A DNA stretch of 64,000 nucleotides from an uncultured Pelagibacteraceae bacterium (lineage in GTDB: Bacteria > Pseudomonadota > Alphaproteobacteria > Pelagibacterales > Pelagibacteraceae). How positions within the stretch are numbered: the first letter of the stretch is position 1; every line of letters begins with the position of its first letter. The position numbers were made by a program, and so were the translations under genes. Where the stretch lies: contig CACPQG010000001.1 in assembly GCA_902636025.1 (NCBI GenBank), positions 195,770-259,769 of the forward strand, given 5' to 3'. Positions 1 through 64,000 of the stretch are shown here, piece after piece. The notes under the pieces are model-generated. The model was not told the origin of the DNA. It was given only the letters and a program-made list of their open reading frames with translations, and did not search any database.

Positions 1-452
1 TTCAAAATTGCACTAAAAAAAGAGCTCAAACTTACAAAAAAAAGGAATGGAAAAGTAATCCTTGTCAAAATTATTGTTGCTTCAAGTTTCTCATAATCTT
101 CACTAAAACCTGGAGCAATAAGTAAGATAAACCAAGGCATAAATATTTCTATAATTAAGACTATTAATAAAAGTACAAAACTTAAAAAATTAAAGACATT
201 ATCTGCAAAATTTTTTGCTTCGTTTTTTCCTTTATTCAATTCTGAAATATAACTTGGAATAAATGCTGAATTAAAAGTGCCCTCGGAAAATAATCTTCTA
301 AAAGTATTAGGTATTCTAAATGCTACAAAAAAAGCATCAGCAATAGGTCCTGAACCAAGATAAATTGCAATTAAAACATCTCTCAAATATCCTAAAATTC
401 TACTTATGAGGACAAAGAAACTAAATGTGCTAGTTGACTTAATTAGATTCAT
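1..452 (-). CDS. murJ: Lipid II flippase MurJ (MviN), N-terminal part, cut by window edge
   Basis: Reading the minus strand from an ATG at 450-452 gives about 150 residues that run off the left edge with no stop. The protein starts MNLIKSTSTFSFFVLISRIL and continues with RDVLIAIYLGSGPIADAFFV and FRIPNTFRRLFSEGTFNSAF, the hallmark N-terminal sequence of the MurJ/MviN family of the MOP flippase superfamily. MurJ moves the lipid-linked peptidoglycan precursor lipid II across the inner membrane. Several hydrophobic helices are visible. It is divergent from maeB with a 53-bp gap. An out-of-frame ATG seven bases upstream was discounted. The C-terminal three quarters lie outside the window, so integrity cannot be judged. 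Confidence 0.93.
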   Translation of the reverse strand, partial: MNLIKSTSTFSFFVLISRILGYLRDVLIAIYLGSGPIADAFFVAFRIPNTFRRLFSEGTFNSAFIPSYISELNKGKNEAKNFADNVFNFLSFVLLLIVLIIEIFMPWFILLIAPGFSEDYEKLEATIILTRITFPFLFFVSLSSFFSAIL

Positions 453-505
453 AAATCATATTAGTCTTATAAATTAGTTCTATTTACATATCTATTTAAT
501 AAAAT

Positions 506-2794
506 ATGAAAAAAAAAAAAATTGAACATTACTCTGATAAAGAAGCTCTAGATTTCCATCATAATAATAAATCTGGCAAGATTGAGATAATTTCCTCTAA
601 ACCTATGACTACAAAAAGGGATCTAGCTTTAGCATATTCTCCAGGAGTCGCTGCCCCTGTAAAAGCAATATCAAGAAATCCTGAAGCTGCTTATGATTAC
701 ACAAGTAAAGGAAATTTGGTAGCTGTTATAAGTAATGGCTCAGCAATTTTGGGAATGGGTAATCTTGGAGCGCTTGCCTCAAAACCAGTTATGGAAGGAA
801 AGGCAGTCTTATTTAAACGTTTTGCAGATATCAATTCAATTGATATTGAAATAGATTCTTCAGATCCTGAGGAAATTGTTAAAAGTGTAAAAAGCATTGC
901 TGGAAGTTTTGGTGGGATAAATTTAGAAGATATAGCGGCTCCCGATTGTTTTATAATAGAGGAAAAATTAAAAAAAATATTGAATATTCCAGTTTTTCAT
1001 GATGATCAACATGGTACAGCAATAATAACAACTGCGGCTCTGATTAATGCTTTAGATATTTCAAAAAAATCAATTAAAAAAATAAAAGTTGTAGTCAATG
1101 GAGCTGGTGCTTCAGCTATTGCTTGTACAAACTTATTAAAAAAAACTGGAGTTCCTTCTAAAAATATTACTATGATTGACAGCAAGGGTATTATTTATAA
1201 GGGTAGAGATAATTTAAATAAATGGAAAGTTGCTCATGCGATAGTTACAAAAAAAAGAAGTCTTGATGAAGCAATTAATGGAGCAGATGTTTTTTTAGGA
1301 CTATCTTCTAAGAGCATATTGTCTAAACAAATGGTAAAAAGAATGTCAAAAAACCCAATAATATTCGCTTGCGCTAATCCAGACCCAGAAATAACACCAG
1401 AAGAGGTCGAGGAAGTAAGAAATGATGCTATCATAGCAACCGGTAGATCTGATTATCCAAATCAAGTAAATAATTTAATAGGTTTCCCATACATATTTAG
1501 AGGAGCTCTAGATGTTAGAGCAAAAACAATTAATGAAGAAATGAAAATAGCCGCTGCAAATGCTATTGCCTCATTAGCAAGGGAAAGAGTTCCTGATGAG
1601 GTTGTTGCTGCAATGGGAGGGGAAAGGCCATCTTACGGCAAGGATTATATAATACCCTCGACTTTTGATCCAAGATTAATAAGTGTAATTCCTGTTGCAG
1701 TAGCAAAAGCAGCGATGGAAACTGGTGTAGCAAGAAAAAAAATAGAAAACTTTGAAACTTATTCAGAACAACTTAAACAAAGATTGGACCCTTCTGTTAC
1801 TATTATGCAGGGTATTAACAATCAAATTAAAAAAAACCAAAAGAGAGTAGTTTTTGCAGATGGAGAAGATGAAGAAACCTTAAAAGCTGCAATCGCTTTT
1901 AAAAAGGGTGGATTAGGTGTACCAATAATTGTGGCCAAGGAAGAAATCATTAAAAAAAAATTGAAAGAAATTGGTTATAGTGAAAACTTAGACATTAAAA
2001 TAATTAACTCAAAAAATAGAATTTTGCGTGAAAAATATGTCAAATTTTTATTTAAAAAACTACATAGAAAAGAAGGTCTACTTGAAAGGGATTGTGATAA
2101 GTTAATTAGAAATGATCGTGTTGTTTGGTCATCTTGTATGGTTGAGTGTGGTGATGCAGATGCAATGGTAACTGGGAATACTAGAAGATATGCATCATCT
2201 CTTAAAAAAGTTGTTAAAGTCGTTGATGCAAGACCTGGTGAGATAATGTTTGGCCTTAATATGATTGTGAGTAGAGGTAAGACGGTATTTATAGCTGATA
2301 CCACTGTTCATGAGTATCCAACTTCAAAACAAATGGCTGAAATTGCAATTTCGGCTTCAAGAGTAGTAAGATTGTTTGGATTTGATCCAAAAGTTGCTTT
2401 TCTATCTCATTCTACTTTTGGGCAACCAATTACTAGTAGAACTAAACATATCAGAGATGCAGTAGATATATTAAAATCGATGAAAGTAGATTTTAAGTTT
2501 GATGGTGATATGCAGCCTGATGTTGCTCTTAGTATAGAATATAAAGAACTATATCCGTTTTCAGAAATAGTTGGAAAAGCAAATGTTTTAGTTATGCCAG
2601 GTCAACATAGTGCTGCAATAGCATATAAAATGATGAAAACTTTAGGAGGAGCAAAAGTAATTGGCCCACTTCTAATTGGATTAGGCAGAGCGATAGAAAT
2701 TGTTCCCTTAAGATCATCAACATCTGAAATACTAAATCTTGCTTCTGTAGCAGCCTACTCCGCGGGAGTAATAAATTATGGAAAAGTTAACTGA
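506..2794 (+). CDS. maeB: NADP-dependent malic enzyme with C-terminal phosphotransacetylase-like domain
   Basis: Decarboxylates malate to pyruvate with reduction of NAD(P). The 762 residues match the long MaeB architecture. The malic enzyme domain carries AYSPGVAAP (43-51), NGSAILGMGNLG (77-88), the metal-site motif FHDDQHG (164-170) and the dinucleotide-binding NGAGASAIA (198-206). From about residue 440 a phosphotransacetylase-like domain follows, beginning near RVVFADGEDE; in characterised MaeB proteins this domain is regulatory (acetyl-CoA sensing) rather than an active Pta. The ATG at 506 has no clear Shine-Dalgarno sequence, only an A-rich leader. In this window it fits with the acs and mcl-mtkAB genes as part of C2/C4 carbon handling. 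Confidence 0.96.
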   Translation: MKKKKIEHYSDKEALDFHHNNKSGKIEIISSKPMTTKRDLALAYSPGVAAPVKAISRNPEAAYDYTSKGNLVAVISNGSAILGMGNLGALASKPVMEGKAVLFKRFADINSIDIEIDSSDPEEIVKSVKSIAGSFGGINLEDIAAPDCFIIEEKLKKILNIPVFHDDQHGTAIITTAALINALDISKKSIKKIKVVVNGAGASAIACTNLLKKTGVPSKNITMIDSKGIIYKGRDNLNKWKVAHAIVTKKRSLDEAINGADVFLGLSSKSILSKQMVKRMSKNPIIFACANPDPEITPEEVEEVRNDAIIATGRSDYPNQVNNLIGFPYIFRGALDVRAKTINEEMKIAAANAIASLARERVPDEVVAAMGGERPSYGKDYIIPSTFDPRLISVIPVAVAKAAMETGVARKKIENFETYSEQLKQRLDPSVTIMQGINNQIKKNQKRVVFADGEDEETLKAAIAFKKGGLGVPIIVAKEEIIKKKLKEIGYSENLDIKIINSKNRILREKYVKFLFKKLHRKEGLLERDCDKLIRNDRVVWSSCMVECGDADAMVTGNTRRYASSLKKVVKVVDARPGEIMFGLNMIVSRGKTVFIADTTVHEYPTSKQMAEIAISASRVVRLFGFDPKVAFLSHSTFGQPITSRTKHIRDAVDILKSMKVDFKFDGDMQPDVALSIEYKELYPFSEIVGKANVLVMPGQHSAAIAYKMMKTLGGAKVIGPLLIGLGRAIEIVPLRSSTSEILNLASVAAYSAGVINYGKVN

Positions 2795-2799
2795 AAGAA

Positions 2800-3093
2800 A
2801 TGTTAACTGAGATTATTCTATTATCTATTTTATATTTTATATTTCTCTGGTCAAAAGCCTGGATAAAATATTTTAATAAAATGGATAAAAGGTTTGGGAA
2901 TTCCGTGTGGAGATGGAGTTATGATTATCCAGTTAAAGGAAAAAGAGATATTTCTATTTTAGATGATGAAGATTTTGTTTTACTTAGAAGAAAAAGAAAT
3001 AGAGCTGTAACAATTATGTACTCAATAGTTTTTTTAAGTTTTATAATCTTAATGTCCTTTGTTAGTCAAATATTATTAATAATTTTGACTTAG
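2800..3093 (+). CDS. Small membrane protein of unknown function
   Basis: A 97-residue protein starting six bases after the maeB stop, so probably co-transcribed with it. It has a hydrophobic N-terminal helix (about residues 4-20), a basic and aromatic middle containing WRWSYDYPVKGKRD, then a second membrane helix at about 72-96. I do not recognise a family. Its TAG stop overlaps the TAA stop of the convergent BON lipoprotein gene in a shared 4-base TTAG. Two-helix topology is an inference from hydrophobicity. Confidence 0.75.
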   Translation: MLTEIILLSILYFIFLWSKAWIKYFNKMDKRFGNSVWRWSYDYPVKGKRDISILDDEDFVLLRRKRNRAVTIMYSIVFLSFIILMSFVSQILLIILT

Positions 3094-3683
3094 TCTTTTT
3101 GAATTCTTAAATCCTCTACAAGTAAAATACTAGCAATAACTCTTTCAACATCTGGAATAACTTTAGCTTCTTTTATAACCTCTTTTTGCTCCTCTTTTGT
3201 CTGAGCAATGCCATAAACATAGATTTTTTTTTTATAGGTATCGATATTGTAATTTGTTGATTTAATATTATTATTTAACATTAGAGCCGATCTTAGTTGA
3301 GATGTAATTAAAAGATCTATAGCCGACTGCTTAAAATTAAATTCTTCTTTAATAATTATATTATTTCTTACAGATCTTACACCTTTTGTCTCCCAGCCCA
3401 TCTTAGTTATCTTTAATTTTTCCTCAGGGTCATCCACTTTTCCAGTAAAAAAAATCCTTCCATCTAAAACTTTTGTATTTATCGATAAAAGATATTTTTT
3501 ATCTACAAGTAATAATCTAGCTGTTAAATTTTTTTGCATTATATTGTCATCTATTTGTGTTCCTAAGGACCTTGGATCAATTGCAATGCTTACTCCTGTT
3601 CCAAATAGTCCCTGTGAAGATGTTCCAACACATCCATTCAATATTATAAAAAGTAATGGTAATAATAAGAGTTTATTTTTCAT
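3090..3683 (-). CDS. BON-domain outer-membrane/periplasmic lipoprotein (OsmY/Dolp-like)
   Basis: 197 residues with a lipoprotein signal peptide: KNKLLLLPLLFIILNGC places the lipidated cysteine at about residue 18. The rest fits two tandem BON domains, roughly residues 45-115 (LLSINTKVLDGRIFFTGKV) and 120-190 (IDTYKKKIYVYGIAQTKEE). BON domains bind phospholipid in envelope-maintenance proteins such as DolP and OsmY. The gene overlaps the end of rsmI by 11 bases. In many proteobacteria yraN sits between rsmI and the BON lipoprotein gene; no yraN is present here. Function at the family level is solid; the specific role is inferred. Confidence 0.85.
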   Translation of the reverse strand: MKNKLLLLPLLFIILNGCVGTSSQGLFGTGVSIAIDPRSLGTQIDDNIMQKNLTARLLLVDKKYLLSINTKVLDGRIFFTGKVDDPEEKLKITKMGWETKGVRSVRNNIIIKEEFNFKQSAIDLLITSQLRSALMLNNNIKSTNYNIDTYKKKIYVYGIAQTKEEQKEVIKEAKVIPDVERVIASILLVEDLRIQKD

Positions 3684-4536
3684 TTTTTAATTGAAGACAA
3701 TAATTGTAAATATCTTTCTTTGGTATATCTTTATTTTTTTTTATTTCATTTACAATGTCTTTAATGCTTAATTTTTTCATCAGTTTTCTTATTTTATTTT
3801 TGTCTTGATTTAATAATTTGTTTTTTGATTCGTTTTCAATTTTTTCAGATAGTACTAATGTAATTTCTCCTCGCAGTTCAATATTAAAATTTTTTATTTT
3901 TGAAACACTTAACCTAAAGTGTTCTTCGTACATTTTTGTTAATTCTTTACATATAAACATATTTCTGTCTGAAAAATATTTTTCAAAATAGATAAAATTT
4001 TTTTTAAATTTTTTGGCTGATATAAAAAAAACTATTGTTAAATTCAATTTTGATAAAGCACCAAGATCACTTTTAATTTCTTTTAATTTTTCAGGAAAAA
4101 AACCATAAAAGATAAATTTATCTGAAAAACCACTGATTGAAACAGCTGAGATCACTGATGATGGTCCTGGAATTGAAAAAATATTTAATTTTTTATTTAT
4201 GCACTCATTTACAAGAATTAACCCTGGGTCTGATATGCAGGGCGTTCCTGCGTCAGAAACTATTGATACTATTTTACCGCTTTCAATCAAGCTTGTAATT
4301 TTATTCAAGCTCTTTTTCTCATTAAATTTATGATATGCAAAAAGCTCTTTATTTTTTATATTATATTTATCTAAAATTTTTTTTGATACTCTGGTATCTT
4401 CACACAAAATTAGGTCTGATAATTTAAGAATTTCTAAGGCATTTAGTGTAATATCCATTAAATTACCAATTGGTGTAGAAACCACATATAAACCACTTTT
4501 AAAGTTTATAAATTTTTTTTGATCTAATGGAATCAT
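3673..4536 (-). CDS. rsmI: 16S rRNA (cytidine(1402)-2'-O)-methyltransferase RsmI
   Basis: The enzyme 2'-O-methylates C1402 in the decoding centre of 16S rRNA. Its 287 residues match the family. The signature GLYVVSTPIGNLMDITLNAL lies at about 16-35, with CEDTRVSKKIL at about 45-55, SIVSDAGTPCISDPG near 92-106 and IPGPSSVISAVSISG near 121-135, the tetrapyrrole-methylase fold that binds S-adenosylmethionine. Translation appears coupled to the downstream BON lipoprotein by an 11-base overlap. It is divergent from the LpoA-like gene at 4568 with only 31 bases between starts. Confidence 0.95.
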   Translation of the reverse strand: MIPLDQKKFINFKSGLYVVSTPIGNLMDITLNALEILKLSDLILCEDTRVSKKILDKYNIKNKELFAYHKFNEKKSLNKITSLIESGKIVSIVSDAGTPCISDPGLILVNECINKKLNIFSIPGPSSVISAVSISGFSDKFIFYGFFPEKLKEIKSDLGALSKLNLTIVFFISAKKFKKNFIYFEKYFSDRNMFICKELTKMYEEHFRLSVSKIKNFNIELRGEITLVLSEKIENESKNKLLNQDKNKIRKLMKKLSIKDIVNEIKKNKDIPKKDIYNYCLQLKNEK

Positions 4537-4567
4537 TAATGAATATAATTATAATAAAGATTAATAA

Positions 4568-5716
4568 ATGAAAGTAGATATTAAGTTTTTTTTTATAATA
4601 ACTTTGTTAATAATTTTTCCTAAGTTTGCTCAAGGAAATAGTGAAATTAAAATCGGATTATTAGCACCATTTTCAGGAGAATTTGAAAATATAGGTAAAT
4701 CAATATTTAACTCGGCAAGAATAGCCATAAAAAAAATAGATAACGATATGATAAATATCTTACCACGTGACACTAAAGCTGAAAATTTAGAAACACTTAA
4801 AAAGGTTGAGGAATTATACATAGAGGGTGTAAGAATTTTCATAGGACCAGTTTTTAATAAAAATCTTAAAGGACTTGAAAAATTTCAAGATGCCTACTTT
4901 TTATCTTTAACAAACAAAACTTTGAACAATCCAAAAAACGTTATTAGTGCTGGCATCAATGCTAGATCTCAATTTCGTGCAATTAAAAAATATAAACAAT
5001 TAAATGATTTAAAAAAAACATTAATTTTAATCCCAAAAAAAGATTATAAAGAAGAAATAGAGATAGCGATAAAAGAAACAAAGTTTAAAGCTAAGAAAGT
5101 TTTTTACTATGACACAGAACCTACCAAATTAACAAAACAGATAGAAAAAATAACAAGATATCAAATAAGAAAACAAAACTTAGAGGATGAGATTAAACGT
5201 ATTGAAAATTCAGACGAGGAAAATAAAGAAAAAAAAATAGAAATTTTAAGTAAAAGAGATACGTTAGGAAAAGTAGGTTATGACTCGGTTGTAATAGCAG
5301 ATTTTGATGAAAGTTTAAAAAGTGTTACAACATCACTTTTATATACTGATGTATCTCCAAAAGATGTAAATTTTATTTCCCTTAATCAATGGTTTGATGA
5401 AACTTTGTTCAAAGAAACAGCATCCCAACCAATAAGTTTTCCTTCGGTAGATAAAGAAAACTTTGATCAATTCAAAAAAAATTTTACAGAATTTTATAAT
5501 ACAGAACCGAACCAGCTTTCTTTGATAACATATGACCTGGTTGGTTTGGTTTATTATATTCTTTTACAAAATAATTTCGAAGTAAGTGAAAAAATTTTTA
5601 GTAAAGAAAATAAATTCAAGGGAATATCTGGTATTTTTCAAATTAAAGATAAAGAAATAAATCATGAGTTAAATTTTTATAGTGTAAGCGAAGACAGTTT
5701 TATAAAAATTTTTTGA
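4568..5716 (+). CDS. Penicillin-binding-protein activator LpoA/LppC-like periplasmic protein
   Basis: 382 residues with a signal peptide (hydrophobic residues 6-20, then FAQGNSE). Mature sequence starts IKIGLLAPFSGEFENIGKSI, the beginning of a type-1 periplasmic-binding-protein fold as found in the LppC/LpoA C-terminal domain and in branched-chain amino-acid binding proteins. A Lys/Glu-rich segment around residues 190-225 (RQNLEDEIKRIENSDEE region) looks like an extended helix. There is no lipobox cysteine, so it is predicted periplasmic rather than lipid-anchored. LppC-type proteins next to rsmI are common in proteobacteria, which supports a cell-wall synthesis role. An ABC-type solute receptor is the alternative. 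It converges on rdgB with a 17-base overlap. Confidence 0.8.
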   Translation: MKVDIKFFFIITLLIIFPKFAQGNSEIKIGLLAPFSGEFENIGKSIFNSARIAIKKIDNDMINILPRDTKAENLETLKKVEELYIEGVRIFIGPVFNKNLKGLEKFQDAYFLSLTNKTLNNPKNVISAGINARSQFRAIKKYKQLNDLKKTLILIPKKDYKEEIEIAIKETKFKAKKVFYYDTEPTKLTKQIEKITRYQIRKQNLEDEIKRIENSDEENKEKKIEILSKRDTLGKVGYDSVVIADFDESLKSVTTSLLYTDVSPKDVNFISLNQWFDETLFKETASQPISFPSVDKENFDQFKKNFTEFYNTEPNQLSLITYDLVGLVYYILLQNNFEVSEKIFSKENKFKGISGIFQIKDKEINHELNFYSVSEDSFIKIF

Positions 5717-6302
5717 TTTTATGGAACGCTTTTGCCCTGTGATCAATTTTAATTTTACTTTTATATTTCATCTGTCCAAATGTTGATTTTTTTCCACTTG
5801 GAATAAATATCGGGTCATATCCAAAACCATTTTTTCCAATTTTTTTATTTGAAATTGTACCTTCAACTTTTCCAATAGAGTGAATACTTTTTATTTTTGG
5901 TCCACAAATACTAAGTGCACAAACAAATCTAGCATTAATTTTTTTCTTTTTCCAATTTTTATCTACCTTATTGAGTTCTCTGAAAACCCTTTTTATTGCT
6001 AAATTAAAATTACTTTTTTTTCCACCCCACCTCGCTGAGAATATTCCTGGTTTTTTATTTAAGATATCAATTTCTAACCCGGAGTCATCTGCTAAACAAA
6101 TCATGCTGGTTTTTTTAGAAAAATATTTTGATTTCAAATATGAATTTTGTAAAAATGTCTTACCCGTTTCTTTTGGGCTTTTGAGTTTATAATTAATTAT
6201 TGAGTCTGCATTTATATATTTTGGTAATAACTGCCTAATTTCTCTTACTTTTCCTGGATTATTTGAGCCTATAATTAAATTTTGAATTTTTTTTGTTTTC
6301 AT
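5700..6302 (-). CDS. rdgB: Non-canonical purine NTP pyrophosphatase (RdgB/HAM1)
   Basis: Hydrolyses XTP, dITP and related deaminated purine triphosphates to protect DNA and RNA. The 200 residues match the family. IIGSNNPGKVREIRQLL (about 10-26) is the substrate-binding N terminus; ADDSGLEIDILNKKPGIFSA (about 71-90) contains the catalytic aspartates; the C-terminal region has KNGFGYDPIFIPSG and FGQMKYKSKIKIDHRAKAF. The 3' end overlaps the LpoA-like gene by 17 bases on the other strand. It is divergent from grpE by 36 bases. Confidence 0.95.
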   Translation of the reverse strand: MKTKKIQNLIIGSNNPGKVREIRQLLPKYINADSIINYKLKSPKETGKTFLQNSYLKSKYFSKKTSMICLADDSGLEIDILNKKPGIFSARWGGKKSNFNLAIKRVFRELNKVDKNWKKKKINARFVCALSICGPKIKSIHSIGKVEGTISNKKIGKNGFGYDPIFIPSGKKSTFGQMKYKSKIKIDHRAKAFHKIKKFL

Positions 6303-6330
6303 CTAGAAATTTTAAATTTCCTTACCATAT
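6303..6330 (+). promoter_or_regulatory. Weak heat-shock (sigma-32-like) promoter of grpE
   Basis: CTAG at 6303-6306, then exactly 17 bases, then ACCATAT at 6324-6330. This has the same geometry as the better matches upstream of dnaK and hslV, with one mismatch in the -35 (CTAG for CTTG). The -10 ends eight bases before the grpE ATG, so a transcript would be nearly leaderless. In this AT-rich DNA the match alone is weak; the shared geometry across heat-shock genes is what makes it worth recording. Confidence 0.4.
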
Positions 6331-6338
6331 AACATTGT

Positions 6339-6971
6339 ATGGACAAAAATAATATCAATAAAAATAATGATGAAAATTTAAAACCAAAACATAAAGATAT
6401 TAAAGACAATACAAAAAAAGAGGTTAAAGAGGAATTGTCTACTGAGGAAAAAATAAAAGAACTTGATGACAAATTAGCAAGAGCATATGCAGAAATGGAA
6501 AATCAGAGACGAAGGTATGAAAGAGAAAAAGATGATGCTTTCGAGTACGGTGGCTTTACTTTTGCTAGAGAAACACTCAACTTGCTGGATAATCTCGATA
6601 GATCTAAAATTTCTCTTGAGAACGATGAGAAATTAAAAAATTCTGATTCATTAAAAAAAATTTTTGAGCACCTAGATATTATTAAAAAAGATATGGTCTC
6701 AATTTTTAAAAAAAATAATATTGTACAAATTGAAACAATAAATAAAAAATTAGATCCTAATTTTCATCAAGCCATGATGGAAATTGAAGATGCCTCAAAA
6801 GATCCTGGAACCATTGTTCAAGAAATTCAGACGGGATTTATGATGAAAGATAGACTTTTAAGACCTGCCTTAGTTGCAGTATCAAAAAAACCAAGTAATT
6901 CAGAAAAAAAAGATGAAATTGATAAAAATGAAGAGAAAAAAGATAAAAATCAAGCAAAAACAAGCTTGTAG
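6339..6971 (+). CDS. grpE: GrpE nucleotide-exchange factor
   Basis: Exchange factor for DnaK, releasing ADP in the chaperone cycle. The 210 residues have a charged low-complexity N terminus, a long helix (KIKELDDKLARAYAEMENQRRRYEREKDDA, cited here only by its range of about residues 38-67), and the C-terminal beta domain ending in the family motif QTGFMMKDRLLRPALVAVSK near 173-192. A Lys/Glu/Asp-rich tail of about 20 residues follows. It is first in grpE-dnaK-dnaJ. No hrcA precedes it, so the CIRCE/HrcA control seen in some alphaproteobacteria is not evident; the upstream sequence suggests sigma-32 control instead. Confidence 0.96.
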   Translation: MDKNNINKNNDENLKPKHKDIKDNTKKEVKEELSTEEKIKELDDKLARAYAEMENQRRRYEREKDDAFEYGGFTFARETLNLLDNLDRSKISLENDEKLKNSDSLKKIFEHLDIIKKDMVSIFKKNNIVQIETINKKLDPNFHQAMMEIEDASKDPGTIVQEIQTGFMMKDRLLRPALVAVSKKPSNSEKKDEIDKNEEKKDKNQAKTSL

Positions 6972-6995
6972 ACAAGAAAATCGCACTTATATGAG
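6965..6995 (+). promoter_or_regulatory. Heat-shock sigma-32 (RpoH) promoter of dnaK
   Basis: CTTG at 6965-6968, a 17-base spacer, then CTTATATGAG at 6986-6995. This matches the alphaproteobacterial RpoH consensus CTTG-N17/18-CYTATNTNNG at every specified position. The -35 lies in the last codons of grpE, so dnaK can be boosted independently of grpE. The predicted start of transcription is only about 7 bases before the dnaK ATG, and no Shine-Dalgarno sequence is visible in GACCTTAATAATATG, so the heat-shock transcript would have a very short leader. Confidence 0.75.
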
Positions 6996-7006
6996 ACCTT
7001 AATAAT

Positions 7007-8929
7007 ATGAGTAAAGTAATAGGAATAGATTTAGGAACAACCAATTCTTGTGTAGCTATTATGGATGGTACGCAAGCAAAAGTATTAGAAAATGCAGAAG
7101 GTGCAAGAACCACTCCTTCAGTAGTAGCTTTTACTGATAATGATGAGAAACTAATTGGTCAGCCTGCTAAAAGACAAGCTGTAACTAATCCTGAAAATAC
7201 TATCTTTGCAGTGAAAAGGTTAATTGGTAGAAATTTTAATGATGCTACAGTTAAGAAAGATATTGAAACTGCACCGTTTAAAATAATTAATTCAGATAAA
7301 GGTGATGCTTGGATAGAGGCTAAAGGTCAAAAGTATTCTCCTTCTCAAATTTCAGCTTTTGTCCTTCAGAAAATGAAAGAGACAGCTGAAAAATATTTAG
7401 GACAAGAAGTATCAAAAGCAGTGATTACGGTCCCAGCATATTTTAATGATGCACAGAGACAAGCAACAAAAGATGCTGGTAAAATTGCTGGCCTAGAAGT
7501 TTTAAGAATTATAAATGAGCCAACAGCCGCTTCTTTGGCTTACGGATTAGATAAAAAAGCTAATAAAAAGATTGCAGTATACGATCTAGGTGGTGGTACT
7601 TTTGATGTATCAATTTTAGAATTGGGTGATGGTGTATTTGAAGTTAAATCTACAAATGGTGATACTTTTTTAGGTGGAGAAGATTTTGATAATACAATTG
7701 TAGATTATCTTTTAAACGAATTTAAAAAAGAAAATGGAATCGATTTAAAATCAGATAAATTAGCTTTACAAAGATTAAAAGAGGCAGCTGAAAAAGCTAA
7801 AATAGAACTCTCTTCAGCTACTCAAACAGAAATAAATCTCCCATTTATTACTGCAGATAAAACTGGTCCAAAACATATTAATTTAAAAATGACAAGAGCG
7901 AAACTGGAGGCATTAGTTGAAGACCTGATTTCTAGAACAATTCCACCATGCCAAACAGCTCTAAAGGATGCAGGATTATCAGCAGGAGAAGTCGATGAAA
8001 TTGTTTTAGTAGGTGGGATGACTAGAATGCCAAAAGTAATACAAGAAGTAAAAAACTTTTTTGGCAAGGATCCAAATAAATCAGTTAATCCAGATGAAGT
8101 TGTTGCTATGGGCGCAGCAATTCAAGCTGGTGTTTTACAAGGTGATGTTAAAGATGTTTTACTACTTGACGTAACCCCACTTTCACTTGGAATTGAAACA
8201 CTGGGCGGAGTTTCAACGAAATTAATCGATAAAAATACAACGATACCTACAAAAAAAAGTCAGGTCTTTTCTACAGCTGAAGATAACCAACCTGCTGTAT
8301 CTATCAGGGTTCTTCAAGGAGAAAGAGAAATGGCGACTGATAACAAAGTTTTAGGAAACTTTGAATTAGTTGGTATTGCGCCAGCTCCAAGAGGTGTCCC
8401 ACAAATAGAAGTAACATTTGATATTGATGCAAATGGAATTGTAAACGTTTCTGCTAAAGACAAAGGAACTGGTAAAGAGCAAAAAATTCAGATACAGGCA
8501 TCTGGAGGTCTAAGTGAGGAAGAAATTAACAAAATGGTAAAAGAAGCTGAAGCAAATAAAGAAGCTGATAAAAAGAAAAGAGATTCAGTAGATGCTAGAA
8601 ATCAAGCTGATACGCTTTTACACTCTACAGAAAAAAATCTAAAAGAACATGGATCTAAGGTTTCAGAAGCAGACAAGAAAGCAATTGAGACGGCATCCGC
8701 AAATCTAAGAAATGCCCTTAAAGGTACAGATATAGAAGATATTAAAAAGAAAACTCAAGATTTAGTTCAGTCTTCAATGAAGTTAGGTGAAGCAATATAT
8801 AAATCCCAACAGAGTGCTAAACCTGGAGATGCACCAAAAGAAAAAAAAGAAGAAGGTAAAAAGGACGATAACGTTGTTGATGCAGACTTTGAAGAAGTAA
8901 AAGACGAGAATAAAGAGAAAAGCGCCTAA
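7007..8929 (+). CDS. dnaK: Chaperone DnaK (Hsp70)
   Basis: ATP-driven Hsp70 chaperone, 640 residues, full length. [17 protein letters not shown] (residues 5-21) is the N-terminal phosphate loop; [17 protein letters not shown] and [12 protein letters not shown] follow; [18 protein letters not shown] is the second phosphate motif near 195-212; [18 protein letters not shown] marks the start of the substrate-binding domain. The C-terminal tail is Lys/Glu-rich and ends in a DnaK-type acidic sequence with [10 protein letters not shown]. It sits 35 bases after grpE and 27 before dnaJ. Codon use is slightly richer in G/C than its neighbours, fitting high expression. Confidence 0.99.
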
Positions 8930-8956
8930 ATAACAACAGATTGTCTCTAAATTGTT

Positions 8957-10081
8957 ATGGCAAAAAGAGATTATTACGATGTTTTGGGTGTCAGTAAAGG
9001 CGCAACACCTGATCAGATTAAATCAGCCTACAGAAAATTAGCAGTAAAGTATCATCCTGACAAGAATAAAGGAGACAAAGCATCAGAAGATAAATTTAAA
9101 GAGGCGTCAGAGGCGTACCATGTACTCTCAAATGCAGAAAGAAAACAAAATTACGACAATTTTGGACATGCTGCTTTTGAAAATGGTGGAGGTGGAAGAG
9201 GAGGTTTTAGTAATTTTGATTTCTCTAGCCATTTTTCGGATATATTTGAAGATTTTTTTGGTGAGGGTTTTGGTGGTGGAAGAAGGTCAAGAAGATCGAA
9301 CAATAGAGGTTCTGACCTAAGATACGATTTATCTATTACTCTTGAGGAAGCTTACTCTGGCAAAAAACAAGATATAAAATTTTCTTCTTCGGAAAAATGT
9401 GAAACTTGTAAAGGAAGTGGCTCTAAACCTGGACATAATGTTGGTTCTTGTTCGATGTGTGGTGGTCATGGTCAAGTTAGGTCAAGTCAGGGGTTTTTTA
9501 CAGTTCAACAGACTTGTCCGCAATGTTCAGGATCAGGTGAAGAAATCACTAACCCGTGTTCTAGTTGTGGAGGTCAAGGTAAGAAACAATCCTCTAAAAG
9601 GCTGTCTGTAACTATTCCGAAAGGAGTTGATGATGGAACTAGAATAAGACTATCTGGTAAAGGTGAGGCCGGCACTAGAGGGGGAAGTAATGGTGATTTA
9701 TATTTATTTATAAATGTTTATTCCCATGATTTATTTAAAAGATCTGACGAAAATTTATTTTTTGAGTGTCCAATTTCGATCGCAGACGCTGCCTTAGGCA
9801 CCTCTATAGAAATTCCTACTATTGATGGAGGTAAAGCGAAAATTAAAATTCCTCCTGGAACACAAAGTGGAAAACAATTCAGGCTTAGAGGAAAAGGAAT
9901 GCCTTATATGAGAGGAAGTGGAATGGGAGATCTTTATATTCAAGTAAATACAGAAGTCCCAATTTCCTTAAATAAGGAACAGAAAGAGTTGCTTGAAAAA
10001 TTTCGAGAAATTGAAAATGAGAAGTCTAACCCAAGTATAAAAAAATTCTTTCAAAAAGCTAAAAGTTTTTGGAAAAGTTAG
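8957..10081 (+). CDS. dnaJ: Chaperone DnaJ (Hsp40, type I)
   Basis: Co-chaperone that delivers substrates to DnaK and stimulates its ATPase. The 374 residues show the complete type I layout: J domain with YHPDKNKGDK (HPD near residue 34), Gly/Phe-rich linker (about 75-115), four zinc-binding repeats CETCKGSG, CSMCGGHG, CPQCSGSG and CSSCGGQG (about 149-212), then the two C-terminal beta domains with the IPPGTQSGKQFRLRGKGMP motif. The start MAKRDYYDVLGVSKGA is canonical. Last gene of the grpE-dnaK-dnaJ group. Confidence 0.98.
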   Translation: MAKRDYYDVLGVSKGATPDQIKSAYRKLAVKYHPDKNKGDKASEDKFKEASEAYHVLSNAERKQNYDNFGHAAFENGGGGRGGFSNFDFSSHFSDIFEDFFGEGFGGGRRSRRSNNRGSDLRYDLSITLEEAYSGKKQDIKFSSSEKCETCKGSGSKPGHNVGSCSMCGGHGQVRSSQGFFTVQQTCPQCSGSGEEITNPCSSCGGQGKKQSSKRLSVTIPKGVDDGTRIRLSGKGEAGTRGGSNGDLYLFINVYSHDLFKRSDENLFFECPISIADAALGTSIEIPTIDGGKAKIKIPPGTQSGKQFRLRGKGMPYMRGSGMGDLYIQVNTEVPISLNKEQKELLEKFREIENEKSNPSIKKFFQKAKSFWKS

Positions 10082-10108
10082 GCTTGTAAATATATAAAAA
10101 ATTTATTC

Positions 10109-10273
10109 ATGAACTTTGAACAGATAATGCCTGCTATAGCACTAATTTTAGTTTTAATATTAGTGCTTCCTGGTTTTATTTCGTCAAACTCAAAATTTAA
10201 AGTATTCCTAAAAAATATATCTATTTGGGCTATAATTGTTTTGGTTGTTGTGATAGTTCTATATTTCATTTAA
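10109..10273 (+). CDS. 54-residue small membrane protein, unknown function
   Basis: A short open frame in the 195-base gap between dnaJ and dapB: ATG at 10109, TAA at 10271-10273, three bases before the dapB ATG. The product is two hydrophobic helices (about residues 7-24, PAIALILVLILVLPGF, and 38-54, ISIWAIIVLVVVIVLYFI) joined by a short polar turn SSNSKFKVFLK. It fills the gap almost exactly and has normal codon use for this genome, which supports it being real. No family recognised; the antisense frame across the same stretch is judged a shadow. Confidence 0.65.
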   Translation: MNFEQIMPAIALILVLILVLPGFISSNSKFKVFLKNISIWAIIVLVVVIVLYFI

Positions 10274-10276
10274 CAA

Positions 10277-11053
10277 ATGAAAAAAATAAATTTAGCTATT
10301 TCAGGATGCATGGGACGAATGGGACAGCAGATAATAAAATCTGCAAAATCCGACAAAAGCTTCAATATAGTTGCTCTTACAGAAAATAGAAAAATAAAAA
10401 AAAAAATAAATGGTGTTGATTTAAGTTTAAATAGTGAAAAATCTTTAAAAAAAGCCGATTTAATAATAGATTTTACAACACCAAAATGCACTTTTGAAAT
10501 TCTAAAAATTTCAGCAAAATTAAAAAAAAGGATTGTTATAGGCACGACTGGATTTACAAAAAAAGAAGAAAATTTAATAAAAACATTTTCCAGAAAAATA
10601 CCAATTTTGAAAGCGGGGAATATGAGCTTAGGAATAAATTTATTAATGTACTTAACTGAAATTACTTCAAAATCTCTAGGAAATAATTTTCTAAGCAAAG
10701 TTTTTGAAATACATCACAAACATAAGAAAGATCATCCATCCGGAACAGCTTTGATGCTTGGAAAAGGAATAGCTGTTGGTAAGAAAAAAGACTTTTATAA
10801 ATTAATGGGAAAAACATATTTAAATAAAAAATCATTTCCTTATGGAAAAAAAATTAATTTTAATTCATTAAGAAAAGGGGAAATTATTGGAGAACATGAA
10901 GTATCCTTTTCAAGTGGTAAAGAAATTATTACTTTAAATCATGAGGCATTTGATAGAGCACTTTATTCTGAAGGGGCTCTCGCAGCCGCAAAATGGTTAA
11001 GAAATAAGAAGCCAGGTCTTTATTCAATGAGAGATCTTTTGAACTTTAATTAA
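10277..11053 (+). CDS. dapB: 4-hydroxy-tetrahydrodipicolinate reductase
   Basis: NAD(P)H-dependent step of the diaminopimelate/lysine pathway, feeding peptidoglycan and lysine. The 258 residues match the family. Nucleotide-binding SGCMGRMGQQI lies at about 8-18, IGTTGFTKKEE at about 86-96, KAGNMSLGINLL at about 110-121, and the substrate/catalytic motif EIHHKHKKDHPSGTALML near 146-163. The stop overlaps the nth start as TAATG, implying coupled translation. Confidence 0.97.
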   Translation: MKKINLAISGCMGRMGQQIIKSAKSDKSFNIVALTENRKIKKKINGVDLSLNSEKSLKKADLIIDFTTPKCTFEILKISAKLKKRIVIGTTGFTKKEENLIKTFSRKIPILKAGNMSLGINLLMYLTEITSKSLGNNFLSKVFEIHHKHKKDHPSGTALMLGKGIAVGKKKDFYKLMGKTYLNKKSFPYGKKINFNSLRKGEIIGEHEVSFSSGKEIITLNHEAFDRALYSEGALAAAKWLRNKKPGLYSMRDLLNFN

Positions 11054-11706
11054 TGAGCGAAAAATATCGTGCTAAACTAATTAGAAAAATATTAAATAAA
11101 ACATATCCAAAAATTTCAGTTCCTTTGAAAAGTAGAAATGTTTTTACACTACTAATTTCTGTTCTTTTATCTGCTCAGTGTACAGACGTTAATGTAAATA
11201 ATGTTACAAAAAATATTTATCCTAAATATTATAAGCCTATTCATTTCTTAAAATTAGGAAGAAAAAAAATTGAAAAATTGATTAAAAAAATCGGAATATT
11301 TAGAATTAAATCAAAAAGTATTTATAATTTATCAAAAATTTTACAGAGGGAATATAATGGCAATGTACCGAGAACTTTTGAAGAGCTTGAGAGGCTGCCA
11401 GGCGTAGGTCATAAAACAGCAAGTGTAGTTATGTCTCAAGGCTTCGGTCATCCTGCTTTTCCTGTCGACACCCATATTCACAGATTAGCTCAAAGATGGG
11501 GGTTAACAAACGGGAAAAACGTTGCTCAAACCGAAAAAGATTTAAAAAGAATATTTCCAAAAAAATATTGGAATAAATTGCATCTTCAAATAATTTTTTA
11601 TGGTAGAGAGTTTTGTAAGGCTCGTGAATGTTACGGAATAACTTGTAAAATTTGTACTAGTTGTTATCCTAATAGAAAGAAACCAATTAAAACAAAGAAA
11701 GCATAA
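11053..11706 (+). CDS. nth: Endonuclease III (DNA glycosylase/AP lyase)
   Basis: Removes oxidised pyrimidines in base-excision repair. The 217 residues include LLSAQCTDVNVNNVT, the helix-hairpin-helix LPGVGHKTASVVMS with catalytic lysine in GHKTA (near residue 122), and VDTHIHRLAQRWG with catalytic aspartate. The C terminus has five cysteines in CKARECYGITCKICTSC (11614-11664), but the spacing is C-X4-C-X4-C-X2-C-X2-C rather than the usual C-X6-C-X2-C-X5-C of the 4Fe-4S cluster. Translation start overlaps the dapB stop. pfkB-type kinase follows after one base. Confidence 0.95.
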   Translation: MSEKYRAKLIRKILNKTYPKISVPLKSRNVFTLLISVLLSAQCTDVNVNNVTKNIYPKYYKPIHFLKLGRKKIEKLIKKIGIFRIKSKSIYNLSKILQREYNGNVPRTFEELERLPGVGHKTASVVMSQGFGHPAFPVDTHIHRLAQRWGLTNGKNVAQTEKDLKRIFPKKYWNKLHLQIIFYGREFCKARECYGITCKICTSCYPNRKKPIKTKKA

Positions 11707-11707
11707 A

Positions 11708-12637
11708 ATGAAAATTTTAGGAATAGGAAATGCGATTGTCGATGTTATTTGCAAAGTGAATGACGATTTTTTATCTAAAAATAATTTAAATAAAAGTACC
11801 ATGAAATTGATTTTTGAGGAAAAAGAGTTCAAAAATTTGCTTTCAAATCTTAAAATAGAAAAAACTGTTTCTGGTGGCTCGGTTGCAAATTCAATAGTTG
11901 GTTTGTCTCAACTAAAAAATAAAGTTGGTTTTATTGGTAAAGTTTCTGATGATGAGCTCGGTGGAAAGTATGAAGAGGGACTGAAACAAGAAAGTGTAAA
12001 ATATTTTTATTCTAAAAAAAAAGAGGAACTTCCAACAGGGACTTGTTTAATACTGGTAACTCCTGATTCTGAGAGAACCATGTGTACTTTTTTAGGTACT
12101 GCAGGAAAAATAAACGAAAATGATGTTAGCGCAGATGCAATTAAGCAAAGTGAGATCATTCTCTTAGAAGGATATTTGTGGGATGAAGGTGATCCTAAAA
12201 AAGCATTTGATAAAGCTATACAAAATGCAAATAAGGTCGCTATGTCTTTATCAGATCAATTTTGTGTTGATAGACACAAGCCTCATTTTCTAGAACTTGT
12301 AAAAAATAAATTAGATATAACTTTTGCAAATGAACAAGAAATAATGTCATTAATAGACGCAAAATCTTTCGATGAAGTAATAAGTTTCTCAAAGTCTCTT
12401 AGTAAAATAATCGTTTTAACAAGAGGTGAAAAAGGAGCTGTAGCAATTTATAAAAACGAAGTTGTTGAATGTGGGATAAAACAAAATCTTAAAATTGTTG
12501 ATTTGACAGGCGCAGGAGATCTTTTTGCAGCAGGATTTTTACATGGTCATGTAAATAACATGTCATTAAGAGAAAGTTTGGATAAAGGCACTGAAATGTC
12601 ATCAAAAGTAATTCAACAAATTGGTGCAAGACTTTAA
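11708..12637 (+). CDS. PfkB-family carbohydrate/nucleoside kinase (adenosine-kinase-like)
   Basis: 309 residues with the ribokinase-family layout: N-terminal MKILGIGNAIVDVICKVNDD, the substrate GG motif SGGSVANSIVGLSQL (about 54-68), and the C-terminal anion-hole/catalytic-base motif DLTGAGDLFAAGFLHG (near 262-277), where GAGD holds the catalytic aspartate. Among PfkB members the N-terminal GIGNAIVD and TPDSERTMCTFLGTA sequence resemble the alphaproteobacterial adenosine-kinase-like group. The substrate cannot be fixed from sequence alone; adenosine or a sugar are possible. It is the last gene of a run beginning at dapB. Confidence 0.88.
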   Translation: MKILGIGNAIVDVICKVNDDFLSKNNLNKSTMKLIFEEKEFKNLLSNLKIEKTVSGGSVANSIVGLSQLKNKVGFIGKVSDDELGGKYEEGLKQESVKYFYSKKKEELPTGTCLILVTPDSERTMCTFLGTAGKINENDVSADAIKQSEIILLEGYLWDEGDPKKAFDKAIQNANKVAMSLSDQFCVDRHKPHFLELVKNKLDITFANEQEIMSLIDAKSFDEVISFSKSLSKIIVLTRGEKGAVAIYKNEVVECGIKQNLKIVDLTGAGDLFAAGFLHGHVNNMSLRESLDKGTEMSSKVIQQIGARL

Positions 12638-12647
12638 AATATTTTAA

Positions 12648-12755
12648 TCATTTTTTTTTTCTTTTAAAACTTCCTTTACCTTTTTTTGGTTTAATTACTC
12701 TAAGTTTATATTTAGGTGTCATTAAATCTTTAGCGATGGAATTTTTTTTTTTCAC
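12648..12755 (-). CDS. arfA: ArfA-like alternative ribosome-rescue factor (35 residues)
   Basis: A short minus-strand frame from GTG (12753-12755) to TGA (12648-12650). The product has N-terminal NSIAKDLMTPKYKLRVIKP followed by KKGKGSFKRK. This lines up with the core of ArfA (E. coli NAIEALL, DPLFRQRV, KKGKGSYMRK), which brings release factor 2 to ribosomes stalled without a stop codon. Its GTG overlaps the TAG stop of the upstream regulator as TAGTG, so translation is probably coupled. A shorter start at an internal ATG (residue 12) would lose the conserved N-terminal helix, so GTG is preferred. Too short for usual gene calling; the match is by eye to a very distinctive motif. A slippery run of ten A residues lies just before the stop codon. 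Confidence 0.75.
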   Translation of the reverse strand: MKKKNSIAKDLMTPKYKLRVIKPKKGKGSFKRKKK

Positions 12756-13333
12756 TATATAAAGTAACCCTTTTTATCACTTTTAATAAAATTTTGATCA
12801 TCAAATGTTTTTTTTAACTTTTTTCTCAGTCTGTATACATGAGTTTCCACTGTATGCGTTTCGGAGTCTTCTGCATAACCCCAAACTTCTTTTTGCAAAA
12901 CATTAATACTAATTGGATCTTTTCGAGTTTTTAAAAATAATATTATCTCAATTTCCCTTTCAGTGAGCTTAAGCTTATTTTTTTTAGAAGAAATAATTCT
13001 CGAGTTCAAATCTAATCTATAATTATTAATATTTATACTTGATTGAAAATCATATTGTTGCATTAATAAATTTGAATTAATTTTTTCAGCAAGCGAAAAG
13101 AAGTTAAATGGATAGTTTTCAATTGTTATTATTTGTTTTTTGTTTATTAAGTTATTATTTAATTTCTTTTTTGTCAGCACAACAAAACTTTTATTTTCTC
13201 TTTTCTTTTGTTCATTTATTAGATCTTTCTCGTTTTCAAAATCAAATAAATCGAAGTTAAAAAAGTTTTTAATCTCATAAATAATATTATATAAAGCTCT
13301 AAAGTTTAAAATATAAACTGCTGATTTACTCAT
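12755..13333 (-). CDS. Response-regulator-like protein with OmpR-type winged helix and degenerate receiver
   Basis: 192 residues. The C-terminal half (about 105-192) is an OmpR/PhoB DNA-binding domain: LKLTEREIEIILFLKTRK, VLQKEVWGYAEDSETHTVET and HVYRLRKKLKK are the transactivation-loop and recognition-helix signatures, ending KSDKKGYFI. The N-terminal half (1-100) has the length of a receiver domain but lacks the acidic pair and a clear phospho-acceptor aspartate, so it is unlikely to be phosphorylated conventionally. No histidine kinase is adjacent. It is divergent from the YkuD gene by 11 bases and coupled to the ArfA-like gene by TAGTG. Confidence 0.82.
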   Translation of the reverse strand: MSKSAVYILNFRALYNIIYEIKNFFNFDLFDFENEKDLINEQKKRENKSFVVLTKKKLNNNLINKKQIITIENYPFNFFSLAEKINSNLLMQQYDFQSSININNYRLDLNSRIISSKKNKLKLTEREIEIILFLKTRKDPISINVLQKEVWGYAEDSETHTVETHVYRLRKKLKKTFDDQNFIKSDKKGYFI

Positions 13334-13344
13334 TTGGTTAATTT

Positions 13345-13836
13345 ATGCTAATAAAAGTTAAAAATAAAGATACTTTAATTTTTGACGAGTTTATTTTTCG
13401 TTGTGCAGTTGGAAAAAAAGGAATCTCTAGTAATAAAAGAGAAGGTGATTTTCAAACACCAAGAGGATTATTTAAACTTGATACTGTTTACTATAGAGAT
13501 GATAGAATTAAAAATATACAAACTAAGTTAAATTTAAAAAAAATAAAAAGAAATATGGGATGGTGTAATGAGCCAAAAAGTGGAAAATATAATTCCTTAA
13601 TAAGTATTAAAGAAAAAATAAAACATGAGAGGTTATATCGAAAAGATAACAAATATGATATTTTAATTGTTATTGATTATAATTTGAAAAAACCTAAACC
13701 TTTTAAAGGAAGTGCAATATTTGTGCACCTTACGAAAAATTTCAACGGAACAGCGGGATGTGTAGCACTTTTAAAAAAGGATCTTTTAATTTTATTAAAA
13801 CTTATAAATAAAAAAACAAAAATTAAGATTTATTAA
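13345..13836 (+). CDS. YkuD-type L,D-transpeptidase-like protein
   Basis: 163 residues. The catalytic segment IFVHLTKNFNGTAGCVALL (about 134-152) fits the YkuD motif, with histidine and a Gly-Cys nucleophile (HLT...GTAGCVAL). Upstream KREGDFQTPRGLFKLDTVYY is the usual substrate-loop segment of this subfamily. No signal peptide is visible, as in the short alphaproteobacterial members of this family, so location is uncertain. It is only 11 bases from the divergent regulator start and shares a palindromic TTAA stop with the convergent yggS-like gene. Confidence 0.88.
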   Translation: MLIKVKNKDTLIFDEFIFRCAVGKKGISSNKREGDFQTPRGLFKLDTVYYRDDRIKNIQTKLNLKKIKRNMGWCNEPKSGKYNSLISIKEKIKHERLYRKDNKYDILIVIDYNLKKPKPFKGSAIFVHLTKNFNGTAGCVALLKKDLLILLKLINKKTKIKIY

Positions 13837-14474
13837 CTACGTTCACCAAAGATTTTCGAACCTATTCTTACATACGTTGCGGAGTTATTTGCAGCAGAAA
13901 GATAATCATTAGACATGCCCATGCTTAACTCCTTAAGATTTGTTTTTTTTTGGATTTCGACCATTTTTTTAAAATAGTACTCAGTATCTTCAACGAAAGG
14001 GGGTATACACATCAAACCAATTATATCTAATTCGAAATCCTCAGTTTTTTTATAAAAATTTTCAAATTCAGATAAAGAAACTCCGCTTTTTTGATCTTCG
14101 TCTCCAATATTAACTTGGATAAATAATTTTGGCTTATAATTTTTTTTAATTTGTTCGTTAGCTATTTTTTCTGCTAATTTAATATTGTCTAGAGAGTGGA
14201 TAAAATCAAATAATGGAAGACAAAATTTTACTTTGTTAGTTTGTAATTTTCCAATCAAATGTAACTTTATTGATTTATTTTTCTCTTTTATTTCTGTCCA
14301 TTTTTCTGAAGCTTCTTGAACTTTGTTTTCCCCAAAATGCAAATGTCCATGATCAATCGCAGGCTGAATATGCTTTATTGGAAAGGTTTTTGAAACTGCA
14401 ATTATTTTTGTATTTGTATTTATTGCGCTTAGCTCCTTATTGATTAGTATTAGGTTATTTACAATATTATGCAT
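13833..14474 (-). CDS. yggS: PLP homeostasis protein (YggS/PLPBP family)
   Basis: Cytosolic pyridoxal-phosphate-binding protein that buffers PLP. The 213 residues form an alanine-racemase-like barrel: IIAVSKTFPIKHIQPAIDHG holds the PLP lysine (near residue 28), HFGENKVQEASEKW follows, then LHLIGKLQTNKVKF, FIQVNIGDEDQKSGVS and the phosphate-binding C terminus ELSMGMSNDYLSA and YVRIGSKIFGER. Its start codon lies in ATGCAT (14469-14474), which also carries the start of the divergent ThiE-like gene. Confidence 0.95.
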   Translation of the reverse strand: MHNIVNNLILINKELSAINTNTKIIAVSKTFPIKHIQPAIDHGHLHFGENKVQEASEKWTEIKEKNKSIKLHLIGKLQTNKVKFCLPLFDFIHSLDNIKLAEKIANEQIKKNYKPKLFIQVNIGDEDQKSGVSLSEFENFYKKTEDFELDIIGLMCIPPFVEDTEYYFKKMVEIQKKTNLKELSMGMSNDYLSAANNSATYVRIGSKIFGERS

Positions 14475-15014
14475 AAGAATTTAAAGATTTATTATTTCAT
14501 ACAAAATTTCAATTTAAAAGAATTATCAAATATCAATAAATCAATAAATGTTATTTTTAGAAATTATAATAGTAAGAATTACATCGAAGATTTAATAAAA
14601 ACTAGAAATTTCTGTAAAAAAAAACAATTTAATTTATATTTATCCAACAACTTAAATTTATCTTTAAAACTTAAGCTAGAAGGAGTTTATTTACCCTCTT
14701 TCAATAAAAAGCTAGTTTACAGTAATTTAAATATTAGAAAAAAATTTAAAATAATAGGTTCTGCACACAACATTTCTGAAATAAAAATTAAGGAAAAACA
14801 AAACTGTGAAGAAATATTTTTAAGCCCTATTTTTAAAACTGAAAAACATAATAATTACTTAGATACTATAAAATTTAATATTCTTGCAGCAAAAACTAAC
14901 AAAAATATCATCGCTTTAGGTGGTATAAATTCCAATAACTTGAAAAGAGTAAATTCTACAAAATCTATTGGAATTGCTTCTATATCTTGGATAAAAAAAA
15001 ACGGCCTAAAATAA
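14469..15014 (+). CDS. ThiE/TenI-like barrel protein, divergent
   Basis: 181 residues related to thiamine-phosphate synthase. Visible barrel landmarks are LKLEGVYLPS (where ThiE has GVHLGQ), IIGSAHNISEIK, EEIFLSPIFKTEKHNNYLD and IALGGINSNNL. The GVHLGQ-type diphosphate/pyrimidine loop is replaced and the protein is shorter than the usual 205-220 residues, so canonical ThiE activity is doubtful. It may be a TenI-like relative or a diverged enzyme. It starts within the same ATGCAT as yggS on the other strand. Its stop codon lies in the loop of the downstream hairpin. Confidence 0.7.
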   Translation: MHKNLKIYYFIQNFNLKELSNINKSINVIFRNYNSKNYIEDLIKTRNFCKKKQFNLYLSNNLNLSLKLKLEGVYLPSFNKKLVYSNLNIRKKFKIIGSAHNISEIKIKEKQNCEEIFLSPIFKTEKHNNYLDTIKFNILAAKTNKNIIALGGINSNNLKRVNSTKSIGIASISWIKKNGLK

Positions 15015-15029
15015 TTTTTAGGCCGTTTT
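14998..15029. terminator. Bidirectional intrinsic terminator between the ThiE-like gene and porin
   Basis: Perfect 14-bp inverted repeat AAAACGGCCTAAAA (14998-15011) and TTTTAGGCCGTTTT (15016-15029) with a 4-base loop. Read on the minus strand the stem is followed by a run of T, ideal for ending the porin transcript; on the plus strand it ends in TTTT followed by AAATTTTT. It is one of only two convincing hairpin terminators I found in 64 kb. Confidence 0.85.
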
Positions 15030-15054
15030 AAATTTTTAACTTGTAATTAAATAA

Positions 15055-16125
15055 TTAGAACGCAAAGTTAATTGCTAATTCTGTTACTTCATTACCAGAT
15101 GCGTTACTGTCATATCCTGGATTAGACTCGTCTGTCTGATATCCTTTGATTGACATTGAACCCATTGTGTATGCGAACTGTATTGAATCAGATTCCATTA
15201 CTACGTCTGCTATTTCAGTTCCACCTTTTACGTTAGACTGAGCATCGTAAGTTTCCTCTAATTCACCGTAAGAAACTGAGAAGTTTTCATTTACGTTAAA
15301 CGCAATTGACATTTTCTCAAATTCAAAATTACCAGCTGCATTAGTTACCTTTTTAGCTGCAGTAGCTGCGCCACCGTCACCAACTAGACCCATATCTAAA
15401 CCACCTGTTTGGTATCCAACTGTTACTGGACCAAATGAGTAATTAGCAAACCAAGTTGCTGTCATAGGGTTGGCTTTTTTAGTAGCACTACCTTGGTCAT
15501 TTTGCACTTCGTCAGCAAATGCACCAGCAGATAAACCTGCATAAGATACATTAACACCAACACCCGTACCAGATCCATATGAACCTGATTGAGCTGAAAC
15601 ACCACCTTCACCAGTTGCTGAATCACCAGCTTCTGGAGTGTAAGCAAATGCTGCTGAAACAGATGCACCACCTACGTCAAATGATGGAGATTTATACAAG
15701 ATTGCATTTCCGTCCATTAAATAACCCATGCTGTCTATTGCAGTTGTTGTTTTCATACCGTCATGGTTTTCTTCGTAAGCTCTTGGTGTTACATCATCGT
15801 ACATACCACCTAAGTTACCTAAACCATTTCCGATTTGGATTGATCCCATTCCACCCATCGTCAAAGTTACGTTTGATGATGATAGAGTAGCACCTTCTAC
15901 TAAGATCATAGTTGTAGAAACTGTGAAACCATTATCTAATTCTCCTGAACCAGAAAACGTAATGTCATGGTTAAAACCATAACCTTCGTCAGTTCTTACA
16001 CCTACTTCTTCAGATGAGTAGGTATAACCAGCGTCACCTGATGCAGTAATTTCACCTGCATATGCTGAACCAGCAACTAAAGATGTTCCTAAAGCTGTTA
16101 GTCCAATTTTTTTTAGTGTATTCAT
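15055..16125 (-). CDS. General porin, outer-membrane beta-barrel
   Basis: 356 residues with a classic signal peptide (MNTLKKIGLTALGTSLVAGS, cleavage after AYA) and a mature sequence of alternating beta strands rich in Gly, Ser, Thr and acidic residues, ending in NEVTELAINFAF with the terminal Phe recognised by the BAM machinery. GELDNGFTVSTTMILVEGA and GSIQIGNGLGNLGGMYD are typical of trimeric alphaproteobacterial porins. Codon use is clearly richer in C and G than surrounding genes and a strong AAAGGAGT Shine-Dalgarno precedes the ATG, indicating very high expression. Probably the main route for small solutes through the outer membrane. Confidence 0.93.
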   Translation of the reverse strand: MNTLKKIGLTALGTSLVAGSAYAGEITASGDAGYTYSSEEVGVRTDEGYGFNHDITFSGSGELDNGFTVSTTMILVEGATLSSSNVTLTMGGMGSIQIGNGLGNLGGMYDDVTPRAYEENHDGMKTTTAIDSMGYLMDGNAILYKSPSFDVGGASVSAAFAYTPEAGDSATGEGGVSAQSGSYGSGTGVGVNVSYAGLSAGAFADEVQNDQGSATKKANPMTATWFANYSFGPVTVGYQTGGLDMGLVGDGGAATAAKKVTNAAGNFEFEKMSIAFNVNENFSVSYGELEETYDAQSNVKGGTEIADVVMESDSIQFAYTMGSMSIKGYQTDESNPGYDSNASGNEVTELAINFAF

Positions 16126-16371
16126 AATAAATACTCCTTTTGTTATTAATTATTCATATGAATAGGGGCTTTATACAGATAAATAGATATTAAGTTTACA
16201 AACAAGCCGCATAAATGCTTATAAAATTAATTTATGTTGCATAAATATCACTTAAAAAGCCACGTTTTACATGCAATTGTGATTTTATGTGTCATTTTGG
16301 TGCTTTTTTAAGATTTACTAAGTTTTAGATGTGTTTTTTCAAATAATGTCATAAAAAATGTATACCTAAAC
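16126..16371. promoter_or_regulatory. Shared upstream region of porin and DUF3576 lipoprotein
   Basis: A 246-bp divergent intergenic region, long for this genome. It holds the porin Shine-Dalgarno sequence, a perfect 14-base palindrome TATTCATATGAATA at 16151-16164 in the porin leader, and a T-run-ending inverted repeat (AAAAAGC near 16254-16260 with GCTTTTTT near 16302-16309). Promoter elements must exist for a highly expressed porin but I cannot fix -35/-10 boxes with confidence. Confidence 0.45.
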
Positions 16372-16914
16372 ATGAAATTCAAATTCGTAATTTTAAGCTC
16401 GTTGCTAATTTTATTATTACTTGAAACAGGATGCAAAAATCCATTTAGGTATACAGATGCACGTGAAGTTCCTCACGATGCCAAAGAAAGAGTGAAAAAA
16501 AATATTGAGGAGGGTCGAGGTGTTACCCTTTTTTCTGATAAAAAAAAAGGAGGAGTGTTTGATTTTGCTTCTTCAAATGAATTGTGGAGGGCTTCAATTG
16601 AAGTTCTCGATTTTGTAAGTTTTACAAACGCGAGTTATTCGGGAGGTATCCTAATCACAGACTGGTTTTCTGGGAATGTAAACTCTGACAATCAAAATAA
16701 TAGAGAACTAAAAGTAACTGTAAGATTTTTAAGCAATGAAATAAGAGCAGATGGAATCGAAGTGATGATACATGAGAAGGTTTGCTTGGATAATGAAAGG
16801 CTAAATTGCAAAATAAATAAAATAAAATCAAATATAGGTAATGAAATTAAGTTAGCAATTTTAAAAAAAGCAGCTTTACTTAAAAAAGGTTCAGAAAAAA
16901 AAACTAAGAAATAA
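16372..16914 (+). CDS. DUF3576 lipoprotein
   Basis: 180 residues. Lipoprotein signal: MKFKFVILSSLLILLLLETG then Cys21. The body has FRYTDAREVPHDAKERVKKN, GRGVTLFSDKK, ASSNELWRASIEVLDFVSFT, YSGGILITDWFSG and LKVTVRFLSNEIRADGIEV, which is the alphaproteobacterial DUF3576 family. In these genomes it usually stands just upstream of leuS and the LPS-assembly gene lptE, as here. The function is not established; the lipid anchor and neighbours suggest an envelope role. Confidence 0.88.
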   Translation: MKFKFVILSSLLILLLLETGCKNPFRYTDAREVPHDAKERVKKNIEEGRGVTLFSDKKKGGVFDFASSNELWRASIEVLDFVSFTNASYSGGILITDWFSGNVNSDNQNNRELKVTVRFLSNEIRADGIEVMIHEKVCLDNERLNCKINKIKSNIGNEIKLAILKKAALLKKGSEKKTKK

Positions 16915-16939
16915 TAATTTCAGTCATCTCTGAAAAATT

Positions 16940-19495
16940 ATGGATAGATACAACTTTAAAAAAATCGAAAAAAAGTGGCAAAATTTTTGGACTAAAAACA
17001 AGTCTTTCAAATCAAAAATAGATAAAAAATTAAAGAAATTTTATTGTCTAGAAATGTTTCCATATCCTTCCGGGAAAATTCATATGGGACATGTTAGAAA
17101 TTATACGATAGGAGATGTACTTTCTCGGTATAAAGCTTTACTAGGTTTTAATGTTCTACATCCTATGGGGTGGGACTCATTTGGTATGCCAGCAGAAAAT
17201 GCAGCAAAGGAGAACAATTTACATCCGAAGACTTGGACTGAAAAAAATATCTCTATTATGAAGGAACAACTCCAGAAACTGGGATTATCAATAGATTGGG
17301 ATAGAGAAATTTCAACTTGCACCGAAGATTACTACAAACACCAACAACTTTTTTTTATCGAAATGTATGAAAAAGGGCTAGTTTATAGAAAAGAAAATTA
17401 TGTGAATTGGGATCCAGTAGATCAAACTGTATTAGCCAACGAGCAAGTAATTGATGGAAAAGGTTGGCGCTCTGGTGCGGTTGTTGAAAGAAAAAAGTTA
17501 AGTCAATGGTTTTTTAATATTTCAAAATTTTCTGATGATCTTTTAGAAAGTCTAGATAACTTAGAAAATTGGCCAAATAAAGTTAAGATAATGCAGAAAA
17601 ATTGGATTGGAAAATCTTTTGGATGTGAAATAAATTTTAAGGTTGAAGGTAATCCATCTATTAATGAAATAAAATGTTTTACGACTCGTCCTGATACTTT
17701 ATTTGGTTTTTCTTTTTTGGCAGTTTCAGTAGATCACCCAATTTCTAAATTTTACGAAAAAGACTCTAAATTTCAAAAGTTTAAAAATGACTGTTCTAAA
17801 ACAGGAACAACAGAAGAATCTATAGCGCAGGGAGAAAAGATTGGGTTCAAAACTGAACTTGAAGCTGTTAATCCTTTAAATCAAAGTGAAAAAGTTCCAG
17901 TTTATTTCGCTAACTTTGTTTTAATGGATTATGGTTTTGGTGCAGTATTTGGATGTCCTGGTCATGACCAAAGAGATCTAGATTTTGCATTAAAATATAA
18001 ATTACCTGTTAAAACTGTTGTAAAACCAAACGAAGAAGATAATAATTTCAAAGTTGAAAAAGAAGCTTACACAGGAATAGGTACAATTATAAATTCTGAT
18101 TTTTTAAATGGATTAAAAGTTCCTGAGGAGTCAATTACAGAAACAATCAAAATTATCGAAAAAAAAAAGTTAGGAAAAAAAACTATAAATTTTAGATTAA
18201 AAGACTGGGGGGTCTCCAGACAAAGATATTGGGGTTGCCCCATACCTATGGCTTACGATAATGATGGAAATGTTTACCCGGTGCCTAAAGATAAGCTTCC
18301 AATAACACTCCCTGAAAAAATAAATCTTAAAGCAAAAGGAAATCCTCTTAATGATAAGAATGAGTGGAGAAGAATTAAAATTAATGGAAAAGAATGTTTT
18401 AAAGAAACAGATACACTTGATACATTTGTTGACTCATCTTGGTATTTTCTTAGATTTTGCTCTCCTAATGAACAAAATTATGGGTTTGATTATGATGCTG
18501 TAAATTACTGGATGCCAGTTGATCAATACATTGGAGGTGTTGAACATGCAATACTACATTTACTTTATTCAAGGTTTTTTGTAAGAGCAATAACATATAA
18601 AAATAAAGAACTAAGTTTATCAGAGCCATTCGAGAGTCTTTTTACTCAAGGTATGGTTTGTCATGAAACTTATCGTGATCAAAACAATAATTGGTTAAAT
18701 CCTGATGATGTTGAAAGTGTTGATGGAAAAATATTTTATTTAAAAAATAAACCTGATGAGATTGTCGAAGTTGGACCGCCTGAGTCCATGTCCAAATCAA
18801 AAAAAAATACTATTGATCCAGGAAAAATGATTGAAAGCTTTGGGGCAGATGCAGTTCGATTATTTATTTTATCAGACAGCCCTCCAGAGAAAGATGTACA
18901 ATGGTCAGAGCAGGGAATGCTCGCATCATTTAAATTTGTTCAAAAATTTTGGTTATTAAACAATAAAATTGCAGAGAAAATTAAAAACTCTTTAGAAAAA
19001 GAAAAACAAGAAGGTGATGAAGAGCTTATAAAATTTACAAACAGACTAATTAACAAAATGAATAGTAACCTTGAGAAGTTTAATTACAATGTAATTATTG
19101 CTAATATGCATGAAACATATAATTTTTTAAGTAAAGCTCTTGTTAATGAATTTAGCAAAAGTGTTTTAAAAGATAACTTTAGAAAAATTCTAATAGTTAT
19201 GTCACCAGTAATGCCTCACATAATCCATGAATGTTTTGAAATTAATAATTTTGATATCCATCAAAAATGGCCATCTGTAAATAAAAAATATCTTGAAGAA
19301 GAAATAGTTTCGATAGTAGTCCAAATAAGCGGCAAAAAAAGAGGGATTATACAAACAAAAAAAGATGCTGAAGAAAAAACAATTATGGAACTGATTTCAA
19401 AAGAGGATAGGATAAACAAAAATATTAAAGATAAAAAAATAAATAAAGTTTTTTTTGTTAAAAATAGATTAATAAATATTTTAATAAATGATTAA
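16940..19495 (+). CDS. leuS: Leucyl-tRNA synthetase
   Basis: Class I synthetase charging tRNA-Leu, 851 residues, full length. The HIGH-type motif is in [20 protein letters not shown] (about 38-57), the editing domain has [20 protein letters not shown] near residue 250, and the KMSKS loop is [18 protein letters not shown] near 615-632. The C-terminal anticodon-binding domain ends in a lysine-rich tail. lptE begins eight bases before its stop. First gene of leuS-lptE-holA. Confidence 0.98.
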
Positions 19496-19949
19496 AAGAA
19501 TTATACTGTTAGTGTTTATTTTGTTATTGTTTAACAATTGTGGTTATAGTCCAATTTACTCAAAAAAAAATCAAAATTTTGATATAAATAAAATTAATTT
19601 ATCAGGTGAGAGCAAGATTAATAATTTACTTTTAAAAAAGTTTAAGTTTTATTCAGATAATCCAGACTCTCAAAAATCATTTGAATTAATGCTAAATACT
19701 TCTTCTGATAAAACTATAGTAACCAAAGATAAGAAAGGTAATCCAACACAATTTTCTATAAGTGTTTCTATTATCATGACCTTAAAAGATGATTTTGGTA
19801 ATGAAAATACTACAATTTTTTCTGAAAGTAGCGCTTATGCAAATAGTGATGATAAGTTTGATTTAGCAAAATACGAAAATAATATTATAAAGAATATGAC
19901 TGAAAAGATATTTTCCGATATAATTTTATTTATTCAAAATAAAGTTTGA
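19488..19949 (+). CDS. lptE: LPS-assembly lipoprotein LptE
   Basis: 153 residues with a lipoprotein signal ([20 protein letters not shown], lipidated Cys18) followed by [10 protein letters not shown], the usual LptE start. LptE plugs the LptD barrel that inserts lipopolysaccharide into the outer membrane. Overall similarity within this family is low; assignment rests on the CGY-SPIY motif, the size, and its fixed place between leuS and holA in alphaproteobacteria. Confidence 0.88.
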
Positions 19950-19951
19950 TA

Positions 19952-20944
19952 ATGATTTTAAAGTCTTATCAAATATCAAGTTTAAATGATGTAAAATCAA
20001 ATTTTCTATTATTTTATGGTGAAAATGAAGGTTTTAAAAATGAAGCTATAGAAAGTATTTTAAATTCTGGATTTACCAACAATATTTACAGGTATGAAGA
20101 GAGCGAAGTTTTTAACAATTATGAAAATTTCCTAAATGAAATTTTTAATAAATCTTTTTTTGAAGATAGGAAGATAATTATAATTTCAAGAGTATCAGAA
20201 AAAATTTACTCATTAATTGATGAGGTTCGAAATAAAGAAATTAAAGATGTTAAGATTATAATTAATTCAAACTCTTTAGATAAAAGATCAAAGTTAAGAT
20301 CAAATTTTGAAAAAGAAAACGATCTTGTATGCATACCGTTTTACAATGATGACAATTCAACATTAGTAAAAATAGCAAGTCAATTTTTTTACAGAGAAAA
20401 AATTTCATTATCTAGGGAAGTCCTAAACTTAATAGTTGAAAGGTGTAGGGGAGATAGGATCAACTTAAAAAACGAATTATCAAAAATTGAATCTTATATA
20501 AAATATAAAAAAAATATTTCAACTGAAGATATACTCAAATTAACAAATTTGGCTGAAAACTATAGTTTTTCTGAACTAGCAGATGCTTGTCTAAGTAATA
20601 ACAGAAAAAAAACATTAATGATTATTAATGAAAATAATTTTTCTCAAGAAGATTGTGTCGCAATAATAAGGGTTTTTTTAGCGAAAGCTAGACGCATATT
20701 AAGCATAAGAGAAATGACTGAAGTTAATAATGATATTGATAAGGCTTTATCGACTTATAAACCAAAAATATTTTGGAAGGATAAGGAGTTAGTAAAAAGA
20801 CAAGTCAATTATTGGAGCCTAAAAAAGATAGAAAAACTAATTATTTATTTAAATGATTTTGAGCTTTTAATAAAAAAAAATAGCGCTGTTTCTATTCATT
20901 TACTTAACGATTTTATTCTAAATCAAAATCAGCTTAATAATTAG
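19952..20944 (+). CDS. holA: DNA polymerase III delta subunit
   Basis: Clamp-loader subunit that opens the beta clamp. I use the ATG at 19952 (330 residues, MILKSYQISSLNDVKSNFLL), two bases after lptE, rather than a TTG two codons upstream that overlaps the lptE stop. FLLFYGENEGFKNEAIESIL is the N-terminal AAA+-like start, with SFFEDRKIIIISRVSEK, then the conserved RGDRINLKNELSKIE helix and the C-terminal domain with IIRVFLAKARRIL. It overlaps the convergent parB end by 11 bases. Confidence 0.93.
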   Translation: MILKSYQISSLNDVKSNFLLFYGENEGFKNEAIESILNSGFTNNIYRYEESEVFNNYENFLNEIFNKSFFEDRKIIIISRVSEKIYSLIDEVRNKEIKDVKIIINSNSLDKRSKLRSNFEKENDLVCIPFYNDDNSTLVKIASQFFYREKISLSREVLNLIVERCRGDRINLKNELSKIESYIKYKKNISTEDILKLTNLAENYSFSELADACLSNNRKKTLMIINENNFSQEDCVAIIRVFLAKARRILSIREMTEVNNDIDKALSTYKPKIFWKDKELVKRQVNYWSLKKIEKLIIYLNDFELLIKKNSAVSIHLLNDFILNQNQLNN

Positions 20945-21782
20945 CCTTTATTATATATATTAACTTATTTAACTGATCTAAATCTTTGTAATTAAAAGAA
21001 ATTGATCCAGAATTATTTTTTTTATTTTTAATAGAAACCCTAATACCCAGTTTATTAATTAATATTTTTTCTAGTTCTTTAAGGTTTGAGTCTTTTGATA
21101 TCAGTTTTATCTTAATAGGTTTTTTGTATAAATTTACTAAATTTTCTGATTGTCTTACTGACAATTTTTTTTCAATAATTTTTTTTGCTAAAAGATTAGC
21201 ATTTTCCATACCTACTAAAATCTTAGCATGTCCTTGGGTAATTTTTCCACTTTCGACCATATTTATTACATCTTTCGGCAAAGTTAATAACCTCAAACAG
21301 TTTGCGATATGCGCTCTGCTCTTACCAATAAATCTTCCGACTTTCTCTTGATCATAGCCAAATTCATCCATTAATCTTTTATATCCTGTTGCCTCTTCTA
21401 TGGGATTAAGATCGCTTCTTTGAACATTCTCAACTATCCCAAACTCAAGAGCTTTAATATCATCAGCTTCAATAACGACTGCGGGAATTTCATTTAGTCC
21501 TGCATTTTGGGATGCAAGCCACCTTCTTTCACCAGCAACAATTTCGTATTTGCTCTCAAATTCTTTTGATTTTCGCACTATTATTGGCTGAACAACACCC
21601 CTTTCTCTTATAGAATTGCTTAACTCCTCCAAACTTGTTTTATCAAAAATTTTTCTTGGTTGAAATTTTCCTCTGACAATTTCCCCTATCGAAATTTTGT
21701 TTTTAATTGAGGTGCTTTTAGTATCACCTATTAATGAAGATAACCCTCTTCCTAAACCTTTTTTTTGTTTTAAAATACTCAT
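20934..21782 (-). CDS. parB: Chromosome-partitioning protein ParB (Spo0J)
   Basis: Binds parS and spreads/clamps on origin-proximal DNA as a CTP-dependent switch. The 282 residues contain KKGLGRGLSSLIGD at the N terminus (ParA-stimulating segment), GKFQPRKIFDKTSLEELSNS, the CTP/arginine motif IVAGERRWLASQNAGLNEIP (GERR), the EEATGYKRLMDEFGYDQEKV segment, and the helix-turn-helix VGRFIGKSRAHIANCLRLL. A parS lies 1.4-2.2 kb away within rsmG. Its start overlaps the parA stop as ATGA. Confidence 0.97.
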   Translation of the reverse strand: MSILKQKKGLGRGLSSLIGDTKSTSIKNKISIGEIVRGKFQPRKIFDKTSLEELSNSIRERGVVQPIIVRKSKEFESKYEIVAGERRWLASQNAGLNEIPAVVIEADDIKALEFGIVENVQRSDLNPIEEATGYKRLMDEFGYDQEKVGRFIGKSRAHIANCLRLLTLPKDVINMVESGKITQGHAKILVGMENANLLAKKIIEKKLSVRQSENLVNLYKKPIKIKLISKDSNLKELEKILINKLGIRVSIKNKKNNSGSISFNYKDLDQLNKLIYIIKANY

Positions 21783-22579
21783 GCAGCACTCACCATTATT
21801 TTTTCTTGTCTCAAAAATTCTTCAGTCAAATTAAAATATGATTTACTTCCTGGACATGCCTCGTCATATATTAGAACAGGGATGCCGTGAGAAGGTGCTT
21901 CAGATAATCGAACGTTTCTAGGTATTACAGTATTATAAACTTTATCTTTAAAATATTCTCTAGTCTCTTTTTCAACTTGGCTAGTTAGTTTATTTCTTTT
22001 ATCGTACATTGTTAAAATAATTCCCCTGATTGATAAATCTGAATTTAGGTTCTCTTTAACTCTATCAATAGTTTTCACTAGTTGAGTTAAACCCTCTAAA
22101 GCAAAAAATTCTGTTTGCACAGGAACAATTAAAGAATTGGATGCTACTAACGCCATTACAGTTAATAAGCTCAGTGAAGGCGGACAATCAATAAATAAAT
22201 GACTATAATTAGTTCTATTTTCGTTGAAAAATAAGGCTAATTTGTCCCTTAGAATAAATGCCCTTCCATTATCTCCAGCGGTCTCTACTTCTAAACCTGA
22301 CAAATCTACATTGGAAGTAATTATGTCTAAATTTTCAACTTGTGTTTTTTGTATAATTTCTGAAATATTTTTCGACCCATTAAGAGCGTTATAAATATTC
22401 TTTTCGGATCCATCAGTATTGGAATGCCCTAATCCAGTTGTTGCATTTCCTTGAGGATCAAGATCTAAAACTAATATATTTTTACCTTGATTTGCCAATC
22501 CCGCTGCTAGATTAATAACCGTAGTAGTCTTTCCAACACCTCCTTTTTGATTTATGATAGAAATTATTTTAGTTTTCAT
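21779..22579 (-). CDS. parA: Chromosome-partitioning ATPase ParA (Soj)
   Basis: Deviant Walker ATPase that moves ParB-parS complexes along the nucleoid. The 266 residues carry NQKGGVGKTTTVINLAAGLA (signature lysine and P-loop, about 10-29), DLDPQGNATTGLG, FIDCPPSLSLLTVMALVASN and VPVQTEFFALEGLTQL. Start overlaps the end of rsmG by 11 bases and its stop overlaps parB. Part of the conserved origin cluster mnmE-mnmG-rsmG-parA-parB. Confidence 0.98.
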   Translation of the reverse strand: MKTKIISIINQKGGVGKTTTVINLAAGLANQGKNILVLDLDPQGNATTGLGHSNTDGSEKNIYNALNGSKNISEIIQKTQVENLDIITSNVDLSGLEVETAGDNGRAFILRDKLALFFNENRTNYSHLFIDCPPSLSLLTVMALVASNSLIVPVQTEFFALEGLTQLVKTIDRVKENLNSDLSIRGIILTMYDKRNKLTSQVEKETREYFKDKVYNTVIPRNVRLSEAPSHGIPVLIYDEACPGSKSYFNLTEEFLRQEKIMVSAA

Positions 22580-23210
22580 TTTTTTTTAAATTACAAATTT
22601 TAACAATTTTAGACTTATCGCTTGTGAGACTTTTTTTTTCTATATAATCGAAACTCCAATCCGCTAATGCCTCTTCTAAAATATCTTTGCTATTCTTCCC
22701 CAAAAAAATAATTATACTTTTAAACGTTTTAAAATTTTTTCCTGCAAGACTTAGAACAGTAGGTAAAGGTTTAAAAGCTCTTGCGATTATCAAATCAGTT
22801 TCAATATTTTTCTCCTTAAATACATCTTTTTGGAAAACCTCAGCATTCAAATCTAATTTATTTTTTACCGCTGAGAGGAACTCGCATTTTCTAAAACTCT
22901 TTTCATATAAATGAAATTTCATATTTGGTTTTTTAATCTTCATTATAATTGCCAGCACAATACCTGGAAGCCCTGATCCTGAACCAACATCAGTGCAAAT
23001 ATCGTAATTTTCGTCAATAAAATCAATTGTTTGTGCACAATCTACAATATGCCTTTTCCTGATATCTATCTCTGTTGATTTGCCAATCAAATTAATTTTA
23101 TTGTTTTCTTTTTTCAATAAGTCACAGTAAGCCTCAAACTGTGTAAATGTTTCACGTGAAACATTTAGAGGCTCTAGATTTTTATATTCTAAAATATTCG
23201 AATCAATCAA
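22569..23210 (-). CDS. rsmG: 16S rRNA (guanine(527)-N7)-methyltransferase RsmG (GidB)
   Basis: Adds m7G527 to 16S rRNA. The 213 residues include the N-terminal [28 protein letters not shown]-type [14 protein letters not shown], and the SAM site [17 protein letters not shown]. The residues NVSRETFT are encoded by the parS palindrome at 23145-23166, so DNA-site and protein constraints overlap here. The start overlaps the mnmG stop (ATGA). Confidence 0.96.
23145..23166. other. parS: parS centromere site (ParB-binding)
   Basis: The 16-base core TGTTTCACGTGAAACA at 23148-23163 is an exact match to the bacterial parS consensus, and the palindrome extends perfectly three more bases on each side to 22 bp. 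It lies inside rsmG, about 10.6 kb from the putative oriC, as expected for an origin-proximal centromere. ParA and ParB are encoded immediately downstream of rsmG. Confidence 0.95.
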
Positions 23211-25078
23211 GCTGTGTTCTTAATAGACTTTCTTTTGACGTGAGACAACAAAATATATACGGCTGCTGGAGTTATTCCATCAATTCTTAAAGCTTGACCC
23301 ATTGTTTTTGGACGAATTTTCTTAAATTTAGATTTTACCTCGTTGGAAAGACCGCTTAAACTGTCATAATTGACTGCTTTTGGTATTTTTAAATTCTCAT
23401 CCCTCTTAAATGCTAATATATCAGCTTTTTGCTTTGTCAAATAACCGCTGTAATGAGCATTAGTTTCTAACTGTTCATCTATTTCTTTAGATTTATAAGG
23501 TATATCGGGCCAAATTTCCCTAATTTTACTCATTTTTATACCCTTTTGACTCAAGATTTGTTCAGCATTTCTGCTTATACCATCTTTAGCTATATTGACA
23601 CCATATTTAGCTGCTTTTGAGGGTGAAATACTTAAATTATTCATAAATTTAGTCAATTTTTGAAGGTCTTTGGACTTTTGGATGTGTATATTCTTCCTAT
23701 AATCCTGAATAAGGCCTATATCAATTCCTTTTTTGGTTAATCTTAAATCTGCATTGTCTGCTCTAAGGGTTAACCTATACTCTGCTCTTGATGTAAACAT
23801 TCTATATGGTTCAGCTACTCCTTTTGTGACAAGATCGTCTATCATAACACCTATATATGCTTCAGATCTATCAAGGATAAATGGTTCCGAATTTTTAACT
23901 GATAGCGCAGCGTTTATACCCGCGATCAAACCTTGTGCAGCTGCCTCTTCATAGCCTGTAGTTCCATTTATCTGTCCAGCAAGAAAAAGGTTTTTTATTT
24001 TTTTTGTTTCAAGAGTTAGGAAAAGTTCACGTGGATCTACATAGTCGTATTCGATTGCATACCCCGGACGCAATATTTTAACATTCTCTAAACCATTGAT
24101 ATTGCTACATATTTCAGCCTGTATTTCAGCCGGAAGGGAAGTTGATATACCATTTGGATAAATCGTATTATCATTGAGACCTTCTGGTTCAAGAAATATT
24201 TGGTGTCTCAATTTATCGGAGAACTTAAAAATTTTATCCTCAATTGAAGGGCAGTACCTTGGTCCAACACCCTTTATGTTGCCGGAGTACATGGCGCTAG
24301 ATTTAATGTTTTTTGAAATGATTTTGTGCACTTTCTCATTAGTATAGGTCATCCTACATGACACTTGTGGGTTATCATTTTTTTTTGTTAAAAACGAAAA
24401 AAAGTAAGGATCAGCATCTGCATGTTGCTCTTCTAAATTTTCGAAATTTATTGTCTTGCTATCCAATCTAGGTGGTGTCCCTGTCTTAAGTCTTCCGATT
24501 GCAAAATTATATTTTTCTAATTGTTCTGTTAAACCTGTTGTTGGTTGCTCATTAAATCTACCTGCTGGCGTCTTCTCATTTCCTATATGTATCAAACCAT
24601 TTAAAAACGTCCCAGTCGTAAGTATAAGCTTGCTACATGTAATCTTTTGTCCTGACTGAGTAATGAAACCTTTTACAACGTTTTTTACAAATATGAACTT
24701 AATAACGGGATCTGAAAAAATGCTTAAATTACAATAGTTTAGCAGTTTTTTCTGCATATATTTTTTATATAGTAATCTATCACTTTGGGTTCTTGGTCCT
24801 CTCACTGCTGGGCCTCTGCTTCTATTTAAAAGCCTAAACTGTATGCCAGATTTATCTGCTACCACTCCCATCATACCGTCTAATGCATCAATCTCTCTAA
24901 CTAAATGACCTTTGCCTAGCCCGCCAATTGCTGGATTGCAAGACATTTCTCCTATAGTTTCTATTTTGTGTGTGTATAAAGCAGTGTTAATACCAAGTCT
25001 TGCAGATGCAGCGGCTGCCTCACATCCTGCATGACCTCCACCTATTACAACTACATCAAAAAAAACATCTTTTTTCAT
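23207..25078 (-). CDS. mnmG: tRNA uridine-5-carboxymethylaminomethyl modification enzyme MnmG (GidA)
   Basis: FAD-dependent partner of MnmE in modifying U34 of several tRNAs. The 623 residues begin [20 protein letters not shown] (dinucleotide-binding), with [13 protein letters not shown]-type [20 protein letters not shown] near 42-61, [12 protein letters not shown] near 194-205, [11 protein letters not shown], and the C-terminal [20 protein letters not shown]. mnmE lies 24 bases upstream; the stop overlaps rsmG by four bases. Confidence 0.98.
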
Positions 25079-25102
25079 ATCAAAAATATAGTTATTTTTT
25101 TA

Positions 25103-26431
25103 TTATTTGCCAATACAGAAGTCATTGAAAATACTACCAAGTATCTCCTCTACGTCCACCTTTCCAACCAACATCCCAAGGTGCCTTGTTGCTAATCTTA
25201 TGTCTTCAGCTGCTTTGTCAAAGTCACTATCTTTTTCTTTTTTACTAAACTCATCTAAATGGAATATACACTGTTCAAGATGTTGTCTGTGCCTTTCACG
25301 AGTTATTAAAGTATCCTCTGCACTAACAAATTTATTTGTTAAATTTTTTTTTATCTTATCAATAAGCTTCTCAATGTTCGTTTCGTCTTTTATGGAAATT
25401 AAAATAGGTTTATATTTATCAAGATCCTTCCCCTTTTTTTTACCAAGGTCAGATTTATTTATAACGAATATCGATTTTTCAATATTTAAATCCCTCAAAA
25501 AGCCTGTAAAATCAACACTTTTAGGCTCAAAAACCAGTATATTTAAATCTGCATCTTCTGCTCTTTTAAGAGCTAATTTTATACCCTTTTTTTCTATTTC
25601 ATCTTTAGAATTTCTTATTCCAGCGGTGTCAGACATGATTACAGGAAACCCATCAATATTTAAATGAACTTCAATTATATCTCTCGTAGTCCCAGCAATT
25701 TCAGAAACAATAGCAACCTCTCTCTTAGAAAAATAATTTAGCAAACTAGACTTACCTGCATTAGCTGGCCCAAGTATAGCTATTTTAAAGCCCTCTCTGA
25801 CTCTTTCTCCAACTTTACTATCATTTAATACTTTTTTAATTTCAAGTTTAACTTTTTGTGAATCTTTTTTTATATTATTTAATATATTTGAAGGGAGGTC
25901 TTCATCAGGAAAATCAATTTTTGCCTCTAAATTTGACAATATTTTTAATAAAATTTTTCGCCATGAATCAAATTTTTCAGAGCTCTTTCCACTCATTATT
26001 TTTAAAGCTTGTTTTCTTTGTATTTCAGTTTCAGAGGCAATAAGATCACCAATACTCTCTGCTTTTAAAAGATTTATTTTTTCATTTAGAAATGCTCTTT
26101 TGGTAAATTCACCTGGTTCAGCGAGTCTGCAACCTTCTATTTTTGAAATATTGTCTAAAATTGATTGTATTACTGCTCTACTTCCATGGACATGAAACTC
26201 TGCCATATCTTCTCCTGTATAACTGTTTGGAGATGGAAACCATATTATTATACCTTCGTCTATTAATTCTTTATTTTCAATTTTTACTATTTTTTTTAAA
26301 GTTGCAATTCGCGATTTAGGAAATGAACCAACGGTAAATGATTTAATAATATTTTTAGTTTTTGGTCCTGATATTCTTATTATTGCTATTCCTGAAGTAC
26401 TAGAGCCAGATGAAAGGGCATAAATAGTCAT
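25103..26431 (-). CDS. mnmE: tRNA modification GTPase MnmE (TrmE)
   Basis: 442 residues. The N-terminal folate-binding domain has IYALSSGSSTSGIAIIRISG and FPSPNSYTGEDMAEFHVHGS. The GTPase domain has the P-loop GPANAGKSSLLN (near 220-231), EIAGTTRDIIEV (switch), DTAGIRNSKDEIEK and NKSD. It ends in the formyl-binding CIGK tetrapeptide with its conserved cysteine. Works with MnmG to install cmnm5 on wobble uridine. In most alphaproteobacteria rho is next upstream; here three glycosyltransferase genes intervene. Confidence 0.98.
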   Translation of the reverse strand: MTIYALSSGSSTSGIAIIRISGPKTKNIIKSFTVGSFPKSRIATLKKIVKIENKELIDEGIIIWFPSPNSYTGEDMAEFHVHGSRAVIQSILDNISKIEGCRLAEPGEFTKRAFLNEKINLLKAESIGDLIASETEIQRKQALKIMSGKSSEKFDSWRKILLKILSNLEAKIDFPDEDLPSNILNNIKKDSQKVKLEIKKVLNDSKVGERVREGFKIAILGPANAGKSSLLNYFSKREVAIVSEIAGTTRDIIEVHLNIDGFPVIMSDTAGIRNSKDEIEKKGIKLALKRAEDADLNILVFEPKSVDFTGFLRDLNIEKSIFVINKSDLGKKKGKDLDKYKPILISIKDETNIEKLIDKIKKNLTNKFVSAEDTLITRERHRQHLEQCIFHLDEFSKKEKDSDFDKAAEDIRLATRHLGMLVGKVDVEEILGSIFNDFCIGK

Positions 26432-26456
26432 TTTATAGATATCTAAAATCTAGATA

Positions 26457-27299
26457 TTATAAATTTAAAATCTTTTTTGTAAATTGCTCTTGAGGATATT
26501 TTTTGATTTCTAAAAGGCCATTATGACCTAATTTTTCTCTTTCATTTTCACTGTTTACTAAATGTACTATCATTTCAACCAAATCATTATAGGGTGCGGT
26601 TTTAATGCCCATTAAAAAATTATTATTAATTTTGGTTTTATCATCATACTCAGCAACAACCGGAACTCCATTCGTCATTAAATAAAAGACCCTAATAATT
26701 TCAAAAATTTTTGAATCGTACATATGCATATTTAACACTAGTTTTGATTTTGCAATCCAATCATCTCTATCTTTGCCATATACCCCAAAAAGGCATTTTA
26801 CTTTAATATTTTTTTCAATAAGTTTATCAATTATTATTTTTCTACGATCGTTTATTGAACCGTAAAATAAGACATCAACTTTTTTTGTCTTTTTATGAGT
26901 TATTCTATTAAGCTCTCTTTGATAACCAATCTCAAATAATTTAGCTTTTATATTTGTTTTATCCTGTGTAAATTTTATATTGAATAAACTGTAATCCCAT
27001 AACTCTATATTTCGATTTGCTAGTTTTATTATTCGTTCTCTCCATTCCTCTGTGTTAGATTCAATTTGTTCTGTATTAAAAACAATTGAGTTATTTGGAA
27101 CCTTATTTATTAAATCGTTATTAAGTAAATGTCCTCCAAAAATGATATTTTTTTTTTCTGGATTTGTATCTAAATGATTAAAAGTAATAGATGATTTACA
27201 ATTTAAATTTAATAATGAGAAATGTATAAGTTCTGCTATTTCCGTAAAAGCTTGGTAATGGATATAGTCTTTTGGTTTTATAATACATATATTAAACAT
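26457..27299 (-). CDS. Glycosyltransferase-like protein (CgeB/YkvP-type GT-B C-terminal domain)
   Basis: 280 residues. The C-terminal part resembles the CgeB/YkvP glycosyltransferase family: VLNMHMYDSKIFEIIRVFYL, MTNGVPVVAEYDDKTK and a closing HNGLLEIKKYPQEQFTKKIL. VDVLFYGSINDRRKIIIDKL starts this domain. The N-terminal half (IHYQAFTEIAELIHFSLLNL) also fits a Rossmann-like half of a GT-B fold. Donor and acceptor are unknown. Third gene of a glycosyltransferase insert between rho and mnmE; 39 bases separate it from its upstream neighbour. Confidence 0.72.
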   Translation of the reverse strand: MFNICIIKPKDYIHYQAFTEIAELIHFSLLNLNCKSSITFNHLDTNPEKKNIIFGGHLLNNDLINKVPNNSIVFNTEQIESNTEEWRERIIKLANRNIELWDYSLFNIKFTQDKTNIKAKLFEIGYQRELNRITHKKTKKVDVLFYGSINDRRKIIIDKLIEKNIKVKCLFGVYGKDRDDWIAKSKLVLNMHMYDSKIFEIIRVFYLMTNGVPVVAEYDDKTKINNNFLMGIKTAPYNDLVEMIVHLVNSENEREKLGHNGLLEIKKYPQEQFTKKILNL

Positions 27300-27338
27300 A
27301 AAACTTACAACTAATAATTATCTACTTATTTTAACTAA

Positions 27339-28262
27339 TCAAATATTAAATTTAATGTTTTCTTTAACAATTAATGATAGCGCAGCTTTTACTGGAAAAT
27401 AGAAATCTGAATTTCTGTTGTTGATTAAATAAGGCAAAATATAAAGCTCTAATCCGATATCATCAAAACCTAAATTAAAATTAACAATCTCATTCTTTTG
27501 ATAAAAAACTTTTTTTTTTGTTCCATCTTTAAAAACTATTTCTACAATTTGATCTCCTTTATATTTTCTTTTATTCTCAATTACTTTATCAATTTTATAA
27601 ATCCCAAGTCCACCATAAGCAGACTTTACTTTAATTGGCTCCAAGTTTTGTCCAAAATTTAGTTTTTTTTTATCCAAATCACTCTGTAAGTAAGCCATTA
27701 AATCAGAGCTAATTTTCTCATTTGGATTAATTTTTTTTGCTATTTCTCTTAATGTCTCTGCCCAAAAATCACTCTTACAATACTTATCATCTATAAGCCC
27801 CCACATATCATAATAAGTTCCAATTTGATTTGCAAAAACACCTGCTATTTTTTTGTCAGCAATTAAAAAATTTATTGCTTTTTCAAAGTTCTCTATTTCA
27901 ATTTTTTCAATATTTCTATCATCAAAATCTAATGCCACAAATAAATCACAATCTCTTAATGGTTTATTTTCTTTGATTGTATCAATTATTAGATTTCTCG
28001 CATTTTCTAATCTTTTTCCTCTATAAGGATATTCGCTTAAATCTTCTCTTATCAGCAAGTAATCATTATCTTTCACGAATTTTTTGAGTAGATCTTTTGT
28101 TCCATCCTTAGAACCATTTTCTACAATTATTTTGTAGGAAGTATTAAAACATGATGAAAATGTATCGATATTGCGCATAACTTTAGGAAGATATTTTTCA
28201 CAATCTCTTGCGCATCCTCCAAAAACTACATTCAAGTTTTTAAAATTTTTATCATACTTCAT
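27339..28262 (-). CDS. GT-A-fold glycosyltransferase-like protein (mannosyltransferase CAP59-like)
   Basis: 307 residues. NVVFGGCARDCEKYLPKVMR opens a GT-A-like nucleotide-sugar domain; VENGSKDGTKDLLKKFVKDN resembles the GT2 sugar-nucleotide-binding segment, and CDLFVALDFDDRN supplies a candidate DxD metal motif. The VFANQIGTYYDMWGL segment is reminiscent of cryptococcal-type mannosyltransferases (family 69), a group that also occurs in bacterial glycan clusters. The start overlaps the end of the OGT-like gene by 11 bases, so the two are very likely translated together. Substrate unknown. Confidence 0.68.
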   Translation of the reverse strand: MKYDKNFKNLNVVFGGCARDCEKYLPKVMRNIDTFSSCFNTSYKIIVENGSKDGTKDLLKKFVKDNDYLLIREDLSEYPYRGKRLENARNLIIDTIKENKPLRDCDLFVALDFDDRNIEKIEIENFEKAINFLIADKKIAGVFANQIGTYYDMWGLIDDKYCKSDFWAETLREIAKKINPNEKISSDLMAYLQSDLDKKKLNFGQNLEPIKVKSAYGGLGIYKIDKVIENKRKYKGDQIVEIVFKDGTKKKVFYQKNEIVNFNLGFDDIGLELYILPYLINNRNSDFYFPVKAALSLIVKENIKFNI

Positions 28263-29892
28263 TTGGTTGTTTAATTATCTTGTTTAATTTTTTTGTAAAA
28301 TTATTTACAAAATCACTTGTATCAAATAATGGGGATTTAAGTACTTTTAATCTTAAACTTTTTCTCAAAGAAATTAATTTATCAATATTTTCATCTTTCA
28401 TAAATTGTAGAGCAATTGAAATATAATGTTGTTTGTTCTCTGCTATAAAATTATTTAAATTTGCATTCTTATTTATACTATAGCCGCATCTAGAAACAAA
28501 TCTTTCACCTTTTAAAGTTATAACAGGAACCCCCATCCATAAAGACTCGAAAGTTGTGGTAACGCCGTTGTAAGGAAATGTATCTAAACATAAATCAATG
28601 TTTAAATATTGTTTTAAATGATTTTTCTTTTCTACTTCATAATTTAAAATTTTTACTCTTTCTTCTTCAACTTTATGTTTAAATTTTTTAAATATATATT
28701 TTTTAAAGTCTTTATCCATACTAATTGAGCTTTTTAAAATAATATTAGAATTTGTAAATTTATTCAAAATTTCACCCCAAACATCAATTGTTTCATCAGA
28801 TATTTTTAAAAAATTGTTAAAGCATCCAAAATTAAAAATTTTATTTTTGATAAACGGCAAATCATTTATATCTAAATCCTCTAATTTTGAAAATGAATTC
28901 CAAATCCTCGGCATCTTGATTAAGTTTTTATTATTCCTGTTATCTTTTGAAATATTTTCGTCTGTTATCATGTAATCAATTTCTTTTATATGTGTTTCAT
29001 TACAATAACCTAGCCAAGAGATTTGGATAGGTGCTGGTTTATTCTTGAAAACCTGAATTCGATTTCCATCAGAATATCCCGCTAAATCAATAAGAAAACC
29101 TACTTTTTTTGAATAGATAAAGTCACTTAATTTCTTATCGTCAAATTCCGAAACATCATACCACTCTTGAAAAGAATCCTTGAGTTCGGTTTTTAGTTCG
29201 CTCTCAAAATTTTTTCTGTATAAATTAAATCCTATTGTTACAAATTTATTTTTTTTTAATTCCTTAATGAAATCTTTTAAAAAATAGCCTACTGAATGAT
29301 CTCTAAAATCATAGGATAAAAATGCAATTCTTTTTTTGTCATGCTCTTTATCAACTAAATAATAAGAAGTTTTATTTTTTGATAAAATTTTTTCGTATAA
29401 TTTACAATAATTCTTATATTCGTCATCTGAGTAATTATTCGAGTAATTTAGTAAAGTAATTAAAGCTGATAAATCTTTTATTTCAAACTTTCCGCTCTGG
29501 ATTAATTTTTTATGGAAAAAAAGTGTTTCATCGATAAAACCTGCTGTAAGAGTTATGTCTGCTAAAATTGAAATTATCTTTGTATTATCAGGATTTTTTA
29601 AATGATAATTCTTTAGCAGTCTAATTGTTTCTTGAAAATCTTTGTCTGTGTAAGATAATTTAGATAAATTTATAAGACTATGTATGTAATTTTGATCAAG
29701 TTTAAGAGACGAGTAAAAATGTTTTCTTGCATCTGTATAATTTTTGTTATTTGCACTAACTATGCCTAAAATGTTTTGAAAGTAAGGATCTTCTTTTTCT
29801 TTTTCATCTAACAAATCTAATTCGAACTTTATGCTTTCAAATTGCTGGTTTTTTATTAGGTCTTCGATTTTTTTTTTAAAATTAGAGTCCAA
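28252..29892 (-). CDS. TPR-containing O-GlcNAc-transferase/SPINDLY-like protein glycosyltransferase
   Basis: 546 residues. The first ~140 form TPR helices (PYFQNILGIVSANNKNYTDA, IHSLINLSKLSYTDKDFQET). The rest matches the GT41 catalytic region: FLSYDFRDHSVGYFLKDF with the family histidine, LIDLAGYSDGNRIQVFKNKP, APIQISWLGYCNETH, FNFGCFNNFLKISDETIDVW and LDTFPYNGVTTTFESLWMGV followed by PVITLKGERFVSRCG. GT41 enzymes modify Ser/Thr hydroxyls of proteins with GlcNAc, fucose or other sugars. The bacterial enzymes often glycosylate surface appendage proteins. The two downstream glycosyltransferases suggest a short glycan is then extended. Confidence 0.88.
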   Translation of the reverse strand: MDSNFKKKIEDLIKNQQFESIKFELDLLDEKEKEDPYFQNILGIVSANNKNYTDARKHFYSSLKLDQNYIHSLINLSKLSYTDKDFQETIRLLKNYHLKNPDNTKIISILADITLTAGFIDETLFFHKKLIQSGKFEIKDLSALITLLNYSNNYSDDEYKNYCKLYEKILSKNKTSYYLVDKEHDKKRIAFLSYDFRDHSVGYFLKDFIKELKKNKFVTIGFNLYRKNFESELKTELKDSFQEWYDVSEFDDKKLSDFIYSKKVGFLIDLAGYSDGNRIQVFKNKPAPIQISWLGYCNETHIKEIDYMITDENISKDNRNNKNLIKMPRIWNSFSKLEDLDINDLPFIKNKIFNFGCFNNFLKISDETIDVWGEILNKFTNSNIILKSSISMDKDFKKYIFKKFKHKVEEERVKILNYEVEKKNHLKQYLNIDLCLDTFPYNGVTTTFESLWMGVPVITLKGERFVSRCGYSINKNANLNNFIAENKQHYISIALQFMKDENIDKLISLRKSLRLKVLKSPLFDTSDFVNNFTKKLNKIIKQPNEV

Positions 29893-29911
29893 TTTTAAAG
29901 TATAAATATTA

Positions 29912-31183
29912 TTAAGATGGTTTATTCATTGAATTAAAAAATTCAGAATTATTTTTAGTATTTTTCAATTTAGAGTTAATAAACTCAATAGCATCCATTG
30001 AACCCATTGGAGCAATAATTCTTCTTAACACATTCATTTTCTGAAGATCATTCTTTTCAAAAATTAATTCTTCTCTTCTAGTTCCTGATTTTGTAATATC
30101 TATTGCTGGAAAAATTCTTTTTTCAGATATCTTTCTATCTAAAATTGTTTCACTGTTTCCAGTACCTTTAAACTCCTCAAAAATGACCTCATCCATTCTA
30201 CTTCCTGTATCAATCAAGGCTGTGGCAATAATTGTTAAAGATCCACCCTCCTCAATGTTACGAGCAGCTCCAAAAAACCTTTTTGGCCTTTGTAATGCGT
30301 TTGCATCAACACCTCCTGTAAGTACTTTTCCTGAACTTGGGACCACCGCATTATAAGCCCTTCCAAGTCGAGTAATTGAGTCTAGAAGAATTACAACATC
30401 TTTTTTATGTTCTGTTAATCTTTTTGCTTTTTCAATTACCATTTCAGCAACAGCTACGTGTCTTTGTGCGGGCTCGTCAAAAGTTGAGCTGATAACCTCA
30501 CCTTTTACAGTCCTTTGCATATCTGTTACTTCCTCTGGCCTCTCATCAATTAATAAAACCATAAGATAACATTCAGGATGATTTGCTGTTATAGAATTTG
30601 CAATACTTTGAAGTATCATTGTTTTGCCGGCTTTAGGTGGAGATATGATTAGAGATCTTTGTCCTTTGCCTATCGGACTGACCAAGTCTATTAGTCTTGG
30701 TGTCATGTCTGGTTTTTTTTCAACTTTATTACTTTCTATCTCCATTACCAATTGTTTGTTGGGATAAAGAGGGGTTAAGTTATCAAAGGCAATTTTATGC
30801 CTAGATTTTTCTGCATCCTCAAAATTTATTTTCGAAACTTGAAGCAGTGCAAAATATCTTTCTCCATCCCTAGGAGCTCTAACAGGTCCCTCTACTGTAT
30901 CTCCAGTCCTTAATCCAAACCGTCTAATTTGGCTTGGGCTAATATAAATATCATCGGGTCCTGGCAAATAATTTGACTCCATGGCTCTAAGGAAACCAAA
31001 TCCATCTTGCAACATTTGTAAAACTCCTCCGCCAGTTATTTCTTCACCTTTTTCGGCTAATTTTTTTAAAATAGAAAAAAGAATCTCTTGTTTTCTTAAT
31101 GTACTTGCGTTTTCAATTCCTAATTCTTCAGCTTGAGTAATTAAGTTCTCTGATGATTTTGTTTTTAGTTCTTGAATGTTCAT
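29912..31183 (-). CDS. rho: Transcription termination factor Rho
   Basis: Hexameric RNA helicase that ends transcription. The 423 residues contain the RNA-binding [20 protein letters not shown] and [21 protein letters not shown]-loop [33 protein letters not shown] and the R-loop segment [11 protein letters not shown]. No long N-terminal insertion. Given the near absence of hairpin terminators in this window, Rho may carry much of termination here. Conserved position in rho-hemJ-hemH-hemE beside the origin. Confidence 0.98.
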
Positions 31184-31242
31184 AATTTTGGGAAGTTTGT
31201 TAGATAACTATAATATATATATATTTTAATTATTTTCAATAC

Positions 31243-31677
31243 CTACAATGGCTTTAAAACAACAACAAAAACGATTAATATGAGTAATAATGTTGGGATT
31301 TCGTTGAAAATTCTAAAAAACCTGGATGAATATTTGTTCTCGTTTTTTTTAAAATTATTTAAACATTTGCCCAAGAAAAAATGGTAAACAGTTAATATAA
31401 TCACCATAAAAAGCTTTAGCTGCAACCAATAACTAGATAATTGATCAAATCCAATATTACCAATTAAAAGTAAACCCAGAATCCACGATAGAATCATGGC
31501 TGGCATCATAATGTAGTTATAGAGTTTAAACTCCATAATTTTAAAAACCTCACTTACATTATTTTCTTTTATATTCTCAGAATGATAGACAAAGATGCGT
31601 GGAAGATATAGAAGTCCAGCCATCCAAGATATAACAGCAATTAGATGTAATGCTTTTAAGGTTAGATAAAAATTCAT
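31243..31677 (-). CDS. hemJ: Protoporphyrinogen IX oxidase HemJ
   Basis: 144 residues, a four-helix membrane protein. KALHLIAVISWMAGLLYLPR carries the conserved histidine of the HemJ/UPF0093 family; FKIMEFKLYNYIMMPAMILS and LQLKLFMVIILTVYHFFLGK carry further helices with the conserved lysine/histidine. It oxidises protoporphyrinogen IX in bacteria lacking HemG and HemY. It overlaps hemH by one base (TAATG) and completes the late haem block with hemH and hemE. Confidence 0.93.
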   Translation of the reverse strand: MNFYLTLKALHLIAVISWMAGLLYLPRIFVYHSENIKENNVSEVFKIMEFKLYNYIMMPAMILSWILGLLLIGNIGFDQLSSYWLQLKLFMVIILTVYHFFLGKCLNNFKKNENKYSSRFFRIFNEIPTLLLILIVFVVVLKPL

Positions 31678-32672
31678 TACCTTATTATATATCTTTCAAC
31701 CAATGTTTTTATGAGTTTTAAATGATCTTCACTATCATTTAAGCATGGCACAACATCAAAGTTGTCTCCCCCGGAATTTAAAAAACTCTCTTTTGCTTGA
31801 ATAGCAATTTCTTCAAGAGTTTCTACACAATCTGAAGAAAATCCAGGACATACCACCAATATATTTTTTTTTCCTAACCCAGGAAGTTTTTCTAAGGTTT
31901 TATCAGTGTAGGGTCGTAGCCATTCTTGTGGTCCAAATCTAGATTGGAATGTAGTCTCCATTGGAATTTTAGTAAATTTTTCTTTGATTAATCTTGTGGT
32001 CTTGTGGCAATAGCAGTGGTAAGGATCTCCCTTTTCAAAATACTTCTTGGGAATTCCATGATATGACGCGATAATTAAATCTGGATGCCAATTTATTTCT
32101 GAAACTTTTTTATCAATACTGTTTACCAAGGCCTCAATATATAATGGTTCTGACTCGTAATGCGGAATAATTTGTAAACTTGGTTGCCATCTCATTTTCA
32201 TAAGAGTCCTATAAACCTCATCGCAGACTGTTGCTGTAGTTGCTGCTGCATATTGTGGATAAAGCGGAAACACTATTAAATTTTCACACCCATTTTTTTT
32301 CATCCTTTCCATTACATTTTTTATGCCCGGATTCCCATATCTCATAGCAAAATCTATTATTATATTTTCATCAAGAATTTTGTTTCTTAACTTTGAAGTC
32401 TGTTTTTCAGTATAGTATCTTAAAGGAGACTTGTTTTCACTTTTCATCCATATCTCTTTATAAGCTTTTGCCGTTTTAGATGGTCTAAAATTTAAAATAA
32501 ACAAATTCAGTATAAACTGCCAGATTATAGGATTAACTTCTATTACTCTTCTGTCTGATAAAAACTCCTTAAGATATTTTCTTATATCTAACCAATTTGT
32601 AGAGTCTGGGGTTCCCAGATTCACAAGCAATACTCCTGTCTTACCAAAGCTAATTTTTGGATGATCTTTCAT
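31677..32672 (-). CDS. hemH: Ferrochelatase
   Basis: Inserts iron into protoporphyrin IX. The 331 residues begin KTGVLLVNLGTPDSTNWLDI, typical of the family, with FLSDRRVIEVNP, NGCENLIVFPLYPQYAAATT, IIASYHGIPKKYFEKGDPYH holding the catalytic histidine (SYHG), and VVCPGFSSDCVETLEEIAIQ holding the conserved glutamate. The start overlaps the hemE end by 23 bases. Confidence 0.97.
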   Translation of the reverse strand: MKDHPKISFGKTGVLLVNLGTPDSTNWLDIRKYLKEFLSDRRVIEVNPIIWQFILNLFILNFRPSKTAKAYKEIWMKSENKSPLRYYTEKQTSKLRNKILDENIIIDFAMRYGNPGIKNVMERMKKNGCENLIVFPLYPQYAAATTATVCDEVYRTLMKMRWQPSLQIIPHYESEPLYIEALVNSIDKKVSEINWHPDLIIASYHGIPKKYFEKGDPYHCYCHKTTRLIKEKFTKIPMETTFQSRFGPQEWLRPYTDKTLEKLPGLGKKNILVVCPGFSSDCVETLEEIAIQAKESFLNSGGDNFDVVPCLNDSEDHLKLIKTLVERYIIR

Positions 32673-33669
32673 TAAATTTTCTTACTAGTTTTAACAAATA
32701 TTGTATCATACTTGGGCTGGTCTGAGGGAGCACTCCATGTCCCAGATTAAATATATAGGGGTGATTTTTAAATATGCTAAGATAATAATTTGTAAATTTT
32801 TCTACTTTTTTTTTATTTGATAGCAAAATCCTAGGATCCATTCCTCCTTGAACAGGTATATTTATATTGTTAACAATTGATTCTGGATTTACATTATAAT
32901 CAATATTTATAACATTGGGTTTTATAAAATTAACATAATCTTTATAATTTTTAATATTTCTTGGAAAACAAATACAAGGTGTTTTAAAAGTTTGCGTGGT
33001 TTTTACAATTTTTTTGGTAGGATTATAAATAAATTCCTCTAGATTTTTTTCCTTAACCAAGCCTGCCCAGCTATCAAAAATTTGTATTATGTCTGCCCCA
33101 TTTTTTATTTGATAATGTATGTGAGCCTCCAAATATTTATTAATATACTGAAGTAAATCAATTATTAATGGTTTGTCAGATAGAATTTTTTTTAATCTTC
33201 TTTTCGGAGATGTTCTATTAAGCATATAAACCAATACCGTCCAGGGGCCCCCGATAAAACCGATTAAATCTTTATTTTTTATTAAATTACTTTTTTTTAC
33301 TTGATATATTGATCTATAAACAGGATTTAATTTTTTTTTGAAGTCCTCTAATCTGCAATTTTTTATGTTTTCTAAATTTATAGATCCTAATTGTGGTCCG
33401 AAATTTTTTACAAACTCTATTGATTGTCCTAAACCATATGGAACCATTAGAATATCTGAAAATATTATTGCTGCATCAAAATTATATCTTACAATTGGTT
33501 GTAGAGTGATTTCTTTAACTTTTTGTGGATTCAAACAAAGTTTAATGAAATTTAAGTTTTTTTTTCTTATTTTTCTAAATTCAGGTAAATATCTACCTGC
33601 TTGTCTCATTAACCATATAGGCTTTAATGTGACATTTTTTTTATAAATTACTTTTTTAATAGGAGTCAT
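32650..33669 (-). CDS. hemE: Uroporphyrinogen decarboxylase
   Basis: Converts uroporphyrinogen III to coproporphyrinogen III. The 339 residues include PIWLMRQAGRYLPEFRKIR (N-terminal signature, about 17-35), AAIIFSDILMVPYGLGQSIE, GFIGGPWTVLVYML, IQIFDSWAGL and FNLGHGVLPQTSPSM near the C terminus. hemE flanks the replication origin in Caulobacter and Rickettsia, and here borders the long intergenic region with ppsR on the other side. Confidence 0.97.
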   Translation of the reverse strand: MTPIKKVIYKKNVTLKPIWLMRQAGRYLPEFRKIRKKNLNFIKLCLNPQKVKEITLQPIVRYNFDAAIIFSDILMVPYGLGQSIEFVKNFGPQLGSINLENIKNCRLEDFKKKLNPVYRSIYQVKKSNLIKNKDLIGFIGGPWTVLVYMLNRTSPKRRLKKILSDKPLIIDLLQYINKYLEAHIHYQIKNGADIIQIFDSWAGLVKEKNLEEFIYNPTKKIVKTTQTFKTPCICFPRNIKNYKDYVNFIKPNVINIDYNVNPESIVNNINIPVQGGMDPRILLSNKKKVEKFTNYYLSIFKNHPYIFNLGHGVLPQTSPSMIQYLLKLVRKFNERSSKN

Positions 33670-33952
33670 ATAAATTATATAATTAAGTTTATATTAATAG
33701 TATTAAAGCTTGTTAATATTGGTGATAAATTTTTATCAACAATTTATAAATACATTTTCCACAATCTAAAATATATATTTTTATTTTTTATTAAGTAAAA
33801 ACTATTATTATTAAAACAACTATATATTGTTAACATTAATTATACATGTGGCTAAAAATGTTGATTAAATGGGTTTTTTTCAATTAAAAGACTTAAATAT
33901 TCAATTTCATATAAAATAAGTTTATTATTAACTATTAATAAACAAATTATAC
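33670..33952. other. oriC: Putative chromosomal replication origin (oriC)
   Basis: The 283-bp hemE-ppsR spacer is the longest gap in the window and contains no reading frame of note. In Caulobacter and Rickettsia the origin lies between hemE and the ppsR homologue (DUF299/RP001). DnaA-box-like 9-mers relative to TTATCCACA: TTATCAACA (33733-33741, one mismatch), TTTTCCACA (33755-33763, one mismatch), TTAGCCACA on the minus strand (33847-33855, one mismatch) and TAATCAACA on the minus strand (33859-33867, two mismatches). Extremely AT-rich stretches between them could serve as the unwinding element. Genes on both sides run away from it, and a perfect parS is 10.6 kb away. Confidence 0.8.
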
Positions 33953-34777
33953 ATGAGTAATATTTATCAAATATACTTAATTTCAGACTCGACGGGTGAA
34001 ACACTAGATAGAATATTTTTAGCTTTAAAGGCTCAATTTAAAAATTTCAACTATAAAACAAATCATTTTTCTTTTACTAGGACTGAGAACCAAATAATTA
34101 AAATTTTAGAAAATTGTAAAAAACAAAAAAACATCATAATTTTATATACAATTGTTGATGATGATTTAAGTAAATTTTTGATTAAGAATACTAAGAAACT
34201 TAATATCCCTTGTTTTGGTGTTTTAGGAGATTTGATTAATAGTTTTTCAAGACTTTTAAATCAAAACGCTTTAAATGTTCCAAGCAGACAGCATATATTA
34301 GATGATGAGTATTATAAAAAAATAGATGCAATTCAATTTACAATGAATCACGATGATGGGAATGCAATCGATGATATCGAAAAATCAGATATAATATTAA
34401 TCGGAGTCAGCAGAACAAGCAAAACACCAACCTCAATTTACTTAGCAAACAAAGGTTATAAAGTATCTAATATTCCAATAGTAAACAAAAACTCCATACC
34501 TGAAAACATTCAAAAAAATAAGCAAAAAAAATGTATAATAGGTTTAATAGCTGAACCAGAAAGACTGGCAGAGATAAGAAAAAATAGAATGACAAGTTTA
34601 AAAGAAACTGGAAACCAAAAGTATACCAATTTACAGAAAATACAGAATGAAGTTCAAAATTCAAAAAATACATTTCTCAAATTTAAATGGCCGATGATCG
34701 ATGTAAGTAGAAAATCGGTCGAAGAGACAGCTGCTTCTGTAATAAAGATTTACGAAATAAGTAGAAAAAATGCCTGA
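33953..34777 (+). CDS. ppsR: Pyruvate, phosphate dikinase regulatory protein (DUF299 kinase/phosphorylase)
   Basis: 274 residues. IYLISDSTGETLDRIFLALK is the family N terminus, and the P-loop-like ILIGVSRTSKTPTSIYLANK near residues 146-165 binds nucleotide. Members switch PPDK or PEP synthetase on and off by reversible threonine phosphorylation using ADP. It is the first gene to the right of the putative origin, as in Rickettsia. Its end overlaps maf by eight bases. Confidence 0.95.
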   Translation: MSNIYQIYLISDSTGETLDRIFLALKAQFKNFNYKTNHFSFTRTENQIIKILENCKKQKNIIILYTIVDDDLSKFLIKNTKKLNIPCFGVLGDLINSFSRLLNQNALNVPSRQHILDDEYYKKIDAIQFTMNHDDGNAIDDIEKSDIILIGVSRTSKTPTSIYLANKGYKVSNIPIVNKNSIPENIQKNKQKKCIIGLIAEPERLAEIRKNRMTSLKETGNQKYTNLQKIQNEVQNSKNTFLKFKWPMIDVSRKSVEETAASVIKIYEISRKNA

Positions 34778-35348
34778 TATAATTTTAGCTTCAAAAAGCA
34801 AAGTAAGGAAATCGATATTGGAAAAAAATAACATTAGCTGTTTTGTAGAGCCATCAAATATTGATGAAGAACCCGTTAAAGAGAGTCTTATAAAAGAGGG
34901 CGCTACACCAGAAATTATATCTAAGAACTTAGCAGAACTAAAAGCAAATAAAGTAAGCCAGAAAATGGAACAAGATTTAGTCTTAGGAGCTGATAGTGTA
35001 ATTGATTTAGAGGGAGAATTAATATCTAAACCGGAAAATAGAAATGAAGCTTTGGACATATTAAAAAAATTAAATGGAAAGAAACATCATTTAATTAGCT
35101 CTGTCTGCATATCAAAAAATGGTTCAATGTTATGGAACCACACAGACAAGGCAAAACTAACAATGAAAAAAATGTCTGTTAGTGATCTTGAAAAGTATTT
35201 ATCGAAGATACCTGATGAAGCATTATATGCTTACAACGTCTATCAAATAGAAGGAGAGGGTAGAAGCTTATTCACAGATATACAAGGAGATGAAGACACC
35301 ATAATGGGTTTACCAGTTAAAAAAATAAAAGATTATTTAAATAAATGA
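34770..35348 (+). CDS. maf: Maf/YceF-type nucleotide pyrophosphatase
   Basis: 192 residues with the Maf start IILASKSKVRKSILEKN, followed by DEEPVKESLIKEG, VLGADSVIDLEGELISKPEN and the C-terminal EGEGRSLFTDIQGDEDTIMG. Maf proteins hydrolyse canonical or modified pyrimidine NTPs. Whether this is the dTTP/UTP or m7GTP (YceF) type is not decided here; the VLGADS plus DIQGDEDTIMG motifs fit either. Overlaps ppsR upstream and aroE downstream (ATGA-type). Confidence 0.93.
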   Translation: MPDIILASKSKVRKSILEKNNISCFVEPSNIDEEPVKESLIKEGATPEIISKNLAELKANKVSQKMEQDLVLGADSVIDLEGELISKPENRNEALDILKKLNGKKHHLISSVCISKNGSMLWNHTDKAKLTMKKMSVSDLEKYLSKIPDEALYAYNVYQIEGEGRSLFTDIQGDEDTIMGLPVKKIKDYLNK

Positions 35349-36142
35349 AGAAATATTTAGTAATAGGAAACCCAATAGAACACTCTTTATCACCAATTCT
35401 CCACAATTATTGGATTAAAAAAAACAAAATAGATGCAGTTTATGAAAAGAAGCTGATTTTAGAAAATGAATTAGAAAAAATTATATTTAAAATAAGATCA
35501 GGCGAATTAAATGGTATAAACGTTACTGTTCCATTTAAGAATAAAGTGGTACGTTTTATGGACGACCTTACAAAAGAGGCAAAAGAAAGTATGTCTGTAA
35601 ATACAATTTACTTAAAAGATAAAAAGATTGTTGGCCATAACACGGATATAGCAGGTTTTGAACTTGGTATTAGATCTTATGGGTATGACATAAAAAAAAA
35701 AAATATCTTCATATTTGGCGCTGGAGGTGTTGTTCCTTCAATAATAATCGCATTAAAGAGAATGCAAGCTTCAAAAATTTTTTTATATAACAGAACTCAC
35801 TATAAATCAGAAATGATTAAAAAGAATTTTAATGATATTGAAATTATAGACAAAGATAAAATCTCAGATGAAATAGATGTAATTATAAACGCTTCCAGTC
35901 TGGGCATTAATAAAGATGATAAAATAGATTTAAACTATGTAAAAATAGGAACTAATAAATTTTATTATGATGTGATATATAACCCGCCAGTGACAAATTT
36001 TTTAAGAGAGGCTAAAAAATTAGGGAACAAAACCGAGAATGGAAAAAAAATGTTCATATATCAAGCCCATCAAGCGTTTGCGTTATGGCATAATGTTTTA
36101 CCAAAAATAGATGACCAAGTTGAAAAACTGCTTAATAAATAA
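35345..36142 (+). CDS. aroE: Shikimate dehydrogenase
   Basis: NADP-dependent reduction of 3-dehydroshikimate in aromatic amino-acid synthesis. The 265 residues include VIGNPIEHSLSPILHNYWI, GINVTVPFKNKVVRFMDDLT with the catalytic lysine, HNTDIAGFELG with the partner aspartate, the nucleotide-binding FGAGGVVPSIIIAL (the usual GAGGA ends in VV here), and YQAHQAFALWHNVLP. Overlaps both neighbours by a few bases in maf-aroE-coaE-dnaQ. Confidence 0.96.
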   Translation: MKKYLVIGNPIEHSLSPILHNYWIKKNKIDAVYEKKLILENELEKIIFKIRSGELNGINVTVPFKNKVVRFMDDLTKEAKESMSVNTIYLKDKKIVGHNTDIAGFELGIRSYGYDIKKKNIFIFGAGGVVPSIIIALKRMQASKIFLYNRTHYKSEMIKKNFNDIEIIDKDKISDEIDVIINASSLGINKDDKIDLNYVKIGTNKFYYDVIYNPPVTNFLREAKKLGNKTENGKKMFIYQAHQAFALWHNVLPKIDDQVEKLLNK

Positions 36143-36717
36143 TGATTAGAATAGCTGTAGTTGGAGAAATTGGTTCTGGGAAAACTTATGTAGCAAACTT
36201 ATTTGGTTTACCAGTTTTCAATGCAGACAAAGAAGTGGCAAAAATTTATAAGAATAATAAAATTGTTTTTAACAAATTGAAATTGAAGCTTCCAGAGTTT
36301 ATTTCCTCATTTCCTGTAAAGAAAGAGAGTATTAGCAGTGCAATAGAAAATAACCCGAAAAACCTTAAAGTAATAACAAAAATAATTCACCCTGTTGTTA
36401 AAAAGAATTTAAGAAAATTTTTGAGAAAAAATAAATCAAAAAAAGCTATAGTTTTAGATATACCTCTATATTTTGAAAATAAGTTAGATAAGAAAAAAGA
36501 TGTAGTAATTTTTATAAGTTCAAAAAAAAATCAGATTAATTCAGCAATAAAAAGAAGAGGTAAATCAAATTTGAAACTTCTCAAAAGACTTGGTCGGCTT
36601 CAAAAATCTCTAATTATAAAAAAAAAAAGATCAAATTATGTAATTAAAAATGATTTTAAAAGTGCTAAACTTAAAAAGAGGGTTAAAATACTTAAAAATC
36701 AAATACTGAATATATGA
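36142..36717 (+). CDS. coaE: Dephospho-CoA kinase
   Basis: Last step of coenzyme A synthesis. The 191 residues start IRIAVVGEIGSGKTYVANLF with the P-loop GEIGSGKT (8-15), followed by FNADKEVAKIYKNN, IIHPVVKKNLRKFLRK and VLDIPLYFENKLDKKKD. It is lysine-rich even for this genome. Overlaps aroE by one base (TAATG) and dnaQ by four (ATGA). Confidence 0.94.
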   Translation: MIRIAVVGEIGSGKTYVANLFGLPVFNADKEVAKIYKNNKIVFNKLKLKLPEFISSFPVKKESISSAIENNPKNLKVITKIIHPVVKKNLRKFLRKNKSKKAIVLDIPLYFENKLDKKKDVVIFISSKKNQINSAIKRRGKSNLKLLKRLGRLQKSLIIKKKRSNYVIKNDFKSAKLKKRVKILKNQILNI

Positions 36718-37385
36718 AAGAAGTAATTTTGGATACAGAGACAACCGGGTTAGACGTAAAGGATGGTCATCGGATTGTAGAAATAGGTTGTTTAGAACTA
36801 GATAATTTTGTCCTAACTCAAAAAAAATTTCATTGTTACTTGAATCCAGAAAGAAAAGTTTCAGAACAAGCTTTAAAGGTTCATGGTTACACTGATATTT
36901 TTTTAGCTAAGCAAAAAAAATTTTCAGATATCGTTGATGAATTTTTAGAATTTATAAGAGATAAAAAACTTGTAATACACAATGCAAGTTTTGATTTGTC
37001 CCATTTAAATAATGAATTAGCAATATTAGGAAAAAATAAAATTAGCCAACAAAATGTTATAGATACACTTGAATTAGCCCGAAAAAGGTTTCCTGGACTG
37101 CAAAATAGTTTAGATGCTTTATGCAGGAGATATAAGATTGATAATTCTAAAAGAGAAAAGCATACTGCATTAATCGACTGCGAGCTGTTATCAAAAATTT
37201 ATATTAATTTAACTGGTCAAAAAGAACCTTCTTTAGATTTAAGGATTGGAGATAGCAGTACTTTCTCAAATAATGATAATGATAAAGTCAATTATTTTCG
37301 AAAGGTTATAAAACCTACAGATGACGATTTAAGACTACATAAAAAATATTTGAAAAGCAGCTTAAAAAAAAATTTTTTCAATTAA
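36714..37385 (+). CDS. dnaQ: DNA polymerase III epsilon subunit (proofreading exonuclease)
   Basis: 223 residues with DEDDh exonuclease motifs: ExoI VILDTETTGLDVKDGHRIVE (residues 4-23), ExoII VIHNASFDLSHLNNEL, and ExoIII KREKHTALIDCELLSKIY with the catalytic His and Asp. RRYKIDNSKR and LALARKRFPG-like LELARKRFPGLQNSLDALC are typical of DnaQ. Last gene of ppsR-maf-aroE-coaE-dnaQ. Converges on secB with an 8-base overlap. Confidence 0.95.
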   Translation: MKEVILDTETTGLDVKDGHRIVEIGCLELDNFVLTQKKFHCYLNPERKVSEQALKVHGYTDIFLAKQKKFSDIVDEFLEFIRDKKLVIHNASFDLSHLNNELAILGKNKISQQNVIDTLELARKRFPGLQNSLDALCRRYKIDNSKREKHTALIDCELLSKIYINLTGQKEPSLDLRIGDSSTFSNNDNDKVNYFRKVIKPTDDDLRLHKKYLKSSLKKNFFN

Positions 37386-37800
37386 ATTTTTCATTAAATA
37401 ATTTATTAAAATCCACTTTTTTTTCAAACTTCACCCCAGAGTATCCAGAATCTGAAAGCATATTTATTAAAATTTTTTCTAATTTGGGGAAGACTTCATT
37501 TTGTACATCACAAAGAATTATTTTTTGTAAATCTTTTTTTTCTGTTGTTTCTTGGCTAAGCTTAATTATGGTTGCATAAACTAATTCAAAGTATGATTTC
37601 TTTTCAGCTCTGGTTTTGTCTTGAAATTTAAGCGTAGTATTAATTTCAATTAATTTATTTTTTAAAGGTTTTGAATTAATATCAATATCTAATTCATATT
37701 TTGATATATTATCTTTTGTAAACAAAAAGCTTTCAACATTAGGTGTCTCACTTGATAAATCTTTTATATAATTCGATAAAATTTTATATTTTTTAGTCAT
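37378..37800 (-). CDS. secB: Protein-export chaperone SecB
   Basis: 140 residues. YKILSNYIKDLSSETPNVES is the characteristic SecB N terminus, and the later YFELVYATIIKLSQETTE and NEVFPKLEKILINMLSDSGY match the core. SecB keeps presecretory proteins unfolded and hands them to SecA; the porin is an obvious client. Start overlaps the fxsA-like stop as ATGA. The position beside dnaQ is conserved in alphaproteobacteria. Confidence 0.9.
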   Translation of the reverse strand: MTKKYKILSNYIKDLSSETPNVESFLFTKDNISKYELDIDINSKPLKNKLIEINTTLKFQDKTRAEKKSYFELVYATIIKLSQETTEKKDLQKIILCDVQNEVFPKLEKILINMLSDSGYSGVKFEKKVDFNKLFNEKFN

Positions 37801-38210
37801 TTTGTTTCATCTATATCTTCAGATTCTCCCTCTATAAAGTTCTCATTTAACTTTTTACCTTTTGAGTATTTTTTTGAAAATCCACTAAATATAATTTTTC
37901 TTGTTGGTGGAAATATCATTAAAAAACCTAAAAAATCTGTAGCAAATCCTGGAATTATTAATAACAAAGCAGCGAAAGCAAGCGCAGCTCCAGAAATAAT
38001 CTCGTACATTGGCAACTCATTCCTCAAGATTTGACTCATACCGGATTTAAGAGTGTTGAAGCCCTCATATCTTGCATAGTAGACCCCCACTATTGCAGTT
38101 AAAAAGATTAAAGAAATTGTATATAAAGCTCCAATTTTGGCACCAATCTCTATAAAAAGATAAATCTCGACTATCGGAACTAAAATTATTGTGAGTAAAA
38201 TCGCGTTCAT
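37797..38210 (-). CDS. fxsA: FxsA-family membrane protein
   Basis: 137 residues: ILLTIILVPIVEIYLFIEIG, GALYTISLIFLTAIVGVYYA and IISGAALAFAALLLIIPGFA followed by TDFLGFLMIFPPTRKII are the FxsA signature membrane segments. In E. coli over-expression of FxsA relieves F exclusion of phage T7; its normal role is unknown. The charged C-terminal tail ENFIEGESEDIDETK is likely cytoplasmic. Confidence 0.92.
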   Translation of the reverse strand: MNAILLTIILVPIVEIYLFIEIGAKIGALYTISLIFLTAIVGVYYARYEGFNTLKSGMSQILRNELPMYEIISGAALAFAALLLIIPGFATDFLGFLMIFPPTRKIIFSGFSKKYSKGKKLNENFIEGESEDIDETK

Positions 38211-38268
38211 TTGTCTATAAGTTAATTTGTTAGTTGAAATTAAATAACATAGTAAATATTATTGTACT

Positions 38269-38856
38269 ATGAATTATAGTTTCGAGTATATAGATATAAT
38301 ACTTTTAGCCATGATTGCAGGTTTTATTTTTCTGAGATTAAGGGGTATTTTAGGAAAAAAATCTGGTTTTGAGGACAAAATGTCAGCAAGTTTTGCTCAT
38401 GATTTTCCACCTGAAACTCGAAAGAAATCTTTAAATGAAAAAACATTTGATGAGAACGCTAAAAAAGATTTTCTTTCTGGAGCTAAAATTGCATACGAAA
38501 CAATTATAACAAGTTTTTCATCAGGAAATTTAAATGGAGTAAAACAACTTTTAGATAAAAAAGTATATGAGCAATTTGATGAAGCAATAAAAGCTCGTAA
38601 CACAAGCGGTCAAGTTTCAGAGACAACTTTCATAGGCATAAACTCTGCAGAAATCAAAAATCATGAAAATAAAAAGGGCTTTTTAGAAGTAACCGTTAGT
38701 TTTGTAAGTGAGATTATTTCATGCGTAAAAGATAAGGATAATAAAATTTTATCTGGAGATCCAAAAAAGATAAAAAAAGTATTTGATACTTGGACATTTT
38801 CTAAGGAAATTAATTCTACAAATCCTAACTGGTTATTAGTAAGCACAGAAGCTTGA
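38269..38856 (+). CDS. Tim44-like inner-membrane protein (TimA)
   Basis: 195 residues. One N-terminal helix, IDIILLAMIAGFIFLRLRGI, then a short basic linker, then a Tim44 domain from about residue 65: FLSGAKIAYETIITSFSSGN, LNGVKQLLDKKVYEQFDEAI and FDTWTFSKEINSTNPNWLLV. This is the alphaproteobacterial relative of mitochondrial Tim44/Mba1. It diverges from fxsA-secB by 58 bases and overlaps the Smr gene at TTGA. In many alphaproteobacteria mltA follows; it is absent here. Confidence 0.9.
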   Translation: MNYSFEYIDIILLAMIAGFIFLRLRGILGKKSGFEDKMSASFAHDFPPETRKKSLNEKTFDENAKKDFLSGAKIAYETIITSFSSGNLNGVKQLLDKKVYEQFDEAIKARNTSGQVSETTFIGINSAEIKNHENKKGFLEVTVSFVSEIISCVKDKDNKILSGDPKKIKKVFDTWTFSKEINSTNPNWLLVSTEA

Positions 38857-39266
38857 TTAAAAAAATTTCTGAAAAAGATAAAAAAGATTGGGAAAATTTT
38901 ATAAAAAAAAGGGAGAAAGTCGATGATAAGGAAAACTTTTTTAAAGAAAACTCCCATAAAAACGGTCATATGGAACTAGATTTACATGGTTATTCTTTAG
39001 ACGAGGCTAACAAAAAGATATTTGAATTTATTAATGAATGTTATGAAAAGAATATTAAATCAATTAATGTTATAACTGGAAAAGGTCTAAGGTCGAAAAA
39101 CTTTGACGATCCCTATTCTTCCTCAGATTTAGGAATATTAAAGAATTCAGTGCCAAATTATATAAAAAATAATCCAGAATTAATGAGTAAAATTAAACAC
39201 ATTAACTTTGATGAGGTTATATCAAAAAATAAAGGGAGCTTTAATATTTACTTAAAAAAAAACTAG
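38853..39266 (+). CDS. Smr-domain protein
   Basis: 137 residues from a TTG at 38853 that overlaps the TGA stop of the Tim44-like gene; no ATG is available before the domain. The Smr domain is MELDLHGYSLDEANKKIFEF (LDLHG motif) with SINVITGKGLRS (TGKG motif) and a C-terminal NKGSFNIYLKK. Smr domains are nucleases or RNA/DNA binding modules. The N-terminal 40 residues are charged linker. Fifth in a conserved origin-region gene order. Confidence 0.88.
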   Translation: MIKKISEKDKKDWENFIKKREKVDDKENFFKENSHKNGHMELDLHGYSLDEANKKIFEFINECYEKNIKSINVITGKGLRSKNFDDPYSSSDLGILKNSVPNYIKNNPELMSKIKHINFDEVISKNKGSFNIYLKKN

Positions 39267-39270
39267 TACT

Positions 39271-39888
39271 ATGAAAAAGTTTAAACCAAGAATAAAAGCT
39301 AGATTAAGAAAAAGTAAAATTGATTTTAAAAAAAAACTTACGGTAGTAACTGAAAAAGCAAAAGACGTAAAAAGTAAAACCGATTTAAAAACAAATATTA
39401 AAAATTTATTTGATTGGGTTAAGGGTGCTGAGCTTGTAGAATTAGATAAATGTAATATTTCTGAGGATCCAGTTAGGCCAGAATTAGATAACATATTTAG
39501 AACGAGTTATGGTAGAAAAATATTCGGAGTAAAATTTAAAGATGAAATTCATGCAGTAATGTGTTTTGCATTTACAGATGAAATACCTAAATCTGTTGAA
39601 CAACTTGATTTATTCAGCCAAGATGCTTTTTTAAAAAATGTTCAAAGAGACCCAGATAAAGTTGGCAGAATAGCAATTGCTTATACAGTTTGGTCTAAGA
39701 AAAAAGGGGGTGGCAAACTTATTGTAAAAGAGGTTTACAAAATGATAAAAAGATCAAATCACCTTAATAGATTAGTTACACTGTCTCCTTTGACTGATAT
39801 GGCAAGAAAATTCCATCTTAGAAATGGTGCAGTAGAATTACAAGTTAATGAAACAACCCAAAATTTCGAGTATAAAGTTATAAAATAA
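39271..39888 (+). CDS. GNAT-like N-acyltransferase, unknown substrate
   Basis: 205 residues. A basic N-terminal stretch ([20 protein letters not shown] and on to about residue 50) precedes a domain whose [20 protein letters not shown] followed by [12 protein letters not shown] resembles the acetyl-CoA loop and helix of GNAT enzymes, and whose [14 protein letters not shown] matches a late GNAT strand. I do not know a substrate. It lies four bases after the Smr gene and overlaps the convergent hslU by 11 bases. Confidence 0.62.
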
Positions 39889-41245
39889 ACTTTGATAAAT
39901 CAGTATCTTTAACTAATTCACCCAAATTTTTCTTAATATAATTAGAGTCTACTACAATTTTTTCACCTGATCTGTCAGTAGCGGTAAAACTTATTTCATC
40001 CAGAACTCTTTCTATAATTGTATGAAGTCTTCTTGCACCTATATTTTCTACAGTTGAGTTTACCTCTGTAGCAATATTGGCTATGGTATCAATTCCGTCA
40101 TCAGAAAATTCTAAGTCCACATTTTCTGTTTTTAAAAGTGCTTTATACTGTTTTATTAAACTGTTATCTGGTTCTCTTAAAATTTTTTTAAAATCTTCAC
40201 TTGTTAAAGCCTCAAGCTCAACCCTGATTGGCAAACGACCCTGTAACTCTGGTAAAAGATCTGAGGGTTTTGCTAATTGGAATGCACCTGAAGCAATGAA
40301 AAGTATATGGTCAGTTTTAATTGGTCCGTACTTTGTACTTACAGTTGTCCCTTCAATTAAAGGCAACAAATCTCTTTGAACTCCTTCTCTAGAAACATCA
40401 CCACCAACTCTATCAGTTCTTGCTGATATTTTATCTATTTCGTCAAGAAATACGATACCGTTATTTTCAGTAGAATTTTTAGCAGATTTAATTATTTTAT
40501 CTTGCTCAATTAATTTATCAGACTCCTCATTAATCAATATTTCGTGAGATTCTTTTACAGTCATTTTTTTCTTTTTGGCCTTATTCCCCATGCCTTTACC
40601 AAGCATTTCACCAATATTGATCATCCCAACATTAGCACCTGGCATTCCAGGTATTTCAAATGATGGCATATTATTTGCTTCGTTCACTGCAATTTCAATC
40701 TCATTATCGTCCAAGTCACCATTTCTTAATCTTTTTCTAAAACTTTCTCTTGTTGCAACACTTGCTTTATTTCCAACAATTGCATCAAGTACTTTTTCTT
40801 CAGCTTGTTTTTGTGCTTGCGCGTAAACTTCTTTTCTTTTTTTAACCTTCTCCATAGCAATAGCTATTTCAAGTAAATCTCTTACTATTTGTTCAACGTC
40901 TCTACCGACGTAACCTACTTCAGTAAACCTCGTAGCCTCAACTTTTACAAATGGCGCCTCTGCAAGTTTTGATAATCGTCTTGATATTTCAGTTTTACCA
41001 ACCCCAGTAGGTCCAATCATTAAAATATTTTTTGGCAAAACTTCATCTTTCATGTCACCTTTTAAAGCCTGTCTTCTCCACCTATTTCTAAGTGCAATAG
41101 CCACTGCTCTTTTAGCTTTATTTTGTCCAACAACAAATCTGTCTAATTCTGACACTATTTCTCTTGGAGAAAGTGAATTTACAAAAGATTCATCCTGACT
41201 ATTTTTATCTTTTGGGACTAAAGGTGTTACGTTGTTTTTTTCCAT
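39878..41245 (-). CDS. hslU: HslU ATPase subunit of the HslVU protease
   Basis: AAA+ unfoldase that feeds HslV. The 455 residues contain [20 protein letters not shown], Walker [21 protein letters not shown] (near 70-89), the pore loop [20 protein letters not shown], Walker [15 protein letters not shown], and sensor-2 [20 protein letters not shown] near the end. The start overlaps the hslV stop (TAATG). Controlled with hslV from the heat-shock promoter upstream of hslV. Confidence 0.98.
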
Positions 41246-41760
41246 TATATCTTTTCCATATTTATATTGTCATTTGTGAATACACATATTTCAGAAGCAA
41301 CCTTAATTGCTTTTTTTGCTATTTCTTCAGCTGACATATCAGTATCCATTAATACTTTTGCTGATGCTAGAGCATAATTTCCACCTGATCCTATTCCAAT
41401 TACATCACCTTCAGGCTCTAGAACATCACCTGTTCCTGAAATAATAAAACTTTTTTCTTTATCACCAATAGCCATTAATGCCTCTAATCTTCTTAAATAT
41501 TTGTCTGTTCTCCAATCTTTTGCAAGTTCAACAGCAGCTCTAGTTAAATTCCCAGCATGTTTTTCTAATTTTGACTCTAATCTTTCAAATAAAGTTAATG
41601 CATCTGCTGTTGATCCAGCAAATCCAGCGATCACATTTCTTTTCTCAATTTTTCTAACTTTGTTTGCTGTTCTCTTGATGACAGTGTTTCCCATACTAAC
41701 CTGCCCATCACTAGCAACTACAACGTCTTTATTTTTTCTAACTAATACAATTGTTGTCAT
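41245..41760 (-). CDS. hslV: HslV peptidase subunit
   Basis: Threonine peptidase related to the proteasome beta subunit. The 171 residues start [20 protein letters not shown]; removal of Met exposes the catalytic Thr1. [20 protein letters not shown] and [20 protein letters not shown] are family signatures, as is [20 protein letters not shown]. The promoter just upstream would place the transcript start at or within a base or two of the ATG. Confidence 0.98.
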
Positions 41761-41767
41761 ACATGTT

Positions 41768-41795
41768 AGATGGACATTAATTTCTATAATTCAAG
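41768..41795 (-). promoter_or_regulatory. Heat-shock sigma-32 (RpoH) promoter of hslVU
   Basis: On the minus strand CTTGAA starts at 41795 (CTTG 41795-41792), followed after a 17-base spacer from CTTG by TCCATCT at 41774-41768. This agrees with the RpoH -35 CTTGAA and the -10 core CCATNT, with the same spacer length as at dnaK. The -10 ends seven bases before the hslV ATG, predicting an almost leaderless transcript. Confidence 0.65.
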
Positions 41796-41850
41796 TTCTT
41801 GATTACTCTTATTGATATAAGCAAATAATGAATATATACGTATTAAAATA

Positions 41851-42441
41851 ATGAAGAGAAAAGCTGATATTACTAGAAAAACAAAAGAAACATCGATTAA
41901 GGTGGAACTTAATATCGATGGTAAAGGTCAATACAAAATTGACACAGGAATAGGTTTCCTAGATCACATGCTTGAACAACTATCAAAACATTCTTCAATT
42001 GATCTTAAAGTTAAAGCAAAAGGAGACACTCATATTGATTTACATCACACAACTGAAGACACAGGAATTGCTATAGGCGAATGTTTGAAAAAAGCGTCAA
42101 AAAATTTTGTTGGAATAAAAAGATATGCACACGCCTTGTTACCAATGGATGAAACATTAACAAGGGTGGCAATTGATATGTCTAATAGGCCATATCTTAT
42201 TTGGAATGTTAAATTGAAAGTTGAAAAATTAGGTGAAATGGACACCGAATTATTTAAAGAATGGTTTCAAGCATTTGCTCAATCTGCTGGAATAACTATG
42301 CACATTGAAAATATTTATGGCGACAACAGCCACCATATAATCGAATCTTGTTATAAAGGACTAGCTAGATCACTAAGAGCAGCACTTGAATTAGACCCTA
42401 AAAATAAAAATACTGTGCCCTCTACAAAAGGTTCTTTATAA
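41851..42441 (+). CDS. hisB: Imidazoleglycerol-phosphate dehydratase
   Basis: Sixth step of histidine synthesis. The 196 residues are the monofunctional form, without the N-terminal phosphatase of enterobacterial His[40 protein letters not shown] and [20 protein letters not shown] carry the Mn-binding histidines and glutamates. First gene of hisB-hisH-hisA-hisF-hisE; 90 bp divergent from hslV. Confidence 0.97.
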
Positions 42442-42452
42442 AAAAAGAATTA

Positions 42453-43079
42453 ATGAAAGTCACAATTGTTGATTATAGCTCGGGCAATATAAGTTCTGTA
42501 ATAAATTCATTTAAAGAGGTTGCACAAAACAAAGCAACAATAGAAGTAACATCAGATTTAAATAAAATTAAATCTTCAGATAAAATTGTTTTACCAGGAC
42601 AAGGATCATTTAAAAGTTGTGTAGATGCTTTAAACAAAATTAACGGTTTAAACGATACTTTAAATGAATTTGTTATAGTAAATAAAAAACCACTTCTAGG
42701 TATTTGTGTAGGTTTGCAAATGTTTGCTGATGTTGGTTATGAAGAAACTGAAACAAAAGGTCTAGGATGGATTTCAGGCAAAGTATCAAAAATAGATAAT
42801 CAGAATGGCAAATTCAAACTTCCACACATAGGCTGGAACCAAATAAATATCTTGAAAGATAGTAAAATTTTTAAACAGGTAGAAAATAATTCACATATGT
42901 ACTTTGTTCATAGTTATGAATTCATACCTAAAGATAATAAAGTAATTTCAGCCACTACTGATTATTCAACAAAAGTTGTTTGTTCAGTAGAGAAAGAGAA
43001 TATATTTGGAACACAATTTCACCCAGAAAAAAGTGATAAAACTGGATTAAAAATAATTAATAATTTTATAAATTTATAA
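42453..43079 (+). CDS. hisH: Imidazole glycerol phosphate synthase, glutaminase subunit
   Basis: Supplies ammonia to HisF. The 208 residues hold VTIVDYSSGNISSVINSF, IVLPGQGSFKSCVDAL, the nucleophile Cys in LLGICVGLQMFADVG and the His-Glu dyad in FGTQFHPEKSDKTG, a class I glutamine amidotransferase triad. hisA begins at the very next base, so translation is likely coupled. Confidence 0.97.
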   Translation: MKVTIVDYSSGNISSVINSFKEVAQNKATIEVTSDLNKIKSSDKIVLPGQGSFKSCVDALNKINGLNDTLNEFVIVNKKPLLGICVGLQMFADVGYEETETKGLGWISGKVSKIDNQNGKFKLPHIGWNQINILKDSKIFKQVENNSHMYFVHSYEFIPKDNKVISATTDYSTKVVCSVEKENIFGTQFHPEKSDKTGLKIINNFINL

Positions 43080-43796
43080 ATGAAAATATTTCCAGCAATA
43101 GATATCAAAGATGGAAAATGTGTAAGACTTGTTAAAGGAGATTTTAAGAATAAAACAGAATATGAAATGTCCCCAATTGAACAGGCAGGAAAATATAAGG
43201 ATCATGGATTTAAAAATTTACATATAGTTGATTTAGATGGTGCTTTAACTGGTGAAACAGTAAATTTAGATATTATTCAAGATATAGTTGGTAAATTTAA
43301 TTTAAAGATTGAAGTAGGTGGTGGTATCAGAAATCCTGAAAGTATTCAAAAATATATCGATGTTGGAGTTGAGAAAGTAATTTTAGGAAGTGCTGCTATT
43401 ATAGATAAGAATTTTTTAAAAGAAACATGTGAAAAATTTCCAAATAAAATTGCTTTAGGTTTGGATGCTAAAGATGGTTATCTGTCGGTATCTGGATGGA
43501 CAGAAAAATCTAATCAATTGACTTTAGATTATTTAAAAGAAGTTAATGATTATGGAGTTAGTAGATTGATTTATACTGATATTAACAAAGATGGCATGAA
43601 ACAAAGTCCAAATTTCGATGAAACAGCAAAGGTTGCTGAGATATCAAATTGTCCTGTGATTATATCTGGTGGAGTTTCATCAATAGATGACATTAAAAAA
43701 GCGAAGAATTTAAAAAATGTTGAAGGTATAATAGTTGGTAAAGCTATTTATGATGGTGATATTAAATTAGAAGACCTTGTGAAAGAAGATGCTTAA
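43080..43796 (+). CDS. hisA: ProFAR isomerase
   Basis: Phosphoribosylformimino-AICAR isomerase, 238 residues. [19 protein letters not shown] gives the first catalytic aspartate; [44 protein letters not shown] (second aspartate) and [14 protein letters not shown] are the barrel phosphate-binding motifs. It overlaps hisF by eight bases. Confidence 0.97.
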
Positions 43797-44544
43797 AAAT
43801 AGAATAATTCCTTGTTTAGATGTAAAGAACGGTCGCGTTGTAAAAGGCATTAACTTTATTGATTTAAAAGATGCAGGAGATCCTGTCGAACAAGCTAAAA
43901 TTTATAGCGAGGGTGGCGCTGATGAAATTTGTTTTTTAGATATTACAGCCTCAAATGAAAATAGAGATACCATTTATGACGTTGTAGAAAAAACTTCAAA
44001 GAAATGTTTTGTCCCTTTAACAGTGGGTGGAGGAGTAAGAAGTGTTGAAGATATTAGTAAATTACTTAACTGTGGCGCTGATAAAGTTTCAATAAACACA
44101 GCTGCCGTAAATGATAAGCAGGTTGTTGTTAATAGCTCAAAAAAATTTGGTTCTCAATGTATCGTTGTTGCAATAGATGCAAAAAAAAATGGAGATGTAT
44201 GGGAGATTTATACTCATGGTGGCAGAAATAAAACGGGTATTGATGCAATAAAATTTGCAAAAGAAATGGAAAAAAGTGGTGCAGGTGAATTACTCGTAAC
44301 ATCAATGGATAGAGATGGTACACAGGTCGGATATGATATTGATCTCATGTCCAAGATTACATCTGCTGTAAATATTCCTGTTATTGCTTCTGGTGGAGTT
44401 GGTACTTTAGATCATTTAGTGGATGGTATTAAATTAGGAAATGCAAGTGCAGTGCTAGCAGCTTCAATCTTTCACTACGGTAAATATTCAGTAAAACAGG
44501 CAAAGGAATATTTGGATTCAAAGGGAATTCCAGTTAGAATTTAA
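43789..44544 (+). CDS. hisF: Imidazole glycerol phosphate synthase, cyclase subunit
   Basis: 251 residues. [20 protein letters not shown] holds the catalytic Asp11-type residue; [52 protein letters not shown] and [19 protein letters not shown] complete the barrel. HisF cyclises PRFAR with ammonia from HisH to give IGP and AICAR; AICAR is then used by PurH, also in this window. Confidence 0.98.
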
Positions 44545-44545
44545 T

Positions 44546-44830
44546 ATGCTTAAAACTTTAGAAGATTTAATAAAAATAATAAGAGAGAGAAAATCCTCAT
44601 CAGATGGTAGCTCTTACACATCAAAATTACTTAAAGATAAATCTTTATCTTTAGAAAAAGTCAAAGAGGAGATTGGTGAACTTATTGAAGCTGTAGAAAA
44701 CAATTCAAATAAAGTTCATGAGGCAGCTGACGTTCTTTATCATTTATTAGTTTATCTAGAAGGAAATGGCGTCCGTATTGAGGATATCATGGATGAATTA
44801 GAAAAAAGGAAGAAAAAAAAAGAGTCTTAA
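44546..44830 (+). CDS. hisE: Phosphoribosyl-ATP pyrophosphatase
   Basis: Second step of histidine synthesis, 94 residues, stand-alone form (no HisI fusion). SSYTSKLLKDKSLSLEKVKE, EEIGELIEAVENNSNK and HEAADVLYHLLVYLEGNGV give the metal-binding EExxE/ExxD pattern of the all-alpha NTP pyrophosphatases. Ends the his operon after a one-base gap from hisF. Confidence 0.96.
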   Translation: MLKTLEDLIKIIRERKSSSDGSSYTSKLLKDKSLSLEKVKEEIGELIEAVENNSNKVHEAADVLYHLLVYLEGNGVRIEDIMDELEKRKKKKES

Positions 44831-44874
44831 AAAGACAAAATTAGTGTTAGCCTTCCTAAAAATTAAATTCATTT

Positions 44875-45813
44875 ATGAGCCACAAATTTTATAAACCTGC
44901 AAGGTCAAGACTTCAGAGAAGTGAATTAGCAGTCCCAGGTTCGTCGCCGAAAATGTTTGAAAAAGCTTTAAATTCAGACGCAGATTATGTTTTCTTAGAT
45001 TTAGAAGATGCAGTTTCTCCAAATGATAAAGTTGCTGCGAGAGCAAATGTTGTTAAAGCATTAAATGAAATTAATTGGAGAGACAAAGGAAAAACTATTT
45101 CTGTAAGAATTAACAGTTTGGATACTCATTTCATGTATAGCGATTTAGTTGAGCTTGTTGAGCAAGCAGGGAAAAATATTGATACAATACTTGTTCCAAA
45201 AGCAGGAACAGCAAGTGATGTCTACATGGTAGATTGTTTGCTTACTCAAATAGAAACAAACAAAAAAATTGAAAATAAAATTGGAATTGAGTGTTTAATT
45301 GAAACTGCTTTAGGTATGTCCAATATAAAAGAAATTGCAAAATCAAGCGAAAGGTTGGAGGCGTTACATTTTGGTGTTGCAGATTACGCTGCAAGTCTTA
45401 GAGCAAGAACTGTTGTGATAGGTGGGCTAAATCCAGATTATCCAGGAGACCAATGGCATCACGGATTATCTGAATTAGTTATGACATGTAGAGCATATGG
45501 GCTTAGAGCGATAGATGGACCATTTGGAGATTTTAATGATCCAGATGCATATATTGCTTCAGCAAAAAGAGCTGCTGCTATCGGTATAGAAGGTAAATGG
45601 GCAATACATCCTTCCCAAATAGATTTAGCAAATAAAGTTTTTTCACCACCAGAATCTGAAGTTAAAAAAGCAAAAAGGATTTTAGAGGAATTAGATAAAG
45701 CTGCGAAAGAGGGAAAAGGCGCGGCACAACTAGATGGAAGAATGATAGATGCAGCATCTGCAAGGATGGCAGAAAATATTGTAAATATAAATAAAAAAAT
45801 AGAGGATAAATAA
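44875..45813 (+). CDS. mcl: L-malyl-CoA lyase (CitE-like superfamily)
   Basis: Cleaves L-malyl-CoA to glyoxylate and acetyl-CoA, reversibly. The 312 residues match the malyl-CoA lyase branch: RSRLQRSELAVPGSSPKMFE, DYVFLDLEDAVSPNDKVAAR, KTISVRINSLDTHFMYSDLV, LHFGVADYAASLRARTVVIG and a C-terminal DGRMIDAASARMAENIV. The long insertion with NPDYPGDQWHHGLSELVMTC is typical of Mcl rather than citrate lyase beta. The two malate-CoA ligase-like genes start one base after it, giving a complete malate to glyoxylate plus acetyl-CoA module. Confidence 0.9.
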   Translation: MSHKFYKPARSRLQRSELAVPGSSPKMFEKALNSDADYVFLDLEDAVSPNDKVAARANVVKALNEINWRDKGKTISVRINSLDTHFMYSDLVELVEQAGKNIDTILVPKAGTASDVYMVDCLLTQIETNKKIENKIGIECLIETALGMSNIKEIAKSSERLEALHFGVADYAASLRARTVVIGGLNPDYPGDQWHHGLSELVMTCRAYGLRAIDGPFGDFNDPDAYIASAKRAAAIGIEGKWAIHPSQIDLANKVFSPPESEVKKAKRILEELDKAAKEGKGAAQLDGRMIDAASARMAENIVNINKKIEDK

Positions 45814-45814
45814 A

Positions 45815-46978
45815 ATGGATATTCATGAGTACCAAGCAAAAAAAATTCTCGCAGGATTTGGAGTTGCAGTACCAAGGGGCGGAATAGTTTATAGTCCAGA
45901 GAATGCGGAAAATAAAGCTAGAGAACTCGGAGGATCTAAGTGGGTTGTAAAAGCACAAATTCACTCAGGAGCTAGAGGAAAGGCAGGAGGAATTATTGTT
46001 TGTAACAGCGAGTTAGAAGTTGCTCAAGCAACAGACAAACTTTTAGGAAAAAAACTAGTAACCAATCAAACTGGGCCTGAAGGAAAAATTGTTAATAGAG
46101 TTTACATTGAAGAGGCAACCGATATTAAAAAAGAATTATACCTTGGACTTGTGTTTGATAGAAGCTCAGAGTCTATAATGGTAGTAGCTTCTACTGAAGG
46201 AGGCATGAGCGTCGAGGAAATTTCAAAACAAAAACCAGAAACAATTATCAGATCAAAAATTGAGGTGGCCGTTGGCATGCAGCAATTTCAGGCAAGAGAA
46301 ATTGCTTTTGGTCTTGGAATAGAACCAAAGCTAATTTCTAGAATGGCTGAGGCAATAACTGGTTGTTACCGAGCGTTTAGCGAATTAGATGCAACTATGG
46401 TTGAGGTAAATCCTCTTGTAATTTCAAACCAAGAACAAATTTTAGCTTTGGACTGCAAAATGAGTTTTGACAATAATGCATTATTTAGAAGAAACCAAAT
46501 TTCAGAGCTGAGAGATAAAACTCAAGAAAATGCAAGTGAAGTTTACGCGTCTGATAGAGGTCTTAATTATGTAAGTTTAGATGGCAATATTGGCAACATA
46601 ATTAATGGAGCAGGTTTAGCAATGGCTTCAATGGATATGATAAAATTAGCTGGGGGAGAACCGGCTAACTTCTTAGATGTTGGTGGAGGCGCAACACCTG
46701 AAAAGATTGTGAAGGCATTCAAGCTAATTTCAATGGATAAAAAAGTAAAAGTAATCCTGGTAAATATTTTTGCCGGAATAAATAGATGTGATTGGGTGGC
46801 AGAGGGAATAGTTCAAGCACTTCAAAAAATAGAAATAAAAGTACCATTAGTTATTCGGCTTGCAGGTACAAATGTAGAAAAAGGCAATCAAATTTTAAAA
46901 GAAAGTAAAATTAATTATATCGAAGCCAATACTTTGGAGGATGCAGCAAACAAAGCTGTAAAAGCGTTAGGAAAATAG
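45815..46978 (+). CDS. mtkA: Malate-CoA ligase beta subunit (MtkA-like, SucC family)
   Basis: 387 residues of the ATP-grasp acyl-CoA synthetase beta family. It resembles methylotroph MtkA more than SucC as I recall those sequences: MDIHEYQAKKILAGFGVAVP, IHSGARGKAGGIIVCNSELE, LVTNQTGPEGKIVNRVYIEE, VGMQQFQAREIAFGLGIEPK, KMSFDNNALFRRNQI and NIFAGINRCDWVAEGIVQAL. IINRCD in the last motif and CDWVAEG are shared with SucC, so substrate specificity rests on overall resemblance and on mcl being next door. Ligates malate to CoA with ATP. Succinyl-CoA synthetase remains the alternative. Confidence 0.78.
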   Translation: MDIHEYQAKKILAGFGVAVPRGGIVYSPENAENKARELGGSKWVVKAQIHSGARGKAGGIIVCNSELEVAQATDKLLGKKLVTNQTGPEGKIVNRVYIEEATDIKKELYLGLVFDRSSESIMVVASTEGGMSVEEISKQKPETIIRSKIEVAVGMQQFQAREIAFGLGIEPKLISRMAEAITGCYRAFSELDATMVEVNPLVISNQEQILALDCKMSFDNNALFRRNQISELRDKTQENASEVYASDRGLNYVSLDGNIGNIINGAGLAMASMDMIKLAGGEPANFLDVGGGATPEKIVKAFKLISMDKKVKVILVNIFAGINRCDWVAEGIVQALQKIEIKVPLVIRLAGTNVEKGNQILKESKINYIEANTLEDAANKAVKALGK

Positions 46979-47866
46979 ATGTCAGTATTAATTGATAAAA
47001 GTACAAAAATATTAATACAAGGTTTTACAGGAAAAATGGGAACATTCCACGCAGAGGAAATGATAAAGTATGGCTCAAAAGTTGTTGGTGGTGTTACTCC
47101 AGGCAAAGGAGGATCAAAGCATTTAAATTTACCAGTTTTTAATACTGTAAAAGAAGCTGTGGAAACTACGGGAGCATCAGCTTCAATATTATTTGTTCCG
47201 CCAGCATTTGCAGCGGACTCGGCCATGGAAGCAGCTGATGCTGGTATTAAAACCTGTGTTGCAATAGTAGACGGCATCCCATCACACGATATGATAAGAA
47301 TTAAAAGATATATGAGAAGATATTCTAGGATACAAAAAATGACACTGATTGGGCCTAATTGTGCGGGAGTGATTAGTCCTGGTAAATCTATGCTTGGCAT
47401 AATGCCTGGACATATTTATAAACAGGGAAAAGTTGGAATTATTGGCAGATCAGGGACTCTTGGATACGAAGCCGCCCAACAAATGAAAAATTTAGGAATC
47501 GGTATTTCTACAAGTGTTGGTATAGGGGGAGACCCAATTAATGGAAGTTCATTCAAAGATATTTTAGAAAAATTTGAGGAAGATAATGAAACAGATGCAG
47601 TCTTAATGATTGGAGAAATCGGTGGACCACAAGAAGTTGTAGCTGGAAAATTTGCAAAAGAAAATATGAAAAAACCAGTGATTGCATACATTGCAGGTTT
47701 GACAGCTCCTAAGGGTCGTGTAATGGGACACGCTGGAGCTATTGTTTCAGCATATGGAGAAAGTGCAGTAGAAAAAGTAGAATTACTTAAGGAATGTGGA
47801 GTTACAATTTCTAAAAATCCATCAGTTATGGGGGAAACTGTTAAATCAGTATTAACTAAAAAATAA
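46979..47866 (+). CDS. mtkB: Malate-CoA ligase alpha subunit (MtkB-like, SucD family)
   Basis: 295 residues. ILIQGFTGKMGTFHAEEMIK, VVGGVTPGKGGSKHLNLPVF, the phosphohistidine region and EIGGPQEVVAGKFAKEN, APKGRVMGHAGAIVSAYGES are general SucD-family features. RIKRYMRRYSRIQKMTLIGP is longer than the SucD equivalent and matches the RYLRRYP-type insertion of MtkB; NCAGVISPGKSMLGIMPGHI has Ala where SucD typically has Pro (NCPGVI). It starts immediately after mtkA with no gap. Confidence 0.8.
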   Translation: MSVLIDKSTKILIQGFTGKMGTFHAEEMIKYGSKVVGGVTPGKGGSKHLNLPVFNTVKEAVETTGASASILFVPPAFAADSAMEAADAGIKTCVAIVDGIPSHDMIRIKRYMRRYSRIQKMTLIGPNCAGVISPGKSMLGIMPGHIYKQGKVGIIGRSGTLGYEAAQQMKNLGIGISTSVGIGGDPINGSSFKDILEKFEEDNETDAVLMIGEIGGPQEVVAGKFAKENMKKPVIAYIAGLTAPKGRVMGHAGAIVSAYGESAVEKVELLKECGVTISKNPSVMGETVKSVLTKK

Positions 47867-47867
47867 A

Positions 47868-48212
47868 ATGGGTAAGATAAAGATTGTTGTTTTTTTAATC
47901 CTTCTTTTCATAATATATAAAGTTTTCATTTCAGTTAAAAATTTTGAAACTAACCTAGACAAACAAGTAGCTGAAATAGAAAAAATGGATTTTGAGAGAG
48001 AAGATGAAGTTATCGGATTAATGATGTACTTAGGTGACGATGAAAACCTAAAATTAGTCGAGCATTTACTAGTAAAAAATAAATCTAAATGTTTTGAGAT
48101 GAAAAAGATTGCAGAAGAAAGCTCAAATGCATACTATGAATGTGCAAGAATAAAAGCTAATATTAAGGGAGGAAAGATTGTTAGTGTATTAAAGGAGCTT
48201 GAGGTTTTATAA
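47868..48212 (+). CDS. Hypothetical protein with N-terminal membrane anchor
   Basis: 114 residues, one base after mtkB. Hydrophobic residues 4-22 (IKIVVFLILLFIIYKVFIS) form a signal anchor, followed by an acidic helical region (LDKQVAEIEKMDFEREDEVI) and two cysteines in KCFEMKKIAEESSNAYYECA. No family recognised. The stop overlaps the HIT-protein start (TAATG). Confidence 0.7.
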   Translation: MGKIKIVVFLILLFIIYKVFISVKNFETNLDKQVAEIEKMDFEREDEVIGLMMYLGDDENLKLVEHLLVKNKSKCFEMKKIAEESSNAYYECARIKANIKGGKIVSVLKELEVL

Positions 48213-48577
48213 TGAGTTATGACAACAATAATATTTTTGCTAAAATTTTAAGGGGAGAAATACCTTGTAAAAAAATATATGAAGATGAATTCGTTTTATC
48301 TTTCCATGATATTAATCCTCAAAAAAAAATTCATGTATTAGTAATACCAAAAGGAAAATATACTGATTTAGATGATTTTTGCAAAAATGCTTCGCCCGAA
48401 GAAATGGTTGGAATGTTTAAAGGGGTACAAAAAGTTTCGAAACAACTTGGTATTTCACAAGAAGATGGTAGTGGTTATAGAGCCTTAACAAATATTGGTA
48501 ACGATGGTGGTCAGGAAGTTCCACATTTACATTTTCATTTATTTGGTGGTGAAAAAGTTGGTAAAATGGTTTCATGA
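48212..48577 (+). CDS. hinT: HIT-family nucleotide hydrolase (HinT-like)
   Basis: 121 residues. NNIFAKILRGEIPCKKIYED is the HinT start, LSFHDINPQKKIHVLVIPKG follows, and the histidine triad is VPHLHFHLFGGE near 107-118. HinT hydrolyses AMP-lysine and aminoacyl-AMP-type phosphoramidates. The stop overlaps the GNAT gene start as ATGA. Confidence 0.96.
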   Translation: MSYDNNNIFAKILRGEIPCKKIYEDEFVLSFHDINPQKKIHVLVIPKGKYTDLDDFCKNASPEEMVGMFKGVQKVSKQLGISQEDGSGYRALTNIGNDGGQEVPHLHFHLFGGEKVGKMVS

Positions 48578-49077
48578 TTGAAAAGATTGAAAGATATTAT
48601 CTTGAAATAAATTCTATAAATGACTTGAAAACTAAATCTTTCCTATCGAAAAATTTTACTATTAAAGAGACAAATAAAAATAATTTTGATTTAAATAAAT
48701 TTTTCTACAAACAAATCGGAAAAAATCACCAATGGGTTGATAGACTTGTTTGGAAAGATAAAAATTGGATGGATTATGTATCTAATAAAAATTTAAAAAC
48801 CTTTATTTTAAAAAAAAACCATGATTACATAGGGTATTTTGAACTTATTTTCGATAATATTGATTGCGAAATTGCTTATTTAGGTATTTTAGAGGAATAT
48901 ATAGGGAAAGGATATGGTGGTTTTCTTCTTTCAGAGGCTTTAAAAATTGGTTTTAATAATGCTAATAGAGTTTGGGTCCACACATGCTCATTGGATCATT
49001 CAAATGCCTTAGAAAATTATAAGTCTAGGGGAATGAAAATTTTTAAGTCAGAAATATTAAAAAGAAGAGCCATTTAG
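48574..49077 (+). CDS. GNAT-family N-acetyltransferase
   Basis: 167 residues. The acetyl-CoA motif lies in IAYLGILEEYIGKGYGGFLL (the GKGYGG loop corresponds to the Q/RxxGxG/A consensus), with SEALKIGFNNANRVWVHTCS and HSNALENYKSRGMKIFKSEI as later strands/helix. The substrate is unknown; the C-terminal sequence is like small-molecule or aminoglycoside-type GNATs. It overlaps hinT by four bases. Confidence 0.85.
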   Translation: MIEKIERYYLEINSINDLKTKSFLSKNFTIKETNKNNFDLNKFFYKQIGKNHQWVDRLVWKDKNWMDYVSNKNLKTFILKKNHDYIGYFELIFDNIDCEIAYLGILEEYIGKGYGGFLLSEALKIGFNNANRVWVHTCSLDHSNALENYKSRGMKIFKSEILKRRAI

Positions 49078-49087
49078 GAGTTTCAAT

Positions 49088-49921
49088 TTGATTATCTGGA
49101 TAGCCTCATATCCCAAAAGTGGCAATACCTGGGTAAGGTCAATAATTTCTTCTTATTTTTTTTCAAATATAGGGAATTTCGATTTTAGCTTATTAAAAAA
49201 TATTTCTTTATATCCTGGGCCAAAATATTTCAATAAAAAAATCGATAAACCGGGTGAGGTAAGTTTATTTTGGGAAGTTTCGCAAAAAAATATTATTCAA
49301 AATCAAGAACTAACTTTTCTAAAGACTCATAATGCTTTGGTTGCACTAAATAACAGGAATTTTACAACTGAAAAAACAACACTAGGAGCAATTTATATAA
49401 TTAGAGATCCCAGAAACATACTATCATCATTAAAAAATCATTACGGATTTGATAATTATAATGAAACATTTGAGTTTATGAAAAATAAAAAAAAATATAT
49501 TTGGGATATTAGAAAAAAAAATGATTTTAGTGGATTCCAATTTCTTGGGTCATGGGCTGATCATTATAAATCTTGGATTAAAAATACAAAATTTAAAACT
49601 CTTTTAATCAAGTATGAAGACTTAGAAAAAGATTGTTATTCCACTTCACATAAAATAATTAAATTTATCTTGATGCTAAATGGAAAAAACGTTGAGGTTG
49701 ATGAAAAAAAACTTTTTAAATCGATCGAAACAACAAAATTTGATGTTTTAAAAAAAAAAGAGATTGAGAAAGGCTTTGAGGAAAGTATTAATATAAATAA
49801 CGAAAAAAAACCCTTTTTCTTTTTGGGACCTGAAAATATTTGGCAAAAAAAATTACCAAAAGAAATATTATCAAAAGTAGAAAATGAGTTTAAAGATGAT
49901 TTGAATTATTTCAATTATTAG
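49088..49921 (+). CDS. PAPS-dependent sulfotransferase
   Basis: 277 residues from a TTG at 49088, chosen because AGGAG stands eight bases upstream and the N-terminal strand WIASYPKSGNTWVRSIISSY begins at once. This strand carries the 5'-phosphosulfate loop (SYPKSGNTW), and AIYIIRDPRNILSSLKNHYG carries the 3'-phosphate-binding Arg and Ser. WADHYKSWIKNTKFKTLLIK and YEDLEKDCYSTSHKIIKFIL match the rest of the sulfotransferase fold, and ENIWQKKLPKEILSKVENEF ends it. The acceptor is unknown; glycan, lipid or small alcohol are possible. Converges on lolA with an 11-base overlap. Confidence 0.88.
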   Translation: MIIWIASYPKSGNTWVRSIISSYFFSNIGNFDFSLLKNISLYPGPKYFNKKIDKPGEVSLFWEVSQKNIIQNQELTFLKTHNALVALNNRNFTTEKTTLGAIYIIRDPRNILSSLKNHYGFDNYNETFEFMKNKKKYIWDIRKKNDFSGFQFLGSWADHYKSWIKNTKFKTLLIKYEDLEKDCYSTSHKIIKFILMLNGKNVEVDEKKLFKSIETTKFDVLKKKEIEKGFEESININNEKKPFFFLGPENIWQKKLPKEILSKVENEFKDDLNYFNY

Positions 49922-50474
49922 TTGGTGATGGTAGTTTAAATTGACCTTTTTTAATCTGAATATTTTTTTCCAAATGAAACAAATAAGTAATTACTAAATT
50001 TTGGTATAAGTCAATATTTTGCCATCCTATAAGATTATATGAGTTAAGGTCAAAAAAAATATTAATTTGGTTTTCACCTTCTATAAACTTGAAACGTAAG
50101 TATCTATTATCGACAAGATCTCCTTTAGTTGATTTAATTTTATTTAATAAAAAATTTTTATCTAAAATTAAATTAAATGCAGTTTTTTCTATAGGATAAA
50201 TATAATATTGATTACTGTTGAAATTTTGAATTACTAAATTTTTTCCATCAGAAACTAATATTTTTTTACTTTTATTATATTCACAGAAAATTTTTTTAGG
50301 ATATTCAATCACACAATTTCCCTCTTGTGTTTTTTCATTTATATTTTGTTTGAATTTAAATGATAAATTTTTAGTTTCGCTAAAATTTTTAATTATATTA
50401 TTTTTAATTGAAGCATTTAAATTATCCGAGTAGAGTAAGAAAATTAAAAAAAAAAGAGCTATAATTAATTTCAT
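49911..50474 (-). CDS. lolA: Outer-membrane lipoprotein carrier LolA
   Basis: 187 residues with a signal peptide (IIALFFLIFLLYSDNLNA). The mature protein reads KNLSFKFKQNINEKTQEGNC, VIEYPKKIFCEYNKSKKILV, DGKNLVIQNFNSNQYYIYPI, the LolA pattern of lipid-binding beta sheet. It shuttles lipoproteins across the periplasm. The TAATG overlap couples it to ftsK, a pairing common in alphaproteobacteria. Confidence 0.88.
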   Translation of the reverse strand: MKLIIALFFLIFLLYSDNLNASIKNNIIKNFSETKNLSFKFKQNINEKTQEGNCVIEYPKKIFCEYNKSKKILVSDGKNLVIQNFNSNQYYIYPIEKTAFNLILDKNFLLNKIKSTKGDLVDNRYLRFKFIEGENQINIFFDLNSYNLIGWQNIDLYQNLVITYLFHLEKNIQIKKGQFKLPSPTNN

Positions 50475-52552
50475 TATTTAATAACATCCCTTTTTCCAAC
50501 ATGATTTGCTTTACTTACAATTCCCTCTTCTTCCATTAAGTCAATAATTCTAGCAGCCCTATTATAACCAATCTGAAGTTTTCTTTGTAAAAATGATGTC
50601 GATGCTTTACCTTCAGTTCTGATTATATCAACAGCAGTTTGATATAGCTCATCTTTATCGTCATTTTTACCAGAATTAGTAAAATTTTTATCATCACCGT
50701 AACTTAAGATTTCATCAAAATATTCCGCCTCTCCCTGTGATCTCAAAAAGTCATTTATTTTTTGTATCTCGGTTTCAGATACAAATGGTCCATGTATTCT
50801 TACTACTCTATTAGCAGACGTCATATAAAGCATATCCCCTTTGCCTAGAAGCTGTTCAGCGCCTTGCTCACCTAAAATTGTTCTACTATCGATCTTAGAT
50901 GTAACCTGAAAAGATATTCTTGTAGGAAAGTTAGCTTTTATTGTTCCTGTTATTACATCTACACTTGGTCTTTGAGTTGCCATTATTATGTGTATTCCTG
51001 CAGCTCTAGCCATTTGTGATAATTTTTGTATATAATTCTCTATTTCTTTTCCAGCCACTAACATGAGGTCTGACATTTCATCTACAATAACTACTATATA
51101 AGGCATTGGTAGAGTGTGTTTTTCATTATAGCCATCAATGTTTCTTACACCTTCTTTTGTCATAAGTCTGTATCTGTTTTCCATTTCCTTAACTACCCAC
51201 CCTAATACTGATGTAGCTCTCTTAGGTTCAGTGATGACCGGACATAAAAGGTGTGGAATTTTTTCATAAGTTGATAACTCTAACATTTTAGGATCAATCA
51301 AAATAAATTTACATTTTTCAGGGGTTAATTTGTATAAGATAGATAAAATAATTGTATTAATACAAACTGATTTACCAGAGCCAGTTGTGCCAGCAATTAG
51401 TAAATGTGGCATAGAGGTAAGATCCCCAATAACTGGATTTCCCGAAATACTTTTTCCTAAAGCGATAGGCAATTTAATATCTTTTCTTTTAAATTCTTTA
51501 CTTGATATTATTTCACTTAAGTAAACATTTTCTCTTACATTATTAGGAAGCTCTATTCCTATTGTACTTCTTCCTGGTATAGTTGATATTCTTGCTGACT
51601 CTGAACTTGTATTTCTAGCAATATCTTCAGATAGATTTATAACTTTAGAAACTTTAACTCCAGCTGCTGGCTCAAACTCATTTAAGGTAACAACTGGCCC
51701 ATGACTGACTTTGGTAATATTTCCTTCAACACCAAAATCTAACAAAATTTTTTCTAAACTTTTCTGGTCATAATTGCTTTGAAAATTATTTTTTTTAGCA
51801 TTTTCTTTTGAAACAGTTTCTAAAAAGTTAATAGGTGGCAATTTTAAATTTTTTTTTTTAAAATCTTTTGATCGAGATAAATTATCAAATGTAAAATTTT
51901 CTTGTACATCTTGTTCAGTATTTTTTGTGTTTATATCAATACTTTCTTTTAGATTTAACTCTGATTTTTTTTTAATATTAAATTTAAAAATATAATCTTT
52001 AATAACTATAAGGTAATTAAATTTAAAATTAATACTTAAAAGAAATAAAAGAAAAATAAGAAATATTAGAAAAAAAAATGAAATTTCTGCTTTGGACATT
52101 AATATTTTTTTTAAATAACCTTCAGTCAAAAAACTTCCAACAAACCCCCCATTTCCATTAATAGTGAGAAAAAAAGAATCCTGGTAAAAAAGAGATGAGT
52201 AAATAGAACCTGCTAAAGAATATAAAACTAAATAAAAAGCATTTTCAAATAAAATTATTATTTTTTTATTATAGAAAACGTTCAGACCTGTAACTATTAT
52301 AGTTAAAGGAATTAGAAATGATATTAAACCAAAAGCTTGAAAAAAAAAGTCAGAGACTAGACTTCCATTAAATCCTAAAAGATTCTTAATATCTTTATTT
52401 TCAGAAAATATAAAGTTAGGATCATCTGGAGAGTATGTTATTAAAGACAATAAAAATAAAATACCAGAAATGATCAAAATCATTCCAAATACTTGAATAA
52501 CTTTATTTAGTATTATATTTGGTAAGTTTATTAATATATTTTTAAAACCCAT
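50474..52552 (-). CDS. ftsK: DNA translocase FtsK
   Basis: 692 residues, shorter than E. coli FtsK because the linker is only about 80 residues. Four N-terminal membrane helices lie within 1-180. The motor has the Walker A LLIAGTTGSGKSVCINTIIL (near 384-403), Walker B YIVVIVDEMSDLMLVAGKEI, and QMARAAGIHIIMATQRPSVD. The C-terminal gamma winged helix, ASTSFLQRKLQIGYNRAARI followed by IDLMEEEGIVSKANHVGKRD, reads orienting KOPS-like DNA. Pumps the terminus through the septum at division. Confidence 0.97.
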   Translation of the reverse strand: MGFKNILINLPNIILNKVIQVFGMILIISGILFLLSLITYSPDDPNFIFSENKDIKNLLGFNGSLVSDFFFQAFGLISFLIPLTIIVTGLNVFYNKKIIILFENAFYLVLYSLAGSIYSSLFYQDSFFLTINGNGGFVGSFLTEGYLKKILMSKAEISFFFLIFLIFLLFLLSINFKFNYLIVIKDYIFKFNIKKKSELNLKESIDINTKNTEQDVQENFTFDNLSRSKDFKKKNLKLPPINFLETVSKENAKKNNFQSNYDQKSLEKILLDFGVEGNITKVSHGPVVTLNEFEPAAGVKVSKVINLSEDIARNTSSESARISTIPGRSTIGIELPNNVRENVYLSEIISSKEFKRKDIKLPIALGKSISGNPVIGDLTSMPHLLIAGTTGSGKSVCINTIILSILYKLTPEKCKFILIDPKMLELSTYEKIPHLLCPVITEPKRATSVLGWVVKEMENRYRLMTKEGVRNIDGYNEKHTLPMPYIVVIVDEMSDLMLVAGKEIENYIQKLSQMARAAGIHIIMATQRPSVDVITGTIKANFPTRISFQVTSKIDSRTILGEQGAEQLLGKGDMLYMTSANRVVRIHGPFVSETEIQKINDFLRSQGEAEYFDEILSYGDDKNFTNSGKNDDKDELYQTAVDIIRTEGKASTSFLQRKLQIGYNRAARIIDLMEEEGIVSKANHVGKRDVIK

Positions 52553-52620
52553 AATATTTTAAAAAGCACATTTATCACTTTGTATCATTTAATATTTATT
52601 GTTAAAATTAAAATTTAGAT

Positions 52621-53709
52621 ATGAATATTTGTATAATAGGAATGAACTTAACAAGTCTTATATTGTCAAGAGCATTGATAAATATTGGTTGTATTGTGCA
52701 TGTTTTTAATTTTGCTAAAAAAGCTAGCAGTTTTTCAACTAGGACAATAGGTTTAAGTAAAAGTAATATTAATTTTATAAAGAAAGATATTATTGATATC
52801 AAACCAAGACAATTTCATAACATAAAAAAAATCAGTATTTTTTCAGATAACAAAAAAGAACTAATTAATTTTAATGATAATAACAAAGATTTATTTTCAT
52901 TGATTGAGGTAAGTAAATTTTTCAAAATTTTATATAATAGTTTAAAATCAAATAAATTTTGTAAAATTAAAAATATTGATGAAAAAAAATTTTCAAAAAC
53001 AAATTATAAAGAAAATTTTGATTTAATAATTAATTGTGAAAAAAATAATTTTATTTCTAAAAAATACTTTAGCAAAAAATTTCAAAAAGATTACAAAAGC
53101 ATCGCTTACACATCACTTTTACATCATCAGAAAATGAAAAATATTGTAGCTAAACAATTTTTTACCAAATTAGGTCCTTTGGCTTTTTTACCTATATCCT
53201 CAAAAATAACTTCTATTGTACTTTCCGCATATAATAGCGGTACTATCAATGAGCAAAAACTAAAAAACTTCATCTTTAATTTTAAAGGTCGTATAAATAT
53301 TAAAAAAATTTCTAAATTCGAAAAAGCAAAATTGAATTTTTCTCTATCTAGAAAATACTACTACGAAAATATTTTACTATTTGGCGATGGGTTGCATCAG
53401 ATACATCCTTTAGCTGGTCAAGGTTTTAATATGACAATTAGAGATTTAAAATTTTTATTAAATATATTTAAAAATAAAATAAATAATGGTTTAGCACTTG
53501 ACTCATCTTGTTTAAAAGATTTTGAAAATTCAACAAAATCTAAAAACTTATTTTTTTCTGAAGGAATAAATTTTATTCAAGATTTTTTTAAGGTAAAAAA
53601 TATTTTAGGGGAAAAACAAACTAATACTTTAATTAAAAAATTTGGGAAAAATAACTTAATTAACAAATTTTTTATTAAAACTGCCGATGAAGGAATATTT
53701 AATATCTAA
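52621..53709 (+). CDS. UbiH/COQ6-like FAD-dependent hydroxylase, divergent
   Basis: 362 residues. The C-terminal FAD motif LFGDGLHQIHPLAGQGFNMT (near 257-276) is the hallmark of ubiquinone-pathway hydroxylases (usual GDAAHxxHPxAGQGxN). The N terminus, CIIGMNLTSLILSRALINIG, aligns with the dinucleotide fold but lacks the GxGxxG glycines, and the central DG motif is not evident. It may be a diverged quinone-ring hydroxylase. Divergent from ftsK with a 68-base spacer. Confidence 0.75.
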   Translation: MNICIIGMNLTSLILSRALINIGCIVHVFNFAKKASSFSTRTIGLSKSNINFIKKDIIDIKPRQFHNIKKISIFSDNKKELINFNDNNKDLFSLIEVSKFFKILYNSLKSNKFCKIKNIDEKKFSKTNYKENFDLIINCEKNNFISKKYFSKKFQKDYKSIAYTSLLHHQKMKNIVAKQFFTKLGPLAFLPISSKITSIVLSAYNSGTINEQKLKNFIFNFKGRINIKKISKFEKAKLNFSLSRKYYYENILLFGDGLHQIHPLAGQGFNMTIRDLKFLLNIFKNKINNGLALDSSCLKDFENSTKSKNLFFSEGINFIQDFFKVKNILGEKQTNTLIKKFGKNNLINKFFIKTADEGIFNI

Positions 53710-53716
53710 TTTTCAA

Positions 53717-54367
53717 TTACTGTATAGTTTTATTACTAAATTCATCTAAAGTATAAGTTTTTAGTATTTCCTCTAATCTTAATTTTCTTGTGATCAAATC
53801 TTTTGTTTCTAATAAAACTTGTTTTTCTTCTAATGAAAATGGCGAAGCCATAGATAAAGTATTTAAAGTGTTAGAAAAATCTTGTTTTTTCAGGTTCGAC
53901 CAATCGACCATAAAACCCTTCTTTTCAAAAAGATTTTTTAAATCTTCAAATATTTTATCCAAATCTTTAAGTTTAAATTTTTCAACTTTATCATCAAGAT
54001 CTTTTTGGTAATTGTCATAACTAACATTACATGATCTATAAAGTTTGTCCGTTTGAATTTCTTTATCAATATTAAACCTACTGACACCATTTATTATTAT
54101 TAAATAGCGTCCATCTTCGGTTTCATTAAAACTAGTTATTTTTCCTATACAACCAACTTCATATAGATCTGGTTTTTTTAACTCACCACTTTTTTTTGGT
54201 TGTATCATTCCAATCATTCTATGTGACTTCATGCTATCATCAATCATTTGAATGTATCTAGGTTCAAAAATATTTAATGGAACTGTAGTATTTGGAAAAA
54301 TAATAAAATTTGATAATGGAAAAAGAGGAACTGTTGTAGGAAGTTTATTTATTTTGTCCATAATCAA
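53717..54367 (-). CDS. LON substrate-binding-domain protein
   Basis: 216 residues that consist of a LON N-terminal domain alone: TVPLFPLSNFIIFPNTTVPL, NIFEPRYIQMIDDSMKSHRM, GCIGKITSFNETEDGRYLII and NGVSRFNIDKEI. No ATPase or protease domain follows, as is usual for this stand-alone family in alphaproteobacteria. Function unproven; a substrate-recruiting or regulatory role is commonly assumed. Separated from the convergent UbiH-like gene by seven bases. Confidence 0.92.
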   Translation of the reverse strand: MIMDKINKLPTTVPLFPLSNFIIFPNTTVPLNIFEPRYIQMIDDSMKSHRMIGMIQPKKSGELKKPDLYEVGCIGKITSFNETEDGRYLIIINGVSRFNIDKEIQTDKLYRSCNVSYDNYQKDLDDKVEKFKLKDLDKIFEDLKNLFEKKGFMVDWSNLKKQDFSNTLNTLSMASPFSLEEKQVLLETKDLITRKLRLEEILKTYTLDEFSNKTIQ

Positions 54368-54499
54368 TCTTATTTTTCAAAAAAGTATTTTAAATTTTAA
54401 TTAAATAATAATTATAGTACAAATATTTAACAATAAATATTTCAATTTTGTCACTTGCCAAATTTTTAAAAAGACACTACTTTTAGTAATTATAAACGT

Positions 54500-54574
54500 G
54501 CGGGCATAGCTCAGTGGTAGAGCGTCTCGTTGCCAACGAGAAGGCCGTGGGTTCAAGTCCCATTGCCCGCTCCA
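54500..54574 (+). tRNA. tRNA-Gly (anticodon GCC)
   Basis: 75 bases including an encoded CCA. Acceptor stem GCGGGCA (54500-54506) pairs with TGCCCGC (54564-54570); discriminator T at 54571 then CCA 54572-54574. D arm AGCTCAGTGGTAGAGC; anticodon arm TCTCG-TTGCCAA-CGAGA with anticodon GCC at 54532-54534; T arm GTGGGTTCAAGTCCCAT. All stems pair. Reads GGC and GGT glycine codons. It is the only RNA gene found in the window and stands in front of the pterin dehydratase gene. Confidence 0.97.
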
Positions 54575-54586
54575 AAAGGGAATTAT

Positions 54587-54925
54587 ATGACTGAATTAGC
54601 AGATAAAAAATGTATTCCATGTGAGGGTGGAATACCTAGTTTCGATTTAAAAGAAATCCATAAGTACTTAAAAAAAATTGATGGATGGGATGTAAAAACA
54701 GATGATAGTAAAACTTATTATCTAATAAAAGAATTTAAATTTCAAAATTTTTTAGAGAGTCAAACTTTTGTAAACAAAGTGGGTAATTTAGCAGAGAGCG
54801 AGTCTCATCATCCTGATATTTGGTTTGGATGGGGTTACGCAAAAATCAAAATTTTTACCCATGCAATAAATGGTTTGCATGAGAGTGATTTTGTTTTAGC
54901 GGCTAAAATTGATAAAATATCCTAG
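54587..54925 (+). CDS. phhB: 4a-hydroxytetrahydrobiopterin (pterin-4a-carbinolamine) dehydratase
   Basis: 112 residues from the ATG at 54587. A longer frame begins inside the tRNA and is rejected: the ATG has AAAAGGG in front and the protein then starts MTELADKKCIPCEGGIPSFD, the usual start. LNKVGNLAESESHHPDIWFG-like VNKVGNLAESESHHPDIWFG and GYAKIKIFTHAINGLHESDF supply the catalytic histidines. The enzyme recycles the pterin cofactor of aromatic amino-acid hydroxylases, or acts in molybdopterin-linked roles. Shares a palindromic CTAG stop with purH. Confidence 0.94.
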   Translation: MTELADKKCIPCEGGIPSFDLKEIHKYLKKIDGWDVKTDDSKTYYLIKEFKFQNFLESQTFVNKVGNLAESESHHPDIWFGWGYAKIKIFTHAINGLHESDFVLAAKIDKIS

Positions 54926-56460
54926 TGTTTAAAATGTCTAGTTTTTGAGAAAACTAGCACTGTTCCAGTTTTATTTGCAAAATTTATAATTTCCTTATCT
55001 CTAATAGAACCACTAGGTTGAATTATACCTGTGACACCATTTTGCACTAGTTTTTCAACTCCATCAACAAATGGAAAAAAAGCATCAGAAGCAGCCAAAA
55101 TTTCTTTATTAAAAGTATTTTGAAATTTTTTCATTTTTTTAATAGCAATTTCACAACTATCTAATCTACTTGGCTGACCAGATCCAATTCCAACAGTAGA
55201 GTTTTCATTAATTAAAACAATTCCATTAGATTTTACGAATCTGCAAATATTAAAAGCAAAAATTAGATTTTCAAATGTTCGTCTGTTTGGTCTAACTTTA
55301 GAAACTATTTTGAAATCAGTATATTTAAAATCTTTAACATCAGGTTCTTGAGTCAAAGCAAAATCCATATTTGAAATAAAATTATTTTTATTAGATAATT
55401 TATGATTTTTACTATCAATTAAACGAAGGTTTTTTTTTCGTCTGAGAATAGATAAAGCATCTTTATCAAATCCACAGCCTATGATTACCTCAAAAAATAT
55501 TTTATTTAGCTTAAGGGCTAATTTTTTATTTATTTTAAAGTTACACGATATGATACCTCCAAATGCGCTTAAAGGATCAGTATTATATGCGAGCGTAAAG
55601 CTTTCATTATTATTTTGATGAATTGAAGCTCCACAGGGGTTGCCGTGTTTTACAATAACTGTTCCCCTTTTTTTTGGGAAATTTTTTGATATTTGTAAAG
55701 CTGCAAAAACATCAGAGTAATTATTATAACTCAATTGTTTGCCATTTAATTTCGAGAGACCAAGATTACCTGAGGAAGTATAAATTGCACCATCTTGATG
55801 TGGATTTTCACCATATCTAAGTTTTTCAAAACGGTTTAAACCAAAAACAATTTTTTTTGGAAATTTACTTGAAGAAATACTATTAAAGTAGTTATAAATT
55901 AAAGATTCATAGTAAGCAGTCTCCCCAAAGGCTTCTAATGCAACTTTTTTTCTAAAATCTAAAGAAGTCCCACCTTTATTTTGTTTCATATTTTCTATTA
56001 AACTCTCATATTGTGATAAGTTTGTAATTACTGTAACGTTGCTATAATTTTTTGCAGCAGCACGGACCATGGTTGGGCCACCTATATCAATATTGTTAAT
56101 TATTTTTTTATGATTTTTTGTTCGGACAAGAATGTTTTCAAATGGATAAAAATTTGCAACTACTAGATCAATTTCATTATAATTATTTTTTTTTAAATCG
56201 TTTTTATGTGATTTTAATTTTCTCTCTGACAATATACCAGCATGTATCTTAGGGTGGAGTGTTTTAACCCTTCCTGACAAAATTTCAGAACTATTTGTAA
56301 ATTTTGAAACCTCTTCACATTCAAAACCCATTTTTTTAATTTCTTTATATGTACCCCCTGAACTAATTAATTTAATTTTAAATTTGTTTAAATTTTTTAT
56401 TAAAAATTTTAAATTATTTTTGTCATATACAGATATAAGTGCCAATTTGATTTTTTTCAT
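54922..56460 (-). CDS. purH: Bifunctional AICAR transformylase/IMP cyclohydrolase
   Basis: Last two steps of IMP synthesis. I use the ATG at 56460 (512 residues, MKKIKLALISVYDKNNLKFL); an upstream TTG seven codons earlier would overlap the preceding gene further. IMP cyclohydrolase: ISSGGTYKEIKKMGFECEEV, GRVKTLHPKIHAGIL, IDIGGPTMVRAAAKNYSNVT. Transformylase: LRYGENPHQDGAIY, VKHGNPCGASIHQN, TDPLSAFGGIISCN, and SDAFFPFVDGVEKLVQNGVT. ATGA overlap with the heparinase-like gene upstream. Consumes AICAR, a by-product of HisF. Confidence 0.97.
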   Translation of the reverse strand: MKKIKLALISVYDKNNLKFLIKNLNKFKIKLISSGGTYKEIKKMGFECEEVSKFTNSSEILSGRVKTLHPKIHAGILSERKLKSHKNDLKKNNYNEIDLVVANFYPFENILVRTKNHKKIINNIDIGGPTMVRAAAKNYSNVTVITNLSQYESLIENMKQNKGGTSLDFRKKVALEAFGETAYYESLIYNYFNSISSSKFPKKIVFGLNRFEKLRYGENPHQDGAIYTSSGNLGLSKLNGKQLSYNNYSDVFAALQISKNFPKKRGTVIVKHGNPCGASIHQNNNESFTLAYNTDPLSAFGGIISCNFKINKKLALKLNKIFFEVIIGCGFDKDALSILRRKKNLRLIDSKNHKLSNKNNFISNMDFALTQEPDVKDFKYTDFKIVSKVRPNRRTFENLIFAFNICRFVKSNGIVLINENSTVGIGSGQPSRLDSCEIAIKKMKKFQNTFNKEILAASDAFFPFVDGVEKLVQNGVTGIIQPSGSIRDKEIINFANKTGTVLVFSKTRHFKH

Positions 56461-58088
56461 TGTATTTTTTCTAGATCCCAATTGATTAAAACTTCTTTAT
56501 AAGAGGTCTTTCCTGATATTAATATATTTTGATTTTCAACAAAACTATTCTTATTTCCAAAATATAAACCAGTTTCAAAGGAAATTTTATTATTTATAGA
56601 TGTGAATCTCCACCCTTCACCATTTAAACCAATGTATATAGACCTTCCATCCTGAGTTTTCATTACTTTAGCTTCAGGATCAAGATGAAATCTAATTTCA
56701 AAATTTAAGTTTTTAGAATTATTTTTTTTTTCAATTTTGTCTTGTCCTGAGAGTTTTGGAATCTTATGAAAAAATTCAACTTTTCTATGGTGTATTATTC
56801 CGAATTTTTTTAAATATCCGTTATGAGATGCCTCAAAGGACCAATATTCATCATTTTTAAAAATTTTTCTATTAAAAATTTTTAATGAACTATTAATTTT
56901 ATTAATTCCTGAGGAATTTTTTGTAAAGCTTACAGAGGATGTGTTTTCAATATTTAAACTGCTATGACAAGCAGTAGATCTTGATATCAGATTAAGTTGA
57001 TGATTGTAATTTTGGAAATATCCTGAGTTGCATATTATTTTATTATTATTACTAATAAATTCAAAGGATAAAGCACCTGATTGATAATCCTTAGAAAATT
57101 CCTTTTCCGGAGGTGCCCCAACGTCTGAGGCAAGACAATATTTTTTACTTTTAAAAAAAATATATCCTCCTGATATATAGTCCTCATTTTTAAAATTATA
57201 ACCTAATCTTTTAAGATAGTTATCAAAATCATAGTTTTTATTATCTTGGTTCCCATTAAATAGAAAATTTTGTCCAATATTTTTATGGATTAGAACATAA
57301 GATTGACCTAAGTAAAAAATAATTTCATTTAGATATTCAGGAATTTCATTCTGAGACTCTTTTAACCATTCTCTTATCAAAATAAAATATTTTATAAAAA
57401 AAATAAGTTGTCTAATATTTCTAGATTTCGGAAATCCATTTTTATCAAATGATAATTTAATTATTTTTTTCAATAATTTTAGACCATAGTTCAAAAAATT
57501 TTCGTCATTGTAAGCAATTCCGGACAGAACGATTGCTGAACACCCAATCATTTTATCATCAACCCATAATGACCTCTCTATCTCGTTTATCAAATGATTT
57601 ATTTGTTTTTTTATGATTTCATCAAACTTATTTTTATACTCTTCACTACTATCCTCGTATGAAATTTTTGAGTTAGATATCCAAGAAATTATTCTTTTTG
57701 AAAGAGTATCTATCTCCCAACTAGCAATATTATAATCATTATTTTTTTTTATCCATTGTAAAATTATTGATTGGATGTCACTTTTAGAAGATTTTAAATC
57801 TAGCGAAAACAACCAAAAGAAACTATGAAGATTTTTAAAATCATTAATATCTATATTTTCGTTGTCCCAAACATTATTAAAAAAAAAATTATTTAAATTC
57901 TTTTTTTCTTTATTATATTTAATTATACATTCTAATAAACTAGGACTTGGTTTATATCCCAAACCATTTAAAGTTATTTTAGAAATTTTGTTATTATATA
58001 ATTTAGATTTTAAGTAATATTGTCTTATTCGAGAGTTTATAAAATTAAAAAATTCATTTATATAATTTAACGAGTTTTTTAAAATCAT
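56457..58088 (-). CDS. Heparinase II/III-family protein
   Basis: 543 residues. An all-alpha toroid-like N-terminal half (WVDDKMIGCSAIVLSGIAYN, FDKNGFPKSRNIRQLIFFIK) is followed by a beta-sandwich half with SDVGAPPEKEFSKDYQSGAL, STACHSSLNIENTSSV and FHLDPEAKVMKTQDGRSIYI. This is the heparinase II/III-like family that lies next to purH and rpe in many alphaproteobacteria. No signal peptide is seen; substrate is unknown, and the fixed link to purine/pentose genes argues for something other than heparin degradation. Confidence 0.88.
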   Translation of the reverse strand: MILKNSLNYINEFFNFINSRIRQYYLKSKLYNNKISKITLNGLGYKPSPSLLECIIKYNKEKKNLNNFFFNNVWDNENIDINDFKNLHSFFWLFSLDLKSSKSDIQSIILQWIKKNNDYNIASWEIDTLSKRIISWISNSKISYEDSSEEYKNKFDEIIKKQINHLINEIERSLWVDDKMIGCSAIVLSGIAYNDENFLNYGLKLLKKIIKLSFDKNGFPKSRNIRQLIFFIKYFILIREWLKESQNEIPEYLNEIIFYLGQSYVLIHKNIGQNFLFNGNQDNKNYDFDNYLKRLGYNFKNEDYISGGYIFFKSKKYCLASDVGAPPEKEFSKDYQSGALSFEFISNNNKIICNSGYFQNYNHQLNLISRSTACHSSLNIENTSSVSFTKNSSGINKINSSLKIFNRKIFKNDEYWSFEASHNGYLKKFGIIHHRKVEFFHKIPKLSGQDKIEKKNNSKNLNFEIRFHLDPEAKVMKTQDGRSIYIGLNGEGWRFTSINNKISFETGLYFGNKNSFVENQNILISGKTSYKEVLINWDLEKIQ

Positions 58089-58093
58089 TTGAA

Positions 58094-58750
58094 TTAACTT
58101 CTAAGTAATTCTATATTTTTTTTTATATCTCCGTTATTATCTTTAAAAATAGTAGTGCCTGAAACTAATATATTAGCTCCCGCCTCAATAACTAGTTTGT
58201 TATTTTCAAAATTAATTCCACCATCCACTTCAATATCAAAGTCTAGATTTTTTTTATCTTTAATTATTTTAAGATTTTTAATTTTATTTAAAATTTTTGA
58301 TATAAATTTTTGTCCACCAAAACCAGGATAAACAGTCATTACAAGAACAAGATTTATTTCTTTCAAATATTTATCTATTACTTCAATAGAAGTATCTGGA
58401 TTAAGCGATAGCCCAACTTTTTTTCCAAAACTTTTAATCAGATCAATAGAGTCTTTTATGTTTTTGGTAGCTTCAGGGTGAATGGTAATTATATCTGAAC
58501 CTGCTTCTGAAAAACTTTTGATATACTTGTGAACAGGAGAAATCATTAAATGTACATCGAATGGTAGTTTTGTATATTTGCGTAAAGACTTTATTACAGG
58601 AGGGCCAATAGTTAAATTCGGAACAAAATGTCCATCCATTACATCAACATGTATCATATCTGCACCACCATCCTCTAATCTCTTAATTTCATATCCTAGC
58701 TTACTAAAATCTCCTGCTAAAATTGATGGTGAAATTTGTATTTTTTTCAT
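58094..58750 (-). CDS. rpe: Ribulose-phosphate 3-epimerase
   Basis: Interconverts ribulose-5-phosphate and xylulose-5-phosphate. The 218 residues begin IQISPSILAGDFSKLGYEIK; HVDVMDGHFVPNLTIGPPVI, FDVHLMISPVHKYI, VLVMTVYPGFGGQKFISKIL and FDIEVDGGINFENNKLVIEA carry the metal and catalytic residues. Five bases upstream of the heparinase-like gene, forming rpe-heparinase-purH. Confidence 0.97.
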   Translation of the reverse strand: MKKIQISPSILAGDFSKLGYEIKRLEDGGADMIHVDVMDGHFVPNLTIGPPVIKSLRKYTKLPFDVHLMISPVHKYIKSFSEAGSDIITIHPEATKNIKDSIDLIKSFGKKVGLSLNPDTSIEVIDKYLKEINLVLVMTVYPGFGGQKFISKILNKIKNLKIIKDKKNLDFDIEVDGGINFENNKLVIEAGANILVSGTTIFKDNNGDIKKNIELLRS

Positions 58751-58797
58751 TGATTGTATTAACTAAGTAGTATCAATTTTATAAAAAAATAAAATTA

Positions 58798-59139
58798 TTA
58801 TTTACCAAATAAGTCGTAAATCAGTCTTGAAATTTCGCTATCGAGTGGAAATGACAACATACCCATTTCACCGTATCCAAGTATTACAGGCAATAAATAA
58901 AATCTAATCATGAAAATGAACCATGCGATGTACAAAGGCACGACTGCTCTCACAAGGAAGCTTGGTGTCATAAACTTGAATAAGTTTAAAATAGGATTAG
59001 TTAGCTTAACAAAAGCTTTCATAAAAAAAAACTCAGAATCCTCTTTTTGGAAGATGTTCATCGCTGACCTTCCAATTAGGGTATACATAACAACTCCAAG
59101 TATGTAATCGATAATATATACGTAAACTGGAATTTCCAT
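58798..59139 (-). CDS. YggT-like integral membrane protein
   Basis: 113 residues with three hydrophobic segments: VYIIDYILGVVMYTLIGRSA, an amphipathic FVKLTNPILNLFKFMTPSFL that resembles the NPxxxPxR segment of YggT proteins, and LYIAWFIFMIRFYLLPVILG. The YggT assignment is tentative. It stands 63 bases downstream of the symporter genes, across a strong hairpin, so it may be separately transcribed. Confidence 0.6.
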   Translation of the reverse strand: MEIPVYVYIIDYILGVVMYTLIGRSAMNIFQKEDSEFFFMKAFVKLTNPILNLFKFMTPSFLVRAVVPLYIAWFIFMIRFYLLPVILGYGEMGMLSFPLDSEISRLIYDLFGK

Positions 59140-59165
59140 AAATTAAGATAGGCTGTAATTTGTTA

Positions 59166-59190
59166 GAAGGGGCGATAATTTCGCCCCTTC
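59166..59190. terminator. Hairpin terminator after the symporter genes
   Basis: Perfect 10-bp stem GAAGGGGCGA (59166-59175) and TCGCCCCTTC (59181-59190) with a 5-base loop, unusually GC-rich for this genome. It lies 12 bases beyond the symporter stop. The trailing sequence on the minus strand (TAACAAATTAC) has only a weak T tract, so it may act as a transcript stabiliser as much as a terminator. Confidence 0.7.
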
Positions 59191-59202
59191 AAAATATCTT
59201 AC

Positions 59203-61041
59203 TTAGTGTTGTTTACCAAGTATAGTTTTACCCGTAGGTATACGAACTTCGTCTATCATTTTTTGAGTAGAGCTGTCCGGCGCTGGTGTCATCAAACTAA
59301 CAACAACCATTACAACTAGACAAACGCTAGCTCCAATAATACCGAAACGTAAGTGGTCTATACCTAACCATGCTGGGTTACCCATAAATTTAGGATAAAC
59401 ATAGATTAGATATGCCGTACCTGACGCTAGACCTGTTATCATACCTGCTATTGCACCTTGTCTTGTTGCTCTCTTCCACCATACTCCTAATACAAGTGGG
59501 AAGAATAACCCTGACATTGCAAAGTCAAATGCCCATGCTACTGCACCAAGGATACTTGTAATCCTCATTGATGCAATGTAAGCACCTGCGGCTCCAATAA
59601 CTATTAAAAGTCCTCTAGCTACTAGCAATCTTTTTCTTACATCTGCTTTTGGATCAATGATTTTGTAATAAACATCATGTGATAAAGCATTTGCTATTGC
59701 TAAAATCAACCCGTCAGCTGTTGACATCGCTGCAGCCATTCCTCCAGCAGCAACTAGTCCAGAAATTACATATGGTAATCCTGCAACTTCAGGAGTTGAT
59801 AATACAACAACATCACCTCTCATAAACCATTCATTCAATTGAAGAACTCCGTCTCCATTAAAGTCAGCTATAAAAGCTTGTTTTTGAGCAGTCCATGCTT
59901 GCACCCAATCAATTGACATTACAGCAGAAATATCTTTTCCGATAATTCCTGTTGCTAAATTTGGATCCATTAATGAAAGCTTAGATAATGTTGCTAGCAT
60001 TGGCGCAGAAGTATAAAGTAATGCAATAAAGAATAGTGACCAAGCCACTGATTTTCTTGCAGCTTTAACGCTAGGAGTTGTGAAGTATCTCATTAAGATG
60101 TGTGGTAAAGAAGCTGTTCCTACCATCATACAAATTACTAATGAAATAAACTTCCAAGCAGCCATTCCGCCCGCTGGCACTTCTGAGTGAGGTAATGAAA
60201 TAGATTTCAATCCTCCAGGAACACCCGCAGCTTTAACATCCGCAGCAGCATTTTTGACTAAACCGAATTGAGCTTCTAGTTCGCCTAATCTTGCAACTTC
60301 TTCTCCCAACATTAAATGAGGAAAGAATCCGTATCCACCTTTATTACTTATCCAGAATATTGGTAGCAAGTAAGCTATGATCAAAACGATGTATTGAGCA
60401 ACTTGTGTCCAAGTAACCGCTCTCATTCCACCTAACATTGAACATAATAAAATACTTACTAAACCAACCCATACTCCTAGTTCAAAAGGAATAGAAAGCG
60501 CTCTAGCAGCAATTGTTCCAGTCGCGTTAATTTGTGCAGTCACGTAAGTGAAAGATGCCAAAGTTAAAACTACTACAGCGCAGAACCTTGCAAGGTTTCC
60601 GCCATATCTAGTTCCAATGAAGTCTGGCACCGTATAACATCCAAACTTTCTTAAGTAAGGTGCGAGCAATGATGATACTAAAATATATCCTCCAGTCCAC
60701 CCGATTAAGAATGCCATGTATGTATATCCACCGAAGTAAATTCCACCTGCCATAGCAACAAACGAAGCACCTGACATCCAGTCAGCTGCAGTTGCCATAC
60801 CATTAAATACAGTTGGAACTGATCTCCCTGCAACATAGTACGCATCAACTTGTACAGTTCTAGACATCCATCCTATAAAAGCATAGATACAAACTGTAAA
60901 AGCAACAAACAATATACCTATTGTTTTCGCTGTCATACCAGCTTGCTCTGCAATAGCCATCAGAATGATGAACACTAAGAAGCCACCAGTATAAGTCCCG
61001 TAAATTTTAGGTAAGTTGTCGATAAATTTTCCTTTAAACAT
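59203..61041 (-). CDS. Sodium:solute symporter large subunit, VC_2705/ActP-like, with EF-hand-like loop
   Basis: 612 residues from the ATG at 61041, which overlaps the small-subunit stop as TAATG with GGGGAGG in front; a TTG-type start 11 codons upstream reads a low-quality Arg/Cys-rich leader and is rejected. Twelve or more membrane helices of the SSS family: VDAYYVAGRSVPTVFNGMAT, AADWMSGASFVAMAGGIYFG, GMAAAMSTADGLILAIANAL. Residues 393-404, DFNGDGVLQLNE (59830-59865), fit a canonical EF-hand Ca-binding loop. It closely resembles the VC_2705 subfamily, which pairs with a DUF4212 small subunit. Acetate or a similar small carboxylate is a likely substrate given acs nearby. Confidence 0.9.
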   Translation of the reverse strand: MFKGKFIDNLPKIYGTYTGGFLVFIILMAIAEQAGMTAKTIGILFVAFTVCIYAFIGWMSRTVQVDAYYVAGRSVPTVFNGMATAADWMSGASFVAMAGGIYFGGYTYMAFLIGWTGGYILVSSLLAPYLRKFGCYTVPDFIGTRYGGNLARFCAVVVLTLASFTYVTAQINATGTIAARALSIPFELGVWVGLVSILLCSMLGGMRAVTWTQVAQYIVLIIAYLLPIFWISNKGGYGFFPHLMLGEEVARLGELEAQFGLVKNAAADVKAAGVPGGLKSISLPHSEVPAGGMAAWKFISLVICMMVGTASLPHILMRYFTTPSVKAARKSVAWSLFFIALLYTSAPMLATLSKLSLMDPNLATGIIGKDISAVMSIDWVQAWTAQKQAFIADFNGDGVLQLNEWFMRGDVVVLSTPEVAGLPYVISGLVAAGGMAAAMSTADGLILAIANALSHDVYYKIIDPKADVRKRLLVARGLLIVIGAAGAYIASMRITSILGAVAWAFDFAMSGLFFPLVLGVWWKRATRQGAIAGMITGLASGTAYLIYVYPKFMGNPAWLGIDHLRFGIIGASVCLVVMVVVSLMTPAPDSSTQKMIDEVRIPTGKTILGKQH

Positions 61042-61301
61042 TAATCGTCCTCCCCTCGTTCGGCAAAGCCGCATTCTTCATCTATTTTTTCTTGTCTATT
61101 AGCTGACCAGAATAGGATGATCACGAAAGCCACAATCGATCCTTGTGCACACATATAGTAAGCTAAAGGGTATCCAAGAAAACTAGCTGAGTTTAAACTT
61201 TCACCAAACATGAAGATTATGTAACCGAAGAAAAACCAAAGTGCTAATGTAAGAAACATATTCCCCTTTGTTTTTTCCCAGTGTTTTTCTTTGTTTGACA
61301 T
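61041..61301 (-). CDS. Sodium:solute symporter small subunit (DUF4212)
   Basis: 86 residues with two helices: MFLTLALWFFFGYIIFMFGE and YYMCAQGSIVAFVIILFWSA, and a C-terminal RQEKIDEECGFAERGEDD. This is the DUF4212 partner that accompanies VC_2705-type symporters. A strong GGGAGGG Shine-Dalgarno precedes its ATG, and it is coupled to the large subunit by TAATG. Codon use of both genes is richer in C/G than neighbours, suggesting high expression. Confidence 0.92.
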   Translation of the reverse strand: MSNKEKHWEKTKGNMFLTLALWFFFGYIIFMFGESLNSASFLGYPLAYYMCAQGSIVAFVIILFWSANRQEKIDEECGFAERGEDD

Positions 61302-61409
61302 TTTTTTCCCTCCCTATAGGTTAAAAACAGGAATCATACTCATTTAATAGTTGAATGGAACCCCTAAAAATTATCACATCTACAACAAATAAGGTGATAT
61401 AACAGTTTT

Positions 61410-62036
61410 ATGAGCTCTAAATACAAGCTGAAGTTGAAAGACCTTAAGTTAGATTACATTAAGGAATACGTTTCCCCGATATTCAATTTTTTAAAGCCTA
61501 AAAAAAAGATAACAAATATTAGCGATCTTAAAACTTTTGTACAAAGAAAGTCTGCTTGGGTGAGTCAAGAAACTCTCTATGGATACTTGAAGACTAGGAT
61601 GGGAACCAAATATGTTCTTATGTTTGAGGATGAAATATTTTTAGAGTCCATAAACAAGGCTAAATGGAATATTTATTCTGAGTGTTTACAGGATCTTACC
61701 TTGTATAGCCTTTCATACTTAAAAAATAAATATAACTTTGATCAAGTCAATCAAGCACAAACTATCCTTGAGAATATTTTTACAGAAGAAAAATTAAATG
61801 GAATGCCCGATGAAGTTATAGAAAAATCTAAATCAAACTTTGCAAATAGAATTGATAAAGTACAATGGTCAGAATACTATAGCGGTTCACCTTTTGAAAA
61901 TAGCGGTTATGCATTATACAAGTGGGCTCCAATTGCTGAGGAATTAAAAAAATTGGATAAAAAAATAGTTTTAAATTCAATACATTTAAAATGGGAAAAT
62001 ATTAAAAAAGAATTTTCTAATTTAATAAATCTTTAA
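61410..62036 (+). CDS. Conserved hypothetical protein between symporter and acs
   Basis: 208 residues, soluble, mainly helical by composition: [60 protein letters not shown] and [14 protein letters not shown]. No family recognised and no signal peptide or membrane helix. It is divergent from the symporter pair (108-bp gap) and shares a palindromic TTAA stop with acs. The location suggests a link to acetate metabolism but nothing in the sequence proves it. Confidence 0.75.
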
Positions 62037-64000
62037 ATATTTTTTCTATTATCTACTAATGAGGACACAACAGATGGGTCTGCCAGTGTAGTTGTATCTC
62101 CAAGCTGTTCATGTTCATTTGCTGCAATTTTTCGTAAAATTCTTCTCATTATTTTTCCAGATCTAGTTTTCGGTAATCCTGTAGCAAACTGAATAAAATC
62201 TGGTGTCGCAATTGGTCCTATTTGTTTTCTTACCCAAAGTTTTAGATCTCTTTCTAAGTCTCCATCTGGGTTTTCCCCTGCGTTAAGAGTTACATAACAG
62301 TATAAACCATTGCCCTTTATGTCGTGAGGATAACCAACCACTGCAGCCTCAGCAACTTTTGGATGAGCAACAAATGCACTTTCTATTTCTGCAGTACCAA
62401 GGTTATGACCTGAAACAATAATAACATCATCTACACGACCAGTAATCCAGTAATAACCATCTTTGTCTCTTCTGCATCCATCACCAGTAAAATATTTTCC
62501 TTCAAATTGAGAAAAATATGTATCAATGAATCTTTGGTGATCCCCATATACTGTTCGCATTTGACCAGGCCATGATTGAGCAATACACAATCTACCCTTT
62601 GCCTCACCTTTGAGAGCTTTACCTTCTTGATCAACGATTACTGGCTTAATCCCATAAAAAGGTTTAGTTGCTGATCCTGGTTTAAGATCTATGGCTCCTG
62701 TTTGTGGACTAATTAAAATACCACCAGTCTCAGTTTGCCACCAAGTGTCTACTATTGGGCATTTAGACTCCCCTACGGTTTTATAATACCATTGCCATGC
62801 TTCTGGATTAATAGGTTCGCCTACAGTTCCTAGCAATTTAAGTGACTTTCTAGAAGTTTTTTTAACTGGACCGTCGCCCTCTCTCATTAGAGCTCTAATT
62901 GCTGTTGGCGCAGTATAAAATATATTCACTTTATATTTATCAACGATTTGCCACCATCTTGATGTATCAGGATAAGTTGGTATTCCCTCAAACATTATTG
63001 TTGTAGCACCGTTTGCAAGCGGACCGTAAATTATATAGCTATGCCCTGTAATCCAGCCGATATCAGCTGTACACCAATAAATATCCTTAGGCTTATAGTT
63101 AAAAATATATTGATGTGTCATTGAAGCATAAACCATGTATCCACCAGTTGTATGAAGCACACCTTTCGGTTTTCCAGTTGAACCAGATGTATAAAGAATA
63201 AATAAAGGATCTTCAGCATTCATTTCTTCAGGCTCACACACAGCAGACGCTTTTTTTATTATTTCGTGATACCAAACATCTCTGCTTTCATCCCAGTTTA
63301 TTCTGTTTCCAGTTCTCTTTACTACAATGCATTTTTTCACATTTGGGCAGTGTATTAATGCTTCATCAGTTATTGATTTTAAAGCTATTATTTTTCCACC
63401 TCTTAAACCTTCATCAGCTGTTATAACGTAGTCTGACTTACAGTCATTTATTCTTCCTGCAATACTGTCTGGAGAAAAACCACCAAAGATAATAGAGTGT
63501 ATAGCTCCGATACGAGCACATGCTAACATCGTGTATGCTAATTCAGGTATCATTGTTAAATAAATAGTAACTCTATCCCCTTTTTTAATTCCTAAATCCT
63601 TAAGTGCATTTGCTGTTTTAGATACCTCTTGATGAAGTTGCTTATATGTAATTTTTTTTTGTATTTTAGGATCATCACCTACCCAAATAATTGCGGTTTT
63701 GTCTTTATTTTTTTTTAGATGTCTGTCGATACAATTTATAGATGCGTTTAGAGTTCCATCATAGTACCACTTAATGTTAACATCAGTCTTACTGTATTTG
63801 ACGTCTTTTATTTTTGTATATGGTTTAATCCAGTTTATTCTTTTTCCCTCTTTTTTCCAAAATTGTTCATTATGTTTAACAGATTCATTATATTTTTTTT
63901 CATATTGCTTTTTATTAACCAAAGCTTTTTTTTGCCAGTCAGACTTTACTTTAATAAAATTATTATCCTTAATTTTATTTTTGGTTTTATTAAGCTTTTT
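62033..64000 (-). CDS. acs: Acetyl-CoA synthetase, 5' end cut by window edge
   Basis: Activates acetate to acetyl-CoA through acetyl-AMP. Motifs: [20 protein letters not shown] (AMP-binding P-loop), [35 protein letters not shown] and the C-terminal [15 protein letters not shown] with the acetylatable lysine. A TTG at 63922 would give 629 residues, but the frame stays open past it through [20 protein letters not shown] to the last base, and typical Acs proteins have about 20-30 residues before this point, so the true start is probably beyond 64000. Forms an uptake-activation pair with the nearby symporter. Confidence 0.96.

Follow-up and report, generated by a model that had tools for sequence, protein, structure and literature searches.

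Within the 64,000-nucleotide stretch of DNA analysed here (the window), whose nearest relatives are Pelagibacteraceae (SAR11) genomes, we find a 35-codon open reading frame (ORF) that is, as judged from its sequence, a real, conserved and minimal ArfA, with a function that we infer. Homology, purifying selection, genomic context, the presence of RF2 and a search that found no ArfB make it very probable that the ORF encodes a functional minimal ArfA translated from a regulator-arfA mRNA, probably via re-initiation at the overlap of the two genes. ArfA is a protein that releases ribosomes stalled on defective mRNAs. It was described as confined to close relatives of E. coli in a 2014 review and as limited to beta/gamma-proteobacteria in a 2021 review, and a 2024 survey recorded it in 0 of 2,376 Alphaproteobacteria. 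Our search of the open literature found no report of a chromosomal arfA in SAR11. The locus contains the following features:

12648..12755, minus strand: minimal arfA-like gene, 35 codons, GTG start, TGA stop (from ORF reading, PF03889 and profiles)
12753..12757, minus strand: TAGTG, where the regulator stop and the arfA start have one base in common (G at 12755)
12755..13333, minus strand: upstream gene, 192 aa, with a C-terminal OmpR/PhoB winged helix (PF00486) and a TAG stop
11708..12637, plus strand: convergent pfkB-family kinase gene, stop 10 bp from the arfA stop
13345..13836, plus strand: divergent YkuD-domain gene, 11 bp from the regulator start

Identification of a 35-residue ArfA

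We interrogated the sequence of the ORF in order to establish its identity. An earlier note, made by eye from the DNA, had described a minus-strand ORF with a GTG start and a TAGTG overlap and had likened its product to ArfA; our reading of the sequence confirms the ORF and the overlap, and profile searches support the homology. The 35-aa translation, MKKKNSIAKDLMTPKYKLRVIKPKKGKGSFKRKKK, is named by no NCBIfam model in an NCBIfam search, and scores 28.1 bits against the ArfA model PF03889 (gathering cut-off 25.5; E 1.4e-6), a match that is independent of the N-terminal minidomain, itself part of how E. coli ArfA works. A six-frame search of the organism's own 929-kb assembly returned this ORF as the sole ArfA match. 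We also made a profile without SAR11 sequences, combining E. coli ArfA with seven alphaproteobacterial relatives from outside SAR11. The ORF scores 48.2 bits on it, whereas none of 20,000 shuffled versions of the ORF exceeds 14.9. The GGQ release-factor domain that marks ArfB is absent from the 35 residues.

Residues 3-35 of the ORF align to ribosome-bound E. coli ArfA (YhdL). When a 27-sequence SAR11 profile (A1) was searched against the whole PDB, ribosome-bound ArfA chains were the only matches (E 1.4e-6, residues 3-34 ungapped), and hhalign of A1 with the E. coli ArfA core gives 96%. The core helix and the KKGKGS-Y/F-x-RK tail match the E. coli protein residue by residue in the alignment. 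The helix that contacts RF2 (E. coli residues 15-31) aligns to the PDB chains without gaps, although its side chains differ; Asn at position 5 is invariant (94/94 SAR11 copies) and Ala at position 8 is found in 91/94. The KKGKGS mRNA-channel motif is followed by Y/F-x-R-K, with PKKGKGS and RK invariant in A1, and this tail is the most conserved part of the protein. In contrast to E. coli ArfA, the SAR11 form lacks the KH motif (0/94 copies), the hydrophobic tail and any counterpart of E. coli ArfA residues 1-11, which lie within the N-terminal minidomain (1-14); a few SAR11 copies carry about 5 extra N-terminal residues. The position of E. coli Ala18 is occupied by Lys in 82/94 SAR11 copies, and the position after it by Asp/Glu. 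Further differences from E. coli are that the SAR11 gene is alphaproteobacterial, that its start overlaps the upstream gene and that it has no detected non-stop device.

Genomic context and start overlap

GTG is supported as the start codon because the closest relative (L253, 97% identical) has ATG at this position and two other relatives (L254 and L255) retain TAGTG. Across 94 SAR11 arfA loci, the start codon lies within -30 to +12 nt of the stop of the upstream ORF in 88, so that an overlapping or abutting start is found in most. The start codons at those 88 loci are ATG (62), TTG (14), GTG (10) and CTG (2), with ATG chosen wherever present and TTG, GTG or CTG otherwise. A convergent pfkB-like gene overlaps arfA or lies within 26 nt of it at 84/94 loci.

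The upstream neighbor is mostly a winged-helix gene. In the window its N-terminal half gives no match to the receiver-domain model, and the gene may be a degenerate response regulator. The earlier note had also coupled arfA to this regulator. The overlap itself is real and conserved, but we rejected a special coupling: such spacing is usual here, with -30 to +12 nt separating 27 of the window's 42 same-strand gene pairs, and in a number of genomes (e.g. L008, L014, L047, L048) arfA follows a different gene, with the overlap kept there.

Distribution and selection across the order

Relatives of the ORF occur in 216/297 genomes of the order (A1 profile, E<=0.01), in line with conservation of the frame in SAR11, which the earlier note had proposed as a check. 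Matches in the organism's own family mostly reach E 1e-12 to 1e-21, while a second family of the order (f2) and one genus (g3) contain weak, diverged forms without GKGS. The f2 ORFs (L244, L247-L250) are 41-44 aa long and lack both GKGS and YxRK; several f2 ArfA-like ORFs stand directly behind a gene ending in MVDGGSVLL. Pairs at 85-95% identity show pN/pS of 0.04-0.08, and third codon positions carry most of the variation among the 94 loci. These loci were chosen by the KPKKGKGS motif and are uninformative on the conservation of that motif, for which A1 and the 297-genome search count.

Some complete SAR11 genomes lack arfA, and the gene is therefore dispensable. In most of the arfA-less genomes that we read (L074-L093), the regulator directly adjoins the end of pfkB, a junction that represents clean loss or the site before insertion. 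Replacement of arfA by a form without GKG in such genomes was seen in G003 only; this form was not found in the syntenic region of G005, G011, G013 or G024, and had no match anywhere in the complete genome G005.

Rescue systems of the order

Of the 297 genomes of the order, 257 have SmpB, as do 141 of the 150 most complete ones. ArfB was not seen: in 296/297 genomes PF00472 matches no more than two genes. The organism's own genome likewise contains just two such genes, one identified as RF2 (488 vs 370 bits) and the other, by eye, apparently RF1. A search of its own assembly, which is 83% complete, did not recover SmpB, and the tmRNA candidate stays below threshold (23.5 vs 50 bits), with nothing reported at that locus by ARAGORN or Rfam. 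By gene content, the order thus appears to combine trans-translation and no sign of ArfB with ArfA in most genomes. With SmpB present in the order and ArfB not seen, the ORF looks like the order's release factor-dependent backup, and the role of backup to trans-translation given to it in the earlier note is plausible.

Proposed mechanism and alternatives

In E. coli, the ArfA tail lies in the empty mRNA channel and residues 15-31 contact RF2. Residues 1-14 become ordered on RF2 activation/opening, with Ile11 packed on Ala18, and A18T inactivates the protein. In the SAR11 protein the middle and tail are kept, residues 1-11 are gone, Lys replaces Ala18 and KH is missing, so recognition of the ribosome is the safest inference; recruitment of RF2 is likely. 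The minimal ArfA would be translated from an mRNA shared with the regulator, probably through re-initiation at TAGTG, and would then bind the ribosome, select RF2 and bring about rescue. The missing residues 1-11, the Lys at the Ala18 position, the lack of KH and the dispensability of the gene count against a functional ArfA.

These features bear on a second reading, in which the protein is an ArfA homologue that works differently and, without the N-terminal segment, activates RF1 or both release factors, like ArfT. The loss of residues 1-11 and the Lys followed by Asp/Glu would suit it, as would the resemblance to Francisella ArfT, a 40-aa protein with a KGKGS-like basic tail that uses RF1 or RF2 and is not under ArfA-type control by transcription termination and RNase III. 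However, the RF2-facing helix and its spacing to the tail align ungapped with E. coli ArfA, and whereas ArfT has low overall similarity to ArfA according to its authors, the SAR11 ORF matches the ArfA family model. We regard this reading as rather unlikely. Bacillus BrfA is likewise a small RF2-recruiting factor with a basic tail, but its N-terminal helix is different and its transcript is terminated before the stop codon.

A short, very basic protein whose tail is its most conserved part could also occupy the mRNA channel for another purpose, for example as a hibernation or silencing factor, and recruit no release factor. Conservation of the helix as well, including the invariant N5 and A8, and its match to the RF2-contact region of ArfA make this improbable.

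Non-stop mRNAs give rise to both E. coli ArfA and B. subtilis BrfA. This is a form of regulation seen in the members that have been studied, and it lies outside the family model. The earlier note's proposal of feedback by trans-translation is not borne out here. A sequence search detected no terminator-like site at arfA, the arfA mRNA shows no unusual folding or hairpin (z -0.24) and the ORF has its own stop codon. The ORF ends where the ordered region of E. coli ArfA ends, and the stop comes directly after the core in 67/94 loci. Control by non-stop mRNA was rejected on the lack of both terminator and hairpin; with no such elements and a stop right after the core, control must differ from that of E. 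coli arfA and brfA. E. coli-like feedback could still arise if the convergent pfkB overlap, together with RNase III, yielded a non-stop mRNA, and pfkB does overlap or converge within 20 nt in 83/94 loci. This seems very improbable given the same terminator and folding results, and a stop codon right after the active region leaves no unstable tail to remove. Finally, although the locus is AT-rich with many A runs, the idea that a lysine-rich ORF arose downstream of a regulator gene by chance deserves practically no credence, being already refuted by the shuffle control, purifying selection, order-wide conservation and retention behind unrelated genes.

Phages and the wider alphaproteobacterial family

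We also examined ArfA relatives outside SAR11 chromosomes. At least 229 loci on putatively viral contigs encode such relatives; 80 were fetched and six inspected for long ORFs. On visual inspection, a B-type DNA polymerase is seen on L169 and a terminase on L185. Some marine viral relatives (L163-L242) have a WDGKSR-type N-terminal extension. ArfA has been named in phage RXM of Citromicrobium, and an ArfA PF03889 domain has been reported in gp30 of the SAR11 phage HTVC027P. Annotated as hypothetical, gp30 is a 58-aa relative with the same core, NPVAKEVRTPKYKSQIIKPKKGRGSFKR, and differs from the host form in being extended by about 20 residues at the N-terminus. The listed host of this phage is HTCC1062, which may correspond to the arfA-minus genome G011; if so, HTVC027P may supply ArfA to a host that lacks it. 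A tblastn search of phages with the 35-mer gave fragments only, perhaps from low-complexity masking of the basic tail.

Few other Alphaproteobacteria gave a PF03889 match when the class as a whole was sampled. A broad profile matched 31/372 genomes of this sample, three of them SAR11, and many of the sequences lack GKG; this related form is sporadic in other Alphaproteobacteria. Small ArfA-like proteins without GKG include L342-L361, L245, L246, L251 and L352. Like DUF7230 (PF23876), they share with the ORF an N-P-x-A-K-x-L-R/S-x-P-K-F/Y helix and a Y-x-RK tail, and differ from it in a tail without the three-residue GKG; most fall below the DUF7230 and ArfA cut-offs, while one GKG-less member from SAR11 genus g3 scores exactly the DUF7230 cut-off and the others score below it. 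A profile of GKG-less sequences searched against the PDB gave ArfA as the only match (E 7e-5). The link of these sequences to ArfA is good, although it is not independent, as an ArfA-containing profile was used to gather most of them.

We give about an even chance to a broader proposal, that SAR11 and its viruses use a minimal ArfA without the N-terminal activation segment or non-stop-mRNA control, within an alphaproteobacterial family that includes DUF7230 and was missed by surveys. Under this proposal, release-factor activation must differ from that in E. coli because the activation segment is absent.

Significance

SAR11 are among the most numerous marine bacteria. If the reading of the ORF as a functional minimal ArfA is true, a natural ArfA of 35 residues is close to the smallest working rescue factor, and feedback control through non-stop mRNA is not obligatory for ArfA. 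The finding also raises the question of why so many marine viral contigs carry ArfA, and it gives DUF7230-like proteins a testable function.
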